Assembly: GCA_947503105.1 (NCBI GenBank)
Contig: CANNCM010000006.1
Location: 1 to 64,000 of the forward strand
Direction: 5' to 3'
DNA from: an uncultured Flavobacteriaceae bacterium
Lineage (GTDB): Bacteria > Bacteroidota > Bacteroidia > Flavobacteriales > Flavobacteriaceae
DNA: 64,000 nt
In this document: positions 1-64,000 of the stretch, piece by piece
Layout of the letters: each line of letters opens with the position of its first letter
Numbering within the stretch: position 1 is the first letter of the stretch
Translations under genes and position numbers: made by a program
The notes under the pieces: generated by a model
Databases searched by the model: none
Told to the model about the DNA's origin: nothing
What the model saw: the letters and a program-made list of their open reading frames with translations, nothing else

Positions 1-975
1 CCTTTGCCAAATACCATTGACGGCATTACTGGAACTTGGACACCCGCGTTTAATGCCAATACAACAACAGATTATACTTTTACACCTGATGCAGGACAAT
101 GTGCCACAACCCCTGCGCCTATTCAGTTGGTCGTGAATCCTTTGGTAACGCCAATAATTCCAACATTAAATCCTATTTGTGAGGGTGATCCTAACCCTCT
201 GCCAAATACCATTGACGGCATTACTGGAACTTGGACACCCGCGTTTAATGCCAATACAACAACAGATTATACTTTTACACCTGATGCAGGACAATGTGCC
301 ACAACCCCTGCGCCTATTCAGTTGGTCGTGAATCCTTTGGTAACGCCAATAATTCCAACATTAAATCCTATTTGTGAGGGTGATCCTAACCCTTTGCCAA
401 ATACCATTGACGGCATTACTGGAACTTGGACACCCGCGTTTAATGCCAATACAACAACAGATTATACTTTTACACCTGATGCAGGACAATGTGCCACAAC
501 CCCTGCGCCTATTCAGTTGGTCGTGAATCCTTTAGTAACGCCAATAATTCCAACATTAAATCCTATTTGTGAGGGTGATCCTAACCCTTTGCCAAATACC
601 ATTGACGGCATTACTGGAACTTGGACACCCGCGTTTAATGCCAATACAACAACAGATTATACTTTTACACCTGATGCAGGACAATGTGCCACAACCCCTG
701 CGCCTATTCAGTTGGTCGTGAATCCTTTGGTAACGCCAATAATTCCAATATTAAATCCTATTTGTGAGGGTGATCCTAACCCTTTGCCAAATACCATTGA
801 CGGCATTACTGGAACTTGGACACCCGCGTTTAATGCCAATACAACAACAGATTATACCTTTACGCCTGATGCAGGACAATGTGCCACAACCCCTGCGCCT
901 ATACAGTTGGTCGTGAATCCTTTGGTAACGCCAACTTTCACAGCAGTAAGTCCTATTTGTTCTGGTGATACAATA
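1..975 (+). repeat. Five tandem 195-bp coding repeats
   Basis: Units begin at 1, 196, 391, 586 and 781, a period of exactly 195 bp (65 codons). They differ at only a few positions, for example near 199, 534, 750 and 858; the fifth copy diverges after about 933. Near identity including third codon positions points to recent duplication or gene conversion. More copies probably lie upstream of the window. Confidence 0.95.
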
Positions 976-1812
976 GCACCTTTGCCAACAACTTCAAATA
1001 ATGGCATAACAGGGACTTGGGATCCAGCGACAATAGATAACACAACCACAACAATCTATACGTTTACACCAAATAGTGGTACTTGTATTGTAGAAACAAC
1101 ACTTGAAATAACCGTATTACCACAAGTAACTCCAACATTCTCAATAGATGATATTTGTATTGGTGAAACGATAGGGGCATTGCCAACGTTTTCTTTAGAA
1201 GGTATTACCGGAACCTGGAGTCCTGCAGTCAATAACTTAGCGACTACAACATACACCTTTACTCCAGACCCAGGACAGTGTGCAAATGCAACAACTGAAA
1301 CTGTTGAAGTGAACCCAATCAATACGCTGGCGGTTTCGACAGAAAATACTTCAGAGCCTTTTGATAGTAATCAAATTATTGAAGTTACAGTGAGCGGTGG
1401 GAGTGGTAATTATGAATATCAATTGGATGGTGGAAGTTGGCAAACAAATTCTATTTTTCAAAATGTCGTTGGATGTCAAGAGCATACAATAAAAGTGAGA
1501 GATGCTGAGGGTTGTAGCAACGAACCAGAATCTGTTGTTACTATTTTATCGTACCCTAAATTCTTTACCCCTAATGGGGATGGATTCAATGATTTTTGGA
1601 ATATAAAATGCCTAAGAAACCGTACAGGTTTGGTGACGATATTTGACCGCTTTGGAAAGCTCCTCAAACAATTCAAAACTTCAAATGCAGGCTGGAATGG
1701 TGTTTATAATAATGCGCTTATGCCTACAAGCGACTATTGGTTTTTGGTGACGTATTACGATGAAAATGGAAATGAAAAAGAATTCAGATCGCATTTTACA
1801 TTAAGACGCTAA
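1..1812 (+). CDS. Secreted repeat protein with T9SS type B sorting domain (5' truncated)
   Basis: The reading frame is open at base 1, so the N-terminus and signal peptide lie outside the window. The visible 603 codons begin with five almost identical 65-residue modules (each with ITGTWTPAFNANTTTDYTF and an ICEGDPNPLP-type linker), then two diverged copies of the same module, then a SprB-like repeat (about residues 440-515, with VSGGSGNYEYQLDGG). The last 87 residues, from YPKFFTPNGDGFNDFW to the end, are a gliding-motility-associated C-terminal domain (CHU_C, type B sorting signal), which targets proteins through the type IX secretion system to the cell surface or medium. The modules each carry two Cys. 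A role as a surface adhesin or matrix protein is inference; the secretion route is established for the family. Confidence 0.85.
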   Translation, partial: PLPNTIDGITGTWTPAFNANTTTDYTFTPDAGQCATTPAPIQLVVNPLVTPIIPTLNPICEGDPNPLPNTIDGITGTWTPAFNANTTTDYTFTPDAGQCATTPAPIQLVVNPLVTPIIPTLNPICEGDPNPLPNTIDGITGTWTPAFNANTTTDYTFTPDAGQCATTPAPIQLVVNPLVTPIIPTLNPICEGDPNPLPNTIDGITGTWTPAFNANTTTDYTFTPDAGQCATTPAPIQLVVNPLVTPIIPILNPICEGDPNPLPNTIDGITGTWTPAFNANTTTDYTFTPDAGQCATTPAPIQLVVNPLVTPTFTAVSPICSGDTIAPLPTTSNNGITGTWDPATIDNTTTTIYTFTPNSGTCIVETTLEITVLPQVTPTFSIDDICIGETIGALPTFSLEGITGTWSPAVNNLATTTYTFTPDPGQCANATTETVEVNPINTLAVSTENTSEPFDSNQIIEVTVSGGSGNYEYQLDGGSWQTNSIFQNVVGCQEHTIKVRDAEGCSNEPESVVTILSYPKFFTPNGDGFNDFWNIKCLRNRTGLVTIFDRFGKLLKQFKTSNAGWNGVYNNALMPTSDYWFLVTYYDENGNEKEFRSHFTLRR

Positions 1813-1819
1813 GTGATTT

Positions 1820-2359
1820 TTAAAAACGGTAGCCTACGTATGCACCTCCTTTAAGCATAAAATCTACACTAGAATTTCCTAGTAAGTTCCTTCCAACGCC
1901 AAGTCGAACTTCAAAAACAAACCCACCCCTATTGATCCATTTTTGGCCAATAGAAAAACCAAGAGAAGTTTCAAAATAATCGTTTTCTTTTGAGGTAAAA
2001 CTATCTTGGTCTACCCCAGAATATAAAGAGGTAAAAGCTTCAACAAAAAACCCCTTTGCACCATATTGCTGATCGCGATCAAAATACATTCTGAAAAAAG
2101 GTGTAAAAGAAAAATATTCCGGATAGTCAGCTCTTTTATTACGGTTTAAATTAAACAACAAAGTAGCGCCATAGCCTTTGTTTCGATCATGAACATATTC
2201 GTAAGTAGTTTCAATCATAGGCATGGCCATTAGCTTCACTATTTCTAGTTTTACTTCATGGCGACGCTCAAAAATATCTTTTGAGGATGAAAACTCTGTT
2301 TGAGCACTAAAACATTGAATGGATAAAAAAAGAATGAGAATTGAAAATGAATATTTCAT
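1820..2359 (-). CDS. Small outer-membrane beta-barrel protein, function unknown
   Basis: 179 residues with a clear signal peptide (MKYSFSILILFLSIQCFSAQ, cleavage after about residue 20). The rest alternates polar and hydrophobic residues and ends in Phe (GGAYVGYRF), the usual C-terminal signature of an outer-membrane barrel. I do not recognise a named family with certainty; it resembles the small porin-like proteins common in Flavobacteriaceae. It lies 48 bp downstream of the large barrel gene on the same strand, so the two are probably co-transcribed, and it converges with the sorting-domain gene, with only 7 bp between the stop codons. Confidence 0.6.
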   Translation of the reverse strand: MKYSFSILILFLSIQCFSAQTEFSSSKDIFERRHEVKLEIVKLMAMPMIETTYEYVHDRNKGYGATLLFNLNRNKRADYPEYFSFTPFFRMYFDRDQQYGAKGFFVEAFTSLYSGVDQDSFTSKENDYFETSLGFSIGQKWINRGGFVFEVRLGVGRNLLGNSSVDFMLKGGAYVGYRF

Positions 2360-2407
2360 AATATGTTAGATTTGAAATATCTATAAAATATCAAAAATTA
2401 TACCACA

Positions 2408-5400
2408 CTAAAAATAAGCTTTCAATTGTACTGTGCCCGTGTGAATTGTTCTACTCGTTTCGGTTTTTCTTCCAAAATAATTCAAATTTAAATCCAAAAA
2501 TTTAGTGAGTTTTTTTTGTGCAATTAAAGACCAAGTAAAATTTGTTCCAGGCTGCAAGCCTTCCATCATTTGATAGGCTACAGGTGTGTTTGCATTGCCT
2601 TCAAAAGCATTAGAAAAATAGTTAAACTCTGCAGAAAAAGAAGCGTTTGTGTCTTGATTCATCACAGCAGAACATCCAAGTTTGTGCTGCTTCAAATGTT
2701 CATTGTCATTAATTAAATTGTCTTTTTGTTGAAATTGATAAAAAATATCAAAACGTTTATTATCATCAAGCAAATATGATATTTTTGGATGCATCAATAT
2801 TTGGTCTAATTCAAAATTTTTAGAGGAATAATTTTCGCTTTCAGATTTATTATTATCTAAATTAAATTGAAAATTCAAAAGCCATTGTTGCTGAATTTTA
2901 TGCGTAAAATTCAACTGATGTGCATAGCCTTTTTGAGCAATAGACCCAAAAGACAAAACATTTTTTAACTCAGACCCCGAAAAACTATAGGACACGGTAT
3001 AACGCTGTTTCCCTCTATTGAAAAATAGTTGATTTCGAAAATTAGATTGTAAAGCAAGTTGATTTTCTGATGTAGATTGAAATGGATTTAAATTTATATC
3101 CTGGCCATCATTGCGCTCTTTTCTATCTATTAAAAATGTAGTTTGATTATAAAAATGAGACCAAAAACGTTTGGTGTTGTTAGAAGATCCACTCCATTGA
3201 ATAGGATCGATAGTGAGGGTTTGACTCAAGCGATTCTGATGCGTTCGGAGATAAACTTGATTTGGCAAAAGCACCCGAATATATGTCGCTTGATCTTGAA
3301 ATTGGGAGATCTCAAACTCTTCAAGTTCTTGAATTCCATTAGCATTATAATCAAACCACACAAAACTCCCTTGACCTGGTTCTACTTCAACATATGTAAA
3401 ATCTTGCTGTGGTAACTGGCCCGAACTGGTTTCGTAAACCGTTTGCCATTGAAGGAGGTTTTTGGACAATTTTTGATTGTAAAATAATCTTGAATTTAGC
3501 GTTTTTTGATTTGACAAATTAGCATCATCCGGCCTGAACACTCTGTAATTTGCATACAGACTCAGATTAGTATTTTGGTTTTGAATCATTTGAGTTTTGG
3601 CGTAATAGGTATCCGATGTGTTTATGCGTTTTAGAGCGTTGTTTTGAACACTATCATTCATTCGTTTGACATACCCTATTTTGACAAAAACTTTGGTAGA
3701 ATCTCCAACGCCCACAAATGTTTCGTATGCGCTAAACCTCTGACTTTGAAGGTCTAACTCTTCTGATGGAAGTTGAGTGATTTTGTTTTGCTCTGTAGAA
3801 AATTTCACTCCAGGCCAAAATATTCCGATATCATATTTGAGCTGAGATAGAGAACGGAAAAATGTCGATCGTGTATGCGTTCCACCCGTATTCAAAACAC
3901 TAGAATGTGTTCGAAACTCAACATTATTCAAACGTATATTTGAGTTTAAAACATGACGATTTCCATTAAATTCTTTTGAAAAATTTAGGTGTTGATATTG
4001 ATAATTAATTTGATTAAAATCCGAGTTATAAAAAGAAACTCCTGTGGTCACAAAAAGTTGATCTCCAAAATCTGAAACTACCTGATTACTTGTGGGCTGA
4101 TCTAAATTCCAATCCCTATTAAACTCTGGATTATATAGGCCCTCTAAATTTCTAAAATCTTTTTGGATAAAATCTAACTCAGAATCCACATTAATATTCC
4201 ATTTACTCGTTTTAAGAAGGTGTTGATCTACAGCAAAACGTGCGGCAAAACCATCATTATCGTCATCTGAAATCGTTGAAAATGTATTAAGATCATTCTT
4301 ACTTGTAGCCAACTCAAAGCCAACTGTAGTTTTTTTATTTGGTTTATACGATCCGTTCAGGACAGCAAGCTGTAATTTTACTGGTGCAACAAGTTGTACA
4401 ATAGGCGCATAGCTTCCCTGTTTTTGTCCAGATATTGGCGATACATAAGTATAAATATTAGAAATTGCTGCAGAGCTCGACAACACATAATCTCCTTGCT
4501 GTTCGCCGACAAACAAAAAATTTACCTGATATAAACTGTCCTCTGAATCGTTAGAAAATACAAAAACTTCTTCTCCTTCAATGATGTCTTTTTTGTATAA
4601 AATTCTATTTTCACTAAACTCTGTTGGCGTCGCCGACGATGCGGTCATCTGTGAATTGTCATCACCCGCATTGGACAATATTTCAGCTTGATTGGCATTT
4701 AAATTTTGTTGTAAGGGTTGATTTTTCAAATCATTTTCATTGTAAAATGACAACCCCAACTTTAGTTTATCCGAGTGCTGTTGTACAGCAGCATACCCAA
4801 CAAACCTTGTATAATTCCGTTCGCTATATTGATAATCAACAGTAATACGCATTTCAGAAGTAATTGGATATGTCGGATTAAAAACAATTTCTCCAGCATT
4901 ATAATCAATACTATAATCTTTAGTGGCTCCACGCTCCAAAGCAATACCATTGACATACACCGTTTCGCTTCCAGAAACAACTAACACAAACAACTCGTTG
5001 TTTGGCCCTTTGAGCTTGTAGGGGCCTTGATTCCCTTCTTGAGCTACAAATTGACTTGTAATGAACTGACCACGCACCAATGCTCCAGATGCATGGGCTG
5101 TTGTTTCCGAATTTTTGTGTTGAAACACAGAACGCACAGAAAGGCCTTGCACTCGTTTTGAAAATTCTGCAAAATAAGAACTGTTATTTTCCAAATCTAT
5201 ATCTCCTGCACGCAACGCCCACTGATCTGTAAAAGCTTCTATAAAAACCTGATCAAACTCATCTAACCGCTGAGAATAACCACTTTGCTGTAGAGGAATA
5301 TTAGCATCTTGAATTGATGCTCTAAGTGTTACTTTTTCACTAATTTTTCCACTAATTTGTAAATCAAGCTCACTATTCAATACAGAGTTCTGATTGTTGC

Positions 5401-5842
5401 CAATGGTTACTCCTCTTGAAATACTACCCGAAGTCGATAGCCCATCAAAAGGGACAACTACCTGAGCATTGTTTAACTCTGATATTTGGTAGAGTTTATC
5501 TAAAGTCCCCGTTGAATTCACAATAACTGAGCGGTCAACTTGCTTGTAGGTTTTTGTTAAAAATTTAGGATAACGCAAATAGCTGACTTCAATTGAATCT
5601 GTTTGTGGTAGGGTATTTTTAAAATTTACAGTTGCTTTTTTAAAATCTATTGCATAAAAGGCGCTATCTAAAGAAATCCCGTTGGCATCGATGATTTCAA
5701 AAAAAGTAGGGTTAATGCTTACACTATCTAAAACAATGGTTTTTTGGACTTTCATTTTTTTTGTTTGTCGCAATCCCTTTGAGTCTTGTGCCAATACAAA
5801 AGATGATGAGAATAAAAATACAGAAATCAAAAACCTGTGCAT
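2408..5842 (-). CDS. Large outer-membrane protein, conserved in Flavobacteriaceae, function unknown
   Basis: 1144 residues. Signal peptide at the N-terminus (MHRFLISVFLFSSSFVLAQ). The region around residues 135-225 carries GSISRGVTIGNNQNS, then LRASIQDANIPLQQ and WALRAGDIDLEN, a conserved block in flavobacterial outer-membrane proteins. A long barrel-like part follows, rich in aromatic residues and Asn/Gln, ending in a terminal aromatic strand (TVQLKAYF). It has no TonB plug motif that I can see, and it is much shorter than SprA (over 2300 residues), although the GNNQ block recalls it. Its role, perhaps in the envelope or in export, is unknown. Confidence 0.6.
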   Translation of the reverse strand: MHRFLISVFLFSSSFVLAQDSKGLRQTKKMKVQKTIVLDSVSINPTFFEIIDANGISLDSAFYAIDFKKATVNFKNTLPQTDSIEVSYLRYPKFLTKTYKQVDRSVIVNSTGTLDKLYQISELNNAQVVVPFDGLSTSGSISRGVTIGNNQNSVLNSELDLQISGKISEKVTLRASIQDANIPLQQSGYSQRLDEFDQVFIEAFTDQWALRAGDIDLENNSSYFAEFSKRVQGLSVRSVFQHKNSETTAHASGALVRGQFITSQFVAQEGNQGPYKLKGPNNELFVLVVSGSETVYVNGIALERGATKDYSIDYNAGEIVFNPTYPITSEMRITVDYQYSERNYTRFVGYAAVQQHSDKLKLGLSFYNENDLKNQPLQQNLNANQAEILSNAGDDNSQMTASSATPTEFSENRILYKKDIIEGEEVFVFSNDSEDSLYQVNFLFVGEQQGDYVLSSSAAISNIYTYVSPISGQKQGSYAPIVQLVAPVKLQLAVLNGSYKPNKKTTVGFELATSKNDLNTFSTISDDDNDGFAARFAVDQHLLKTSKWNINVDSELDFIQKDFRNLEGLYNPEFNRDWNLDQPTSNQVVSDFGDQLFVTTGVSFYNSDFNQINYQYQHLNFSKEFNGNRHVLNSNIRLNNVEFRTHSSVLNTGGTHTRSTFFRSLSQLKYDIGIFWPGVKFSTEQNKITQLPSEELDLQSQRFSAYETFVGVGDSTKVFVKIGYVKRMNDSVQNNALKRINTSDTYYAKTQMIQNQNTNLSLYANYRVFRPDDANLSNQKTLNSRLFYNQKLSKNLLQWQTVYETSSGQLPQQDFTYVEVEPGQGSFVWFDYNANGIQELEEFEISQFQDQATYIRVLLPNQVYLRTHQNRLSQTLTIDPIQWSGSSNNTKRFWSHFYNQTTFLIDRKERNDGQDINLNPFQSTSENQLALQSNFRNQLFFNRGKQRYTVSYSFSGSELKNVLSFGSIAQKGYAHQLNFTHKIQQQWLLNFQFNLDNNKSESENYSSKNFELDQILMHPKISYLLDDNKRFDIFYQFQQKDNLINDNEHLKQHKLGCSAVMNQDTNASFSAEFNYFSNAFEGNANTPVAYQMMEGLQPGTNFTWSLIAQKKLTKFLDLNLNYFGRKTETSRTIHTGTVQLKAYF

Positions 5843-5960
5843 ACTTAGTTTTAACTAAAAAAAAACGAAAATATTTTATTGATACTTTTCAATAAAACTC
5901 AAAAAATCTTTAGCGTAAAAGTAAGGCTTTAATTATTTTAGCTAAAATATTATATCACTT

Positions 5961-6725
5961 ATGAAAATTGTTTCATATAACGTCAATGGGATTCGAGCCG
6001 CTCTAAAAAAGGGGTTTTTGGAATGGTTGGTTGCTACCGATCCAGATGTGATTTGTTTACAAGAAATAAAAGCACAAGAAGATCAACTCGATTTAGGTAT
6101 GTTTGAAGCTGCAGGATATCCCTATAACTACTGGTTTAGTGCCCAAAAAAAAGGGTATAGCGGGGTTGCAATTTTATCTAAAACTGAGCCAAAAAATATT
6201 GTTTTTGGCACTGGAATTGAGTCTATGGATTATGAAGGACGAAACATACGCGCAGATTTTGCAGGTGTTTCTGTTATGAGTTTGTATTTACCCTCCGGAA
6301 CAAATATTCAGCGCTTAGAACACAAATTTGAGTATATGGAATTGTTTCAATCCTACATTAACGTGTTAAAAAAAGAGCTGCCAAATTTAGTCATTTGTGG
6401 CGATTATAATATTTGTCACGAAGCTATCGATATCCACGATCCAGTGCGCAACAAAAATGTGTCTGGGTTTTTACCAGAAGAACGCGCTTGGATGAGTTCC
6501 TTTTTGAATAGTGGATTTGTTGATGCTTTTCGTGAACTGAACAAAGCCCCACACCAGTACAGTTGGTGGAGCTATAGAGCCAATGCTCGCGCCAACAATA
6601 AAGGATGGCGACTGGATTATACACTAGTTTCAAATCCCTTAAAAGAAAACATTAAAAGAGCCGTTATACTTTCTGAAGCAGTCCATAGCGATCACTGCCC
6701 AGTATTATTAGAATTAAATCCATAA
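5961..6725 (+). CDS. xth: Exodeoxyribonuclease III (AP endonuclease)
   Basis: 254 residues, full length for the ExoIII branch of the endonuclease/exonuclease/phosphatase superfamily. It incises DNA 5' of abasic sites and removes 3' blocking groups in base excision repair. The family motifs are all present: N7 in SYNVNGIRAA, the metal-binding E35 in LQEIK, D148 and N150 in CGDYN, and the catalytic SDH at 243-245. The gene is divergent from the large outer-membrane gene across a 118-bp gap. It is followed 11 bp later by an OmpA-type lipoprotein gene, so the two may share a transcript. Confidence 0.95.
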   Translation: MKIVSYNVNGIRAALKKGFLEWLVATDPDVICLQEIKAQEDQLDLGMFEAAGYPYNYWFSAQKKGYSGVAILSKTEPKNIVFGTGIESMDYEGRNIRADFAGVSVMSLYLPSGTNIQRLEHKFEYMELFQSYINVLKKELPNLVICGDYNICHEAIDIHDPVRNKNVSGFLPEERAWMSSFLNSGFVDAFRELNKAPHQYSWWSYRANARANNKGWRLDYTLVSNPLKENIKRAVILSEAVHSDHCPVLLELNP

Positions 6726-6736
6726 AAATAAAAATC

Positions 6737-7696
6737 ATGTTTAAATACTACATTTTTTTATCTGTATTTGCACTTACTACCACTTCTTGTGTGTCTTCAA
6801 AATTATACAAAGAACTTGAAGGCAAATACAATACATTAAAATCAGATTATGATGAGTTATCTGGCAGTAATGATCAAGAAATTCTTCAGAAAAAAGATCT
6901 CGAGCAGCAACTGGCCTCACTTCAAGACACCTTTGATAAAGTACAGTCCGAACGCGACAAACTAGCTCAAGACGTTGTAGCACTACAAAAGAAATACGAT
7001 AATTTAGATGCTGCGTACTCTGCATTAGAACAAAATAGTTCTAAATCTATTGAAGAAAATGCACAAAAAAACAGGGAACTTCTTGCTCAATTAGAGGCAA
7101 AAGAACAAGCACTAGCTGTAGAAAATGACCGCTTGATGCGTCTGGAGGCAGACATGCAAGATCGTTCGCAACGCATTGCAGAACTGGAAGCACTCATCGC
7201 AGCCAAGGATCAAGCAATGACGGATTTGAAAAATGCTATTTCTAGCGCACTTACTGCATTTGAAGGTAAAGGTTTGACTGTAGAGCAACGCAATGGAAAA
7301 GTTTATGTCTCTATGGAAAATAAGCTTCTCTTTAAATCTGGAAGTTGGTCTGTAGGGTCTGAAGGGCGCAAAGCCATTGTACAACTCGGAAAGGTTCTTG
7401 GCGAAAATCCAGAAATTGCTGTTTTGATAGAAGGTCACACCGACAATGTTCCGTTTTCGAATGGAGGTCAAATTTCTGGGAACTGGGATTTATCAACAAA
7501 ACGTGCAACCTCTATCATTTCTATTTTGAGCGAAAATGATGCGATTAATCTTGAAAATTTAACCGCAGCTGGACGTAGTGAGTATGCACCAATTGCAACA
7601 AATCAAACCTCAGAAGGTAAGGCGAAAAACAGACGTATTGAAGTTATTTTGACGCCAAAACTCGATGAAATCTCTAAACTTTTAAATAATAATTAA
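6737..7696 (+). CDS. OmpA-family lipoprotein with coiled coil
   Basis: 319 residues. The N-terminus is a lipoprotein signal with a lipobox Cys (ALTTTSC, C18). Residues of about 25-170 form a long heptad-rich coiled coil (many Leu/Glu/Lys/Gln). The C-terminal 120 residues are an OmpA peptidoglycan-binding domain with the diagnostic GHTDN at about 233-237 followed by NWDLSTKRA. Such proteins tether the outer membrane to peptidoglycan. The stop codon overlaps the start of the next gene (TAATG, one shared base), which suggests translational coupling. Confidence 0.85.
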   Translation: MFKYYIFLSVFALTTTSCVSSKLYKELEGKYNTLKSDYDELSGSNDQEILQKKDLEQQLASLQDTFDKVQSERDKLAQDVVALQKKYDNLDAAYSALEQNSSKSIEENAQKNRELLAQLEAKEQALAVENDRLMRLEADMQDRSQRIAELEALIAAKDQAMTDLKNAISSALTAFEGKGLTVEQRNGKVYVSMENKLLFKSGSWSVGSEGRKAIVQLGKVLGENPEIAVLIEGHTDNVPFSNGGQISGNWDLSTKRATSIISILSENDAINLENLTAAGRSEYAPIATNQTSEGKAKNRRIEVILTPKLDEISKLLNNN

Positions 7697-8733
7697 TGAA
7701 ATACACATCACTTCCAAATACCGATATTAAAGTCAGTAAGATTTGTCTTGGCTCAATGACTTGGGGCAATCAAAATACAGAAGCAGAGGGGTTTAATCAG
7801 CTGGATTATGCGTTGGAGCGTGGTGTCAATTTTATTGATACTGCAGAATTATATCCTGTTCCTGCATCAAAAGAAACTCAAGGACGTACGAGTACAATCA
7901 TTGGAAATTGGCTGAAAAAAAACAATAACAGAGACCGTGTAATTCTTGCGAGCAAAGTTGCTGGCCCTGGTGATTATACTGCTCACATTAGAACCACTGG
8001 ATTTGGTGGTACATCCATCGTAGACGCTGTAGAGCTCGAACTCAAAAGACTCCAAACAGATTATATTGATTTGTACCAATTGCATTGGCCAGAAAGGCAT
8101 ACCAATACTTTTGGCGTCAGAGATTTCAAGCCTAGCCCAAACGACCCATGGTCGGACAATTTTAATGAAGTCCTTCACAAACTCAACAAACTGGTACAAT
8201 CTGGGAAAATTAGAGCTTATGGAATTTCCAACGAAAAAGGTTGGGGTACTATGCGTTATGTTGAGGAAGTTCGAAAAGATCATTTACCAAAAGTCAGCAC
8301 CATTCAAAATGCTTATTCGCTATTAAATCGTGTTTTTGAAGGAGATTTAGCCGAAATATCTCTTCGAGAAAATATTGGATTATTGGCCTATTCGCCATTG
8401 GCTTTTGGTGTGCTTTCTGGAAAGTATATTGATGGCTCTGCCGATGATAATGCACGATTGAAGTTGTTCCCAAGATTTGCTCGCTACAGCAGCGCTCAAT
8501 CAACAGAAGCAACACAACAGTATTTAGCATTAGCAAATGATATCGGTATTTCATTAACAACACTTTCATTGGCATTTGTAAATCAACGCCCATTTGTCAC
8601 TAGTAATATTATTGGTGCTACAAATTTGAAACAACTCAAGGAAAACATTGATAGTGTAGACATGAAATTGTGTGAAGATACGTTGGGAAAGATTAATGAA
8701 ATTCATGCTAAAATTCCGAATCCAGCCCCCTAA
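7696..8733 (+). CDS. Aldo/keto reductase (Tas-like)
   Basis: 345 residues with the NADPH-dependent aldo/keto reductase barrel. The catalytic tetrad is visible: D48 and Y53 in FIDTAELYP, a Lys in LASKVAG and a His in LYQLHWPER. The ERHTNTFG stretch after that His matches the Tas subfamily. The physiological substrate cannot be told from sequence. It starts on the last base of the preceding OmpA-lipoprotein stop codon and converges with rlmN three bases downstream. Confidence 0.9.
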   Translation: MKYTSLPNTDIKVSKICLGSMTWGNQNTEAEGFNQLDYALERGVNFIDTAELYPVPASKETQGRTSTIIGNWLKKNNNRDRVILASKVAGPGDYTAHIRTTGFGGTSIVDAVELELKRLQTDYIDLYQLHWPERHTNTFGVRDFKPSPNDPWSDNFNEVLHKLNKLVQSGKIRAYGISNEKGWGTMRYVEEVRKDHLPKVSTIQNAYSLLNRVFEGDLAEISLRENIGLLAYSPLAFGVLSGKYIDGSADDNARLKLFPRFARYSSAQSTEATQQYLALANDIGISLTTLSLAFVNQRPFVTSNIIGATNLKQLKENIDSVDMKLCEDTLGKINEIHAKIPNPAP

Positions 8734-8736
8734 TTT

Positions 8737-9777
8737 TTAGGCCTTATTGGCTAATTGACCACAAGCTGCATCAATATCTTTTCCTCGTGAACGACGAACA
8801 GTTACAGTAATATTATTGGCTTCAAGCATCGACACATAACGGTCAATTGTTGATTTATTAGCTTGCTGAAACTCTCCATCATCAATGGGATTATATTCGA
8901 TAATATTGACCTTACTTGGAGCAAATTTACAAAAATCAATTAGGGCTTGAATATCCTTTACAGTATCGTTGATACCATCCCAAACAACATATTCATAGGT
9001 AATTTGACGTTTTGTTTTTTCATACCAAAACTGCAGAGCTTCGCGAAGATCTTTCAGAGGAAAGGTTTCATTGAAAGGCATAATTTGAGTTCGAACCTCA
9101 TCAATTGCCGAATGTAACGATACGGCTAAATTAAATTTTACGTTATCTTCAGCCATTTTTTTTATCATTTTTGGAACGCCAGAAGTTGATACAACAATAC
9201 GTTTTGGCGACATGCCAAGACCTTCTTCAGATGTAATTTTGTCTATGGCTTTCAAAACATTGTTATAATTCATTAGAGGCTCGCCCATGCCCATAAATAC
9301 AATATTGGTGAGTTTTTTATTATGATAAAGGCGACTTTGTTTGTCTATGGCAACAACTTGATCGTAAATTTCATCGGGATTTAGGTTGCGCATGCGTTTG
9401 AGTCGAGACGTTGCACAAAACTTGCAGTCCAAACTGCACCCTACTTGAGATGACACACAAGCTGTTGTTCTCTTGGGTGTAGGGATAAGTACAGATTCTA
9501 CAACGAGGCCATCATGCAGACGAATAGCGTTTTTTAGTGTTCCATCGGAACTGCGCTGCATGGTGTCCACTTCAATATGGTTAATACTAAAAGCTTTGTT
9601 TAATAATAATCGCGTTTCTAGCGACAAGTTTGTCATATCATCGAAGTGATGTACTCCTTTTTTCCACAACCATTCATATACTTGTTTCCCTCGAAAGGCT
9701 TTATCGCCATTGGAGGTAAAAAAAGCCATCAGTTGCTCTTTTGAAAGTGCGCGAATATCTTGTTTTGTTGTACTCAA
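8737..9777 (-). CDS. rlmN: 23S rRNA A2503 / tRNA A37 C2-methyltransferase RlmN
   Basis: 346 residues. A radical-SAM enzyme that methylates C2 of A2503 in 23S rRNA, and A37 in some tRNAs. The iron-sulfur cluster motif CxxxCxxC is at C114, C118 and C121 (GCSLDCKFC). The resolving/methylated cysteine is C339 in the C-terminal SRGKDIDAACGQL motif, and E94 lies in VVESVLIP. Length and motifs fit RlmN, and the absence of Cfr-type features argues against the resistance paralogue. It lies downstream of queA behind a terminator-like hairpin. Confidence 0.96.
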   Translation of the reverse strand: MSTTKQDIRALSKEQLMAFFTSNGDKAFRGKQVYEWLWKKGVHHFDDMTNLSLETRLLLNKAFSINHIEVDTMQRSSDGTLKNAIRLHDGLVVESVLIPTPKRTTACVSSQVGCSLDCKFCATSRLKRMRNLNPDEIYDQVVAIDKQSRLYHNKKLTNIVFMGMGEPLMNYNNVLKAIDKITSEEGLGMSPKRIVVSTSGVPKMIKKMAEDNVKFNLAVSLHSAIDEVRTQIMPFNETFPLKDLREALQFWYEKTKRQITYEYVVWDGINDTVKDIQALIDFCKFAPSKVNIIEYNPIDDGEFQQANKSTIDRYVSMLEANNITVTVRRSRGKDIDAACGQLANKA

Positions 9778-9792
9778 TTAGGAAAATAGTAA

Positions 9793-9821
9793 AGTTAAAA
9801 AAAGCCTCAAAAAGAGGCTTT
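9793..9821 (-). terminator. Intrinsic terminator after queA
   Basis: An 8-bp perfect stem (801-808 pairs with 814-821 within 98xx, loop of five A) is followed on the minus strand by a run of seven T. It lies between the queA stop and the rlmN start, so rlmN probably has its own promoter or relies on read-through. Confidence 0.75.
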
Positions 9822-9827
9822 AAAGTA

Positions 9828-10877
9828 TTATAAAATTAGCATAGCATCGCCATAACTATAAAATTTATATTCTTCTTTGACAGCTTCCTTATAGGCTTTC
9901 ATCACAAAATCGTAACCGCCAAAAGCAGAAGTCATCATTAATAACGTTGACTTTGGAGTATGAAAATTGGTAATCATACAATTCGCAATTGAAAAATCAT
10001 ATGGTGGGAAAATAAATTTATTGGTCCAACCACTATACTCGTTAAGCGTACCGCTAGAAGATACCGAACTTTCCACAGAACGCATCACAGTAGTTCCTAC
10101 TGCACAAATGCGTCTTTTTTCTTTTAATGCAGTATTGATTGTTTGTGTTGCGGTACTGTCTATAATAATTTCTTCACTATCCATTTTATGTTTAGAAAGA
10201 TCTTCTACCTCAACAGGGTTAAAAGTCCCCAATCCAACATGTAGGGTCAGTTCTGCAAAATTAATGCCTTTGATTTCGAGGCGTTTCAACAAATGTTTTG
10301 AAAAATGTAATCCTGCTGTTGGTGCCGCTACTGCCCCTTCATTTTTTGCATAGATTGTTTGATAACGTTCTTCATCTTCTGGCTCTACATCTCTTCGAAT
10401 ATATTTTGGAAGGGGTGTTTGTCCTAGTTCTGTTAATTTTCGTCTAAATTCTTCATAAGATCCATCAAACAAAAATCTTAATGTTCGACCTCTAGAGGTG
10501 GTGTTATCAATAACTTCGGCAACTAAACTCTCATCATCACCAAAATATAACTTATTTCCAATTCTAATTTTTCGAGCTGGATCTACTAAAACATCCCAAA
10601 GACGCTGTTCTGCGTTGAGTTCTCTAAGTAAAAATACTTCGATACGAGCACCTGTTTTTTCTTTATTTCCAAAAAGTCTTGCTGGAAAAACCTTGGTATT
10701 ATTTAAGATCATTACATCTTTCTCATCAAAATAATCAATAAGATCTTTGAAATATTTGTGTTCAATGGTTTGTTTTTCTCTGTTCAATACCATTAAACGC
10801 GCTTCATCTCTGTGCTCCGAGGGATATTCTGCTAGAAGGTGTTCTGGTAAATCGAAGTTAAAATGGGATAGTTTCAT
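9828..10877 (-). CDS. queA: tRNA S-adenosylmethionine ribosyltransferase-isomerase QueA
   Basis: 349 residues, normal QueA length. The enzyme transfers and isomerises the ribosyl part of SAM onto preQ1 in tRNA to make epoxyqueuosine. Family motifs are plain: [12 protein letters not shown] near the N-terminus, [22 protein letters not shown] in the middle, and [11 protein letters not shown] near the C-terminus. A good Bacteroidota promoter precedes it and a terminator follows. Confidence 0.96.
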
Positions 10878-10900
10878 TTGTTATAATTTTTTACAAGTTG

Positions 10901-10932
10901 CAAATATACAATCTGAAAATAGGCGTTGTCAA
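10901..10932 (-). promoter_or_regulatory. Promoter of queA
   Basis: On the minus strand TTG (10930-10932) and a perfect TATATTTG (10901-10908) are separated by 21 bp, matching the Bacteroidota sigma-A consensus. The -7 box lies 23 bp upstream of the queA ATG. Confidence 0.65.
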
Positions 10933-10955
10933 GTAAATAGGGGTTTATTTTTTAA

Positions 10956-12185
10956 TTACTCTATTGTGAATCCAAGCGTTTGAAGATCGTTCCAAAAATC
11001 TGGGTAAGATTTAGAAACGACTTCTGCATCACTAACAAAAAGTTTTGTTTTTAGGGCAAGTGGCGCAAAGGCCATAGCCATTCTGTGGTCGTTGTATGTA
11101 CTGATGACAACATCAGAATTTAGTTCTAATGGTGTTTTCATGTGTAGGCTGTTTTGGGTAATTTCAATAGTTGTTCCTAATTTTTTGATTTCATTTTGGA
11201 GCGCAACTAATCTATCCGTTTCTTTAATTTTAAGGGTGTGTAACCCTGTCAAATCGCAATCAATTTTTAATCCTAAACATGTTACACAAATGGTTTGAGC
11301 AATGTCTGGAGCATGAGACAAATCGAGTGATAGACACTTTGGTAATGGCAGTTCAATTTTTTTTAAAGTGAGTGTTGTTCCATTAAAAGTACTTTCAACA
11401 CCCAAATCTTTATAGATATACTGAAGCACTGCATCACCTTGTAAACTTGTTGATTTGTATGCCGAAATAGCTATTTGAGTCCCCACAGGGCTGAGCGCAA
11501 CAATACTATAAAAGTAAGAGGCAGACGACCAATCGGACTCTATAACAAAAGTTTTTGGTACAAATTGATGCAATGGAGAAACTGTAATGGTATCGGAATC
11601 AAAACTTGTTTGGATCCCCAAATCATTAAGTAATGATAATGTCATATTGATGTAGGGAGTCGATGTAATTTTTCCTTCCAGACGTAGCGTTAATCCATTT
11701 TCTAATGTGGGTGCAATCAAAAGTAGTGCAGATATGTATTGACTACTAACATTAGCTTTCATGACCACACTGTTTTTTGTTAGTGCTTTTCCTTCGATCA
11801 GTAAAGGCGGATACCCTTCATTTTTGGTGTAAGAAATACAAGCGCCTAGAGAGTTCAATGCATCGACTAAAATTTGAATTGGACGTTCTTGCATTCGTGA
11901 AGAACCTGTAAGTGTTGTGGTCTTTCCAGAGCGAGTTGCAAAATATGCTGTCAAAAAGCGCATGGCTGTTCCAGCATGATGAATATCCACAATAGTATGT
12001 TCTGTGTCTTCTACACTTAGAGCTTTTTGCATCAACTGGCTGTCATCAGAATTGGATAGATTTTTTATTTCTAACCTTTCAAATAAAGCTTGAAGCAATA
12101 ACACTCTGTTAGATTCACTTTTTGAACCTGTAATTTTCAGTTCAGAAAACGACTTAATATTGGATTTGTTTAATTGAACCTTCAC
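10956..12185 (-). CDS. aroA: 3-phosphoshikimate 1-carboxyvinyltransferase (EPSP synthase)
   Basis: 409 residues. It catalyses the sixth step of the shikimate pathway, from shikimate-3-phosphate plus PEP to EPSP. Motifs seen: ITGSKSESNR with K22, the LTGSSRMQERPI loop, SDWSSASYFYS, KETDRL and DHRMAMAFAPLAL. The protein is slightly short of the roughly 427 residues of E. coli, as is common in Bacteroidota. It follows the mazG-like gene by 2 bp and is downstream of other aromatic pathway genes. Confidence 0.95.
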   Translation of the reverse strand: MKVQLNKSNIKSFSELKITGSKSESNRVLLLQALFERLEIKNLSNSDDSQLMQKALSVEDTEHTIVDIHHAGTAMRFLTAYFATRSGKTTTLTGSSRMQERPIQILVDALNSLGACISYTKNEGYPPLLIEGKALTKNSVVMKANVSSQYISALLLIAPTLENGLTLRLEGKITSTPYINMTLSLLNDLGIQTSFDSDTITVSPLHQFVPKTFVIESDWSSASYFYSIVALSPVGTQIAISAYKSTSLQGDAVLQYIYKDLGVESTFNGTTLTLKKIELPLPKCLSLDLSHAPDIAQTICVTCLGLKIDCDLTGLHTLKIKETDRLVALQNEIKKLGTTIEITQNSLHMKTPLELNSDVVISTYNDHRMAMAFAPLALKTKLFVSDAEVVSKSYPDFWNDLQTLGFTIE

Positions 12186-12187
12186 CT

Positions 12188-12514
12188 TTATTGTAATTTT
12201 TTGTTGGCATGATGACGATTATGATCGCGCTTTGTTTTAAGCTCTAATTTTTTATCAAACACAGCTTGCAAATCTACTCCCGTTTGATTGGCCAAACAAA
12301 GTACTACAAAAACAACATCGGCCAATTCTTCGCCTAGATCTTTATCTTTGTCCGATTCCTTTTCGCTTTGCTCCCCATAACGGCGTGCAATAATACGGGC
12401 TACCTCCCCTACTTCTTCAGTGAGCTGCGCCATATTGGTAAGCTCATTAAAATAACGAACACCATGCGTTTTTATCCATTCATCGACTGTTTTTTGTGCA
12501 TTTTGAAGATTCAT
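12188..12514 (-). CDS. MazG-like nucleotide pyrophosphohydrolase
   Basis: 108 residues, a single MazG domain. The metal-binding helices are visible: EEVGE at 33-37 and EELADVV at about 62-68, the ExxE...ExxD pattern that binds Mg2+ and hydrolyses nucleoside triphosphates to monophosphates. It is much shorter than two-domain E. coli MazG and is of the house-cleaning type seen across Bacteroidota. It is 2 bp upstream of aroA and 78 bp downstream of dtd on the same strand. Confidence 0.88.
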   Translation of the reverse strand: MNLQNAQKTVDEWIKTHGVRYFNELTNMAQLTEEVGEVARIIARRYGEQSEKESDKDKDLGEELADVVFVVLCLANQTGVDLQAVFDKKLELKTKRDHNRHHANKKLQ

Positions 12515-12592
12515 AACTTTCTATTTTACAAAGAACTAAAGTAGTTAATGTCCTTTTGATATCAAATAATATCCCTTTAAATTAACTTAGAA

Positions 12593-13045
12593 TTATTCAC
12601 GGTTTTTGGTGTCTATAATAATCGTTACAGGGCCATCGTTCAAGAGTTCAACTTTCATATCTGCCCCAAAAACTCCAGACGGAACGTCCTTTCCTAAATC
12701 TTGTTTCAACTGATTTATAAACTGCTTATAAAGAGGGGTTGCAACTTCTGGCCGTGCGGCTTTTATATAACTTGGTCGATTGCCTTTTTTGGTTTGAGCA
12801 TGAAGCGTAAATTGGCTAATGACTAATGCTTCAAAATTTTGATCTATTAATGATAAATTCATCAAGCCATTACTGTCGCTAAATATTCTAAGGTTTGAGA
12901 TTTTCTTACTCAACCATTTTACGTCATCGAGGGAATCTTCAGAAACAATCCCAAGAAAAATCAATACTCCAGATGCAATTTGACCTTTAATCTTATGATC
13001 TATTGTTACACTTGCTTTTGTAACTCTTTGAATTACTGCTCTCAT
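12593..13045 (-). CDS. dtd: D-aminoacyl-tRNA deacylase
   Basis: 150 residues, full length for DTD. It hydrolyses D-Tyr and other D-aminoacyl-tRNAs (and Gly-tRNAAla), acting as a chirality proofreader. Signatures: MRAVIQRVTKASV at the N-terminus, SQFTLHAQTKKGNRPSY in the middle (family SQxTL) and NDGPVTI near the C-terminus (family GP motif). Its ATG overlaps the rsgA stop by 4 bp (ATGA). Confidence 0.95.
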   Translation of the reverse strand: MRAVIQRVTKASVTIDHKIKGQIASGVLIFLGIVSEDSLDDVKWLSKKISNLRIFSDSNGLMNLSLIDQNFEALVISQFTLHAQTKKGNRPSYIKAARPEVATPLYKQFINQLKQDLGKDVPSGVFGADMKVELLNDGPVTIIIDTKNRE

Positions 13046-14016
13046 GGAGTATCGTATGAATCGGTTCGATAATTAGCGTCTTCACCTTCCAAAATTTGTA
13101 AATACGATTTGTAGCGCGATGCGGCTATTTCTCCAGATTCAACCGCTTGTTTTACAGCACATTTTGGCTCGTGTAAATGAAGACAATTATGGAATTTACA
13201 ATCTGATTTTATGCGAAATAATTCTGGAAAATAATGGTCTAATTCTGCAGGCTCCATATCGACAACACCAAACCCTTTGATGCCAGGGGTGTCAATAATA
13301 TGTGCATCAAAACTCAAGTCGAACATTTCTGCAAAAGTGGTGGTGTGTTGTCCTTGTTGGTGCAGTTCTGAAATGGCTTTTGTTTTTATATTCAGTCGTG
13401 GTTCAATCGTATTTACAAGTGTGGACTTGCCTACCCCAGAATGTCCAGAAAACATACTGGTTTTTCCTTTCATTTTTGACTTTACAACGTCTAAGTTTTC
13501 GCCCTCTTTAGCCGAGATTTTGATGCAATCGTAACCAATTTTAGAATACACTTGAATTAAATTTTTCACAATGGCTTCAGTGGCGCTATCATAAGCATCC
13601 GTCTTGTTGAACACCAAAATGGCTTCAATTTGGTAAGCTTCGGCAGTCACCAAAAAACGATCTATAAAACTGGTAAATGTTGGCGGATTGTCGATAGTAA
13701 TTAACAAAAAAACCTGATCGATATTACTCGCAATAATATGCGTTTGCTTGGAGAGATTTACAGACTTTCTAACGATATAATTTTTTCGTGGGTGAATGGT
13801 TTTTATCACTCCAGTCTTTTTATTGTTGCTGGTTTCTAAATCAAAATCTACTACATCGCCCACTGCAATTGGATTGGTACTTTTAATGCCTTTCATACGG
13901 AATTTACCTTTGATACGGCACTCAAAAAAAGCACCACTCAAAGCCTTGACAGTGTACCAACTTCCTGTCGATTTATAAACCGTTCCCGTCATATATTTAA
14001 TAGCATTAGAAGACAC
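13042..14016 (-). CDS. rsgA: Ribosome small-subunit GTPase RsgA
   Basis: 324 residues. A circularly permuted GTPase that assists late 30S maturation. It has an N-terminal OB fold (residues 1-75), then the permuted G motifs in order: NKTD (G4), GHSGVGKSTL (G1) and DTPGIKGF (G3). A C-terminal zinc-binding knuckle follows (CKFHNCLHLHEPKC). It is separated from the aromatic operon by a strong hairpin, and its stop overlaps the dtd start. Confidence 0.95.
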   Translation of the reverse strand: MSSNAIKYMTGTVYKSTGSWYTVKALSGAFFECRIKGKFRMKGIKSTNPIAVGDVVDFDLETSNNKKTGVIKTIHPRKNYIVRKSVNLSKQTHIIASNIDQVFLLITIDNPPTFTSFIDRFLVTAEAYQIEAILVFNKTDAYDSATEAIVKNLIQVYSKIGYDCIKISAKEGENLDVVKSKMKGKTSMFSGHSGVGKSTLVNTIEPRLNIKTKAISELHQQGQHTTTFAEMFDLSFDAHIIDTPGIKGFGVVDMEPAELDHYFPELFRIKSDCKFHNCLHLHEPKCAVKQAVESGEIAASRYKSYLQILEGEDANYRTDSYDTP

Positions 14017-14066
14017 AAAGAAACAAATTTCTTTTTACAACATAATATGTTTCAACTTGTATGAAT

Positions 14067-14094
14067 AACAAAGGGTGCAATAGCACCCTTTGTT
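14067..14094 (-). terminator. Hairpin terminator at end of aromatic operon
   Basis: A perfect 12-bp stem (14067-14078 with 14083-14094, loop AATA) directly abuts the DAHP synthase stop codon. The T-rich side on the minus strand is short, so termination may be partial and allow read-through into rsgA. Confidence 0.7.
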
Positions 14095-15177
14095 TTATCC
14101 TTTCAAAATTTGTTTTTGATGATTAATGGATTCTTGGTGAATTGCTTTAAAGAGTTTTAAAATAAACTCTTCGCTAAGGTTGTGTTGTTCGCCTTCGAGG
14201 ACCATTTTACCCAAAATTTCATTCCATCGTTTGCTTTGCAAAACAGCTACATTTTTTTCTTTTTTGAGTGCTCCAATAGCTTCAGCAACTTTCATACGTT
14301 TACCTAAAGTTTCCAAAAGCTGATTATCTACTACATCAATTTGTGCTCGTAATTTTTGGAGCTCACTAGTATAGTCTGCTTCTGTTGTACTTACATTACG
14401 GATTTTTAAATCCTTGGTGTACTGAATTAGTGTGCTAGGTGTAATTTGCTGTGCAGCATCACTCCATGCGTTATCGGGATCAAAATGAGTTTCAATCATC
14501 AAACCATCAAAGTTTAAATCCAATGCTGTTTGACATACATCAAAAACCATATCGCGTTTTCCAGTGATGTGAGAAGGATCGTTGATGAGTGGTAGGTCTG
14601 GAAATTTCGTTTGTAATTCTATAGCCAATTGCCACTCTGGATTATTTCTATATTTTGATTTTTCATAGGTTGAAAACCCTCTGTGAATGACACCAAGATT
14701 TTTGATATTTGCAGATGCCAATCGCTCTACAGCACCAAGCCAAAGTGCAAGGTCTGGATTGACTGGATTTTTAATCAAAACAATCTTATCGGTACCTTCT
14801 AGAGCATCGGCAATTTCTTGAACAATAAACGGGCTTACTGTTGAGCGTGCGCCAATCCAAAGCAAATCGATATCGTGTTCTAGCGCCAACTCAACGTGTG
14901 CTCTATTGGCCACTTCTGTTGCCGTTTTCAGTCCTGTTTCGGCTTTTACTTTTTGCAGCCATTTGAGTCCCAAAGCACCTACCCCCTCAAAATTTCCAGG
15001 TCGTGTTCTTGGCTTCCAAATACCAGCACGAAAATAACTGACATCTGAATCTTTGAGTTCGTGAGCAATTTTTAAAACTTGCGCTTCTGTTTCGGCACTA
15101 CACGGCCCTGCGATCACTAGCGGATGCTCTAATTGCAAATCATCTAGCCATGTTCTAAGTTGTTTACTATTTTCCAT
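14095..15177 (-). CDS. Bifunctional DAHP synthase / chorismate mutase (type II)
   Basis: 360 residues. The N-terminal part (about 1-260) is a 3-deoxy-7-phosphoheptulonate synthase of the AroG/KdsA-like class, with VIAGPCSAETEAQ, FRAGIWKPRTRPGNFEG, LIKNPVNPD and DPSHITGKR. The C-terminal part (about 270-355) is an AroQ chorismate mutase (LQKLRAQIDVVDNQLLETL, then RMKVAEAIGALKK). The enzyme therefore supplies both the first shikimate-pathway step and the chorismate-to-prephenate branch. In such fusions the mutase domain often serves as the allosteric module. It is the last gene of the pheA-led operon. Confidence 0.95.
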   Translation of the reverse strand: MENSKQLRTWLDDLQLEHPLVIAGPCSAETEAQVLKIAHELKDSDVSYFRAGIWKPRTRPGNFEGVGALGLKWLQKVKAETGLKTATEVANRAHVELALEHDIDLLWIGARSTVSPFIVQEIADALEGTDKIVLIKNPVNPDLALWLGAVERLASANIKNLGVIHRGFSTYEKSKYRNNPEWQLAIELQTKFPDLPLINDPSHITGKRDMVFDVCQTALDLNFDGLMIETHFDPDNAWSDAAQQITPSTLIQYTKDLKIRNVSTTEADYTSELQKLRAQIDVVDNQLLETLGKRMKVAEAIGALKKEKNVAVLQSKRWNEILGKMVLEGEQHNLSEEFILKLFKAIHQESINHQKQILKG

Positions 15178-15187
15178 AGTGTCTTGT

Positions 15188-16039
15188 TTAAGAAATTCCT
15201 TTTAGTATTGTTTTTATATAATTTGTATTCTTCATTTCGTTTCGAATGGCCTCAAAATTCTCAGACTCCATCAATTGTTTAAAGTGTGTTAAATTTTGAA
15301 TGTATTCGTCTAATGTTTCAATAACATTTGTTTTATTTTGTTCAAAAATAGGCGCCCACATTTCGGGCGAGCTTTTTGCGAGGCGCACTGTAGATTCAAA
15401 TCCACTACCAGCCATATCAAAAATATTACTTTCGTTTTTTTCTTTTTCAATGACAGTTTTCCCAAGCATAAATGAACTGATATGCGATAAATGAGACACA
15501 TACGCAATATGTTTGTCATGATCTCTAGCATTCATATGGCGAATACGCATACCAATAGATTCAAAAATTGCAATGACCTTTTTGGATAACTCTAAATCTG
15601 TTTTTTCAATATCACAAATGATATTTGTTTTGTTTTGAAACAACCCCAAATGTGCTGCTTTTGGTCCTGAAAATTCTGTCCCTGCAATAGGATGATTAGC
15701 CAAAAACTGTGAACGCTTTGGATGACGATCCGCAATCCTACAAATGGCTTCTTTTGTAGAGCCCATGTCCACAATAACACCTTGTTTTGGGATAAGGGAC
15801 AAAAGCGTTGGCAATAGTTTTAAAGTCGCATTTACAGGAATTGCTAAAAGCACCATATCGGCATTTTTTACATCCTCTAAAACTGCTTTTTTATCAATTA
15901 ATCCTAACTCTAAGGCGGTTGCCAGATGGGCCTCATTCTGGTCAATACCATAAATAACAACATCCGATTTTAGAGCTTTTAAATCTAAAGCAAAACTTCC
16001 TCCAATGAGTCCTATTCCTATGATATATACGTTTCTCAT
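15188..16039 (-). CDS. tyrA: Prephenate dehydrogenase
   Basis: 283 residues. It converts prephenate to 4-hydroxyphenylpyruvate with NAD(P)+ for tyrosine synthesis. The Rossmann motif GIGLIGGS is at 8-15, DMGSTKEAI follows the NAD fold, and the catalytic His is in the FLANHPIAGTEFSGP block. No C-terminal ACT domain is present. Its ATG overlaps the end of the upstream aminotransferase gene by 4 bp, and it is followed 10 bp later by the DAHP synthase-chorismate mutase gene. Confidence 0.95.
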   Translation of the reverse strand: MRNVYIIGIGLIGGSFALDLKALKSDVVIYGIDQNEAHLATALELGLIDKKAVLEDVKNADMVLLAIPVNATLKLLPTLLSLIPKQGVIVDMGSTKEAICRIADRHPKRSQFLANHPIAGTEFSGPKAAHLGLFQNKTNIICDIEKTDLELSKKVIAIFESIGMRIRHMNARDHDKHIAYVSHLSHISSFMLGKTVIEKEKNESNIFDMAGSGFESTVRLAKSSPEMWAPIFEQNKTNVIETLDEYIQNLTHFKQLMESENFEAIRNEMKNTNYIKTILKGIS

Positions 16040-17181
16040 GTACTGCGTTTTATGGCTTCTTTTATAGATGCTTCATTGGCACACAAAGAAAAACGTACAT
16101 AGCCATTTCCGTTGGATCCAAAAATAGTTCCAGGGGCTACAAATATATTTTTCTTATAAAGTAATTCATCAATAAAATACTCAGAATCAACGCCTTGTGG
16201 TAGTTTTGCCCAAACAAACATCCCTGATGTTTTTGGATCAAAATCACAACCTAATTGCGTTGCTAATTGCCAAACAAGTTGTCGACGTTTTTCATAAATA
16301 GTATTCAATTCCTTAAACCATTCTTTTGATGATTTTAGCGCCTCAATAGCACCCTTTTGAACGCCATAAAACATTCCAGAATCCATATTACTCTTTACCT
16401 TAATGACATTTTCTATGTGATGGGCCGCGCCAGAAAGCATACCTACACGCCAGCCTGCCATATTGAACGTTTTACTCAGTGAATTTAATTCTAAGCACAC
16501 CTCTTTAGCGCCTTCAAAATTGAAAATACTTGTTGGGTTGTCATTCAAAATAAAACTATAAGGATTGTCATTTATCAACAAAATCTTGTGTGCTTTTGCA
16601 AATTGGATCAAGGCCGTCAAATGTGCTTTTGAAGCTTTGGTTCCTGTTGGCATATGTGGATAATTTACCCACATGAGCTTGACTTTGGATAAATCCATTT
16701 TTGACAATTCGTCAAGATTTGGTTGCCATTGTGATTCGGATTTTAAATCATAAAAAATTGGCGTTGCCCCCATGAGTTTTGTAACGGAGTTATAGGTTGG
16801 ATAGCCCGGATTGGGAATAAGCACAGCATCCCCTTCATTGAGGTAAGCCATAGAAATGTGCATAATTCCTTCTTTACTTCCCATGAGTGGTAAAATTTCA
16901 GATTCAGAATTTAATTCTACACTATAATTATTTATATAAAACTCAGAAATTGCCTTTCTAAGTTCCGGCAATCCTTGATAACTCTGGTATTTATGAGCAG
17001 TTCTTGCAGAAAGACTTGTGTTGAGAGCTTCTACTACTTGTGGTGGTGGTGGCAAATCGGGGCTGCCAATACCGAGATTGATCACTGGTTTTCCGTCTGC
17101 AAGAAGTGCACGTACTTCTTTCAATTTTCTTGAAAAATAATACTCTTCAACGGTATGTAATCGGCGGGCTACACTACTCAT
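16036..17181 (-). CDS. PLP aminotransferase class I/II, aromatic operon
   Basis: 381 residues, fold type I aminotransferase. Seen: INLGIGSPDLPPPP near the N-terminus, the PGYPTY and NYPHMPTG substrate loops, and the PLP Lys in ELNSLSKTFNMAGWRVGM. Sandwiched between pheA and tyrA with 4-bp overlaps on both sides, it most likely transaminates phenylpyruvate and 4-hydroxyphenylpyruvate to Phe and Tyr. The family alone would also allow Asp, Ala or LL-diaminopimelate aminotransferase, so the substrate is inferred from context. Confidence 0.9.
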   Translation of the reverse strand: MSSVARRLHTVEEYYFSRKLKEVRALLADGKPVINLGIGSPDLPPPPQVVEALNTSLSARTAHKYQSYQGLPELRKAISEFYINNYSVELNSESEILPLMGSKEGIMHISMAYLNEGDAVLIPNPGYPTYNSVTKLMGATPIFYDLKSESQWQPNLDELSKMDLSKVKLMWVNYPHMPTGTKASKAHLTALIQFAKAHKILLINDNPYSFILNDNPTSIFNFEGAKEVCLELNSLSKTFNMAGWRVGMLSGAAHHIENVIKVKSNMDSGMFYGVQKGAIEALKSSKEWFKELNTIYEKRRQLVWQLATQLGCDFDPKTSGMFVWAKLPQGVDSEYFIDELLYKKNIFVAPGTIFGSNGNGYVRFSLCANEASIKEAIKRST

Positions 17182-17999
17182 TTTTTGGCGTTTTCATATT
17201 CTCCTAAAACTTTAAATTCTTCGGCCATTATGGTCATGATGGCCTTTGCTTTGTTATAATCTTCAAAAGCATCAAATGTAACATCTACAAAAAAAGCATA
17301 TTTCCAAGGCGTATCAATTTTTGGTAAGGATTGAATTTTTGTTAAATTTAATTTACAATCGCTCATCACATTTAACATTGCAGCCAAACTTCCTCGCTTA
17401 TGATCTAACATAAATTTCAAAGAAGCTTTATTGATTTTTGTTGATGAATTTTGATTTCGTTCAACAATTACAAAACGTGTTTCGTTCTGCGGTATGGTTT
17501 GAATGCTTTTCTCTAAAATTTTTAATTGATAAATTTCTGAAGCGGTTTCGCTTGCAATGGCTGCAATTCCAAAAAGTTGTTGGTTATGAATTCGTCTCGC
17601 CACTTCTGCGGTGTCGCTATCCTCTACCAATTTGATATGTGGGTATTGATCAAAAAAGGCTTTACATTGCAACAATGCCATTGGATGCGAGTGGACTTCT
17701 TTTATGTCATTTATTTCTTGCCCAGAAAGAGCCATCAAATTATGCTGAACATCCAAATAATATTCTCCAGTTATATGAAGCGCGTTGGAATCGATTAATG
17801 CATAATTTGGAATTATTGAGCCTGCAATAGAATTTTCTAGTGCCATGATTGCTGCATCAGAATTGTGTTTGACAAGACTACTGACCACCTCATTGAATGT
17901 TAAAAAAGGTAATGTTTCAACCGCCTCTAAAAAATAATGTTTAGAAACAATATCATGAAACGATCCTTGAATTCCTTGTATGGCTACTTTTTTTATCAT
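17178..17999 (-). CDS. pheA: Prephenate dehydratase
   Basis: 273 residues. It converts prephenate to phenylpyruvate. The catalytic TRF motif is in NETRFVIVE and the substrate-binding region includes ALENSIAGSI. A C-terminal ACT domain (about 195-270, LKFMLDHKRGSLAAML) would bind Phe for feedback inhibition; the usual ESRP region reads KIQSLP. It is first in the operon, and its ATG follows directly on the T-run of an attenuator, with no space for a conventional ribosome-binding site. Confidence 0.95.
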   Translation of the reverse strand: MIKKVAIQGIQGSFHDIVSKHYFLEAVETLPFLTFNEVVSSLVKHNSDAAIMALENSIAGSIIPNYALIDSNALHITGEYYLDVQHNLMALSGQEINDIKEVHSHPMALLQCKAFFDQYPHIKLVEDSDTAEVARRIHNQQLFGIAAIASETASEIYQLKILEKSIQTIPQNETRFVIVERNQNSSTKINKASLKFMLDHKRGSLAAMLNVMSDCKLNLTKIQSLPKIDTPWKYAFFVDVTFDAFEDYNKAKAIMTIMAEEFKVLGEYENAKK

Positions 18000-18031
18000 A
18001 AAAAAAAATCTCGGCTTTTGGACCGAGACTT
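18000..18031 (-). terminator. Attenuator terminator before pheA
   Basis: On the minus strand TCTCGG and CCGAGA form a 6-bp stem (18024-18031 region against 18009-18014), extendable by a G.T pair, followed by nine T that run into the pheA ATG. Its 5' arm is also complementary over 8 bp to 18066-18073, inside the leader-peptide coding region, giving a competing antiterminator. Confidence 0.85.
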
Positions 18032-18054
18032 ACATTGAATATTTTTGTTTAAAA

Positions 18055-18132
18055 TTATACAAAAAAAGTCTCGTTCTTTTCGCTAAAAAAGAAATAAAAC
18101 CAGCTATAAGTTGTATAATTTGCGTACTTCAT
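18055..18132 (-). CDS. Aromatic amino acid leader peptide
   Basis: A 25-codon ORF with ATG at 18130-18132 and TAA at 18055-18057, directly upstream of the attenuator. It encodes a peptide with six Phe, four Tyr and one Trp, concentrated in TTYSWFYFFF (codons 7-16) and a second FF at 23-24. Codons 20-23 (bases 18066-18073) contain CGAGACTT, the exact complement of the 5' arm of the terminator. A ribosome stalled on the aromatic run would leave this segment free to pair and would block the terminator. One that reaches the stop codon would cover it. This is classical Phe/Tyr attenuation logic controlling pheA, the aminotransferase, tyrA and DAHP synthase. Confidence 0.88.
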   Translation of the reverse strand: MKYANYTTYSWFYFFFSEKNETFFV

Positions 18133-18148
18133 TATATGTAATAAGTGG

Positions 18149-18178
18149 CTAAAGTAGATATTTTTTTTTCAAAACAAA
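18149..18178 (-). promoter_or_regulatory. Promoter of the aromatic operon
   Basis: TTTG (18075-18078 within 181xx, i.e. 18175-18178) and TACTTTAG (18149-18156) on the minus strand, 18 bp apart, fit the Bacteroidota consensus. Transcription would begin near 18143, about 10 nt before the leader-peptide ATG. Confidence 0.6.
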
Positions 18179-18289
18179 ATTCAATTTTATTTTTTTTGAA
18201 GTTCTCTGGTAATTTTCAATGATTCTGAAATAAATCAAGGTTAAATTGAAGAATAGTTATTTTTTAGACTATTTTTTGAAATTCCTTAA

Positions 18290-19036
18290 TCAATCTAAAA
18301 AGATTAAAGATCCTGTGTAGAGTTCAGTTATATCTACATTGGGGGGCTCATTGACAGAAATTAAATGCCCCGTGCTTCGTAACACGCCACTCAAAGATTG
18401 AAGTGGGTGTATGGTCATATCGTGGCTACTGCGATGGGAAATTGTAACGTCTTGCGCCAAAAGATTAGCTCCAAAAAAAGCAGTTGTTCCAGAGTAAAAC
18501 CCAACAAAAAGCGCATCTGTACGCCCAGAAATAAAAAATTGAGAACTATTGTTTGATGTGATTCTAATGCTTTGATTCTGAATTTTTAAATTGAAATCCC
18601 CTGAACTGATATTGTCTTGATTAAAATTTTCGGAAATTAATTTAAGATTGGGAAAGGTCAATACTCCTATAGATTTTATGGTGTATTGTGAATTACTTCT
18701 AATTTCTGTAAGATTTGGGGTCGTTACAATAATTTTTGTTGGCGCATAGCTGCGCACCCAATTGCATTGATTGTGGTCGTTGAGCGTCAGCAAACCATTA
18801 TGAACAACATATTGTATATCAGAAATGAGATGCGCTCCAGATTCAATTTTGAGATGATATTCTGGTCCTTGATTGATAATTAATTCAATGTTTTCATTAA
18901 CCAAAATACGATCAAATGAATCAACATTTTGTTCTATTATTGTCAAATCTCCTGCCGTTTGAATACAATCCGATATGTTGTCTTTTGCGCAAGAGAACAT
19001 TATAAAAATGATACCATAAAAAAATGCTTTTCTCAT
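18290..19036 (-). CDS. GIN-domain (DUF2807) lipoprotein
   Basis: 248 residues. Lipoprotein signal with Cys at residue 16 (IIFIMFSC). The rest is a right-handed beta-helix-like putative auto-transporter adhesin head GIN domain: regular short repeats such as ENIELIINQGPEYHLKIESG, LTEIRSNSQYTIKS and LKLISENFNQDNI, in which a hydrophobic-polar pattern recurs about every 20 residues. Members are common in Bacteroidota and mostly uncharacterised. Its start overlaps the stop of the PagL-like gene by 4 bp, so the two are co-transcribed. Confidence 0.8.
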   Translation of the reverse strand: MRKAFFYGIIFIMFSCAKDNISDCIQTAGDLTIIEQNVDSFDRILVNENIELIINQGPEYHLKIESGAHLISDIQYVVHNGLLTLNDHNQCNWVRSYAPTKIIVTTPNLTEIRSNSQYTIKSIGVLTFPNLKLISENFNQDNISSGDFNLKIQNQSIRITSNNSSQFFISGRTDALFVGFYSGTTAFFGANLLAQDVTISHRSSHDMTIHPLQSLSGVLRSTGHLISVNEPPNVDITELYTGSLIFLD

Positions 19037-20130
19037 AAGCGTATTCCAATACTAAATTCTAGAGCTTCGGCCTTTGCTGCATGCGATTTAAGGGTGGCGC
19101 TCATAAACCATTTTGATGTTAAATAGTGCTTTATTCCTATTCTATTATACATTCGCCCTTCAAAATCAAAAGGAGAATATACATAATATCCTAGTTGCGT
19201 TTGAACAGAACTTTTTCCAAAAAGTAGTTCGTGACCCACATAAACTCCAAGGCGCTTGTAATCCAAATCATTTCTAACATTGGATTCTGGATAGGCAACA
19301 CTTTGATAATATATAAGTTCTTTTAAAAATTTTGAATTAAAATATTCTCCACCAATCATTATTAAACTTTTTGGATTGAGACGTTTTTCGGCAAATGCTG
19401 AAAAAATATAAAACGGAAATTGAGGAGTGCCCACAACATCACTTTGATTGATTCCTGTTCTAAACAACAAACCAAACATAATTTTTTTATCTATTGTTTC
19501 CTCTTGGATATCTAGTTCTTTAGTAGTTGTGTCGCTTTCAAGAGATGCCCTAAGCCCAATATTGAACGTTACGGAATTGATACTTGTATTTGGGGCCTTA
19601 ATATTGGCATTTGATAAATGCAATAGCGTTGCTCCGACTTGAACACCAATAGGCCCAAAAAGCTGAGGGCGGACATAATTGAGCATCAAATAGGTGCCGC
19701 TTAGTAAATCTGAGCCAAAAGCTATGTTTTTAGGGTTTTCTAGTTTATCATATGGATTGGTCGCGTAAGAAATACCTTGTGCAACACGCAGCATTAAATG
19801 TCTTTTAAAAAAATAAAAATTATAGTGTCCATACAAACCGTAAGAAGAACCAAGCGTGGGTGTATTAAAGTTTTGAGCTACAAAGGAGGCTCCAAATTCG
19901 GGGGAATTATAACGCGAATGCCATAGTTTTTTGCCGGAAACACGTTTGTTCCAACCTAATATAAAGCCATTGGGATGCCCTTGAATCAGATGGGCTATAT
20001 CGTCATTGTGTCGCGCAATATTTCCTGAAAAAATATTGAAATCAATAAATGAATTGTACTTTTCTTTTTGAGCATTGCTCAAAAAAAAGAGGCACAAAAA
20101 AGCATATGTAAATAGGTGTTTTATCATCAT
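19033..20130 (-). CDS. PagL-like acyloxyacyl hydrolase / lipid A 3-O-deacylase
   Basis: I place the start at one of the two adjacent ATGs at 20125-20130 because a good signal peptide begins there (MMIKHLFTYAFLCLFFLSNAQ); the frame is open further upstream to 20223. The protein, about 365 residues, is an outer-membrane barrel of the PagL/acyloxyacyl hydrolase family. The diagnostic His-Ser pair is in LLHLSNANIKAPNTSIN, like the catalytic HxSN of PagL. Such enzymes remove the 3-linked acyl chain of lipid A. The second half (from about residue 210) also has alternating barrel strands. Assignment rests on the motif and barrel pattern, not on a search. Confidence 0.65.
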   Translation of the reverse strand: MMIKHLFTYAFLCLFFLSNAQKEKYNSFIDFNIFSGNIARHNDDIAHLIQGHPNGFILGWNKRVSGKKLWHSRYNSPEFGASFVAQNFNTPTLGSSYGLYGHYNFYFFKRHLMLRVAQGISYATNPYDKLENPKNIAFGSDLLSGTYLMLNYVRPQLFGPIGVQVGATLLHLSNANIKAPNTSINSVTFNIGLRASLESDTTTKELDIQEETIDKKIMFGLLFRTGINQSDVVGTPQFPFYIFSAFAEKRLNPKSLIMIGGEYFNSKFLKELIYYQSVAYPESNVRNDLDYKRLGVYVGHELLFGKSSVQTQLGYYVYSPFDFEGRMYNRIGIKHYLTSKWFMSATLKSHAAKAEALEFSIGIRL

Positions 20131-20211
20131 ATAAGCCGCTGTAAAACTAATTAAATAATGCTGTAAAATCATATATGAGAATAAAAGATTTTTTTTTCGC
20201 TTTTTTATATC

Positions 20212-20219
20212 TAAATTTG
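20212..20219 (+). promoter_or_regulatory. -7 box of metK promoter
   Basis: TAAATTTG is a perfect TAnnTTTG. No clear TTG is found 19-21 bp upstream. The predicted start near 20226 would put the riboswitch aptamer at the very 5' end of the mRNA. Confidence 0.5.
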
Positions 20220-20229
20220 TCACCGACTA

Positions 20230-20282
20230 ATTGAGGATAAATTTGATCTGATTGCAACCTCATTAAAAAAAGCTAAAGCAGT
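20230..20282 (+). ncRNA. SAM-II-type riboswitch upstream of metK
   Basis: The region folds as the SAM-II H-type pseudoknot. P1 is TGAGG (20232-20236) with CCTCA (20258-20262). P2 is CTG plus TTGC (20248-20255) with GCTAAAGCAG (20272-20281), leaving the unpaired U of GCUAA that contacts the sulfonium in SAM-II. The conserved strings ATTGCAA just before the 3' strand of P1 and AGCTAAA after an A-rich linker match the aptamer as I remember it. The downstream gene makes SAM, so it would act as feedback control. SAM-V shares the core and is the main alternative. Confidence 0.82.
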
Positions 20283-20313
20283 ACAACTCCCTTTAGCACG
20301 TTGCACTTATTTT

Positions 20314-20336
20314 TCCTCATAAAATAAATTTATGAG
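20314..20336 (+). promoter_or_regulatory. Start-codon hairpin of metK
   Basis: CTCATAAA (20316-20323) pairs perfectly with TTTATGAG (20329-20336) across a five-base loop, placing the metK ATG in a stem. TCCTCA (20314-20319) is also complementary to TGAGGA at 20232-20237, the 5' strand of the riboswitch P1, so aptamer folding could decide whether the start codon is masked. Confidence 0.6.
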
Positions 20337-21588
20337 TTACTTATTTACATCTGAAAGCGTTTCTGAAGGCCACCCAGATAAGGTTGCCGATCAAATAAGC
20401 GATGCTATAATTGATCATTTTTTGGCTTTTGATCCACAATCCAAAGTCGCCTGTGAAACTTTAGTGACAACAGGTCAAGTTGTTTTGGCTGGTGAAGTCA
20501 AATCCAAGACATATTTGGATGTTCAACAAATAGCTAGAGACACCATCAATAAAATTGGCTACACCAAAGGCGAGTATATGTTTGATGGCAACTCCTGTGG
20601 GGTATTGTCTGCCATTCACGAGCAATCCGACGACATCAATAGAGGGGTCGATAAAGAAAATCCCGAAGATCAAGGGGCTGGAGATCAAGGGATGATGTTT
20701 GGCTACGCTACCAACGAAACTGAAAATTTTATGCCATTGGCATTGGATCTTTCTCATTTCATTTTGAAAGAATTGGCACAATTACGACGCGAAAACAATG
20801 AGATTACGTATTTGCGTCCAGATTCTAAAAGTCAAGTCACTATTGAATACAGCGATGATAATGTGCCATTACGTATTGATTCTATTGTAATTTCAACCCA
20901 ACATGATGATTTCTCTGATGATGAAAAAGAAATGCTTAACACCATTGAAAAAGACATCAAAACAATATTAATTCCTCGAATAATTGCCAAATTACCAAAG
21001 GCCACACAAGCGCTATTTAGTGATAATATAACTTATCACATTAATCCAACAGGGAAGTTTGTCATTGGTGGCCCTCATGGTGATACTGGACTTACAGGGC
21101 GTAAGATTATTGTAGATACTTACGGCGGAAAAGGCGCTCATGGTGGAGGTGCATTTTCGGGAAAAGATCCCAGTAAAGTAGATCGTTCTGCGGCCTATGC
21201 AATGCGTCATATTGCCAAAAACATGGTCGCTGCTGGAGTGTGTTCAGAAATTTTGGTCCAAGTCAGCTATGCCATTGGTGTGGCCGAACCTATGGGCGTT
21301 TTTGTAGATACCTATGGCACCTCCAATGTGGATTTTAACGATGGTGCTATTGCGCAAAAAATTACCAAACTTTTTGATTTGCGCCCTGCTGCCATTGAAA
21401 AGCGTCTAAAACTTCGCACCCCTATGTACAGCGAAACTGCCGCTTATGGCCATATGGGACGTACAAACGAAACTGTAGAAAAAGTATTTTACTTGCCTAA
21501 TGGCGAAAAACGAGTGTTAGATGTCGAACTTTTTACTTGGGAAAAATTGGATTATGTAGAAGCCATTAAAACCGCTTTTGGGCTTTAA
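20332..21588 (+). CDS. metK: S-adenosylmethionine synthetase
   Basis: 418 residues. It makes SAM from methionine and ATP with release of phosphate and pyrophosphate. Signatures: [20 protein letters not shown] at the N-terminus with His14, [10 protein letters not shown], the P-loop-like [16 protein letters not shown], and [11 protein letters not shown]. It is longer than the 384-residue E. coli enzyme, as other Bacteroidota MetK proteins are. A SAM-II-type riboswitch precedes it and a 13-bp terminator hairpin follows. Confidence 0.97.
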
Positions 21589-21608
21589 ATAGCTCTTTTT
21601 TTTAAATC

Positions 21609-21637
21609 AAAAATGCCACGCTTTGCGTGGCATTTTT
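21609..21637 (+). terminator. Bidirectional terminator of metK and the GLPGLI/TonB operon
   Basis: A 13-bp perfect stem (21609-21621 with 21625-21637, loop TTT) ends in A and T runs on both strands. It lies between convergent metK and the TonB-receptor-like gene. Confidence 0.9.
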
Positions 21638-21656
21638 AGTATAAAATTTGTTTTGA

Positions 21657-24368
21657 TTATAATTCATAACGGACACGAAATGTAATGTATCGTGGCTGAA
21701 TAAAATACTCTGTCGCACTTACAGAAACCGTTCCTGCGCTACTTTGACTTTGTGCTCTAGTATCCAATAAGTTCGTCGCTTTAACCTCATATTCAAACTT
21801 CGAATCTTCATCTTTTCGATAGGATAAAGACGCATTCCAAAACTCAAACGTATTAATGGTGCTGTTTTCATCGCTAAAATCGTTGTAAGAATAATCTGTT
21901 CTAAATGTAAATGATTTTAAGAACAACGCATCCAATTCTATCGTTGGGCTTTTGGTAAAGAACTTAGTACTGTTCTCCCCTAAATTATTATCCTGAATCG
22001 TATAGCGATAACTCACATCTAAATTAGGTGCTGTTCGAAAATTTGTACGAACTTGAGCTCGGTAGGTTTGTGAAAAATTTTCATTGACAGATCGTCTATT
22101 TTGAATAAACTGATTGAATTTCGAATAATTAAAATTGGCTCGAATTGTTCCTCGAATTTTTCCAAACGTACGCTGAAAACGCCCATTTGCCGTTACACTC
22201 TCATCCGCAAAAGGGGAGTTGAATGGCGAAGAAACACGAATGACACTGCCCGGTTGAAATATAGACTCTGTACGGATATTATCAATACTCTTGTTATAAT
22301 TGATACTTGCAAACACATTCGTGTAATTGAACATATTGAAGCTGTAATAAAATAAATTTATATTGTGTGACAACGCATTTTCTAATGCTGGACTTCCACT
22401 AAATAACGCATTATAATTATTCAATACCAGTCCACTAGCAAAATTTGAAACATCTGTAAATTGCGTTTGCATGCTATAGGTAAGGTTTAGTGTTTCGCTT
22501 TTTTTGAGTTGTACAATAACATTCAAATCTGGTAAAAATCTAAAGAAATTATCTGTTACCTTCTGACCAAATTGGGTATTATTCACATTATACATATGCC
22601 CAGAAACACCTGGGGTAATGGTAAAAATACCCGTTTTTAGGCGGTAGTGAAACCCTAAATATATATCAGAAAAATTATAATCTATAGCATTGATATCAAC
22701 TCCATCATTAATTGTTGGGGTAGTGTCAAGTTGAGAATTATCATCTAAAAATTGAAAAATATTAGAGTCAAATTTCTGATGACTTAAAATGGTTCCAAGC
22801 GTAAAATTGATATTACTTTTCTTATTTAAAATATTCCAATAGTCCAATTTAGCATCCAATTGGTTGGATTGGACACGCTTTTCTTGAGCCAAATTATAGT
22901 TGCTTTGGCTGTCATCTAATCCCAAATTGGCGGCTGTCCCACCATAATTGAGTTTATCTTCCAATATTGCATTGTAAAATGGATCTTCATCCTTAATCAC
23001 ATGTTGAGCTTCAAGAGCAAAAATATTGTTCTCATTCAAGGTGTAATAATAATTCAGATTTTGGTTAAAATTAAAAGGTGTTGTTTCTTCTAATTGATCA
23101 ATATTATTGTTGATCGATGAGAAAAAACGTTGATCTTGTTCACTTTTAGACATCTGACCAAAAATTTCATACTCCATTTGATTATTGGCATTGGGCTGAT
23201 ATTTTGAAGACAATTTAAGCATCCCAAGGTTATTTTCCTGTACCGTATTACTTTCCGTTCTTTCGTCTGGAATGTTCAAATCTGGATTGGTGTACTGAAT
23301 TGTTCTATTTTCTTGCAATTCGTTTCTACTGTTTGAGAAAATGGCAAATCCTCCTAAATCTAGTGTTTTCTTTGGCGACCAGCTAAAGTTGGTTGCCGCA
23401 AATTTTGTATTGATATCTTTCGCTCGATTATTTTGCAAGGTCAAAAACCCAATATCATTGTTTCCTAAATTTATATTTGTTCCACTGCTCAAACTCGGCC
23501 GTCTAAAGCCCCCCGTGAAATTGAAATAATCTCTTCGAGTAAAAGCCACTTCGCCAATGTTATTCAAATCTCCTATAAAATTGATGCTATAATCGGGACT
23601 GTAATAAAATAATTTCGGCTGCGCCAAATACAATGTTTCTTGATCAGAATCTCCAGCACCAGCCGTGACATTTCCAAACCAAAAATTCTTTTTCCCTTCT
23701 TTCAATTTGATATTAATCGCTACATTATTTTGATTATTAGTTACACCACCCAACTGGCTAACCTCAGAGTAATTTTTCAAAACCTGAACTTTATCTACAG
23801 CATTTGACGGGATATTTTTTGTAGCTAATTTTGAATCTCCATCAAAAAAATCTTTCCCCTCAACCATAAGCTTTGTGACAACTTTACCCTCAACTTCTAC
23901 TTGACCATCGTCATTAATTTCTACACCAGGCAGATTTTCCAAAACATCTTCTAATTTTCGTTCTGTACCTTTATTAAAAGAATCTGCGTTGTAAACTAAG
24001 GTGTCGCCACTAATTGTAACAGGCATTTCATACGTAAGCTCCACTTCCTCCAAGGCATTGTCTTCTTGTAGCATAAAATTTTGAGTCGCATTCGAATCAC
24101 CAGTTTCTAAAGCTTGTGTCAACGATTTCATCCCTATATAACTCACTTGAATTGAATAGGTTGTGTTCTTTTTCAAATCCAGACGATACCTTCCCTTATC
24201 GTTTGTAATGCCGTAAGAATCTAAGGCGCTTGTTGCTTTATTGATCGCAATAACATTGGCAAGTTCTAACGGATTTCCTAATGAATCTTTAACAATCCCT
24301 TCCAATTTTACTTGAGAAAAAGACAGTCCGAAAAAGAAGAGCAAAAGTATAGTTAAGTAATATTTCAT
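21657..24368 (-). CDS. TonB-receptor-like outer-membrane protein (carboxypeptidase-regulatory plus beta-barrel)
   Basis: 903 residues. Signal peptide (MKYYLTILLLFFFGLSFSQ), then a carboxypeptidase regulatory-like domain (about 20-95, GIVKDSLGNPLELANV). A plug-like region follows (LEDVLENLPGVEINDDGQVEVEGK, about 140-225), then an outer-membrane beta-barrel of the family called outer membrane beta-barrel family protein, ending in RYITFRVRYEL. It sits 30 bp downstream of two GLPGLI genes, a frequent Bacteroidota arrangement. The ligand is unknown; peptide or metal uptake has been proposed for relatives, but nothing in the sequence decides it. Confidence 0.85.
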   Translation of the reverse strand: MKYYLTILLLFFFGLSFSQVKLEGIVKDSLGNPLELANVIAINKATSALDSYGITNDKGRYRLDLKKNTTYSIQVSYIGMKSLTQALETGDSNATQNFMLQEDNALEEVELTYEMPVTISGDTLVYNADSFNKGTERKLEDVLENLPGVEINDDGQVEVEGKVVTKLMVEGKDFFDGDSKLATKNIPSNAVDKVQVLKNYSEVSQLGGVTNNQNNVAINIKLKEGKKNFWFGNVTAGAGDSDQETLYLAQPKLFYYSPDYSINFIGDLNNIGEVAFTRRDYFNFTGGFRRPSLSSGTNINLGNNDIGFLTLQNNRAKDINTKFAATNFSWSPKKTLDLGGFAIFSNSRNELQENRTIQYTNPDLNIPDERTESNTVQENNLGMLKLSSKYQPNANNQMEYEIFGQMSKSEQDQRFFSSINNNIDQLEETTPFNFNQNLNYYYTLNENNIFALEAQHVIKDEDPFYNAILEDKLNYGGTAANLGLDDSQSNYNLAQEKRVQSNQLDAKLDYWNILNKKSNINFTLGTILSHQKFDSNIFQFLDDNSQLDTTPTINDGVDINAIDYNFSDIYLGFHYRLKTGIFTITPGVSGHMYNVNNTQFGQKVTDNFFRFLPDLNVIVQLKKSETLNLTYSMQTQFTDVSNFASGLVLNNYNALFSGSPALENALSHNINLFYYSFNMFNYTNVFASINYNKSIDNIRTESIFQPGSVIRVSSPFNSPFADESVTANGRFQRTFGKIRGTIRANFNYSKFNQFIQNRRSVNENFSQTYRAQVRTNFRTAPNLDVSYRYTIQDNNLGENSTKFFTKSPTIELDALFLKSFTFRTDYSYNDFSDENSTINTFEFWNASLSYRKDEDSKFEYEVKATNLLDTRAQSQSSAGTVSVSATEYFIQPRYITFRVRYEL

Positions 24369-24398
24369 TATTAAATTTTTTAAAATTAAAAGAGGGTA

Positions 24399-25262
24399 TT
24401 AGTTTCTACCACGTCCTCGTCCGCCACGCCCACGATACATCTCTCGCATTTCCTCCATTTTTTTCTTGACGGTAGCGTTATAATCTGTTCGAGAAATGAC
24501 TTTCCCTTTTTCAGGAGCTTCGATTTCAATTTTTTGTTGAGGGTTCATGGTGATTTTGCTACACAAAATTGTGGTACGATCGGCATTAACCTCAAGGATT
24601 AAACCTGGCAACCCCCAGTATTCTCCAGGACCTTGATTTACAGGAATTTGTAGCGTGTACCATGCCGTAATTTCAATGGTTTTTGGAACTTCAATTTCAT
24701 CAGAAACGGAAGTTGTTTTGGTAGAATCTGTTTTTGTTGCTTTGTCTTGATTATTTCGATCTCTTCTTCGCATACTTCGCCAATCAAATTCATCGACAGT
24801 TTTTGTCGCTGTTGCTTTCATGCACAAATATTGCCCAATTTGCTTTGTTTCTGTACCTAGCTTCCAATCTAATTTTTGCAACGAATCTGTAATTAAAAAT
24901 TGCCTTCCAAAAAATTCTTGATCTTGAATGAACTGTTGTGTTTTTACGTTTTTATACTGTGGTCCAGCCGAAAAACTATTGCCCCACATCCCAAAACCGC
25001 GCTGACCTGGCGCTTCCAGCACCTCTTCTTCCTTGAAAATAGAAGACACCTTATCGAAAGTCAAAATGTAAGTTTTTTCAAACATACTGCGCATTCGCTC
25101 CATGATTTGTTTTTTTTGAGCTTCACTCATCTGTTGACCACCCCAACTGTCTAGGTCTGGATTGGTTTTGGACATATAATAAGCTTTTCCTTGAAAATCC
25201 TGTGCAAAAACAAAGGCACTGGAAATTAAAAGTGTAAGAATAATGCTGCGTTTTAAAGTCAT
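24399..25262 (-). CDS. GLPGLI family protein (second copy)
   Basis: 287 residues with signal peptide (MTLKRSIILTLLISSAFVFAQ). The family name motif appears as EYWGLPGLILEVNADRTTI (about residues 215-233). The C-terminus is very basic and Gly/Arg-rich (MYRGRGGRGRGRN), which the neighbouring copy lacks. It is about half identical by eye to the upstream GLPGLI gene, so this is a tandem duplicate. The function of GLPGLI proteins is unknown; they are periplasmic or surface proteins usually encoded beside TonB-type barrels, as here. Confidence 0.9.
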   Translation of the reverse strand: MTLKRSIILTLLISSAFVFAQDFQGKAYYMSKTNPDLDSWGGQQMSEAQKKQIMERMRSMFEKTYILTFDKVSSIFKEEEVLEAPGQRGFGMWGNSFSAGPQYKNVKTQQFIQDQEFFGRQFLITDSLQKLDWKLGTETKQIGQYLCMKATATKTVDEFDWRSMRRRDRNNQDKATKTDSTKTTSVSDEIEVPKTIEITAWYTLQIPVNQGPGEYWGLPGLILEVNADRTTILCSKITMNPQQKIEIEAPEKGKVISRTDYNATVKKKMEEMREMYRGRGGRGRGRN

Positions 25263-25337
25263 TTTTTGGTTAATTTAAATGTTATGCAAATTTATATTTT
25301 GTTTAATAATATGGCGTTAAATTATTCACAAAAGGAA

Positions 25338-26186
25338 TTATCCTCCAATTCGAATTTGAAACGAATTTTCACCTGAATCCCTTCTGTCGTTTTGCTCACT
25401 CATTTCTTTCATTTTTTTCTTCATAATCTCATCATATTCCTTTTGAGACACTTGTTTTCCTTTTTTGGGCTCAGAAATTTCAATTTTTTTATCAGGATTA
25501 ATGGTAATTTTACTACACAAAATTGTTAAGTCTCCGTCATTGATTTCTAAAATAAGTCCTGGTAAACCTTGATAACTTTCTGGGCCATTACTTACTGGAA
25601 TTTGTGGCGTGTACCATGCGGTTACCGTTATGGTTTTCATCTCAGAAGACACTTTTGAATCCTCGTCTTTGTCTTCATCATCGCTACTGCTAAAGGTCAT
25701 CACAGAACTGGCTTCAATTTGCTTTGAATACGTTGCTTTATAGCATGTGTAATCTCCAATATTTTTAGTCTCGCCATGCAATTCCCATTCAATTGGTTGT
25801 AATTGGTCTTTAATGATAAATTGCTTCCCAAAAGTTTCTTGTTGATTGGTAAACAATTGATCTTTAATATTTTTAAACAAAGTGCCAGATCCGCCAGCAG
25901 ATGAAATAAAAACCATGCCACCTCCAGCTGCGGGCGGAGCCAAGGCTTCATCTTCCTTGTAGATAGAGGTGTTTTTGTCGAACGTAAGGATATAGGTTTT
26001 TTGAAACTCTTTTTTAAGCATATCCATAATTTGCTTTTGCATCTCTCCACCTCCAACTTGTGCACTATCAATTTTGATATCCAATTTGCGCTGTGTTTTG
26101 TAAGTTGCTACACCTTGAAAATCTTGGGCAAACAATGAAAAAGTAGAACTTAAAATTAGTATGATTAGTCTTGATAATATATTCAT
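25338..26186 (-). CDS. GLPGLI family protein (first copy)
   Basis: 282 residues with signal peptide (ending SLFAQ). Motif SYQGLPGLILEINDGDLTIL at about 215-234. Blocks shared with the downstream copy include KTYILTFDK, FGKQFIIKD or FGRQFLITD, and VTAWYTPQIPVSNGP or ITAWYTLQIPVNQGP. It has an acidic stretch (SSDDEDKDEDSK) before the motif region. It heads a three-gene operon with the second copy and the TonB-like barrel. Confidence 0.9.
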   Translation of the reverse strand: MNILSRLIILILSSTFSLFAQDFQGVATYKTQRKLDIKIDSAQVGGGEMQKQIMDMLKKEFQKTYILTFDKNTSIYKEDEALAPPAAGGGMVFISSAGGSGTLFKNIKDQLFTNQQETFGKQFIIKDQLQPIEWELHGETKNIGDYTCYKATYSKQIEASSVMTFSSSDDEDKDEDSKVSSEMKTITVTAWYTPQIPVSNGPESYQGLPGLILEINDGDLTILCSKITINPDKKIEISEPKKGKQVSQKEYDEIMKKKMKEMSEQNDRRDSGENSFQIRIGG

Positions 26187-26283
26187 GATCTTCGCTATTT
26201 AAAAAAAATGTTTACGACATATAAGACGATTCAATTTCAAAAATGTAACAGTGTTTAATTTTATTTTTTTGTATTTTCCAAGA

Positions 26284-27066
26284 ATGAAAAATTTGAACTT
26301 ATTTTTAATCCTGTTGATTGTCAACACAGTATATTCACAGCAGTCTCTAGAAGCTCGTTTTTTAAAAAAAATAAAGGCCGATTGGGATCATTTTGTTGGT
26401 GTAGATCAATTTGATGCATTGTATTTCATTGAAAATGAAACGCTTTACAAAAAAGAAAATAAGAAAATTCAAACCTACAGCAATCTACAATTAGGAAAAA
26501 TTGATCATGTCCAGGTCTTTAATACCCTGAAAATTGTAGCGTTTCACAAGAATCAAAATACCGTTGTTTTGTTAGATAACCGCTTGGCAGAATTAGTTGA
26601 CATAAATTTCAATACAATCGCCCCGTATCGAATATTAAACAAAGTGACTTTAGGAAGCGATACAACGTTTTGGATATTCAATACACTAACACTTCAACTT
26701 GAATTATTTGATTATGAAACGAACAAAACAAAACTTAGCACCATACCATTAGAGGATAGCGTATTAGTCATGAATAGTGATTATAACAATTTGTATGTGC
26801 TCACTCCTTCTTATTTCTATCAATTCAATTACACAGGGAGTTTGCTGCAAAAAATAAAAAACGATGGGTTTGAGGACTTCAGCGTTATGAATGGTGTTTA
26901 TCTATTTAAAAAGAACAATAAACTCTATTACAAAGACCAGAATGCTAATGAATTTCGAAGTTTAGAAATTCCAAAAAATTTGATTAAACAGTTTTTTGTA
27001 ATGAATCAAACCTTGTATATTTATGACGGTGAATTTCTTAACCATTACCAACTAATAAAAGATTAA
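26284..27066 (+). CDS. Secreted protein of unknown function
   Basis: I start it at ATG 26284, where a signal peptide begins (MKNLNLFLILLIVNTVYSQ); the frame is open to 26251. About 260 residues. The mature part has short repeated beta-strand blocks with FDALYFIENETLYKKENK, KTIQTYSNLQLG-like and LFKKNNKLYYKDQNA elements, which would suit a beta-propeller-like fold, but no named family is recognised. It lies 3 bp before the deoxynucleoside kinase gene and so is co-transcribed with it. Confidence 0.65.
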   Translation: MKNLNLFLILLIVNTVYSQQSLEARFLKKIKADWDHFVGVDQFDALYFIENETLYKKENKKIQTYSNLQLGKIDHVQVFNTLKIVAFHKNQNTVVLLDNRLAELVDINFNTIAPYRILNKVTLGSDTTFWIFNTLTLQLELFDYETNKTKLSTIPLEDSVLVMNSDYNNLYVLTPSYFYQFNYTGSLLQKIKNDGFEDFSVMNGVYLFKKNNKLYYKDQNANEFRSLEIPKNLIKQFFVMNQTLYIYDGEFLNHYQLIKD

Positions 27067-27069
27067 ATT

Positions 27070-27684
27070 ATGCACATTGCAATTGCGGGAAACATTGGCG
27101 CTGGAAAAACAACTTTAACACAATTATTGGCAAAACACTATAAATGGGAGGCACAGCTAGAGGATGTTGTAGATAATCCATATTTGGATGATTTTTACAA
27201 TCAAATGGAGCGTTGGAGTTTCAACCTACAGGTTTATTTTTTAAACAGCAGATTTCGTCAAGTTTTACAAATTCGCAAGAGCGGAAAAGACATCATTCAA
27301 GACCGAACGATTTATGAAGATGCGAATATTTTTGCACCAAATTTACACGCCATGGGTCTGATGACGAACAGAGATTTTGACAATTACAGCTCTTTATTTA
27401 ATTTGATGGAAAGCTTAGTTGAAGCACCAGATTTGCTTATCTATTTGCGAAGCTCTATCCCAAATCTAGTAAGTCAGATTCATAAACGCGGTAGAGATTA
27501 TGAAAACTCCATAAGTATAGATTACCTCAGCCGATTGAATGAGCGTTATGAAGCTTGGATTCATAATTACAAAAAAGGACGCCTTCTTGTTATTGATGTA
27601 GATGATTTAGATTTTGTGGAAAATAAAGAAGATTTAGGAGGGATTATCACTAAAATTGACGCTGAAATTAACGGTCTTTTTTAA
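27070..27684 (+). CDS. Deoxynucleoside kinase
   Basis: 204 residues. Walker A P-loop GNIGAGKTTL at 7-16, the DRT motif in IIQDRTIYEDANIFA (family DRS/DRT), and a lid region with RGRDYENSISIDYL. It phosphorylates deoxynucleosides in the salvage pathway; the dGK/dAK subgroup is likely but specificity cannot be read directly. Upstream is a secreted unknown, downstream a bidirectional terminator. Confidence 0.9.
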   Translation: MHIAIAGNIGAGKTTLTQLLAKHYKWEAQLEDVVDNPYLDDFYNQMERWSFNLQVYFLNSRFRQVLQIRKSGKDIIQDRTIYEDANIFAPNLHAMGLMTNRDFDNYSSLFNLMESLVEAPDLLIYLRSSIPNLVSQIHKRGRDYENSISIDYLSRLNERYEAWIHNYKKGRLLVIDVDDLDFVENKEDLGGIITKIDAEINGLF

Positions 27685-27705
27685 AGGTTAAAAAATTAAG
27701 GCAAT

Positions 27706-27745
27706 AAAAAAACCACGTTGAAAAAAATTCAACGTGGTTTTTTTT
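27706..27745. terminator. Bidirectional terminator between deoxynucleoside kinase and hppA
   Basis: A long perfect stem (27706-27722 with 27728-27744), loop of five A, with A/T runs on both sides. It serves the convergent dNK and hppA genes. Confidence 0.92.
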
Positions 27746-27761
27746 ATACTTTCTAATGAAC

Positions 27762-30188
27762 TTACTCTTTTGTAATTTCAATTTGCTTGATCACTTTTTT
27801 TTCTGATTCTTTTTGGGTTTCAATAGAAACTTCGAACTCTTTAAGCTGTTGATCTACTTCAGCTTCAGTTCCAGAAAATGTTTTTTCGACAACAGATTCT
27901 ACTCCGTTTTCGTTTGTAACATATTTGATTTTTGCAATTACACTTTCTGAATCATTTTGATCAAAAGCAACCTTAACTTCGACTTCATTATTAGTCATCG
28001 CGGTTTCATCTCCAGAATGTCCCCCTAAAATTGGTGCAATTACTAATCCAATAAGACAAGTTAGTTTAATAAGAATATTCATGGAAGGTCCAGACGTGTC
28101 CTTGAAGGGATCTCCAACCGTATCGCCAGTGACTGCTGCTTTATGAGCATCAGAGCCTTTATAGGTCATTTCGCCATTAATTTCTACACCTGCTTCAAAA
28201 GATTTTTTAGCATTATCCCATGCACCACCAGCATTGTTTTGGAAAATGGCCCAAAGTACACCAGAAACAGTAACTCCAGCCATATACCCTCCAAGCATTT
28301 CTGCTACAAGTTTATGATTATCTGGGTAAATTAATATTCCAACAAGTACGATTAAAATTGGAAATCCTATGGTTAATAACCCCGGCAATAGCATTTGTCT
28401 TAATGATGCTTTTGTAGAAATATCAACACATTTGTCGTATTCTGGTTTGCCAGTGCCTTCCATAATTCCTGGAATCTCTTTGAATTGACGTCTTACTTCT
28501 TCTACCATTTCCATGGCTGCTTTTCCAACAGAACTCATGGCTAATGCAGAAAATACTACGGGTACCATTCCTCCTACAAAAAGCATAGCAAGTACTGGTG
28601 CTTTGAATATGTTAATGCCGTCAATTTCTGTAAACGTTACATAGGCGGCAAATAGTGCTAATGCTGTAAGTGCCGCAGAAGCAATTGCAAAACCTTTGCC
28701 CGTTGCTGCTGTTGTATTTCCTACAGAATCTAAAATGTCTGTACGTTCACGGACAATGGGTTCTTGTTCGCTCATTTCTGCAATACCTCCCGCATTATCT
28801 GCAATTGGTCCAAAGGCATCAATAGCCAATTGCATTGCTGTTGTAGCCATCATTGCAGAGGCGGCCATAGCAACGCCATAAAACCCAGCAAAAGCATAGG
28901 AAGCCCAAATGGCAATTGCAAATAATAATACTGAAGAGAATGTAGAGATCATTCCTGTTGCAAGACCTGCAATAATATTAGTCGCAGCTCCAGTACTTGA
29001 TTGTTGTACAATATTTAAAATTGGTTTTTTACCTAATCCTGTATAGTATTCTGTAAATGACGAAATTGCACCACCAACAATAAGTCCAACTAAAGTTGCA
29101 TAGAAAACTCGTATAGAAGAAATATTTTTTAATCCTTCGCCATAAAATTCCATTTGCATTGTTTCTGGAAGCATCCAAGTGACCAAAACAAAGCTTGCTA
29201 TACCGACCAAAACAATAGAAGTCCAGTTTCCAATATTCAATGCTTTTTGCACTTGTGCTTCTTTAGCATCGTTAGAATTTATTTTTACAAGAAGTGTTCC
29301 TAAGATAGAAATGATGATCCCTACACCCGCAATGGCCATTGGCAATAAAATTGGTCCAATACCACCAAAAGCATCCGAAATACTTCCTCCCATATCTTTA
29401 ATAATATAGTTTCCTAAAACCATAGCAGCTAGTACTGTTGCTACATAAGAACCAAAAAGATCGGCACCCATACCTGCAACATCTCCAACGTTGTCTCCAA
29501 CATTATCTGCAATAGTTGCTGGATTTCGAGGGTCATCTTCTGGAATTCCAGCTTCTACTTTCCCCACCAAATCTGCACCAACATCGGCAGCTTTTGTATA
29601 AATACCACCACCTACACGTGCAAAAAGTGCAATAGATTCTGCACCCAATGAAAATCCGGCAAGCGTTTCAAGGACAATAGTCATATCGACAGTATTGGTC
29701 CATACACCATCCATAAATATTTGAAAGAAAAGTATGAAAAATGATGAAAGTCCTAAAACAGCCAGTCCTGCAACACCTAGCCCCATAACTGTACCACCAC
29801 CAAAAGAAATTTTTAGCGCTTCTGGAAGACTTGTCTTAGCGGCTTGTGTTGTTCTGACATTTGTTTTTGTTGCAATACGCATCCCAATATTTCCCGCAAC
29901 TGCAGAAAATACAGCACCAATAATAAAAGCCAATATAATAAGGTAACTTGTTGTTTCTACAACAGAGGCCACTCCAGCAAGAACAATACTTGCCCCAATA
30001 ACAAAATATGTCAATAGTTTATATTCTGCTTTTAAGAACGCCAATGCGCCTACATAAATATGATCAGAAATTTCTTTCATTTTGCCATCTCCTGCATCTT
30101 GTTTCAAAACTGAAACTCTTTTGGCCCACATGTAGAGCAAACCTAAGGCTGCCATCACAATTGGCATATAAATCATCAATGCTTCCAT
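27762..30188 (-). CDS. hppA: Membrane-bound ion-translocating pyrophosphatase, K+-dependent type
   Basis: 808 residues with about 16 membrane helices. It hydrolyses pyrophosphate to pump H+ or Na+. The active-site block [35 protein letters not shown] is present and the second acidic site is in [19 protein letters not shown]. The [12 protein letters not shown] segment has Ala and Gly where K+-independent enzymes carry Lys, so it is of the K+-dependent type. Whether it moves H+ or Na+ cannot be settled by eye. The last roughly 85 residues (after GGHSGDE) form a charged soluble tail rich in Glu, Val and Lys, beyond the usual enzyme core. Confidence 0.95.
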
Positions 30189-30217
30189 AATTTAATTTTA
30201 ATTGATTTTAAAGGCCA

Positions 30218-30225
30218 CAAATGTA
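30218..30225 (-). promoter_or_regulatory. -7 box of hppA promoter
   Basis: TACATTTG on the minus strand is a perfect TAnnTTTG, 30 bp upstream of the hppA ATG; the -33 element is a weak T-rich stretch. Confidence 0.5.
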
Positions 30226-30281
30226 GTAAAATGAATAAGAATAGAAAAAACTATTTTTTCGTGTCTATGACCTGAACTTTA

Positions 30282-31259
30282 TTATTTGTATAATACTTTT
30301 TTTACAGCTTTTACAACATCGCTACTGTTTGGCAACCATTCCTCAAATAAAACTGGAGAATACGGTGCAGGTGTGTCTGCTGTATTGATTTTTATAATTG
30401 GGGCATCTAGATAATCAAATGCTTTTTGTTGTACTTGATATGTGATTTCTGTTGAAACATTTCCAAATGGCCATGCTTCTTCCAAAATAACCAATCTATT
30501 TGTTTTCTTGACAGATTCTAATATTGTATGAATATCCAATGGCCGTACAGTTCTCAAATCGATGACTTCACAAGAAACACCCTCTTTTTCCAATTCATCT
30601 GCAGCTTTATAAGCCTCTTTGATAATCTTACCAAATGACACTACGGTCACATCAGATCCTGTACGTTTGATTTCGGCAACCCCAATAGGTAAAATATATT
30701 CTCCTTCGGGAACTTCGCCTTTATCGCCATACATTTGTTCACTTTCCATAAAAATAACGGGGTCGTCATCTCGGATAGCTGCTTTTAAAAGTCCTTTGGC
30801 ATCGTATGGATTGGAAGGCACAATGACCTTAAGCCCTGGACAGTTTGCATACCAGCTTTCAAAAGCTTGAGAATGCGTTGCAGCCAACTGACCTGCAGAT
30901 GCTGTTGGACCACGAAAAACAATTGGACATTTGAATTGCCCTCCAGACATTTGTCTAATTTTGGCAGCATTGTTTATGATTTGATCAATTCCAACCAAGG
31001 AAAAGTTAAATGTCATAAACTCTACAATAGGTCTATTCCCTGTCATGGTAGAACCTACTGCAATCCCCGCAAAACCAAGCTCTGCAATAGGAGTGTCTAT
31101 CACACGCTTCTCGCCAAACTCGTCTAGCATACCTTTGGAAGCTTTGTAAGCACCATTGTATTCTGCAACTTCCTCACCCATCAAGTATATGCTTTCATCA
31201 CGACGCATTTCTTCGCTCATGGCTTCGCAAATTGCTTCTCTAAATTGAATTGTTTTCAT
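30282..31259 (-). CDS. pdhB: Pyruvate dehydrogenase E1 component, beta subunit
   Basis: 325 residues, normal for E1-beta. It pairs with E1-alpha to decarboxylate pyruvate with thiamine diphosphate. Seen: MGEEVAEYNGAYK, FGEKRVIDTPIAELGFAGIAVG, GPTASAGQLAATHSQAFE, and EEAWPFGNVSTEI. The E1-alpha and E2 genes are not adjacent. The gene is divergent from etfB, and its promoter has a TATTTTTG -7 box at 31279-31286. Confidence 0.94.
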   Translation of the reverse strand: MKTIQFREAICEAMSEEMRRDESIYLMGEEVAEYNGAYKASKGMLDEFGEKRVIDTPIAELGFAGIAVGSTMTGNRPIVEFMTFNFSLVGIDQIINNAAKIRQMSGGQFKCPIVFRGPTASAGQLAATHSQAFESWYANCPGLKVIVPSNPYDAKGLLKAAIRDDDPVIFMESEQMYGDKGEVPEGEYILPIGVAEIKRTGSDVTVVSFGKIIKEAYKAADELEKEGVSCEVIDLRTVRPLDIHTILESVKKTNRLVILEEAWPFGNVSTEITYQVQQKAFDYLDAPIIKINTADTPAPYSPVLFEEWLPNSSDVVKAVKKVLYK

Positions 31260-31278
31260 TCGCTGATTTTTGATGGGG

Positions 31279-31286
31279 CAAAAATA
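31279..31286 (-). promoter_or_regulatory. -7 box of pdhB promoter
   Basis: TATTTTTG on the minus strand, a perfect TAnnTTTG, 19 bp upstream of the pdhB ATG. Confidence 0.5.
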
Positions 31287-31324
31287 ATAATAATGTGGAA
31301 TAATAATTACATCATTTGTTTAAA

Positions 31325-31348
31325 ATTTCCTATGCATGCATAGGAAAT
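31325..31348. promoter_or_regulatory. Perfect 24-bp palindrome in the pdhB-etfB intergenic region
   Basis: ATTTCCTATGCA followed immediately by its exact reverse complement, with no spacer, centred between 31336 and 31337. It lies 61 bp upstream of the etfB ATG and about 65 bp upstream of pdhB. It has no T-run and is between divergent starts, so an operator is more likely than a terminator. Confidence 0.7.
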
Positions 31349-31408
31349 ATGAACTTTTTTTGTAACTTCGTCAAAATATTTAGTTGGAACATTAAAAACA
31401 CCCAAACA

Positions 31409-32155
31409 ATGAAGATATTAGTATGCATAAGTCATGTCCCTGACACTACTTCAAAAATAAATTTTACAAACGACAACACTGCTTTCGACAGCACTGGTGT
31501 TCAATTTGTTATAAATCCTAATGACGAATTTGGTTTGACAAGAGCCATGTGGTTTAAAGAAAAGCAAAACGCAACAGTAGATGTTGTGAATGTTGGAGGG
31601 CCAGAAACAGAATCCACTTTAAGGAAAGCTTTAGCGATTGGTGCCGATGCTGCATTTAGAGTAAATATGGCGCCAACAGATGGATATGCCGTTGCAAAGG
31701 AGCTCACAAAAGTCGCACAAGATGGTCATTATGACTTGATTATTGCTGGTCGTGAATCTATAGATTACAATGGCGGTATGGTCCCTGGAATGATGGCAAC
31801 TGCCCTAGGGGCGAGCTTTGTAAACAACTGTATTTCTCTTGAAATTGAAGGCGAAAAAGCAACAGCAGTTCGAGAAATAGATGGTGGAAAAGAAACCCTT
31901 ACAACTATGTTGCCTCTTGTAATCGGTGGACAAAAAGGCCTTGTAGAAGAAAGCGATCTAAAAATCCCAAATATGCGAGGCATTATGATGGCGAGAAAAA
32001 AACCACTCACCGTACTAGAACCCTCAGAAAATAAAACATTTACATCATCTGTTCACTTTGAAAAACCCGCACCAAAAGGCGCTATCAAAATGGTGGATGC
32101 CGATAATATCGACGAACTTATTGATCTTTTGCATAACGAAGCAAAAGTCATTTAA
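31409..32155 (+). CDS. etfB: Electron transfer flavoprotein, beta subunit
   Basis: I start at ATG 31409, where the conserved N-terminus MKILVCISHVPDTTSKI begins; upstream codons to 31316 are in frame but unlike the family. 248 residues. With EtfA it forms the FAD/AMP heterodimer that carries electrons from acyl-CoA dehydrogenases to ETF-quinone oxidoreductase. Motifs: FVINPNDEFGLTRAM, LIIAGRESIDYNGGMVPGM and LPLVIGGQKGLVEE. It is 12 bp upstream of etfA. Confidence 0.95.
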   Translation: MKILVCISHVPDTTSKINFTNDNTAFDSTGVQFVINPNDEFGLTRAMWFKEKQNATVDVVNVGGPETESTLRKALAIGADAAFRVNMAPTDGYAVAKELTKVAQDGHYDLIIAGRESIDYNGGMVPGMMATALGASFVNNCISLEIEGEKATAVREIDGGKETLTTMLPLVIGGQKGLVEESDLKIPNMRGIMMARKKPLTVLEPSENKTFTSSVHFEKPAPKGAIKMVDADNIDELIDLLHNEAKVI

Positions 32156-32167
32156 ACTAAAAAACAT

Positions 32168-33124
32168 ATGTCTGTACTCGTATATATAGAATCTGATAAT
32201 GGAGCCCTAAAAAAAGCGGCTCTAGAAGTTGCTTCCTATGGTCGTGCTTTGGCCAATACACTTAACACCAGTTTGAGCGCAGTTATTTTCTCTTCAGAAA
32301 ATAATGAACTGCTAGCAAGCTACGGGGTTGATAAAGTATTAACTGTAGATTATTCAGAAAAATTTAATGCAAAAATTTATGCTGATATCATAACACAAGC
32401 CGCACAAAAAGAACAAGCAACTGTAGTGGTGTTGAGCAGTAGCGCAGATAGCCGATATCTTGCACCAATGCTATCTGTAGGATTAGATGGTGGCTATGTT
32501 CCAAATGTTGTTGAACTCCCAACGCAAACACAACCATTTACAGTAAAAAGAAGTGTTTTTAGTAATAAAGCATTTTGTGCAACAGAAATTTCAACAGCGG
32601 TAAAAATTATTGGACTGTCCAATAATGCCTTCGGACTTGTAGAACACCCTGTTTCTTCTCAAACCGAACCATTTTCTCCAAACATTATATCAACAGAAAT
32701 CAATATTGAAAATGTGGACAAAGCCGCCAATAAAGTTACAATTGCTGATGCAGAAACCGTTGTTTCTGCCGGAAGAGGACTAAAAGGGCCAGAAAATTGG
32801 GCTATGGTTGAAGATCTTGCCGAAGTTTTGGGCGCAGCTACGGCATGTTCAAAACCAGTATCAGATCTTGGTTGGAGACCTCACAGCGAGCACGTTGGAC
32901 AAACAGGCAAGCCTGTTGCAAGTAACCTTTATATTGCCATAGGAATATCTGGAGCAATACAACATTTGGCAGGAATTAATTCCTCCAAAGTAAAAGTAGT
33001 CATCAATACAGATCCTGAAGCGCCATTTTTTAAAGCAGCAGATTATGGTATTGTAGGAGACGCTTTTGAAGTGGTTCCAAAACTGATAGAAAAACTCAAA
33101 GAATTTAAGGCTCAAAATGGTTGA
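32168..33124 (+). CDS. etfA: Electron transfer flavoprotein, alpha subunit
   Basis: 318 residues. The N-terminal domain has the ETF fold; the C-terminal FAD domain is clear, with VSAGRGLKGPENW, SDLGWRPHSEHVGQTGKPV and YIAIGISGAIQHLAG. It is the partner of EtfB, directly upstream. Together they feed electrons from beta-oxidation to the quinone pool. Confidence 0.95.
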   Translation: MSVLVYIESDNGALKKAALEVASYGRALANTLNTSLSAVIFSSENNELLASYGVDKVLTVDYSEKFNAKIYADIITQAAQKEQATVVVLSSSADSRYLAPMLSVGLDGGYVPNVVELPTQTQPFTVKRSVFSNKAFCATEISTAVKIIGLSNNAFGLVEHPVSSQTEPFSPNIISTEINIENVDKAANKVTIADAETVVSAGRGLKGPENWAMVEDLAEVLGAATACSKPVSDLGWRPHSEHVGQTGKPVASNLYIAIGISGAIQHLAGINSSKVKVVINTDPEAPFFKAADYGIVGDAFEVVPKLIEKLKEFKAQNG

Positions 33125-33234
33125 AAAAACCAATTCCCTATAATTTATAGCTCGTTTTTATTTTAATTTATTAAAACTTAAAGACTTAAGTTTGGTATTT
33201 TAGGAATTAAAACTGTTATTTGTTAGCATAAATA

Positions 33235-33852
33235 ATGAGTCTCGTTCGTTTAAACATAAAAGGCATTTCATATAGTCAAACGCAAAGCGGTGCTTATGCG
33301 TTGATTCTCAGTGAAGTAGATGGAGAAAGAAAATTGCCAATTGTTATTGGTGCATTTGAAGCACAATCTATTGCAATTGCACTTGAAAAAGACATTCGAC
33401 CACCACGGCCACTCACACACGATTTATTCAAAAACTTTTCTGACCGTTTTCATATTATCATCAAACAAGTTATCATTCACAAACTTGTTGACGGTGTTTT
33501 TTATGCATCATTGATATGCGAAAGTGATGGAAAAGAAGAAATTATTGATGCCCGTACAAGTGATGCCATAGCTCTTGCTTTGCGCTTTTCTGCACCTATT
33601 TTTACATATAAAAATATTCTAGAAAAAGCAGGAATCATCCTCAAAATTAATCCTGATGAAGACCAAGACGAAAAGGACAATACAATGGTTTTTGAAGAAG
33701 CATCATTTGAATCTACAGCAGACGATCAAAACACAGAACTTGAATATAATAATCTACCTTTACACGAATTAGAAGAATTACTACAAAAAGCAGTACAAGA
33801 AGAAGACTATGAAAAAGCTGCAAAACTAAGAGATGAAATCTCAAAACGATAA
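33235..33852 (+). CDS. Bifunctional nuclease family protein (DUF151 plus UVR motif)
   Basis: 205 residues. Residues 1-130 form the BFN/DUF151 domain (IVIGAFEAQSIAIALEKD, RPLTHDLFKN, ARTSDAIALALRFSAPIF). After an acidic linker, residues of about 170-203 form a UvrB/UvrC interaction motif (LEELLQKAVQEEDYEKAAKL). Plant and mycobacterial members have reported nuclease activity; the role in Bacteroidota is not established. It precedes the nucleoside transporter by 12 bp. Confidence 0.88.
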   Translation: MSLVRLNIKGISYSQTQSGAYALILSEVDGERKLPIVIGAFEAQSIAIALEKDIRPPRPLTHDLFKNFSDRFHIIIKQVIIHKLVDGVFYASLICESDGKEEIIDARTSDAIALALRFSAPIFTYKNILEKAGIILKINPDEDQDEKDNTMVFEEASFESTADDQNTELEYNNLPLHELEELLQKAVQEEDYEKAAKLRDEISKR

Positions 33853-33864
33853 CCAAATTAACGC

Positions 33865-35256
33865 ATGAAAAAAATCATATTTCTATTTATTTTACTTGTT
33901 AGTCAACTGGCATTAGGTCAAGAAAATTCAAGTCAAATAATTGATAGTCAAGGATTTAGCTTAGATAGTTTATTAAGAGGAAGTCTTGGAATGCTTGTTC
34001 TTTTGGGAATTGCAATTTTGTTGAGTACAAACAGAAGAGCTATCAATTGGAGAACGGTTGGGTTTGGATTAGGGGCGCAACTCGTACTTGCCGTTGCTGT
34101 TTTGAAAGTTGAGTTTGTTCAGAAAATTTTCAAAGGCATTGGAGGGCTTTTTCTCGCTGTACTTGACTATACACAAAAAGGAACAGAATTTCTTTTTGCT
34201 GCGTTTAGCACAGGTAAAATTGATACTTCGCTCAACACATTTGCCATTTCGATACTTCCCACCATTATCTTCTTTTCTGCACTAACCTCATTGTTATTTT
34301 ACCTAGGGGTCATTCAAAAAGTCGTAAAAGTATTCGCTTGGCTTTTAACAAAACTACTACAAGTTTCTGGTGCCGAAAGTTTGAGTGTTGCTGGAAACAT
34401 CTTTTTAGGACAAACAGAAGCACCGCTAATGATCAAAGCGTATTTGGAAAAAATGAACCGTTCTGAAATCCTTCTAGTCATGATTGGTGGCATGGCCACT
34501 GTTGCAGGGGGTGTTTTAGCAGCGTATATTGGATTCTTAGGCGGTGAAGACGAAGTTCTTAGACAATATTATGCCAAACACTTATTGACAGCATCAGTAA
34601 TGGCCGCGCCTGGTGCGATAGTAATTTCAAAAATTTTATATCCTCAAACAGAAGCTATCAATAATGATGTATCCGTTTCTCAAGAAAAAGTCGGTTCAAA
34701 TATTCTAGATGCCATTGCCAACGGGACGACAGAAGGGTTAAAACTTGCATTCAACATTGGAGCCATGCTCTTAGTGTTTTTGGCATTTATTGCTATGCTC
34801 AATGGTATTTTGGGGTGGTTAGGCGATTTTGGAGGACTAAATGAATGGGTTAAAGCCAATACGCCTTATCAAGAATTTTCATTAGAATTCATACTAGGAT
34901 ATGCCTTTGCGCCACTTATGTGGTTGATTGGAATAGCCAAAGAAGATGTTGCACTTATGGGGCAACTCCTAGGAATAAAACTTGCAGCAAGTGAATTTGT
35001 TGGGTATATTCAACTTGCAGATTTAAAAAATCCGATGGAACTTGTACACCTAAAATATGAAAAATCCATAGTCATGGCTACCTATATGCTTTGTGGTTTT
35101 GCCAATTTTGCTTCTATTGGAATTCAAGTCGGCGGAATTGGATCATTGGCGCCTGGCCAAAGAAAAACACTGTCGGAATTAGGAATGAAAGCACTTATTG
35201 GTGGCACTATAGCTTCTCTTCTTTCTGCAACCATAGCCGGGCTAATTATTGGATAA
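33865..35256 (+). CDS. Concentrative nucleoside transporter (NupC/CNT family)
   Basis: 463 residues. Begins with an extra hydrophobic segment resembling a signal peptide (MKKIIFLFILLVSQLALGQ) before the core. The core has the CNT motifs VAGNIFLGQTEAPLMIKAYL (about 173-192), GGMATVAGGVLAAYIG and ANFASIGIQVGGIGSLAPGQR, which line the nucleoside site and helical hairpins. It imports nucleosides coupled to H+ or Na+. It is followed by thyA and folA, and the dNK gene lies nearby, a nucleotide-salvage grouping. Confidence 0.93.
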   Translation: MKKIIFLFILLVSQLALGQENSSQIIDSQGFSLDSLLRGSLGMLVLLGIAILLSTNRRAINWRTVGFGLGAQLVLAVAVLKVEFVQKIFKGIGGLFLAVLDYTQKGTEFLFAAFSTGKIDTSLNTFAISILPTIIFFSALTSLLFYLGVIQKVVKVFAWLLTKLLQVSGAESLSVAGNIFLGQTEAPLMIKAYLEKMNRSEILLVMIGGMATVAGGVLAAYIGFLGGEDEVLRQYYAKHLLTASVMAAPGAIVISKILYPQTEAINNDVSVSQEKVGSNILDAIANGTTEGLKLAFNIGAMLLVFLAFIAMLNGILGWLGDFGGLNEWVKANTPYQEFSLEFILGYAFAPLMWLIGIAKEDVALMGQLLGIKLAASEFVGYIQLADLKNPMELVHLKYEKSIVMATYMLCGFANFASIGIQVGGIGSLAPGQRKTLSELGMKALIGGTIASLLSATIAGLIIG

Positions 35257-35350
35257 TAATTTCGTTGATAACTTTTGAAATTATTCCCCTCTAACCCTTT
35301 ATATTCAGTATGGCATTAATTATTTTTAAACCTCATAATTCATCATATAT

Positions 35351-36175
35351 ATGAAGCAATATCTTGATCTTGTAAACCATGTTTTAGAACACGGAAATGA
35401 AAAAGGGGACCGCACAGGAACGGGTACAAAAAGTGTTTTTGGATACCAAATGCGCTTCGATTTGAGCGAAGGATTTCCAATGGTAACCACAAAAAAATTA
35501 CATTTAAAGTCTATTATTTATGAATTGTTGTGGTTTCTTAAAGGAGATACCAACACAAAATATCTCACAGAAAATGGCGTTCGAATATGGAATGAATGGG
35601 CAGATGAAAACGGTAATTTAGGACCTGTGTACGGCCATCAGTGGCGCAATTGGAATAGCGATGAAATAGATCAAATTCAATCTGTCATTGACACCCTGAA
35701 GACAAATCCAAACAGCAGAAGAATGCTTGTCTCGGCATGGAACCCTTCTGTATTACCCGATACCTCAAAATCATTTTCAAAGAATGTTGCTGAAGGAAAA
35801 GCAGCCCTTCCTCCTTGTCATGCTTTTTTTCAATTCTATGTGCATGAAGGAAAATTATCTTGCCAGCTATATCAACGCAGTGCAGACATATTTTTGGGCG
35901 TTCCTTTCAATATAGCTTCATATGCTTTATTTACAATGATGATGGCTCAAGTTTGCGGGTATGAGGCTGGCGAATTTATACATACTTTTGGAGATGCACA
36001 CATCTACAACAATCATATTGAACAACTTGAGCTGCAACGCTCTCGAGAACCACGTCCGTTACCAAAAATGATACTTAATCCAGAAGTTGATAATATTTTC
36101 AACTTCACTTTTGAGGACTTTACCTTGGTTGATTATGATCCACACCCACATATCAAAGGAAAAGTTGCAATATAA
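35351..36175 (+). CDS. thyA: Thymidylate synthase
   Basis: 274 residues. It methylates dUMP to dTMP with methylenetetrahydrofolate. Seen: [18 protein letters not shown], the active-site Cys in [30 protein letters not shown], and [10 protein letters not shown]. It has a short insert ([13 protein letters not shown]) before the catalytic segment. It is directly upstream of folA, the enzyme that regenerates the folate it oxidises. Confidence 0.97.
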
Positions 36176-36241
36176 TTTCAGCTGAAAACCCTATTTTTGC
36201 GAACTAAGTTTAAAGTATTGAATACAACAAAACATCAAATC

Positions 36242-36730
36242 GTGACCATAATTGTGGCTGTTTCAGAAAATCAAGTGATTGGTAAAGACAATGACTTGAT
36301 TTGGAATTTAAGTTCAGATTTAAAACGTTTTAAAAGGCTAACATCTGGGCACTATATAATTATGGGACGAAAAACTTTTGAGAGTTTTCCAAAACCTTTA
36401 CCAAATCGCACTCACGTGGTCATCACTCGTCAAAAGAATTATAAAGTCCCCAAAGGGGTTCTTGTCGTAAATTCTTTAGAAAAAGCTATTGAAATTTCAA
36501 AAGAAGATGCTCAGCCCTATATTATTGGCGGCGGAGAAATTTATAAACAAGCTTTGGACGTTGCCGATAGAATTGAACTTACAAGAGTTCATGATCACTT
36601 TGAAGGAGATACGTTTTTTCCAAAACTTGATTTAGAAGTATGGAAAGAAATCAATAACGAACGTATTAAAAAAGACGAAAAACACGCTTGTGATTTTAGC
36701 TTTATCACATACGAAAAACAAAAACATTAA
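36242..36730 (+). CDS. folA: Dihydrofolate reductase
   Basis: It reduces the dihydrofolate made by ThyA. Core motifs: IVAVSENQVIGKDNDLIWNL, SDLKRFKRLTSGHYIIMGRKTFES, YIIGGGEIYKQAL. The reading frame has no ATG upstream of the first conserved strand. I chose GTG 36242 (162 residues), which makes the N-terminus MTIIVAVSE as in homologues; TTG at 36218 or 36197 (177 residues) would add an unconserved extension. Confidence 0.9.
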   Translation: MTIIVAVSENQVIGKDNDLIWNLSSDLKRFKRLTSGHYIIMGRKTFESFPKPLPNRTHVVITRQKNYKVPKGVLVVNSLEKAIEISKEDAQPYIIGGGEIYKQALDVADRIELTRVHDHFEGDTFFPKLDLEVWKEINNERIKKDEKHACDFSFITYEKQKH

Positions 36731-36746
36731 ACCTAAAATAATCGAA

Positions 36747-37628
36747 ATGAACGCATCTATTTTTCCAGGTCAAGGCGCACAATTCCCAGGAATGGGACAA
36801 GAATTGTATCAACAATCTTCTGTTGCAAAAGCGATGTTTGAAGAAGCCAATTCTATTCTTGGTTTTGAAATTACAAAAATTATGTTTGAAGGCAGTGCAG
36901 ACGATTTAAAACAAACAAATGTGACACAACCAGCTATATTTCTTCATTCGGTGATTATGGCCAAAAGTATGGGTGATGATTTTAAGCCAGATATGGTTGC
37001 AGGACATTCTTTAGGAGAATTTTCTGCTTTGGTCGCCAACAATACGCTGAGTTTTGAGCAAGGTTTGAAACTTGTTGCCCAACGTGCAGATGCTATGCAA
37101 AAAGCGTGTGACTCTACAGAAGGAACAATGGCCGCAGTATTAGGATTAGAAAACACAATTGTAGAGTCGGTTTGCGATGCTATTGACGGAGTGGTGGTTG
37201 CTGCAAATTATAATTGCCCAGGACAATTGGTAATTTCTGGTGCGATTGAGCCCATTCACAAAGCCTGTGAAATTTTGAAAGAAAAAGGAGCACGCCGTGC
37301 ATTAGTATTGCCGGTTGGCGGCGCATTTCATTCTCCACTAATGGAACCTGCAAGAGAACAATTGGCGGCGGCTATTGAAAAGACAACATTCAACACCCCG
37401 GACTGTCCAATATATCAAAATGTGACAGCCAATGCTGTTCAAAACACTTTGGACATAAAGAAGAATTTAATTGCACAACTCACCTCTCCAGTGCGATGGA
37501 CACAATCCGTAGAGCAAATGCTAAACGATGGTGCTCAAAACTTTATTGAAGTTGGCCCAGGAAAAGTGTTACAAGGGTTGGTGAAAAAAATCAACAGAGA
37601 AGCCAATACCAGTGCTGCTTCGCTGTAA
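36747..37628 (+). CDS. fabD: Malonyl-CoA:ACP transacylase
   Basis: 293 residues from ATG 36747 (MNASIFPGQGAQFPGMGQ matches the family N-terminus; the open frame upstream does not). It loads malonyl groups onto acyl carrier protein for fatty acid synthesis. The catalytic Ser is in VAGHSLGEFSALVA, the catalytic His in GAFHSPLM, and the binding Arg in VAQRADAMQ. The gene begins 16 bp after folA and is 11 bp before lspA. Confidence 0.95.
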   Translation: MNASIFPGQGAQFPGMGQELYQQSSVAKAMFEEANSILGFEITKIMFEGSADDLKQTNVTQPAIFLHSVIMAKSMGDDFKPDMVAGHSLGEFSALVANNTLSFEQGLKLVAQRADAMQKACDSTEGTMAAVLGLENTIVESVCDAIDGVVVAANYNCPGQLVISGAIEPIHKACEILKEKGARRALVLPVGGAFHSPLMEPAREQLAAAIEKTTFNTPDCPIYQNVTANAVQNTLDIKKNLIAQLTSPVRWTQSVEQMLNDGAQNFIEVGPGKVLQGLVKKINREANTSAASL

Positions 37629-37639
37629 AGCTTGAATAT

Positions 37640-38137
37640 ATGAACAAAAGAGTAGCATATATCATCTTTTTAGTTTTTCTGAATATTGGTCTCGATCAGT
37701 ATTCAAAACACCTTGTAAGAGCAAAGGTAACACCAGGTTCACGTACTGAAATTGTAGGTGAAGCCCTTCAGTTGATGAATGTAGAAAACTCTGGTGCATT
37801 TTTGGGAATAGGAAGTGATTCTAGCCCAACCATAAAACTAATTTTTCTTCTTATTTTGCCCGTAATTGTTCTTGGAATTGTGCTTTACCATCTCTTTACA
37901 AATCGCCACCTAGATGCCCTTTCTGTTGTTGGTTTTAGCTGTGTTGCTGGTGGCGGAATTGCCAATATGTATGATCGCTTTGCTTACGGATCCGTAACAG
38001 ACTTCTTGTTTATGGATTTTGGATTTACACAGACCGGTATTTTCAACATTGCAGACATGTCTGTAACAACAGGAATGCTATTACTGATCATTGCTTCATT
38101 TCAACAAAAACGAAAAAACAAAAAAATTACCCCGTAA
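37640..38137 (+). CDS. lspA: Lipoprotein signal peptidase II
   Basis: 165 residues, four membrane helices. The two catalytic aspartates are in the family blocks GGIANMYDRFAYGSVTDF and FNIADMSVTTG; VENSGAFLG is the third conserved block. It removes signal peptides from the lipoproteins seen elsewhere in the window. The end abuts the convergent amidohydrolase gene, with no bases between the coding regions. Confidence 0.96.
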   Translation: MNKRVAYIIFLVFLNIGLDQYSKHLVRAKVTPGSRTEIVGEALQLMNVENSGAFLGIGSDSSPTIKLIFLLILPVIVLGIVLYHLFTNRHLDALSVVGFSCVAGGGIANMYDRFAYGSVTDFLFMDFGFTQTGIFNIADMSVTTGMLLLIIASFQQKRKNKKITP

Positions 38138-39415
38138 TTAATTTTTATAAATTACGCCATCTTTCATCACAAAACTGATGCGTTCCATTGTAGAAATATC
38201 TTCCAATGGGTTTGTATCAGTAGCAACAATATCCGCAATAAAATTTGATTTAATTTGACCTAATTCATTGGCAAGACCCAATACTTTAGCATTGGTCAGT
38301 GTCGCCGATTGAAGCGCTTCCATAGGGGGCATACCAACCTCTACCATATAACCAAATTCTTTGGCATTTTGACCATGAGGAAATACTCCAGCATCTGTTC
38401 CAAAAGCAATCTTGACTCCGCGTTTGTAGGCTTTGGCAAAAGTACTTTGGATTTTTGGTCCAATTTCCAATGCTTTTGGCACTATAATTTCTGGGTAAAA
38501 TCCATCAATTTTAGCATTTTCAGCTACAGCTTTTCCAGCAGTAATTGTTGGCACAAAATAAGTTCCATATTGTTTCATGAGATCCATGGTTTTATAGCTC
38601 ATTTTTGTACCGTGTTCTATGGTTGTTACACCACCAATAACAGCGCGTTGCATCCCTTCATCTCCATGAGCATGAGCCGCGATAATCATCCCATAATCTT
38701 TAGCGGTTTGACATATCGCTTTGACTTCTTCTAGTGTAAACTGTGGATTTTGTCCATTTTTGGCCACACTCAAAACACCACCTGTAGCAGTAATTTTAAT
38801 ATTATCGGCGCCATTTTTGTAACGTTGTCGCACTGCTTTTCTGGCCTCATCTGGACTATTAATTACGCCTTGTTCTGGCCCTGGATCTCCCATCAAAAGT
38901 TTTTTTCTGCCATTGGTAGGGTCGGCATGACCTCCTGTTGTTGCAATGGCTTTACCTGCCGTAAAAATTCTTGGCCCCACAATGGTTTTCTTGTTAATGG
39001 CATTTCTAAGGGCAATGTTTACCCCCGTACCTCCTAAGTCGCGCACCGTTGTAAATCCTGCCATGAGTGTAATTTCTGCAAAATTTACAGACTTGAAAGC
39101 AATATCGGCTTCATTGGCTGTAAACTGATCCATGTAGCGTTTTGGATTGTATTCATTTTCCATATGAACATGCAAATCAATCAAACCTGGCATTACTGTT
39201 TTAGATTTTAAATCTATCACTTTATCATTGGGCTGATCAGGAGTTACATAACCATTTTGAATAGATTCAATTTTATTCCCAGAAACTATAATTGTTTTTT
39301 GTGAAAGTAATTCTCCTTTTTCGGTGTCGATAAGTTGCCCACAGTGCAAATAAATATTTTGAGCAAATCCTGTACATATTTGTAAGAGAAAAAATAAAAA
39401 TATGATCTTTTTCAT
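38138..39415 (-). CDS. Secreted amidohydrolase (imidazolonepropionase/prolidase-like)
   Basis: 425 residues with a signal peptide (KKIIFLFFLLQICTGFAQ). Amidohydrolase metal-site motifs: DLHVHME, AHAHGDEGM, EHGTKM, and GTDAGVFPHGQ. The family includes periplasmic Xaa-Pro dipeptidases of the amidohydrolase type and other cyclic-amide hydrolases; the substrate cannot be assigned. Its neighbours give no clear context. Confidence 0.85.
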   Translation of the reverse strand: MKKIIFLFFLLQICTGFAQNIYLHCGQLIDTEKGELLSQKTIIVSGNKIESIQNGYVTPDQPNDKVIDLKSKTVMPGLIDLHVHMENEYNPKRYMDQFTANEADIAFKSVNFAEITLMAGFTTVRDLGGTGVNIALRNAINKKTIVGPRIFTAGKAIATTGGHADPTNGRKKLLMGDPGPEQGVINSPDEARKAVRQRYKNGADNIKITATGGVLSVAKNGQNPQFTLEEVKAICQTAKDYGMIIAAHAHGDEGMQRAVIGGVTTIEHGTKMSYKTMDLMKQYGTYFVPTITAGKAVAENAKIDGFYPEIIVPKALEIGPKIQSTFAKAYKRGVKIAFGTDAGVFPHGQNAKEFGYMVEVGMPPMEALQSATLTNAKVLGLANELGQIKSNFIADIVATDTNPLEDISTMERISFVMKDGVIYKN

Positions 39416-39426
39416 AACATTAAAAT

Positions 39427-40578
39427 TTAAGATAAAAACTCCAAAACAGAAGTAGTAATAACTTCAATTTGATCATCATCCAGTTCTGTATGCATAGGCA
39501 ATGAAATCACTTCTTTTGAGAGTTGATTTGTCACCTTGAAATCTGCATCATTATAACGTTCATCTTGATACGCTTTTTGTTTGTGTAAAGGAATTGGATA
39601 ATACACTCCACAAGGAATTCCTTTTGAATTCAGGTGGGCTACCAATGCATCTCGATCTGTGTTTTTTAGTTTTAAAGTGTATTGATGAAAAACATGGCAA
39701 TCGCAGTTATCGCAAATGGTTTCACATCCATTTCCAGCTTTTGGTATTTCAATGTTTGGATGATTTTTAAAAGCGGCATTATATTTTCGAGCGGCATTTT
39801 GACGGGATTTATTATAGTTGTCTAAATGCGATAGTTTTGCGTCCAATACTGCTGCTTGAATCGAATCTAATCTGGAATTGACACCCACGACATCGTGATG
39901 ATATCGCTTATACATCCCATGATTTACTATGCCTCGAATGGTGTGTGCCAAATCGTCGTTATTGGTAAAAATCGCTCCGCCATCGCCATAGCATCCCAAG
40001 TTTTTGGAAGGAAAAAAAGAAGTTGACGCTACATCTCCAATAGTTCCTGCTTTTGCTTTAGAACCATTAGATGCAGTATAGGTCGCACCAATCGCCTGAG
40101 CGTTGTCTTCAATAACATATAAATCATGCTTTTTTGCAAGTGCTAGAATGGCTTCCATATCTGCACACTGCCCAAACAAATGTACTGGAACAATCGCTTT
40201 TGTTTTTGGTGTTATTGCTTTTTCTATAGCGTCTATATCGATATTGAATCGATCTGGGTCAACATCGACAAGCACAGGGGTTAATCCTAGTAGTGCAATG
40301 ACTTCTACAGTCGCTGCAAATGTAAAATCTGCTGTGATCACCTCATCTCCTGGCTGTAGCCCCAATCCCATCATCGCAATTTGAAGGGCATCCGTACCAT
40401 TGGCACAAGGGATAACGTGTTTTACCCCTAAATAATCTTCAAGATTTTTTTGAAATTCTTTGACTTTGGGTCCATTAATAAACGAAGTTGTATCAATTAC
40501 TTCCTGGATGGAGGTATTTACTTGATCTTTTATAGCAGCATATTGACCTTTGAGGTCTACCATTTGAATTTTTTTCAT
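39427..40578 (-). CDS. DegT/DnrJ/EryC1/StrS family aminotransferase
   Basis: Start taken at ATG 40578 (MKKIQMVDLKGQYAAIKDQ); the frame is open upstream to 40602. 383 residues. PLP-dependent sugar aminotransferase: the PLP Lys is in STSFFPSKNLGCYGDGGA, and INTGG-like ENAQAIGATY and SRLDSIQAAVL are conserved. It may make an amino sugar for the cell envelope, which is plausible beside a Kdo transferase gene. A Cys/His-rich insert (GCETICDNCDCHVFH) near residue 290 is unusual within the family and looks metal-binding. Confidence 0.9.
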   Translation of the reverse strand: MKKIQMVDLKGQYAAIKDQVNTSIQEVIDTTSFINGPKVKEFQKNLEDYLGVKHVIPCANGTDALQIAMMGLGLQPGDEVITADFTFAATVEVIALLGLTPVLVDVDPDRFNIDIDAIEKAITPKTKAIVPVHLFGQCADMEAILALAKKHDLYVIEDNAQAIGATYTASNGSKAKAGTIGDVASTSFFPSKNLGCYGDGGAIFTNNDDLAHTIRGIVNHGMYKRYHHDVVGVNSRLDSIQAAVLDAKLSHLDNYNKSRQNAARKYNAAFKNHPNIEIPKAGNGCETICDNCDCHVFHQYTLKLKNTDRDALVAHLNSKGIPCGVYYPIPLHKQKAYQDERYNDADFKVTNQLSKEVISLPMHTELDDDQIEVITTSVLEFLS

Positions 40579-40694
40579 ATTGCCTTTTATCAGAAAACAC
40601 ATTGGTTTTGTGCATCACAAAAATACAAAAATAGCATTGGTCAAATGCTAAATTTAAGATAAAGAATGTATTTTTGTTTTTAAAACACAACAAT

Positions 40695-41939
40695 TTGTTT
40701 GTCATTTATAACCTTTTTACTGCATTTGTCCAATTGCTACTTCCAATTGCAGGAGGGCTAAATTCAAAGTTAAAAAAGGGTATTAATGGTCGTCAAAAGA
40801 CCTTTGAAATTCTTCGAAATACTATTCAAAAAGAGGATACTGTTTTTTGGTTTCATTGTGCTTCGCTTGGGGAATATGAACAAGGACTACCTGTTTTTAA
40901 GGCCCTAAAAATAAAATATCCCGAAGCAAAGATTGTTCTGTCATTTTTTTCTCCCTCTGGATACGAAATTCGAAAGCAAAACTCTTTGACTTCTACAGTG
41001 GTGTATTTGCCTCTTGATACCAAAAGTAATGTTCAAAAATTTATAGAAGCTGTACATCCAAAACTTGTTGTTTTTGTAAAGTATGATTTATGGCCAAATT
41101 ACTTAAATGCTCTAAAAAATCATCCTTCTAAAGTTGTATTAATTTCGGCATTATTAAGACCTCATCAGTATTTTTTCAAGTTTTATGGCAAAGCATTTCA
41201 AAGCTTGTTTTTTAGTTTTGATCATATTTTTACCCAAAATATTGAATCAAAAAAATTATTAAAAACAATTGGTTATGAAAATGTAACTGAAGCAAATGAC
41301 ACCCGTTTTGATCGTGTTTCAAGTCAATTATTACAAAATAATACGCTTGATTTTATCGAAGATTTTGTCAATGATAAATTGTGTCTTGTGGCTGGAAGCA
41401 CTTGGGTAGAAGATGAAGAGTTATTGATTCCATTCATTCAAAAAACGGACTCATCAACTAAATTTATTATTGCACCACATTCGATAAAAAAACAAGGCAT
41501 AAAAAGGTTAAAAGCTGCTTTTGGCGACAATGCTGTTTTATTTTCTGAACACGACAATGTGTCCATTTCTGAAAAACAGGTTTTTATTGTTGATACCATT
41601 GGGTTGCTTTCCAAAATTTACAACTATGCAGATATTGCCTACATTGGTGGTGGCATGGGTAGCAGTGGACTTCACAATACACTAGAAGCTGCTGTTTTTG
41701 GTCTTCCCATCGTTATTGGTAAAAATTATCATAAGTTTCCTGAAGCAAAAGAGATGCTAAATCTAGGGGGGCTTTTTAGTGTTGAAAACAAAAAAACTCT
41801 TGAAAAAGCTCTAAATAAACTTATTGATGATAAGGATTTTAGAACTAATTGTGGCAAAAAAAATAAAGCTTATATAGATGACAACAAAGGAGCCACGACT
41901 CTAATTTTGGATGAGTTGATGCTGTTGCTTAAAGACTAG
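40695..41939 (+). CDS. waaA: 3-deoxy-D-manno-octulosonic acid transferase (Kdo transferase)
   Basis: No ATG begins the conserved N-terminus. I use TTG 40695, giving MFVIYNLFTAF; TTG 40674 adds seven residues. About 414 residues. GT30: N-terminal membrane anchor, then the acceptor domain with FHCASLGEYEQGLPVF, and the donor domain with VAGSTWVEDEE, IIAPHSI and AYIGGGMGSSGLHNTLEAAVFGLPIV. It adds Kdo to lipid IVA in LPS synthesis. Its end overlaps the convergent GH16 gene by 11 bp. Confidence 0.9.
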   Translation: MFVIYNLFTAFVQLLLPIAGGLNSKLKKGINGRQKTFEILRNTIQKEDTVFWFHCASLGEYEQGLPVFKALKIKYPEAKIVLSFFSPSGYEIRKQNSLTSTVVYLPLDTKSNVQKFIEAVHPKLVVFVKYDLWPNYLNALKNHPSKVVLISALLRPHQYFFKFYGKAFQSLFFSFDHIFTQNIESKKLLKTIGYENVTEANDTRFDRVSSQLLQNNTLDFIEDFVNDKLCLVAGSTWVEDEELLIPFIQKTDSSTKFIIAPHSIKKQGIKRLKAAFGDNAVLFSEHDNVSISEKQVFIVDTIGLLSKIYNYADIAYIGGGMGSSGLHNTLEAAVFGLPIVIGKNYHKFPEAKEMLNLGGLFSVENKKTLEKALNKLIDDKDFRTNCGKKNKAYIDDNKGATTLILDELMLLLKD

Positions 41940-42711
41940 GGTTTTTGTAAACTTTGATATAATCAATTATAAATTCTTGCGGAAAAATGGTGTCATCTAC
42001 TTCAAATCCACCAAAATATCCTCCAACTGCTAAATTTAGAATAAGATAAAATGGCTTATCAAAAGGCCATATTTCTGAGGTTTTTTCTTCTGGCGCAAAA
42101 GTGTAAACCATTTCGTCATCTACAAAAAATTGAATTTGATTTTCGTCCCATTGCATTTTATAGACATGGAACCCCTCCTCGATGTTTTCAAATGAAGAAA
42201 TTTTTGTGTTTTTAGATACACCATAACTATCCTTGGTATGAAGGGTGTTATGAATTTTTCCTGGCATTCTACCCACATATTCCATGATGTCAACTTCCCC
42301 ACAGCTTGGCCAGTTATTGTCTTCGATATCATGCCCAAGCATCCAAATTGCTGGCCATACACCTTTGCCTTTTGGAAGTTTTGCTTTGACCTCTACAGTG
42401 CCGTACTGAAATTCAATTTTGTCTTTTGTTGTAATTCTTCCAGAAAAATAACGCTCTCCTTCTTTTGTGGCTTTAATGACAAGTTTTTCATCTCTGACAA
42501 ATATATTGTCTTTGGTGTAATACTGATATTCTTTATTGCCCCAGCCACAAAGTTCTGGACACCCATCGCCCAATTCATAATTCCAATGTTTTAGGTCTAA
42601 AACGGAGTGTTCAAAATCATCATTGAAAATAATGCGTTTTCCAGGATTATTTTCCTCCGATTTGAAAAGAAGTGAAAATAATAATAAGAGTAAAATTCTA
42701 ATCATCATCAT
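41929..42711 (-). CDS. GH16 beta-1,3-glucanase (laminarinase-like), single domain
   Basis: 260 residues with a short N-terminal hydrophobic signal (MMMIRILLLLLFSLLF). Glycoside hydrolase family 16: the catalytic EVDIME spans 139-144, with E139 as nucleophile and E144 as acid/base. WGNKEYQYYT and GVWPAIWMLGH are conserved laminarinase blocks. It would cut internal beta-1,3 bonds of laminarin. It begins 4 bp inside the end of the GH3 gene (ATGA), so translation is coupled. It ends the PUL and overlaps the Kdo transferase tail. Confidence 0.92.
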   Translation of the reverse strand: MMMIRILLLLLFSLLFKSEENNPGKRIIFNDDFEHSVLDLKHWNYELGDGCPELCGWGNKEYQYYTKDNIFVRDEKLVIKATKEGERYFSGRITTKDKIEFQYGTVEVKAKLPKGKGVWPAIWMLGHDIEDNNWPSCGEVDIMEYVGRMPGKIHNTLHTKDSYGVSKNTKISSFENIEEGFHVYKMQWDENQIQFFVDDEMVYTFAPEEKTSEIWPFDKPFYLILNLAVGGYFGGFEVDDTIFPQEFIIDYIKVYKNPSL

Positions 42712-44969
42712 AACTTAAATTTAAGACTTAAATCTGCCGTGGAATCCCCTCCAATAAAAACAGAAAATTCCCCTGGCTGGAATATAAAATCCCCATTGCT
42801 GTTGTAGAAGCCAAGTTCTTTTTCTGTGAGTTTGAATTGGACTGTTTTTGTGGCCCCTGGTTGTAAATTGATTAATTTAAAGCCCTTTAAATTTCGAACC
42901 GCTTGAGCAGGACGTGCAAAGTGATCCTTCACATACAACTGAACAACTTCTTTGCCTTCAAAATTTCCAGAGTTTGTTACTTCAACGCTGACATCTAAAG
43001 TTGTATCCGTTTGACTTTCAATTTTCAAATTCTGATACTCAAAAGTGGTGTAACTCAAACCATAGCCAAAAGGATACAAAGGTGTGTTTTCTTCGTCTTG
43101 ATAGTGTGTCCAAAACACTTCTCCCGGTGATGGTAAGTTTGGTCTTCCTGTACTTTTATAATTGTAATAGATGGGCACTTGACCAACAGATCGTGGAAAA
43201 GTCATGGGCAATTTACCACTAGGGTTGTAATCGCCGTACACAACTTGTGCGATTGCATTTCCACTTTGTGATCCCAGTTGCCAGGCTTCAACAATTGCAG
43301 GAATATGTTCGTTTGCCCAATTCAAAACCAAGGGTCTTCCGTTGTTTAAAACAAGAACAATATTTTTATTGACATTGTAAACTGCTTCCAGAAGTTCTTG
43401 TTGTAGTCCGGGGAGTCCGAGGTTTGTTCTGCTTCGCCCTTCTCCACTTTGAAAACCATGTTCGCCTAAAACCATCACCACAACATCCGATGTTTTGGCA
43501 AGATTCAAAGCGGCAGCAAAACCGCTTTTATCAGTAGTGTTGATGTTTAATTCTTTTGCAAATTGTAGGGGGCCAATATTTAATGTTGTGCCAACAGAAT
43601 ATTCGACATTGTTTCCAGGATAAGACTTTAAACCTTCAAGAACTGAAACCGCAGAATTTTTTTCTGCAGCTAATATCCAATTGCCTAAAGGACTTGTTTT
43701 ATCGTCGGCGAGATCACCAATCAAGGCTATATTAAGACCCTCTTTTTTTAGAGGTAACAATTGGTTTTTATTTTTTAAAAGTACGATTGATTTTTTGGCT
43801 ATATCTAAACTTGCATCTTGAAGAGATGTATTTCCTATCGTTGCAGTTTCTCGAGTATAATCGCAGTATTTGTAAGGGTCATCAAAAAGCCCAAGTTCAA
43901 ATTTTACACGTAATATTCGTCCTGCAGCATCATCAATGTGTTTTTCATCGACAACACCAGATTTGACTAAACCTGCCAAATGCTCCACATAAGCTAGTGA
44001 TTGCATGTCCATATCAGAGCCCGCTTCGACTGCCAATTGTGCTGCTTCTTTAGCATTCTCTGCATAGCCGTGTTCAACCATTTCTTCTATAGAGCCCCAA
44101 TCTGAAACAACAAAACCATCAAAATTCCAATCACGTTTAAGGAGATCTCGCTGAAGATATTTACTTCCTGTCGCAGGCACACCATTGAGTTGACTAAATG
44201 AATTCATAAAGGTGCGCACACCAGCATCAACTGTAGCTTTGAATGGAGGCATAATTACATTGTGTAGAGTTTGTGTTCCTACATCAACGGCGTTGTATTC
44301 TTTTCCAGATTCGATAAAACCATAACCCGCAAAGTGTTTGGCGCATGCAGCAATTGTTGATGGATTTGATAAATCATCTCCTTGAAAACCTTTGACGCGT
44401 GCATGTGCAATTTTAGAACCTAAATAGGGGTCCTCGCCAGCGCCTTCCATCACACGTCCCCAGCGTGCATCTCTTGAAATATCGACCATAGGTGCAAATG
44501 TCCAATTGATCCCTGCCGCAGCAGCTTCTTTGGCCGCATTTTTGGCCGAAGTTTCTATGGCCTCTAAGTCCCAACTTGCAGCTTCTGCTAAAGGAATTGG
44601 GGAAATTGTTTTGAAGCCATGAATGACATCAAACCCAAAAATTAATGGAATCCCCAAACGGGTTTCTTCAACGGCAATTTGTTGTAGTTTTAATACATTT
44701 TCTACGCCGTGTACATTAAGCATAGAACCCACATACCCCTTTTTGAGATGGTCAAATTGTATGGCTGCAGAACCTTCTTTTGGCGCTGGGCCTGTAACAT
44801 CCCAAAAACTAGAATATTGATTCATTTGACCAATTTTCTCTTCGAGAGTCATTTGTTTCAATAGAGCACTTACGCGTTCATTCACGCTTAGTGTTTTTGA
44901 TTTAGAATCACATGAATTGAGCACAAAAAAACAAATTGTTGAGAGAAATGTAAGCTTAGCTTTAATCAT
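42708..44969 (-). CDS. bglX: GH3 beta-glucosidase (BglX-like), PUL
   Basis: 753 residues. Lipoprotein-type signal (TICFFVLNSC, Cys 20). The GH3 N-terminal barrel holds the nucleophile D290 in VVSDWGSIEE, and KHFAGYG and GINWTFAPMVDISRDARWGR are conserved. The C-terminal sandwich has LGEHGFQSGEGRSR, and a fibronectin-like FnIII domain follows (from about 645). It would release glucose from beta-linked oligosaccharides; with the two GH16 genes the target is laminarin-type glucan. Three bases separate it from the upstream GH16 lipoprotein gene. Confidence 0.93.
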   Translation of the reverse strand: MIKAKLTFLSTICFFVLNSCDSKSKTLSVNERVSALLKQMTLEEKIGQMNQYSSFWDVTGPAPKEGSAAIQFDHLKKGYVGSMLNVHGVENVLKLQQIAVEETRLGIPLIFGFDVIHGFKTISPIPLAEAASWDLEAIETSAKNAAKEAAAAGINWTFAPMVDISRDARWGRVMEGAGEDPYLGSKIAHARVKGFQGDDLSNPSTIAACAKHFAGYGFIESGKEYNAVDVGTQTLHNVIMPPFKATVDAGVRTFMNSFSQLNGVPATGSKYLQRDLLKRDWNFDGFVVSDWGSIEEMVEHGYAENAKEAAQLAVEAGSDMDMQSLAYVEHLAGLVKSGVVDEKHIDDAAGRILRVKFELGLFDDPYKYCDYTRETATIGNTSLQDASLDIAKKSIVLLKNKNQLLPLKKEGLNIALIGDLADDKTSPLGNWILAAEKNSAVSVLEGLKSYPGNNVEYSVGTTLNIGPLQFAKELNINTTDKSGFAAALNLAKTSDVVVMVLGEHGFQSGEGRSRTNLGLPGLQQELLEAVYNVNKNIVLVLNNGRPLVLNWANEHIPAIVEAWQLGSQSGNAIAQVVYGDYNPSGKLPMTFPRSVGQVPIYYNYKSTGRPNLPSPGEVFWTHYQDEENTPLYPFGYGLSYTTFEYQNLKIESQTDTTLDVSVEVTNSGNFEGKEVVQLYVKDHFARPAQAVRNLKGFKLINLQPGATKTVQFKLTEKELGFYNSNGDFIFQPGEFSVFIGGDSTADLSLKFKL

Positions 44970-44971
44970 TT

Positions 44972-46093
44972 TTATTGATAGACCCTGATGTAATCGACTT
45001 CCATAGTATCTTGTGTGAAATTTGGATCTATATCTCCGCCAAGTGTACCGCCCATTGCGACATTGAAGATAAAAAAGAAGTCTTCATTGAATGGATAGTA
45101 TGGTTCGACACCAGATGTATTCATCACAAAAAACTGTGTCCCATCTAAATATGCTGTTATGCTTGAAGCTGTCCAATTTATTGAATACACATGGAATTCA
45201 TTTGAAGTTGAATTTGTAGTATCTAACCCATATTCTCCACGATCCCCATTTGCAAGCTTCCAATGCAAAGTTGATTTTACTTTATTCTTATCTTGAAACT
45301 GTTCCATGATATCAATTTCGCCACATTGAGGCCATCCAACTTCGGGATAATTTGCGCCTAGCATCCAAAGTGCAGGCCATGTCCCTTGTGCTGATGGTAA
45401 TTTTGCACGTATTTCTATACGTCCATATTTGAATTCAAATTTATCTTGAGTTTTTATCCGTGCAGAAGAATATGATCCATTAGATTCTTTGATGGCTTTA
45501 ATTTTTAGTATTCCTCCTTCTCTGATAACGTTATTTGTACTTGAGGTATAAATTTGTACTTCTTGATTTCCCCATCCACCGCCACCGGTTTCAGTAGTCC
45601 ATTTCGAAGTATTTATTGCCCCAGTACCATCAAATTCATCAAACCAAACCAAAACATCATTGTTACCAGATCCGCCGTTACCAATAACGAAAATTTTTAA
45701 ATTTTCAATTTTTGAAATTCTATCCTCTGTTTCGGAGTAGGCATAAACATATAGTGGAAATTGATTGATTCCCAAATCTGTCATTGAATATGAAAACTGT
45801 CCTGTTGTGTTTTGCGTTTCAGACCCATTATTTCCTACCTTAAAACCAAATTTTATGGCATTCGTAGCTGTTGCTGTTACCGAAAAATTTCCAGATCCAT
45901 CACCAAAAGGATCGTTGTCATTTTGTCCTTGAACAGTTACATTGACGACTAAGTTTGTTGGAACAATTTGTTGTGAACCTCCGCCGTTATTACCTCCGCC
46001 AGAGGAATCATCTCCTCCAGAAGAACATGAAACTAAAACTGTGGATATACTAAATATTGTGATGAATAGTAAAGATGTGAATTTGTTTAGCAT
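44972..46093 (-). CDS. GH16 laminarinase lipoprotein with N-terminal PKD-like domain
   Basis: 373 residues. Lipobox Cys in STVLVSCSSGGDD, then a Gly/Ser/Asn linker (GGGNNGGGSQQ). Residues of about 45-140 form a PKD-like domain related to those in the two neighbouring proteins, with a SGNFSVTATATNAIKFGF core. From about 150 a GH16 catalytic domain follows: WGNQEVQIYTS, TWPALWMLGAN, and EIDIME at 259-264 with E259 and E264 catalytic. As a lipoprotein it is probably surface-exposed and makes the first cuts on the glucan. A stem-loop lies just upstream. Confidence 0.93.
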   Translation of the reverse strand: MLNKFTSLLFITIFSISTVLVSCSSGGDDSSGGGNNGGGSQQIVPTNLVVNVTVQGQNDNDPFGDGSGNFSVTATATNAIKFGFKVGNNGSETQNTTGQFSYSMTDLGINQFPLYVYAYSETEDRISKIENLKIFVIGNGGSGNNDVLVWFDEFDGTGAINTSKWTTETGGGGWGNQEVQIYTSSTNNVIREGGILKIKAIKESNGSYSSARIKTQDKFEFKYGRIEIRAKLPSAQGTWPALWMLGANYPEVGWPQCGEIDIMEQFQDKNKVKSTLHWKLANGDRGEYGLDTTNSTSNEFHVYSINWTASSITAYLDGTQFFVMNTSGVEPYYPFNEDFFFIFNVAMGGTLGGDIDPNFTQDTMEVDYIRVYQ

Positions 46094-46109
46094 TGTGAAA
46101 AGATAATGA

Positions 46110-46130
46110 GGCAGATAAAAATATCTGCCC
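46110..46130 (-). promoter_or_regulatory. Intercistronic stem-loop in the PUL
   Basis: GGCAGATA pairs with TATCTGCC (46110-46117 with 46122-46129) in the gap between the PKD lipoprotein and the GH16 gene. There is no T-run, so it is more likely an mRNA processing or stability element than a terminator. Confidence 0.55.
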
Positions 46131-46150
46131 CAATTATTGAACTATAAAAC

Positions 46151-47101
46151 TTATTGAGCCTTATACTTTGCATACCATGCAAAACCGCCTCCTTCTTGAA
46201 TACAACGTACATGAAGAGTATTGGCCGTAATTGAAATGATATCATACTCAACGTCACCAACATACCAGCCCATAAATCCGCCATCGGATAGTTTAAAACT
46301 AGTTTGACGGTATGGTTCTCCATCATAAGCACCTTCTAAGGCTGCTTTTGAAGACGACGGGAGAAATGATACATTTTTCACACCAAACATTGTAGTTGCT
46401 ACAGATTCGTCGTGACATATGTCTCCTGCAACGCCAATAACGCTAGCATATGCTCCAGGCACAAATGATGGTCCGGCAGTTTGTTCAAAAGTTAAACCGT
46501 TAGCTGTTTTTGTAAATACAAATACATTATTATCTGTCATACACGCTTTTTCAGTATCATTTGGTTGAATACTATTCCACCAGTTTGGCCATGAGAAGTC
46601 TAAATTTCCATAATCATCTTCAACTGGTCCTAGTCCTAAATAAGTTGGAGCTGTTGCATCCCAAACCCAAGTTTTGCTGTCGCCTTCATTAGCGCCAGCT
46701 AGGAAGGTTTCTGCTTCTGGATCTTCAAAAGCACTGTACACTTCAATATCGAAAGTTGCGCTAGACAAAACACCTGCCGTTCCTACTGCACTTACAATAA
46801 CCGTATAGGAGTTTACACCGACTTGTGTGTATCTGTGCGTAATTGTTCCCGAAGAATTTGTTTCAGAATTTCCGTCACCAAAATTGAATTGATACGCTAG
46901 AGCAGCATCTGCTGTTGCAGAAAACGTTACAAATCCTGTACCATCGCCGCTTGTATTATTGGCATCTGCGCCAACTATTTCTGTACTTACTTGAACATTA
47001 GTTGGAGAGGTAATTGGTCCAAAATCATGTTCATCTTCTTCACATGCTGTAACCACAAGCAGTGAAAGAAAAAAGACTGATAAATATTTTAAATTTTTCA
47101 T
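46151..47101 (-). CDS. PKD-domain lipoprotein, candidate surface glycan-binding protein
   Basis: 316 residues. Lipobox SLLVVTAC with Cys 20. An acidic EEDEHD follows, then a PKD domain (about 35-120, FSATADAALAYQFNFGDGN, HRYTQVG). The C-terminal half has many Trp and Asp (KTWVWDATAPTYLG, SWPNWWNSIQPND, GGFMGWYVGDVEY) in a lectin-like beta-rich block. Its position between SusCD and the GH genes, and its lipid anchor, fit a SusE/F-like glycan-binding protein. No catalytic motif is seen. Confidence 0.75.
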   Translation of the reverse strand: MKNLKYLSVFFLSLLVVTACEEDEHDFGPITSPTNVQVSTEIVGADANNTSGDGTGFVTFSATADAALAYQFNFGDGNSETNSSGTITHRYTQVGVNSYTVIVSAVGTAGVLSSATFDIEVYSAFEDPEAETFLAGANEGDSKTWVWDATAPTYLGLGPVEDDYGNLDFSWPNWWNSIQPNDTEKACMTDNNVFVFTKTANGLTFEQTAGPSFVPGAYASVIGVAGDICHDESVATTMFGVKNVSFLPSSSKAALEGAYDGEPYRQTSFKLSDGGFMGWYVGDVEYDIISITANTLHVRCIQEGGGFAWYAKYKAQ

Positions 47102-47123
47102 AATTATAATTTAAATTGTTTTA

Positions 47124-48015
47124 TTATTCTAATACAAGTGAAACATTGTCTATATTAACTAATCCTACATCTGCTCCTAAATCAAATAGGACTCTAGCAT
47201 CTGGTGCTCCAAAAGTTGAATTTGTGGTATATGTATAAGTTGTTTTTGTTGGTGTAATAACCATTGTTGCTGTTATGTTTGTCCAAGGATCTCCACTAAG
47301 CCCAATACCAGCTACAATGGATCTGTTATCGTCAGACCAAGCATCAAACTTTAATGTGTAAGTTTCTCCTTCCGTAATTGCTAATTTTTGACTCACATTA
47401 ACATCATATGGATTTCCTGCTGATGCAACATTTACAGAATAATGTGTGTTGCCGTCGGCATCTGTTACAACTGGTGCAGCCGAAGCATCATCTACCCCAA
47501 TTAACCATGAAGCACTTCCTAATTCAAAATCTCCATTTGTAAGAAGTCCATCGTCAAAAGGTTCTGGTGGGTATCCCAGAAATAGAGCAACATTGTCAAT
47601 ATTTACAACTCCTATATCTGCTCCTAAATCGAAAAGGACACGCGCATCGTTTGCACTAAAATTTGCAGTTGTTGTATAGGTATATGTTGTACGGGTAGTA
47701 TTGATTGCAATCGTCCCTGTGACGTTGGTCCATGGATTGCCACTAAGACCTATTCCTGCAATAATTGATCTGTTCCCATCAGACCAAGCATCAAACTTTA
47801 ATGTGTAAGTTTCTCCTTGAGTAATCGCCACTTTTTGACTTGTATTCACATCGTATGGATTTCCTGCTTGAGTAACATTTACAGAATAGTGTGTATTACC
47901 ATCACTATCTGTAACAACTGGTGCAGCCGAAGCATCATCTACCCCAATTAACCATGAAGCACTTCCTAATTCAAAATCTCCATTGGTCAATAATCCATCA
48001 TCAAAAGGGTTACCA
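47124..48015 (-). repeat. Duplicated 447-bp CBM-encoding module
   Basis: Two copies, offset by 447 bp (for example the same stretch at 47471 and 47918). They share long identical DNA blocks, so the duplication is recent. They encode the two C-terminal CBM-like modules. Confidence 0.85.
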
Positions 48016-49148
48016 GGCTCTTTATAGAAATATAAGTTGTCTATATAAGCTATGACTGATGAAAAATCAGTAGTCCCTGGAATTTGCATATAATCTATCA
48101 ATATTTGAGTAATTTTTCCTCTATTTGTTAAAGTACCATCTTCAAATTCTTGCATATCAATTTCAATAGACTGCCACGAACCTGGAACTGTTGTACCAAG
48201 AGAAGCTACATCTTCTCCACCATCAACAGTATTTACTATTTTAACCTCTAAATTTTGTGTAACTGCCTCAGGAACCCAATAATCGATGTGCATAGTCTCC
48301 ATTTGAGATAAATCAACACCTGATCCGTAATTTGTTACAATTCCTAAAAAGTCAAAATTTGTTAATCTCATGACATTATCAGTTCCAATTGTAGTGGCTT
48401 GAAAGTTTGCTGAAGACCAAAGTGTTGGAAATTCATTTAGAGTTACATTAGTATAGGCGTCACTAAAGATAGATACTACATCTGCAGACTGTCTTGATGG
48501 AGGTGTTGGTGCTGCATCTGTTGGCGCTAATATTTCAGTGACTTCAAAATCTTCTTCAATATACATTGTCGTCTGAATGGCAATTCCTTTAACTTCAATG
48601 GTGATGTCATAAATTCCAGCATTTGTGTATTGTAATATTGCTGTTTCACCAATATTGGTAGTAACAGGAGTAGTAACTCCACTTTCACCAGAGTAAACAT
48701 CGAAATTTATGGCATCATCAGCATTAACAGTAACATTGACTTGTTTTGACACAGAAGTGTCATTTTCAATGGTAACTTCGAGGTTTGATGGTGGATCTAA
48801 AGATATTACTAATTCTCTAGAAATTGTTGCTGTTAAACCTGTTGCCCCGTAAGCTGTTGCAGTAACTGTATAAGTCCCTTCTGCGTAAGTGTGGTCAATA
48901 GTCTCTCCATTATCAATTTGAGCAGGCTCTGAAGTATCATCTCCAAAAGTAATATCAAAGTACACTGTGCCTTCAGCAGTTGGAATAATAGTTACCATTC
49001 CAGAGTTATCTTGTGTGACATCAAATGCCATTGCAAGCGCCGATGGTGCTTGAACGTCACTTAAGTTTACATTTTTTTCGTCATCGGCACAACTCCAAAG
49101 CGTTGCAACAATAACAAATAAACTAAATATTTTATTTATTGATTTCAT
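47124..49148 (-). CDS. Lipoprotein with PKD-like and duplicated carbohydrate-binding modules
   Basis: 674 residues. Lipoprotein signal (IVATLWSC, Cys 19). Order: two PKD-like domains (about 30-115 and 118-200), a galactose-binding-like beta-sandwich (about 225-380, LYFYKEPGNP at its end), then two tandem copies of a CBM4/9-type module, each with DGLLTNGDFELGSASW at its start and VNIDNVALF or VNIDNVSLV at its end. The copies are near identical (149-residue period). A surface glycan-binding protein of the laminarin PUL is the best reading. It is co-transcribed 12 bp after the SusD gene. Confidence 0.8.
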   Translation of the reverse strand: MKSINKIFSLFVIVATLWSCADDEKNVNLSDVQAPSALAMAFDVTQDNSGMVTIIPTAEGTVYFDITFGDDTSEPAQIDNGETIDHTYAEGTYTVTATAYGATGLTATISRELVISLDPPSNLEVTIENDTSVSKQVNVTVNADDAINFDVYSGESGVTTPVTTNIGETAILQYTNAGIYDITIEVKGIAIQTTMYIEEDFEVTEILAPTDAAPTPPSRQSADVVSIFSDAYTNVTLNEFPTLWSSANFQATTIGTDNVMRLTNFDFLGIVTNYGSGVDLSQMETMHIDYWVPEAVTQNLEVKIVNTVDGGEDVASLGTTVPGSWQSIEIDMQEFEDGTLTNRGKITQILIDYMQIPGTTDFSSVIAYIDNLYFYKEPGNPFDDGLLTNGDFELGSASWLIGVDDASAAPVVTDSDGNTHYSVNVTQAGNPYDVNTSQKVAITQGETYTLKFDAWSDGNRSIIAGIGLSGNPWTNVTGTIAINTTRTTYTYTTTANFSANDARVLFDLGADIGVVNIDNVALFLGYPPEPFDDGLLTNGDFELGSASWLIGVDDASAAPVVTDADGNTHYSVNVASAGNPYDVNVSQKLAITEGETYTLKFDAWSDDNRSIVAGIGLSGDPWTNITATMVITPTKTTYTYTTNSTFGAPDARVLFDLGADVGLVNIDNVSLVLE

Positions 49149-49159
49149 AGTTTAAATTT

Positions 49160-50668
49160 TTAATAGTTTGGATTTTGACTCCAGTTCCCTGCTGAAAATT
49201 GTATTTCTTCAAATGGAATTGGAAATAAATCATGTTTACCAGGAACAAATCCGTCAATGGCTTGAGCAGCTCTTCCTGTACGAACAAGGTCAAAGAAACG
49301 GTGTCCTTCGCCCATCAATTCTAATCGTCTTTCTTCTAAGATTGCATCTGTTAGTGCGGCTCCTGTTGCAGAACTATTGTTGCTGCTATCTCCAAAAGCA
49401 CGTTCTCTGACTTGATTCAAATATGCTTGAGCTTTACTATCATCAGGTGTTGGTTGACGATTGAACGCCTCAGCAGCCATCAACAATACATCTGCATAAC
49501 GAATAGATCGGTAATTGTTTGGATTGGTCAAGTTTTGATCGCCAATATTTTGATCTCCTTTTCTAGGTAAGTATTTGCGGTTGAAATACCCTGTATGCTC
49601 ATACCCTTCTACATACGTTGCTCCAGTTGTAGCAGCCCATGCAACAATGTCTAAAATAGATACATCTCGGCGAGTATCATCGTTACTAAAGGCGTCATAT
49701 GCGGCTTGAACTGGAACATTAAAACTATAACCAGAATCGTATAACGGTCCAGTATGATTACGGATTCCCATAAATCCAACCGCTACATTCCCTTCACTAC
49801 ATTGAAGACATCCAAATCCTGCACCTTCAGCATCGGTGTATTGTACTTCGAAAACAGATTCTACACCATTTTCACCGTCATTTTCAAAAATTTCTGAATA
49901 ATCATTTACCAATTGATATGGTCCATTATTAATTAGATTTTCTAAAACACTGGCTGCTTCTGTAAATTTATCTTGATATAAAAATGCTTTTCCAAGGAGT
50001 GCTTGTGCTGCACCTTTGGTCACTCTCCCTGTTTGAGGTGCGCTGTATTCTAGATTATTAACAGCGAAATTCAAATCGCTTTCTATGAGTGCATAAACTT
50101 GCTCTTTTGAATAACGAGGAATGCTCGTTTCATCGCCAGGTGCAAAACGTGCTCCACCTCCTGCTAATGCATCTTCATAATTTTTAATTGGAATACCACC
50201 AAACCATTTTACGAGTTCAAAGTGGAAGTATGCTCTTAAGAAACGAACTTCAGCAACCATTTTTAATCGACCATCAAAATCAATTTTATTTTGGAACTCT
50301 AAGAAATAATTTGTTCGTTTTACACCTGCAAACATCCAATTCCAAACATCTCTCAGGTTACTATTTACTGGAGTGTGTGTCATGTCGTCAATTTGTTGAA
50401 ATCCTATAACATCTGTTGCGCTTTCTCCACCACATAAGGTGTTGTCAGAGGCAATTTCTCCTAATAAATTGTTGACGTATGTTGCTTGTAGCATATCGTA
50501 TGCTCCAACAAGTGCCATGTAATAGTCGTCTTCAGAATTAAAATAGCTTTCTGAGTCTATAAGGTAGTTTTCTTCCTCATCTAGGTATTTATCTGTACAA
50601 GAATAGAGACCTAGTGTAAGTAGTGTTCCCACTACCAAAGTAAATATGTTGTTTTTTATTGTTTTCAT
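49160..50668 (-). CDS. SusD/RagB-like nutrient-binding lipoprotein
   Basis: 502 residues. Lipobox LTLGLYSC with Cys 24. SusD-like architecture: an N-terminal TPR-like region (YLDEEENYLIDSESYFNSEDDYYMALVGAYDML), conserved RFLRAYFHFELVKWFGGIP at about 145-165, KGAAQALLGKAFLY, and the C-terminal IRYADVLLMAAEAFNR and ERRLELMGEGHRFFDLVRTG blocks. It lids the SusC-like transporter 11 bp upstream and captures the glucan oligosaccharides. Confidence 0.96.
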   Translation of the reverse strand: MKTIKNNIFTLVVGTLLTLGLYSCTDKYLDEEENYLIDSESYFNSEDDYYMALVGAYDMLQATYVNNLLGEIASDNTLCGGESATDVIGFQQIDDMTHTPVNSNLRDVWNWMFAGVKRTNYFLEFQNKIDFDGRLKMVAEVRFLRAYFHFELVKWFGGIPIKNYEDALAGGGARFAPGDETSIPRYSKEQVYALIESDLNFAVNNLEYSAPQTGRVTKGAAQALLGKAFLYQDKFTEAASVLENLINNGPYQLVNDYSEIFENDGENGVESVFEVQYTDAEGAGFGCLQCSEGNVAVGFMGIRNHTGPLYDSGYSFNVPVQAAYDAFSNDDTRRDVSILDIVAWAATTGATYVEGYEHTGYFNRKYLPRKGDQNIGDQNLTNPNNYRSIRYADVLLMAAEAFNRQPTPDDSKAQAYLNQVRERAFGDSSNNSSATGAALTDAILEERRLELMGEGHRFFDLVRTGRAAQAIDGFVPGKHDLFPIPFEEIQFSAGNWSQNPNY

Positions 50669-50679
50669 CGTGCTCTATT

Positions 50680-53600
50680 TTAAAATGAAATATTAAGTCC
50701 TAAAAGGAATTGTCTTGTCACAGGATAGAATCCTGGATCGATTCCACCTCCAATGGCATTACCATTTGTGGCAGCTGGGTCAAAACCTTTGTATTTAGAA
50801 AAGGTGAATGCATTGTTTACAGAACCATAGATTCTGAATTTAGATATCCCTACTTTTTCGATAACAGAAGAAGGTAGACTGTAGCCTAACTGAATGTTTT
50901 GAATACGTAGGAAAGAAGCGTCTTCTACAAAGAAGTCTGAGAATAACTTATTTGAAGTTGCGCCTGTTGTTGCTCTTGGTACTTCGTTGCTAGTGCCAGG
51001 ACCTGTCCAACGATCGAGGTAGTAATCCAAGCGGTTTACATTTTTTTGATCTCTTTCGTAGTTACGTACCATTTCTTTTCCTAATTCAGCATATCCGTAA
51101 GCAGAAAAATCAAAGTTTTTATAATTGATTCCAATATTGAAACCCATTATATAATCTGCAATTGGTTTTCCAATGAATGTTCTGTCATTGGCATCAATTT
51201 GACCGTCACCATTTACATCTACGAATCGTAAATCTCCAGGTTGAGCAGCATTACCCAAACCAGCTTGAGATGGATGTGCGTCAACTTCAGCTTGAGTTTG
51301 GAAAATTCCGTCTGTTTTTAATCCATAGAAATATCCAATAGGCATCCCAACTTCCATTCGTGATGGAGCTAACTGGCCAATACCAAATGAACCTCCTTCA
51401 AGTGCCACATCGCCTTTAATTGACGTAACTTCTCCATCAAGCTTAGTGACATTATATCCAACATTGTAAGATAAATTCTCATTGATCTCACCATTGTAGT
51501 TCAACATCAATTCAACACCTTTCACTCGGGTTGTCCCTGCATTTACTGTTGGAGTTCCAGATCCTGGTGCAGTAGCTCCCAGAATTCCAGAAAATGGCAA
51601 ACCAGGAATTAATAAATCTACACGATCTTCGATAAAATAATCAGCGACAACTTCTAGGCTATTATTGAATAGTTTTGCATCAAGACCAAAATCTAATTTC
51701 TCTGCTGTTTCCCATGAAGCAACAGGGTTGGGTAAAGGTCCAATAGCAGTACCATTTGTCAAAGTATTATCAAAGACATAAGTTGCTTCTCCACTAAGGG
51801 TTGCTCTATATAAATCATTTCCTACTAAATTACCTAGTGTTCCGTAAGAGGCTCTTAATTTTAAGAAATCAATGAACTTTGAATTTTGTAAAAATGTTTC
51901 CTCAGAAATTTTCCACCCTCCAGTTACAGACTTAAAGTAATCAACTCTGTAGTCCTTATCAAAAGCAGAGGATGCATCTCTACGTAACATCCCAGATAAC
52001 AAATATTTCCCTTTAAAGTCATATTGTAATCGAGCAAAATAAGATAAAAGTCTGTTGTCGTAAGTGTACGACCCATTTTCTTTACCTTCATTTGTTCCTG
52101 TTGTAAGGGCTATGTCTGCAAATGCCCAAGAATTATTTGGAACATCGTAGCCTGTAGCAAAAAGACCATCACCCCAATCTTTTCGAACAGCCATCCCTAA
52201 AGTAACTTCTGCTGTATGGTCTTTAAGGAAGGATTTTTTATAGTTGATAAAACTATCCCAAGTGTAAGAATTATACTGTTGCTTGTTTTGGCTTACAGTA
52301 CTTCTATCTGTATTGAATACTTTTCCAGCACCATAATTTACAATTGGCGAGAAACTTTTTGATTTGTCGCTATAGCTCTTAAATCCAATTCGCGAAGTCG
52401 CTGTTAATCCATCAATCACCTTGTATTCCAATTGAAAATTTCCTTCTATACTACTTCCAAAGTAGGAATTGTATGTATCTCTTATTTGAGAAAATGGATT
52501 TATAATTTCATTGCCAAACATTCCGTTTAAATCTTCTTGATCTAATGCAAAAAGTGGTGAATAACTAATTGCATTAAAAAGAACAGACCCTAAACCTGAT
52601 TCATTGATTGTTCTGCGCTCGTTGGCAAAATAGTTCAAGTTTAATGTTGTTTTTAATTTTTCGGTAACATCAATTCCTAAACTCAACTTGACGTTATCTC
52701 TTTTGAAGTTTGATTTATCGCTGGCAATTATTCCTTCTTGATCTAAGTGTGAAGCACTCAAATAATAAGTTAGTGCATCGGTTCCTCCAGAAAGACTAAT
52801 ATTGTGATTTGTAATCATAGCCTCACCAAATAAATTATCTTGCCAGTCGGTATTGTTTGGAAGATTATTTAAGTTTGGATAGGGTGTTGATTCTCCATTA
52901 GCCGCATAACTTTCATTTATTAGAGCAGCATACTCTACATTATTTAGCAGAGATAATTTTTTTGAAGTTTCCTGTACACCAGAGTAAAAGTTGTATGAGA
53001 CTTTTGGTGCAGAATTTTTAGATCCGTTTTTTGTTGTGACTAAGATAACGCCATTAGCTCCTTCAATACCATAGATAGCAGCTTGTGCATCTTTTAACAC
53101 AGTTAGCGACTCAATATCGTCTGGGTTTACACTATTCATAGACGCTACATAACCATCTACTACTACTAGTGGGTCGTTACTGCCGTTACTACTGACACCA
53201 CGAACCAAGATACGAAATCCACTACCAGGTGATCCAGATGATGTTGTTACAGAAACACCCGAAGATCTTCCTTGTAATGCTTGCGCTACATCAACAGGTT
53301 TTAATTTTTCAATGGTTTCAGACTTTACCATAGAGACAGACCCTGTAAGGTCTTTACGGCTTTTAGACCCATATCCAATTAGTACGACTTCATCCAAGGA
53401 TTCATTGTCTTCCTCTAAGCTGACTTGCATGTTTGCTTCGGCTGAAAGTTCTTGAGTTTTGAACCCTACATAGGTAAATACTAGTACGGCATTCTCAGAA
53501 ACATTGGTTAACGAAAAGTTTCCATCGAAGTCTGTCACTGCACCATTATTAGTGCCTTTCACTAGGACGTTAACACCTGGAAGAGGCATGTTGTCCGCTT

Positions 53601-53694
53601 TTGATTTTACTGTTCCAGAAGCTGAAAACGTTTGCGCTAATGCAAATGAAGAGCACAAAACAATCAGTAAAAAGGAATAAAATATTCTTTTCAT
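50680..53694 (-). CDS. SusC/RagA-like TonB-dependent outer-membrane transporter
   Basis: I take ATG 53694 (MKRIFYSFLLIVLCSSFALAQ is the signal peptide); 1004 residues. Carboxypeptidase regulatory-like domain (about 23-100, GTVKSKADNMPLPGVNVLVKG), TonB-box region DEVVLIGYGSKSRKDLTGSV, plug with VAQALQGRSSGVSV and GSGFRILVRG, then a 22-strand barrel ending QFLLGLNISF. It imports oligosaccharides bound by the SusD partner. It is first in the PUL operon, and its promoter has a good TTG-N19-TATGTTTT. Confidence 0.96.
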   Translation of the reverse strand: MKRIFYSFLLIVLCSSFALAQTFSASGTVKSKADNMPLPGVNVLVKGTNNGAVTDFDGNFSLTNVSENAVLVFTYVGFKTQELSAEANMQVSLEEDNESLDEVVLIGYGSKSRKDLTGSVSMVKSETIEKLKPVDVAQALQGRSSGVSVTTSSGSPGSGFRILVRGVSSNGSNDPLVVVDGYVASMNSVNPDDIESLTVLKDAQAAIYGIEGANGVILVTTKNGSKNSAPKVSYNFYSGVQETSKKLSLLNNVEYAALINESYAANGESTPYPNLNNLPNNTDWQDNLFGEAMITNHNISLSGGTDALTYYLSASHLDQEGIIASDKSNFKRDNVKLSLGIDVTEKLKTTLNLNYFANERRTINESGLGSVLFNAISYSPLFALDQEDLNGMFGNEIINPFSQIRDTYNSYFGSSIEGNFQLEYKVIDGLTATSRIGFKSYSDKSKSFSPIVNYGAGKVFNTDRSTVSQNKQQYNSYTWDSFINYKKSFLKDHTAEVTLGMAVRKDWGDGLFATGYDVPNNSWAFADIALTTGTNEGKENGSYTYDNRLLSYFARLQYDFKGKYLLSGMLRRDASSAFDKDYRVDYFKSVTGGWKISEETFLQNSKFIDFLKLRASYGTLGNLVGNDLYRATLSGEATYVFDNTLTNGTAIGPLPNPVASWETAEKLDFGLDAKLFNNSLEVVADYFIEDRVDLLIPGLPFSGILGATAPGSGTPTVNAGTTRVKGVELMLNYNGEINENLSYNVGYNVTKLDGEVTSIKGDVALEGGSFGIGQLAPSRMEVGMPIGYFYGLKTDGIFQTQAEVDAHPSQAGLGNAAQPGDLRFVDVNGDGQIDANDRTFIGKPIADYIMGFNIGINYKNFDFSAYGYAELGKEMVRNYERDQKNVNRLDYYLDRWTGPGTSNEVPRATTGATSNKLFSDFFVEDASFLRIQNIQLGYSLPSSVIEKVGISKFRIYGSVNNAFTFSKYKGFDPAATNGNAIGGGIDPGFYPVTRQFLLGLNISF

Positions 53695-53766
53695 AAAATT
53701 TGGTTTGTTTGTTTTTGTTAAAATTATCATAACAAACTGTAGAGGTGTAAAATTTGACCGCTACAA

Positions 53767-53796
53767 AAAACATACACCTACTGAAAAAATAACCAA
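53767..53796 (-). promoter_or_regulatory. Promoter of the PUL operon (susC-like)
   Basis: On the minus strand TTG (53794-53796) and TATGTTTT (53767-53774), 19 bp apart, near the Bacteroidota consensus. The start would be near 53760, leaving a 5' UTR of about 65 nt. Further upstream, TACCACA is repeated with a 21-bp period (53865-53871 and 53886-53892 on the minus strand). Confidence 0.6.
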
Positions 53797-53923
53797 CAGG
53801 TATAAAAAGATTAAGTTTATGATAAGAAATGAGGCCTTAAACAAAATCAGTTAAGGTGCTTTGATGTGGTAGATTTGGGGATTGTTGTGGTACTGTATGG
53901 TTTTTATTTAGATTATAAAATTT

Positions 53924-56719
53924 TTATAAATCTAAAATATAATTGGCCAAGCTAGATTTTGGTGGTAAATCCATCTTTTTTCGCAAACGATATCGCTTAA
54001 CTTCTACACTTCTTGGTGAAATATTAAGTAGTGGCGCGATTTCTTTTGAAGATAAATTTAGTCTAAGATACGCACAAAGTTTTAAATCATTAGGAGTAAG
54101 ATTTGGATGCTTTTGTTTGACGAGTTTCAAAAAGTCTTTATCGGCATTATCAAAGGCTTCTTTAAACAACTTCCAGTCATCGGTATTATTAATATTCTTG
54201 TCAATAATTCTGATCACTTTATTCAACCCTTGTGGCGTACTTTCTTGTTTAATGGCTGTTTTGACTGTATTCAAAAACTCATTTTTCTTGATTAGACTCA
54301 TTGTAGAGATTGCCAATTCTCTGTTTTTATTTTCAATATCGAGTTCAAGTTTTTCATTTTTAAGTTGCATCAATTTTTGGTTATTTTCCAATTCATTGAG
54401 TGCCATTTCTTTTTGCGACTTTAACAATAATTTTTGCTGCTGGCGTTTGTAATATCTTCTATATATACTATGAATAAGTATAGAAAGTATCAAAAAAAAT
54501 ATGACATAAACTCCTATAGCTACATTGGATATGTACCACGGGCGTTTTATGATGAATGGAAATGAAGAGACGTTTGTGGTTTCTGTATTGCCTATTTTAC
54601 CTTTAACTTTAAAAATATATTTTCCATAAGGTAAGTTTTCAAAAGATTGCATACTCTTTGGTTCCCAATCAGACCAGTTTTCTGAGCGCCCTTCAAGTTT
54701 ATAACTATAATTGGTGTTTACAATATTTCCATAGTGTGGAATACTATAGTTGAAATTCAGGTTATTATTTTTATAATTTAAAGAAGCAGATTCTGTGAGA
54801 CTTAAATTTGTCTTTGGTTCATTATTAACATTTGCTTCAATTGAATTTAAATGAATGCTTTGTGCATTATTTTGTTTAGGAGCATCGCTTTTCAAAATAT
54901 AATACCCATTTGATGATCCCAACAAATACTCTGTGTCATTTATTTTTGTCAAATTCTCAAAACCTGCAACGACTTTCTTGAAGTTGTATAAAGAGACTGG
55001 AATCTCTTCTATATTGGGCTTATCGCTTAAACTTCCTGGACTCATCAATAGAATATTATTGTCTGCAAAACACCATTTGATATGTTCTGTAGAATTTACA
55101 TCCAATAATGTTGAGGTTGTCGTGTAGCGTTTTAAAATACTTGAAATTACAGCTGCAGTTTCAAAAGTTTCTGATTGTTCTTTAAACCGATAAACACCAT
55201 CAGCAGAAGTGTAATAAAACCCGTTGGAAAATTTTATAAAATTTGATCCACTTCCTATTTGAATAGTTTCAACAGGCTTGGAGCTTAATATTTTTGAATA
55301 ATCTTCGGATAGTTCCAATTCATAAAGCCCACGTATTTCGTGGTTTACAAATAATTTATTTTTAATAAAGTGAAAGAAACGACTTGAGATATCGAAACCT
55401 TCAACTTTGTTGCGATAGCGCCATATTCCAAATTTATTCTCTAAAATATGAAGTCCAGAATAATTGCCTTGAAGAATTAAGTTTGAATCTTTTATTTTTT
55501 TGAAATCCCATGTTCCATTGGCTTCTGAAATTTTGGTTCTGATTTTTCCATTTTTCACAATCATAGTTCCTAAGTCATGACCGCAAAAGAGTTGGTCGTT
55601 AATGACTTTCAAGGCCCAAACTTGACCACTAGTTCCTTCAATAAAATTGAAATCACCAGAATTATCTCTTGATCTTACAAAAAGACCTTGATTTGTTCCT
55701 AGATACAAATCGCCTTCATGAACAATAGAAGTGTAAACGGTTCCAATTTGGCCTTTGGCATCGTTATATATTCGAAACCTAGAAGAAAGATTGACGTGAC
55801 TAATACCAATATCCATGCCGAGCCAAAGATTGCCTTTGATGTCTTCAAAAACAGAAAGCACTGTATTGTTACTTAGGCCCTTTTCAAAATCCAGACTATA
55901 TTTCAATCGCCCATCACTAGTAATATGCTTTAACCCATTAGAAATGGTACCCAAAATCAAACTGCCGTCTTTAAGTTGAGTTGAGCTGTAAATAGTCCAT
56001 TCGCTAATGTCTGTTCTTAAAGTCCATGGTTGAATACGATTATCGTGTAAAAAATAGAAGCCGTTGTCCGCTGTAATAAAAAGTAAGTTATTATCGATGT
56101 TTGAAATCCCAACTAACCGAGAAGAATTTAGTTCAGGGCTATTGCTCACCAAAACTTCACTCCCATTTACAATTTTGTATATGCCATTATTCTTTTTCGC
56201 AAAATATATAATACCATTTACATTGAAAATATTCAAAATCTCTTGCTCTGATTCAATGATTTTGGTTTCTTTTGAAGTTCTATTGACTAAATAAATTCTA
56301 GTTAAAGATTGAAATAAAATCCAATCGTCTAGAATTTCTATATTCCAGAACTGTTCTTCTTCCAAAACTGATAAATTCAACTCTTCAACTAAAGACTGAT
56401 ATTGAAGTATCCCAAATTGGTTTTGCTTCCAACACCCAAAGTCCATATAGCTCCCACTGTAAACTTGAGAACCATCTGCCTTAACAGAACGCACTATAGA
56501 GTTGTTTGGAACGGGATATAATTTCCATCTAGAGCCATTAAATTCTAAAAGACCTGAATTGTTACCAAAATACATGTTTTGGTTTTCGGTTTGTGTAACG
56601 CTCCAGTTTTGGTTTTCTGCATTATACATTTCTGGTAAAAAAGCCATAACAGGAGGATATTCTTGTGCGTTTACAAAAATTATAATATGAAATAAAAATA
56701 TAACGCTATATAATCTCAT
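53924..56719 (-). CDS. Membrane-anchored propeller/Y_Y_Y/LuxR-HTH regulator of the PUL
   Basis: Start placed at ATG 56719, where a signal peptide begins (MRLYSVIFLFHIIIFVNAQ); 931 residues. A periplasmic two-component-regulator-type beta-propeller (about 25-620, with GTISNGLKHITSDGRLKYS and FEDIKGNLWLGMDIGISHV), a Y_Y_Y domain (about 660-730, YSYKLEGRSENWSDWEPKS), one membrane helix (IGVYVIFFLILSILIHSIY), a coiled coil and a C-terminal LuxR-type HTH (LNLSSKEIAPLLNISPRSVE). No kinase or receiver domain is present, so glycan sensing would act on DNA binding directly. It lies upstream of the susC-like gene on the same strand, fitting local control. Confidence 0.88.
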   Translation of the reverse strand: MRLYSVIFLFHIIIFVNAQEYPPVMAFLPEMYNAENQNWSVTQTENQNMYFGNNSGLLEFNGSRWKLYPVPNNSIVRSVKADGSQVYSGSYMDFGCWKQNQFGILQYQSLVEELNLSVLEEEQFWNIEILDDWILFQSLTRIYLVNRTSKETKIIESEQEILNIFNVNGIIYFAKKNNGIYKIVNGSEVLVSNSPELNSSRLVGISNIDNNLLFITADNGFYFLHDNRIQPWTLRTDISEWTIYSSTQLKDGSLILGTISNGLKHITSDGRLKYSLDFEKGLSNNTVLSVFEDIKGNLWLGMDIGISHVNLSSRFRIYNDAKGQIGTVYTSIVHEGDLYLGTNQGLFVRSRDNSGDFNFIEGTSGQVWALKVINDQLFCGHDLGTMIVKNGKIRTKISEANGTWDFKKIKDSNLILQGNYSGLHILENKFGIWRYRNKVEGFDISSRFFHFIKNKLFVNHEIRGLYELELSEDYSKILSSKPVETIQIGSGSNFIKFSNGFYYTSADGVYRFKEQSETFETAAVISSILKRYTTTSTLLDVNSTEHIKWCFADNNILLMSPGSLSDKPNIEEIPVSLYNFKKVVAGFENLTKINDTEYLLGSSNGYYILKSDAPKQNNAQSIHLNSIEANVNNEPKTNLSLTESASLNYKNNNLNFNYSIPHYGNIVNTNYSYKLEGRSENWSDWEPKSMQSFENLPYGKYIFKVKGKIGNTETTNVSSFPFIIKRPWYISNVAIGVYVIFFLILSILIHSIYRRYYKRQQQKLLLKSQKEMALNELENNQKLMQLKNEKLELDIENKNRELAISTMSLIKKNEFLNTVKTAIKQESTPQGLNKVIRIIDKNINNTDDWKLFKEAFDNADKDFLKLVKQKHPNLTPNDLKLCAYLRLNLSSKEIAPLLNISPRSVEVKRYRLRKKMDLPPKSSLANYILDL

Positions 56720-57315
56720 TTGAAGTAGATTGTCAATAAAAAAAGGTGTATCTATAATATAATTGAAGGTGCAAAATACAAATTTAAATAATGTGTTTCC
56801 AAAATTTAACATACAAAGATTGAATCACACCTATACAATCAATGAGGTTTTATGAAATTTTCATTTAAAACAAATACAATTAGAATAATTAAAAAAACTA
56901 CCATTTACAAAGGAGATTACATATGCATATAGTAGAATAAAAAACACTTAATCTATAATTATATAACACAAAAAAAACACTACAATACAATACAGAAAAT
57001 GCTACAATGGTATCCAATTCTAAATTTTACTATTATTATTGAAGAGATTTCCTCACAAATAGAGAAAAAAAACTACATAGAATTTTTGGCCGCTAGTTAG
57101 TACGTAAGCTTATGGTAAATATATTGGAATTTGATTCATTACGAATTAAATAGATAGGTTTTGTGATTTCTATATGAAGCCAAATTATATGTCCTTCAAA
57201 GGATTGATAGGCCCCTCTAAGAAATTTCTTTTCGCTTCCTTTTGGTAAACTTACTTTTAATTATAAATATGCCTTTAGGATAACTTTGAGTTACTTGAAC
57301 TACTCAATATTCAAA
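56720..57315. other. Gene-free stretch of about 600 bp
   Basis: No ORF with family features on either strand. It holds the probable promoter of the PUL regulator (minus strand TTTG 56800-56803 with a TATTTTGC-like -7 box at 56771-56778, 21 bp apart). The rest is AT-rich, and I see no further repeats or hairpins of note. Confidence 0.6.
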
Positions 57316-57345
57316 CAAAAAAAAACACTGCCCGAGAGCAGTGTT
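57316..57345 (-). terminator. Intrinsic terminator of the predicted small RNA
   Basis: On the minus strand AAACACTGC pairs with GCAGTGTTT (57337-57345 with 57322-57330, loop TCTCGG), followed by a T-run at 57316-57321. It also would end read-through transcripts of the LytTR gene. Confidence 0.85.
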
Positions 57346-57390
57346 TCACCAAAAATTAACCAATTTAACTTTAAATAAGATATTTAAATT
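57316..57390 (-). ncRNA. Predicted small RNA (about 75 nt) under a repeat-array promoter
   Basis: The promoter lies on the minus strand with -7 TATATTTA (57397-57404) and TTG (57425-57427) 20 bp upstream. It would start near 57390 and end at the hairpin with T-run. The interval has no ORF with a start codon and plausible length, so the product is probably an RNA. It lies downstream of the LytTR gene and shares its upstream repeat array with the OmpA gene at 60458. The function is unknown. Confidence 0.5.
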
Positions 57391-57430
57391 ACAGTGTAAA
57401 TATATGACAGACTTTCTGTTCTTACAAGGG

Positions 57431-57486
57431 TCATGTAACAAACGGCCATTTGACGTAACATTCGGCCATTTGACGTAATATTCGGC
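57431..57486 (-). promoter_or_regulatory. 20-bp repeat array A (candidate LytTR operator)
   Basis: On the plus strand three direct copies starting at 57435, 57455 and 57475 (core GTAACAAACGGCCATTTGAC, GTAACATTCGGCCATTTGAC, and a shorter third, GTAATATTCGGC), period 20 bp. A 5-bp GTCAT flank precedes the first. The first copy begins 38 bp from the small-RNA -7 box. A near-identical array lies before the OmpA gene. Confidence 0.8.
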
Positions 57487-57528
57487 AAAAATTGACAAGA
57501 AAAAGGGGATAAAAAAATGCAATAAGCA

Positions 57529-58290
57529 CTAGTTGATATTCAAATATGCAACCAATTCTTCTTTTCTACGCTTTGCTAGAGGGAGCACCAAATCGCCAGC
57601 CATTTCGCAACTGCTACCGTCTGCATTATTGATGTTTATGATATATTTTATATTGATTAGATATTTTTGGTGAATTCTGAAAAAGTAGTTTGGAGCCAAA
57701 ATTTTATCGTATTCTCCAATGTTTTTGGCTATTACAATTGAGGACCCTTCTAAGAGATGAACTATTGTGTAGCGCCCATCTGACTCAAAATATAAAATCT
57801 CGTCCAATTGTTTGAAATATATCTTCTTTGTTGTTGGAATGGCAATGAAATCGTAATTGGATGTTTTTGATGAGATTGAATTTTTTGCAGACTCTATTTG
57901 TTTAAAATTTGTAAAAAACTGATTTTCAATTTTTTCATGAATTTTTTCTACAGCAAGTAATAAATCTTTTGGATCTATGGGCTTCAATAAAAAATCTATC
58001 GCATTGAATTTAAAAGCAGTGAGCGCATACTCCTGAAATGCCGTTATAAATACAACAAGAAAATCGTTGTACTCTACTTGTTCTAAAACATCAAAGCCAT
58101 TTCCTTGATCTAATACAATATCAAGAAAGATGAGTTTTGGTTTGAGCTCATTGATTTTTTTTACTGCGCTTTTTACAGATTTGGCAACAGCAACTACTTC
58201 TACGGACGGGCAATGGCGCTCAAGGTATATCTGAAGAAGTTTGTTGTTCTTGGTTTCGTCATCGACTAAGATCGTGGTAATTCTATGCAT
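57529..58290 (-). CDS. LytTR-family response regulator
   Basis: 253 residues. Receiver domain (1-115): D10 and D11 of the acidic pocket, phosphorylatable D57 in IFLDIVLD, T83 and K103. A LytTR DNA-binding domain (about 145-250) follows, with YFESDGRYTIVHL and IHQKYLINIKYI. It is divergent from the LytS-like kinase, 207 bp away, and the pair probably forms a two-component system. LytTR domains bind direct repeats about two helical turns apart, which suits the arrays nearby. Confidence 0.93.
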   Translation of the reverse strand: MHRITTILVDDETKNNKLLQIYLERHCPSVEVVAVAKSVKSAVKKINELKPKLIFLDIVLDQGNGFDVLEQVEYNDFLVVFITAFQEYALTAFKFNAIDFLLKPIDPKDLLLAVEKIHEKIENQFFTNFKQIESAKNSISSKTSNYDFIAIPTTKKIYFKQLDEILYFESDGRYTIVHLLEGSSIVIAKNIGEYDKILAPNYFFRIHQKYLINIKYIININNADGSSCEMAGDLVLPLAKRRKEELVAYLNIN

Positions 58291-58497
58291 ATCAGGGGTT
58301 TAGTGTCAACATATGGTTTTTTTACTTGTCATTAAAATTATTGAAAAAAGAGAAAAAACACTTTGGGGTATTCATACAAACTTAATAATATTATTGAAAA
58401 AATCAAATATAATACTCTAATAATATGTTATATTTTGCAATTCAAATTAATTTCTTTAGATTTAATTTAATCCTAGTACTTCAAAATACTACCCAAC

Positions 58498-60312
58498 ATG
58501 AAAGCTAATTTTTTATCTGCAATATTTATCGTAGCCCTTATTTTTTGCTGCACAATATATGCGCAAGACAAAAAAGATAGTTTTGAAAAAACCATCGAAG
58601 ACCTCATAACAAATGACAGTTCTGTACATATTGATAGTGTTTATAATAATCTCAAAAGGCAAGCTTTGGAGCTTAATCAAGATTCATTGTATGTGGAGTT
58701 GACTTTTCAGCAAATTGAGAAAAATGGCGGATTGCTTGTTTATACTTATGCTGAAATTTTACTTGAGAATTTATTAATCAATCAAAACTACTTTCTAAAA
58801 AAACACCCAAAACTTCTCTTAAGATGTATTCATGATTTGGGTAAATTCTATTTGCTTCAAAGTGGTTCTTCTAAAGTTAGCAAAAAAATTTCCGAGCAAT
58901 ATTATAAACGCTATTTTGCCCTTTTGGAAGAAGTTGATTTATCTGAAGAAGAACTCAAAACGGCAGAACAAAACAAGCTAAAATACCTTGTTTATACCAA
59001 AAACGACAGTGTATTCTACTACTTAAATCAATATGATGTAAATCAAAAAAATGAAGCAGAACTATTAAATCAATGGTACAGAGGAGTTGAGGATTATACA
59101 AAAGAACTGGAATACGCTAAAATCCTGGATGACAAAATTAAAATCATTATTGCTTACAAAAACAATACTCAATTTGATGCAATAAATCGCTTATACAGCG
59201 ACTATGTCTCATTTTTTAAAAACACAGAAGACCAATTGTCAGAACATAAACTCTATCTCATTATGGGGCAGATTTATTTTTCTCAAAAGCGATATCAAGA
59301 GGCAGAAAACATGTATTTAAAAGCGCTATCATATTTCGAACAAAAAAAATCAAATTTATTCACCAATGTGATATATAATGATCTGATAGAATTAAAAATG
59401 AAAAATGGAGACCTCAGTGGCTACTCCTTTTACAGTGATAAATTTAATGCTCAAAAAAAAGAATACAGAGAACAACAACTAGCAGTCTTGAATAAACACA
59501 TTGATTATGCAACTAAAGTATCTGATTTCGAAATTCAATTGAATTTGAATAAAGAAAAACTAAAAAATGAAGCTTTAAGCAACAAGATTAATACTCAAAA
59601 AACAATCATTTCCTTTGCGCTTGCATTATTTATTGTGGTACTCATTTTTGTTTATTTTTACTCTGTCAGCTCTAAAACAAGAACAGATTTAGAAAATGCC
59701 AACAAACAAATGGTTATCGATGTGTTGCGTTCTAAATTTAAACCTCATTTTACCTTTAATGTGTTGTCAGTGATAAATTATTTTGTCGAGAAAAAAGAGG
59801 TTTACAATGCGACAATTGCACTGACAAAAATGTCCAGTCTTTTGCGAGCTACCCTAGACAATATGAATGAGAAATTGGTGCCTTTTATTTCAGAATATAA
59901 TATTTGTTTAAATTATATGTACTTAGAATCTTTGCGCTTTTCAGATAAATTTGAATACGAATTTGAACCGATAAATGATTTTGAAGTGGAGCAATGGATG
60001 ATTCCACCTGGGGTTATTGAACCGTTGCTAGAAAATGCTGTAAACCACGCTTTTAAGGGTGTTGATTATAAAGGTAAAATTGTTCTCAAACACAAAATCC
60101 TTGATGATTCCTTAGTGATTACAGTGAGAGACAATGGTGTAGGCCTCAAATCATCTGGCTTGATAAACAAAAATTCTCATGGTTTAAAAATTACAAGAGA
60201 TTATATTCAAACTGTTTCTAATCTGTACAAAAAGCCAATTAGTCTAAATATTAAATCTAAAAATGGAACTTTAATTGAGATCGTTATTCCAAGATTAGAG
60301 GATTATGATTAA
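58498..60312 (+). CDS. LytS-like sensor histidine kinase with TPR-type sensor region
   Basis: 604 residues. Signal peptide (ending CTIYAQ), a periplasmic helical TPR-like region (about 25-350, YLIMGQIYFSQKRYQEAENM), a coiled coil and one membrane helix (IISFALALFIVVLIFVYFY, about 365-383). The cytoplasmic kinase of the LytS/His_kinase type has the phosphorylatable H417 in FKPHFTFN, where most of the family has PHFLFN. It also has an N-box LLENAVNHAF and a G-box VRDNGVGL. It is paired with the divergent LytTR regulator and is followed by a terminator. Confidence 0.9.
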   Translation: MKANFLSAIFIVALIFCCTIYAQDKKDSFEKTIEDLITNDSSVHIDSVYNNLKRQALELNQDSLYVELTFQQIEKNGGLLVYTYAEILLENLLINQNYFLKKHPKLLLRCIHDLGKFYLLQSGSSKVSKKISEQYYKRYFALLEEVDLSEEELKTAEQNKLKYLVYTKNDSVFYYLNQYDVNQKNEAELLNQWYRGVEDYTKELEYAKILDDKIKIIIAYKNNTQFDAINRLYSDYVSFFKNTEDQLSEHKLYLIMGQIYFSQKRYQEAENMYLKALSYFEQKKSNLFTNVIYNDLIELKMKNGDLSGYSFYSDKFNAQKKEYREQQLAVLNKHIDYATKVSDFEIQLNLNKEKLKNEALSNKINTQKTIISFALALFIVVLIFVYFYSVSSKTRTDLENANKQMVIDVLRSKFKPHFTFNVLSVINYFVEKKEVYNATIALTKMSSLLRATLDNMNEKLVPFISEYNICLNYMYLESLRFSDKFEYEFEPINDFEVEQWMIPPGVIEPLLENAVNHAFKGVDYKGKIVLKHKILDDSLVITVRDNGVGLKSSGLINKNSHGLKITRDYIQTVSNLYKKPISLNIKSKNGTLIEIVIPRLEDYD

Positions 60313-60357
60313 ACCAATTCGCTTTAGTTTTTGTGTTAATTTTTAAAAATATAAAAT

Positions 60358-60388
60358 AAAAAAGGGCGAATTTTCATCGCCCTTTTTT
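60358..60388. terminator. Bidirectional terminator between kinase and OmpA genes
   Basis: GGGCGA pairs with TCGCCC, with six A before and six T after the stem, loop of seven. It serves the convergent kinase and OmpA genes. Confidence 0.88.
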
Positions 60389-60457
60389 GTAGTAAAACTT
60401 TAAGAAATTTAGATTTATATTTCTAATAAACCTAATCGCTAAGTAATGTGAAACTAA

Positions 60458-61783
60458 TTATCGAATTCTGATAACTTCCACTCTTCTGTTTTGTTTTCTT
60501 CCTTCTCTAGTTGCGTTGGATGCTGTTGGCTGAGTTTCTCCAAATGCTTCAGTAATTAAGGAAGAACTTGGAATTCCATTGTTGACAAGGTAATCTCGTA
60601 CAGCATTTACTCTGCTTTGTGATAATCTATGATTCATATCACTAGCACCAGTACTGTCTGTGTGGCCTTCAAGCTTAAATTGAGCATCTGGATGCTGCTT
60701 CATAATCTGAGTAATTTCAGTCAAAATTGCATATGTTTCTGATTTGAAGCTATGCTTACCAGTGTCAAATAGTATCCTTTTCGAAAGCATGTTTAGGTTC
60801 GTATTTCTGTCTCCAACTTTTACTGCTTCGTATGGACAACCATTATTCGCTGCAATTCCAGGAACTTTAGGACATTTGTCGGCGCTATCAATAATACCAT
60901 CATTGTCAGTATCAGGTAGTGGACATCCTTTGTTGCTGGCAGGGCCTTTTATTTTTGGACAATCATCTACAGAATCCAACAAACCATCATTGTCACTATC
61001 CTTTTCTACAGGCTCTGGCGGACATCCATTGTTGCTTGCAACGCCTTTTACATTAGGACAACGATCCAGATTATCATTAATGCCATCTCCATCGGTATCT
61101 GGAATGATTTCTGGTTTTATTTCTTCAATAATTTCTGGTTCAACAACTTCTCCACCAAAGTTTATAGATAACCCTAGGGCATGTTGAAAATGTTTCGTCA
61201 AGTAATCTTTGAAAGAGTGCTTGTATGTAGTGCTATATGTCAAACCAATATTGTCTGTGAACCAATACGCAAGACCAAGGGTTCCGTTCAATGTTCCGGC
61301 ACCTACAAGTGCACTCGACTTACTTACTGTGTTGGTGTTGTACTTCCCTTCTTCAATCCAAGTATAACCACCACCTAAGCCTACAAATGGCTCAAGTTTA
61401 CTAAAATTTAGCAGTTCGCCTAAACTGTACTTTAAATGCCCATCTATGGCGTAGTACATCAAATCACTTACTTTTACAGAGGGATTGCTGGCCGTTTGAC
61501 CCCATTTTTCAATTCTATTTAAAGACGCCGTAAAGCCTAAAGACATATGATCTTTCAAATATTTGCTAACGGTTAGTGTCGATAAAGATGGTAAAATGTT
61601 CCAATGATCTGACACATTGAAAAATTCATCAAAATATGACCCTTGAGGTGCATCTTCGCCAACTGGATATACGTTAACAGCATTGACACCTACAGACAAT
61701 TGCCATGGGTTTGCTTCATTTTGTGCGCCCAGACTCCATGAAGCTAGGATTAACACCACTACTAATTTACTGATTTTTTTCAT
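60458..61783 (-). CDS. OmpA-family outer-membrane protein with TSP3 repeats
   Basis: 441 residues. Signal peptide (LVVVLILASWSLGAQ), an N-terminal OmpA-like beta-barrel (about 20-215, with TWIEEGKY and HALGLSINFG), then three calcium-binding thrombospondin type 3 repeats (DTDGDGINDNLDRCPN, DSDNDGLLDSVDDCPK, DTDNDGIIDSADKCPK, about 228-325). A C-terminal OmpA peptidoglycan-binding domain follows (KLEGHTDSTGASDMNHRLSQ). This is the ordinary flavobacterial outer-membrane anchor architecture. Its promoter carries the second repeat array, so it is the likely target of the LytTR system. Confidence 0.93.
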   Translation of the reverse strand: MKKISKLVVVLILASWSLGAQNEANPWQLSVGVNAVNVYPVGEDAPQGSYFDEFFNVSDHWNILPSLSTLTVSKYLKDHMSLGFTASLNRIEKWGQTASNPSVKVSDLMYYAIDGHLKYSLGELLNFSKLEPFVGLGGGYTWIEEGKYNTNTVSKSSALVGAGTLNGTLGLAYWFTDNIGLTYSTTYKHSFKDYLTKHFQHALGLSINFGGEVVEPEIIEEIKPEIIPDTDGDGINDNLDRCPNVKGVASNNGCPPEPVEKDSDNDGLLDSVDDCPKIKGPASNKGCPLPDTDNDGIIDSADKCPKVPGIAANNGCPYEAVKVGDRNTNLNMLSKRILFDTGKHSFKSETYAILTEITQIMKQHPDAQFKLEGHTDSTGASDMNHRLSQSRVNAVRDYLVNNGIPSSSLITEAFGETQPTASNATREGRKQNRRVEVIRIR

Positions 61784-61851
61784 GCTTAATTACTTTTAAA
61801 AATTACCTTAAAATTTTAACAGAGTTCAATACACGTATCGAAACTCTTGTG

Positions 61852-61859
61852 CAAAGTAA
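61852..61859 (-). promoter_or_regulatory. -7 box of the OmpA-gene promoter
   Basis: TTACTTTG on the minus strand, close to TAnnTTTG. There is no TTG at the -33 position, as expected for an activator-dependent promoter; the repeat array begins 38 bp upstream. The 5' UTR would be about 60 nt. Confidence 0.55.
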
Positions 61860-61885
61860 GTGCGAATGTTTAATAATAACTAGTG

Positions 61886-61940
61886 TCATGTAACAAACGG
61901 CCATCTGACGTAACAAACGGCCATCTGACGTAATATTCGG
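61886..61940 (-). promoter_or_regulatory. 20-bp repeat array B (candidate LytTR operator)
   Basis: On the plus strand three copies starting at 61890, 61910 and 61930 (GTAACAAACGGCCATCTGAC twice, then GTAATATTCGG), period 20 bp, preceded by GTCAT. It has the same order, the same flank and the same 38-bp distance to the -7 box as array A. Confidence 0.82.
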
Positions 61941-62017
61941 GAAAAATGATGTCAAAAAAAACCTGTTTTTTGTAGAAAATTTATGGAAATTTTATGAATT
62001 TTTAATAGCATTACTAT

Positions 62018-62025
62018 TATATTTG
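62018..62025 (+). promoter_or_regulatory. -7 box of the TetR-gene promoter
   Basis: TATATTTG, a perfect TAnnTTTG, 12 bp before the TetR ATG. No clear -33 element. Confidence 0.45.
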
Positions 62026-62037
62026 CAATGAAATACT

Positions 62038-62706
62038 ATGGAAAAATTAAATTTACAAATAAAAATCAATAGCGCTTTTTATGTAAAAGACCCTGAATCT
62101 TCGGAGCTCGGAAGGCATATTATTTCTAAAAGTATTGAAATGATAAATACACTTGGATTTGAATCCTTTACTTTTAAAAAATTAGGAGAGGCTATCGGCT
62201 CTAATGAAAGTTCCGTTTATCGCTATTTTTCCAATAAACACATGCTACTAGTATATCTTTTAAATTGGTATTGGAGTTGGATGGATTATAAAATTGTTTT
62301 GAAAACCTCCAATTTGAACAATGCTAAAGATAAGATTAAAAAAGCTGTAGAATTGCTTGTTGATGATGTAAAGCAAGACAGTGATTTTTCTTTTATTAAT
62401 GAAATTCTACTTCACAGAATCATCATTACAGAATCTTCCAAAGTCTATCACAACAAAGACGTGGACGATGAAAATGAAAAAGGATTTTATAAAACTTACA
62501 AACAGGTTGTACAACGTGTTAGCGATTTCATATTGGATTTTAATTCAAAATATGAATTTCCACATATGATTGTTTCAACCATTATAGAAGGGGCTCACCA
62601 CCAACGTTATTTTGCAGAACATCTTCCTGCGTTGACAGATGTAGAAGAAGGTCAAAATAATATTGTTCGATTTTATACAAATCTTGTTTTAAATTCACTA
62701 AAATGA
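62038..62706 (+). CDS. TetR/AcrR-family transcriptional regulator
   Basis: 222 residues. The HTH is in residues of about 25-70 (IEMINTLGFESFTFKKLGEA, then SSVYRYFSNKHMLLVYLL), the TetR_N signature. The ligand-binding half is helical and unclassified. It overlaps the next gene by 4 bp (ATGA). With that gene and the SulP transporter it forms a cluster, so it likely regulates them; the ligand is unknown. Confidence 0.9.
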   Translation: MEKLNLQIKINSAFYVKDPESSELGRHIISKSIEMINTLGFESFTFKKLGEAIGSNESSVYRYFSNKHMLLVYLLNWYWSWMDYKIVLKTSNLNNAKDKIKKAVELLVDDVKQDSDFSFINEILLHRIIITESSKVYHNKDVDDENEKGFYKTYKQVVQRVSDFILDFNSKYEFPHMIVSTIIEGAHHQRYFAEHLPALTDVEEGQNNIVRFYTNLVLNSLK

Positions 62707-63035
62707 TACTGAAAAGATGTTGTCATATCAACTTTATTAGAGTCTTTGTTTGCGGACTATTGACCACTACAATCGTGTGTCAAGTTTTATCTCAGGCATT
62801 TGAAGCGAACTTTAATTTAGACTACAGTGTTGAGTGGAATGATACTTCAGAATCTAGCGAGACAGACACCAATGATCTCGAGCAAAAGGAGCAAAAAAAG
62901 GATATCAAACTATTTCATTTCGCAACATCTAGAACGGATTATACAACATTGAGCTTTTCATCCTACCAAATAAAAAAACATCCTCTTGTAAATATTGATA
63001 TTTATTTACCCCCTCCAAAAGAAGATTACACTTAA
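62703..63035 (+). CDS. Small secreted or membrane-anchored protein of unknown function
   Basis: 110 residues. A hydrophobic N-terminal segment (FVCGLLTTTIVCQVLSQAF) is probably a signal peptide or anchor. The rest is acidic then mixed (SESSETDTNDLEQKEQKKD), ending in IYLPPPKEDYT. No family is recognised. Its start overlaps the TetR stop, and it precedes the SulP gene by 120 bp. Confidence 0.6.
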   Translation: MILKRCCHINFIRVFVCGLLTTTIVCQVLSQAFEANFNLDYSVEWNDTSESSETDTNDLEQKEQKKDIKLFHFATSRTDYTTLSFSSYQIKKHPLVNIDIYLPPPKEDYT

Positions 63036-63155
63036 AATTGTGGATGGAAAAACGCTTTCTAAAAAAACAATTTTACAACTATTCTTACAACCATTTTTCA
63101 ACTTTTTCTTTCGTGTTAAAAGTAAAGAAAAAACTAACTTTTATTTAAATTAATT

Positions 63156-64000
63156 ATGAATCATTTAAGTCCTTTTAAAAATTTAAAATCAGATATCCCT
63201 GCAAGTGTAGTTGTGTTTTTTGTTGCACTCCCTTTGTGTCTTGGGATTGCTCTTGCTAGTGGCGCTCCATTGTTTTCCGGCCTAATTGCAGGAATTATTG
63301 GAGGTATTGTTGTTGGATTCCTTAGTGGCTCTGCAATTGGTGTAAGTGGCCCAGCAGCAGGTTTGGCGGCGATTGTTCTTGTTGCAATTAGCACCCTTGG
63401 TGGGTTTGAAAACTTTCTTTTAGCTGTTGTTCTTGGAGGCATCATTCAGGTTATCTTTGGTGTTCTCAAAGCTGGAGTGATTGGCTACTACTTCCCATCT
63501 TCAGTCATCAAAGGAATGCTAACAGGAATTGGCATCATCATCGTCATCAAACAAATTCCTTATTTTTTTGGATACGACAAAACTCTAGCTGCAAATGCTA
63601 GCTTTTTTGAAATGTTTAATTTTATTAGCCCTGGTGCAACCCTCATTGCATGTATCGGTCTTGGAATTTTAATCCTTTGGAATGTTTGGCTTTCAAAATC
63701 ATTCAAAGTGTTTCAAATAATTCAAGGCCCTGTTGTTGCTGTTACTGTTGGAATTGTATATTATATTTTAACAAAAGACAACGCCACATGGGCTATTGAC
63801 AACTCAATGCTTGTTAGCGTTCCTGTGCCAGATGATTTATCATCATTTTTAGGGCAATTTAGCTTTCCAAATTTTGATCAAATTACCAATCCTCAAATTT
63901 GGGTAACTGCATTCACAATTGCATTAGTGGCCAGTCTAGAAACCCTATTGTGTGTTGAAGCAACTGACAAACTGGATCCAAGAAAACGCGTTACGCCAAC
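63156..64000 (+). CDS. SulP-family inorganic anion transporter (3' truncated)
   Basis: ATG 63156 opens a frame that runs to the end of the window with no stop (281 codons). The N-terminus reads MNHLSPFKNLKSDIPASVVV, followed by VFFVALPLCLGIALASGAP, the conserved first membrane helix of SulP/SLC26 (usually LTVGLVALPLALAFA). Also seen: SAIGVSGPAAGLAAIV, KGMLTGIGIIIVIKQIP, and the later FTIALVASLETLLCVEA. It transports bicarbonate or sulfate in relatives; the STAS domain, if present, is beyond the window. Confidence 0.9.
   Translation, partial: MNHLSPFKNLKSDIPASVVVFFVALPLCLGIALASGAPLFSGLIAGIIGGIVVGFLSGSAIGVSGPAAGLAAIVLVAISTLGGFENFLLAVVLGGIIQVIFGVLKAGVIGYYFPSSVIKGMLTGIGIIIVIKQIPYFFGYDKTLAANASFFEMFNFISPGATLIACIGLGILILWNVWLSKSFKVFQIIQGPVVAVTVGIVYYILTKDNATWAIDNSMLVSVPVPDDLSSFLGQFSFPNFDQITNPQIWVTAFTIALVASLETLLCVEATDKLDPRKRVTP

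Follow-up and report, generated by a model that had tools for sequence, protein, structure and literature searches.

The pheL-pheA and trpL-trpE attenuators of enterobacteria are the classical leader-peptide systems. Related leaders may also be covered by a comparative attenuation survey that Lopatovskaya, Seliverstov and Lyubetsky reportedly published in 2010. A passage of a paper from 2010 states that its authors knew of no leader-peptide systems demonstrated beyond Proteobacteria and Actinobacteria, and adds a case from Firmicutes (PMC2965389). Leader peptides of amino acid genes have been described in Actinobacteria and Firmicutes and, as far as the available passages go, follow the same principle outside Proteobacteria, in other phyla (PMC1262725, PMC11857589, PMC5794164).

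For Bacteroidota, excerpts from one study mention short ORFs of Bacteroides that are reminiscent of leader peptides (PMC7366714), and short leader genes near genes were counted in Bacteroidetes, among others, in what the excerpted text treats as a context of reinitiation (PMC4833913). The passages available from an account of his genes in the superphylum mention attenuation for enterobacteria only (PMC8305728). In 2021 "strong clues" of leader-peptide attenuation at amino acid operons were reported for Flavobacterium psychrophilum, together with a structured 5' element before pheA, and also before hisG, which is kept in other genera; the leader sequence, the pairing of the arms, their spacing and phylogenetic counts are absent from the main-text passages of that report (PMC9723704). 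The literature searched, which comprised listings and passages of main texts, thus offered hints, and no worked-out pheA attenuator of Bacteroidota was found in it.

Here we describe the leader region of pheA in a stretch of 64,000 nucleotides from an uncultured Flavobacteriaceae bacterium (contig CANNCM010000006.1, positions 1 to 64,000), which is called the window in the following. This region is very probably a ribosome-mediated transcription attenuator which senses charged Phe-tRNA and Tyr-tRNA, and probably Trp-tRNA, and controls an operon for pheA, an aminotransferase, prephenate dehydrogenase and DAHP synthase/chorismate mutase. As in pheL-pheA and trpL-trpE, the control codons match the product of the operon, antiterminator and terminator exclude each other, and stalling versus arrival at the stop codon would be the switch. 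In a comparison of layouts rather than of sequences, the leader is set apart from these two systems by its mixed run of Phe, Tyr and Trp codons and by the lack of a Shine-Dalgarno sequence. In addition, unlike in the enterobacterial leaders, arm 2, which forms the 5' strand of the antiterminator, is contained in the leader ORF, as it is in 150 of the 185 loci detected in this study.

Materials and Methods

The pheA gene was matched in 277 of 299 genomes of the family, and loci were taken from among the matches listed. The collection comprised 30 listed loci, 80 hand-picked loci (about one per genus), loci of 30 hand-picked low-scoring genomes, 23 loci from genome contigs, further loci from the genus, and the locus of the window itself. 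Their orientation was set by tblastn. Removal of identical 150-nt upstream sequences reduced 173 sequences to 162, almost all of them belonging to Flavobacteriaceae, the family of the window, with some genera present twice. Since the pheA loci are related, the counts reported below are not independent trials. Loci of the order and class scan were a subset of the matches found.

The detector accepted an ORF that starts with ATG and has six or more aromatic residues and an aromatic share of at least 30%, if a terminator with a T-run lay within 110 nt and if the leader end could pair with the terminator arm by 6 bp or more, including three G/C. After the 162 upstream sequences had been counted the detector was slightly widened, and the wider form detected 185 of 227 distinct upstream sequences. 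Promoters and start signals were analyzed in those 182 of the 185 detected loci that had enough upstream sequence. For the co-change test only Watson-Crick pairs were counted, and arm 2 was placed by distance, not by pairing. In the folding model the ribosome covered 13 nt, the value for E. coli, starting with the first nucleotide of the A-site codon, and the RNA that was folded was the part that has emerged before arm 4.

Results

The aromatic operon of the window lies on the minus strand. Its first gene, pheA, encodes prephenate dehydratase (17178..17999; Pfam PF00800, E 1.8e-52). The gene of a class I/II aminotransferase (16036..17181; PF00155, E 3.3e-64) overlaps pheA by 4 nt and is itself overlapped by 4 nt by the prephenate dehydrogenase gene (15188..16039; NCBIfam NF006307 with 378 bits at a cut-off of 295, and PF02153). 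The last aromatic gene encodes a DAHP synthase-chorismate mutase fusion (14095..15177; PF00793 and PF01817). These Pfam and NCBIfam matches agree with the initial annotation of the DNA, which had proposed a four-gene aromatic operon including a DAHP synthase-mutase. The enzymes of the operon make Phe and Tyr by way of DAHP and chorismate. Directly 3' of the fourth gene a hairpin was found by eye (AAGGGTGC-N4-GCACCCTT, 14071..14090, minus strand); its T-run is poor, and it is a possible end of the operon. It is followed by a gene for the GTPase RsgA. Upstream of the leader, a DUF2807 gene is located on the same strand (18290-19036). Gene order was scanned in 133 loci, where every gene found was co-directional with pheA. 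All four genes occurred in the order of the window in 97 loci, and the dehydratase and fusion genes without the two middle genes in 17; the remaining loci showed fewer genes, some stretches being too short to tell.

The leader ORF (18132..18055, minus strand) encodes the peptide MKYANYTTYSWFYFFFSEKNETFFV*. Its 25 codons include 11 aromatic ones, namely six Phe, four Tyr and one Trp, exactly as initially claimed, and it is enriched in codons for the operon's own products. A gap of 55 nt separates its end from pheA. Codons 11-16 (Trp Phe Tyr Phe Phe Phe; 18085..18102, minus strand) are the stall site predicted by the folding model. The same stretch is possibly also arm 1, a partner of arm 2. Arm 2 (CGAGACTT, 18066..18073, minus strand) lies within codons 20-23 and is fully complementary to AAGTCTCG (18024-18031), so that the antiterminator of precisely 8 bp and the position of its arm were correctly described before. 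Arm 3 (18022..18031, minus strand), found by sequence and terminator scan, contains this 3' strand of the antiterminator and the 5' strand of the terminator. Thus, antiterminator and terminator are mutually exclusive, arm 3 being common to both.

Arm 4 (18006-18015), found in the same way, is followed by a T-run that reaches the start codon of pheA, both together spanning 18000..18015 on the minus strand. An intrinsic terminator is therefore present by sequence between the leader and the first gene. It consists of AAGTCTCGGT-CCAAAA-GCCGAGATTT and subsequent T residues, and it is the sole terminator-like site in 17900-18400, where 0.1 were expected. The T-run ends at 18000 and the ATG of pheA starts at 17999; accordingly, the claim that the terminator runs into this ATG is correct. 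The 6-bp stem claimed for it is found as an uninterrupted Watson-Crick core (TCTCGG/CCGAGA), while the scan, which allows G-T, extends the stem to 10 pairs. The leader RNA of the window (151 nt) folds with a z-score of -3.39. At equilibrium the terminator has an energy of -12.3 kcal/mol versus -7.6 kcal/mol for the antiterminator. The terminator was the more stable structure at equilibrium in 176 of 185 loci, so that antitermination has to come about kinetically, by a capture that precedes the synthesis of arm 4.

A promoter-like -33/-7 pair of the Bacteroidota kind (18149..18178, minus strand) is found 16 nt before the leader ATG. It reads TTTG-N18-TACTTTAG, with TTTG at 18178-18175 and TACTTTAG at 18156-18149, and matches the promoter postulated earlier, under a pattern that derives from the -33/-7 promoter consensus of Bacteroidota and was loosened to fit TTAG after the window sequence was known. 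This post hoc pattern, TT(T/G)(G/C)-N17-24-TAnnTT(T/A)G, was present before 114 of 182 leaders compared to 49 of 3640 base shuffles. A sigma-70 scan around the window leader, with one site found and 2.4 expected, was unsuited to the phylum and brought no gain. A Shine-Dalgarno-like tetramer preceded the leader ATG in only 2 of the 182 loci. An A at position -3 was observed in 142 of them and also in the window. The frequency of A at -3 agrees with the adenine rule for this position in F. johnsoniae, as given in passages of PMC6847099.

The family comparison that the initial annotation had proposed showed that the device is kept although arm sequences and codon phases drift. The whole device, composed of aromatic leader, terminator and competing pairing, was detected at 150 of 162 distinct pheA upstream sequences by rules that were fixed after family loci had been inspected. 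It occurred in none of 810 dinucleotide shuffles of these sequences, and once upstream of 559 other long ORFs of the same loci. This sole control match is the pheA leader of locus L152, which an inserted ORF separates from pheA. The ORF (643-1236, plus strand) is transposase-like, and we take it to be a REP-associated transposase; it constitutes a natural separation of attenuator and operon. L152 is consequently also one of the 12 loci missed by the detector. Eight further misses still had leader and terminator when read by eye. Two of them (L015, L034) were missed because the detector ignores non-ATG starts, their aromatic ORF appearing to start with GTG, and in six (L006, L036, L060, L122, L130, L165) the pairing was below the threshold. 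All 185 leaders detected with the wider form contained Phe and Tyr codons, and 129 contained Trp codons.

In the order and class scan 43 of 73 further loci scored. All 24 loci that came from the window's family were among them. Outside the family 19 of 49 loci scored, many with unlike arm sequences and a few weak when read by eye (L214, L217, L219). Many class-level loci did not score with the detector. The leader was not detected at four loci of family f4 (L234, L237-L239) and in the four symbiont-sized genomes tested (about 0.6 Mb; L230-L233), which keep pheA. The expectation of the initial annotation that related genomes with pheA carry such a leader thus holds for 150 of 162 upstream sequences, but neither for L023, L069 and L172, where the detector and reading by eye found none, nor, outside the family, for the 30 of 49 loci at which none was detected. 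At five class-level loci (L220-L224) aromatic-rich short ORFs precede pheA that were rejected by the detector; these loci may use another layout.

Co-change of the arms was analyzed in the 185 detected loci, which contain 92 distinct arm pairs (for example CGAGAC/GTCTCG, CGGGAC/GTCCCG, CCGGGT/ACCCGG and GGATTG/CAATCC). When G-U was allowed, arms of unlike loci also paired strongly (1216 of 3000). As this test discriminated poorly, the Watson-Crick test was performed. At least six Watson-Crick pairs of arm 2 with its own arm 3 were found in 125 of 185 loci, a figure biased upwards by the pre-selection of the 185 for a pairing of at least 6 with G-U allowed. With arm 3 of an unlike locus this was the case in 51 of 2000 combinations, and after shuffling in 49 of 1850. 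The codon phase of the arm varied, with 99, 47 and 39 loci in the three phases (98/5/3 for the class GTCTCG and 18/7/5 for the class TCCCG). Hence, the end of the peptide is not what is conserved, and the varying phase would fit selection on the RNA rather than on the peptide. Codons, pairing and spacing are the conserved features, and no one fixed sequence is.

The distance between the aromatic run and arm 2 is narrowly set. In 176 of 185 loci the last core aromatic codon begins 10-15 nt upstream of arm 2, compared to 405 of 3700 cases after permutation of the residue order. Aromatic residues occupy 93-99% of the places four to seven codons upstream of arm 2, 17% at the third codon before it, and 0-2% at the two codons before it and at the codon where the arm starts. 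They recur four codons past the arm start in 64 of 125 sufficiently long leaders, at a position where a stalled ribosome should be of no use.

When the last aromatic codon occupied the A site, the folding model gave an antiterminator probability of at least 0.5 in 182 of 185 loci. One codon later this was obtained in 101 loci, and two codons later in 6. For the window the modelled probability of the pairing between arms 2 and 3 was 0.99 at codon 16, 0.71 at codon 17 and 0.05 at codon 18, which is in line with the stall window at codons 12-16 suggested before. A footprint two bases longer gave 0.87, 0.26 and 0.00 at the same codons. From codon 19 to the stop codon the probability was 0.00. The model thereby reproduces the claim that a ribosome at the stop codon covers the arm, yet by geometry only, because the modelled ribosome bars all RNA upstream of its leading edge from folding.

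In 104 of the first 120 of the 185 loci, arm 2 paired with upstream sequence more than in codon-shuffled controls. In the model of the window this upstream pairing of arms 1 and 2 did not beat the pairing of arms 2 and 3 without a ribosome. Without a ribosome the window leader antiterminated, with a probability of 0.92 before arm 4 emerges. Consequently, a protecting hairpin of arms 1 and 2 is not clearly supported.

Leaders of similar kind were found at other amino acid genes of the window's genome. Upstream of hisG (contig C2, L246; ORF -142 to -70 relative to the gene) there is a His-rich leader, MKIVNLIHHHVHTGPQASCLCME, which has both a terminator and a competing pairing, and upstream of trpE (contig C3, L247; ORF -112 to -55 relative to the gene) a Trp-rich leader, MNIKKQNTWWWATRSRLS, with a terminator. 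Sets of 30 loci listed per search plus the window's genome were scanned for a leader that is combined with a terminator and with 5 bp or more of pairing. Among the matches listed, these were present at 30 of 31 hisG and 29 of 31 trpE loci, in a scan that was looser than the one for pheA (three or more His or two or more Trp sufficed, whatever their share of the ORF) and had no shuffled control. A few of the pairings were weak (L278, L293). The His run stops 15-18 nt short of its arm in 28 of 30 leaders and the Trp run 20-22 nt short of its own in 25 of 29. A single spacing for all leaders was accordingly rejected, and the ruler of 10-15 nt holds for the aromatic leader only. The trpE layout is also unlike that of pheA in that the partner of a recurring TCGTGA is the loop of the terminator together with the beginning of the 3' side. 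Upstream of thrA in one locus (L251) a Thr/Ile-rich ORF ending in ...PTTSIITMTIITPLGFFVI was observed, which contains the hairpin ACCCC-TTT-GGGGT and a T-run before its stop codon. Upstream of ilvD neither a terminator nor a leader-like ORF of the expected kind was found.

Discussion

What was observed of the leader, namely its parts and how far they are conserved, how they are spaced and how the arms change together, is the basis for its assignment as an attenuator. In the mechanism which we infer from them, a ribosome supplied with ample aromatic amino acids would trail RNA polymerase through the aromatic run and cover arm 2 in codons 20-23. Arm 3 would then pair with arm 4, and transcription would end just before the pheA ATG. 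If charged aromatic tRNA were short, the ribosome would halt at codons 11-16 and leave arm 2 exposed by the width of one footprint. This arm could now catch arm 3 before arm 4 emerges, and the polymerase would enter the operon. Stalling, termination and its relief would take place in the cell in this manner, and one of the three amino acids may dominate the response.

The initial annotation had named the device translational attenuation. This name is wrong, since the best reading is transcription attenuation by the ribosome. Under translational control, as in erm- or tetQ-type leaders, the hairpin near the pheA ATG would hide the start site, and translation of the leader would open or close it. 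The T-run of the window abuts the ATG, so that the hairpin is within the initiation region, and 49 of 185 loci have a hairpin that ends at most 12 nt before the gene. However, it ends at least 40 nt, and up to 239 nt, before the gene in 55 of the 185, which favours termination over hiding of the start site, and the start codon is not in the stem. The passing of the detector by 150 of 162 upstream sequences with a T-run also speaks for termination, though the T-run is not independent evidence in these hits because the detector requires it. On account of the distances between hairpin and gene, translational control was rejected as the main mode, and we regard it as improbable.

The much alike peptide core within the family would suit a small protein with its own function, in which case the terminator would merely part its ORF from pheA. 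Against this, the arm and hence the end of the peptide occur in all three codon phases, and the 19 scoring loci outside the family have a rewritten peptide in which aromatic residues and pairing are kept. An own function of the peptide is thus very unlikely. A structured leader with a terminator would also be expected of a metabolite riboswitch or a T-box controlling the operon, but no Rfam family reached its gathering score at 18000-18180, and it is codons, pairing and spacing that are kept, not one fixed sequence. With no Rfam match at the leader the riboswitch was rejected, and control of this type is highly implausible. Chance is just as implausible, even though A+T-rich DNA yields Phe/Tyr-rich short ORFs, Phe being encoded by T-rich codons, and the terminator could belong to the DUF2807 gene upstream on the same strand: it was rejected by the shuffle and other-gene controls, and the spacing and co-change results likewise oppose it.

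The sole Rfam match in the window lies elsewhere: a SAM-II riboswitch (20227-20286, plus strand, 61.9 bits) precedes a methionine adenosyltransferase gene (20332-21588) at a distance of 45 nt. Its host phylum is said, in passages of PMC6847099, to be without Shine-Dalgarno sites that could be hidden.

The reading of the pheA leader as a ribosome-mediated transcription attenuator has a forerunner, as attenuation at amino acid operons of Flavobacterium was suggested before (passages of PMC9723704). For the breadth of the pheA attenuator and its spacing rule no earlier description was found in the sources searched, some of which were available as passages. It appears fairly likely that ribosome-mediated transcription attenuation is a general and ancient control of amino acid genes across Bacteroidia (phe/tyr/trp, his, trp and perhaps thr), which operates without Shine-Dalgarno starts and with the antiterminator arm placed in the leader ORF exactly one footprint past the last control codon.

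Such a control would provide an annotation rule for short ORFs before amino acid operons. The tight distance from the aromatic run to the arm may report the leading edge of the ribosome from sequence alone, and the set of attenuators in many genera would be a ready assay for the coupling of transcription and translation without Shine-Dalgarno starts. If the proposal is true, ribosomes of Bacteroidota must trail RNA polymerase closely enough to decide on termination within tens of bases.
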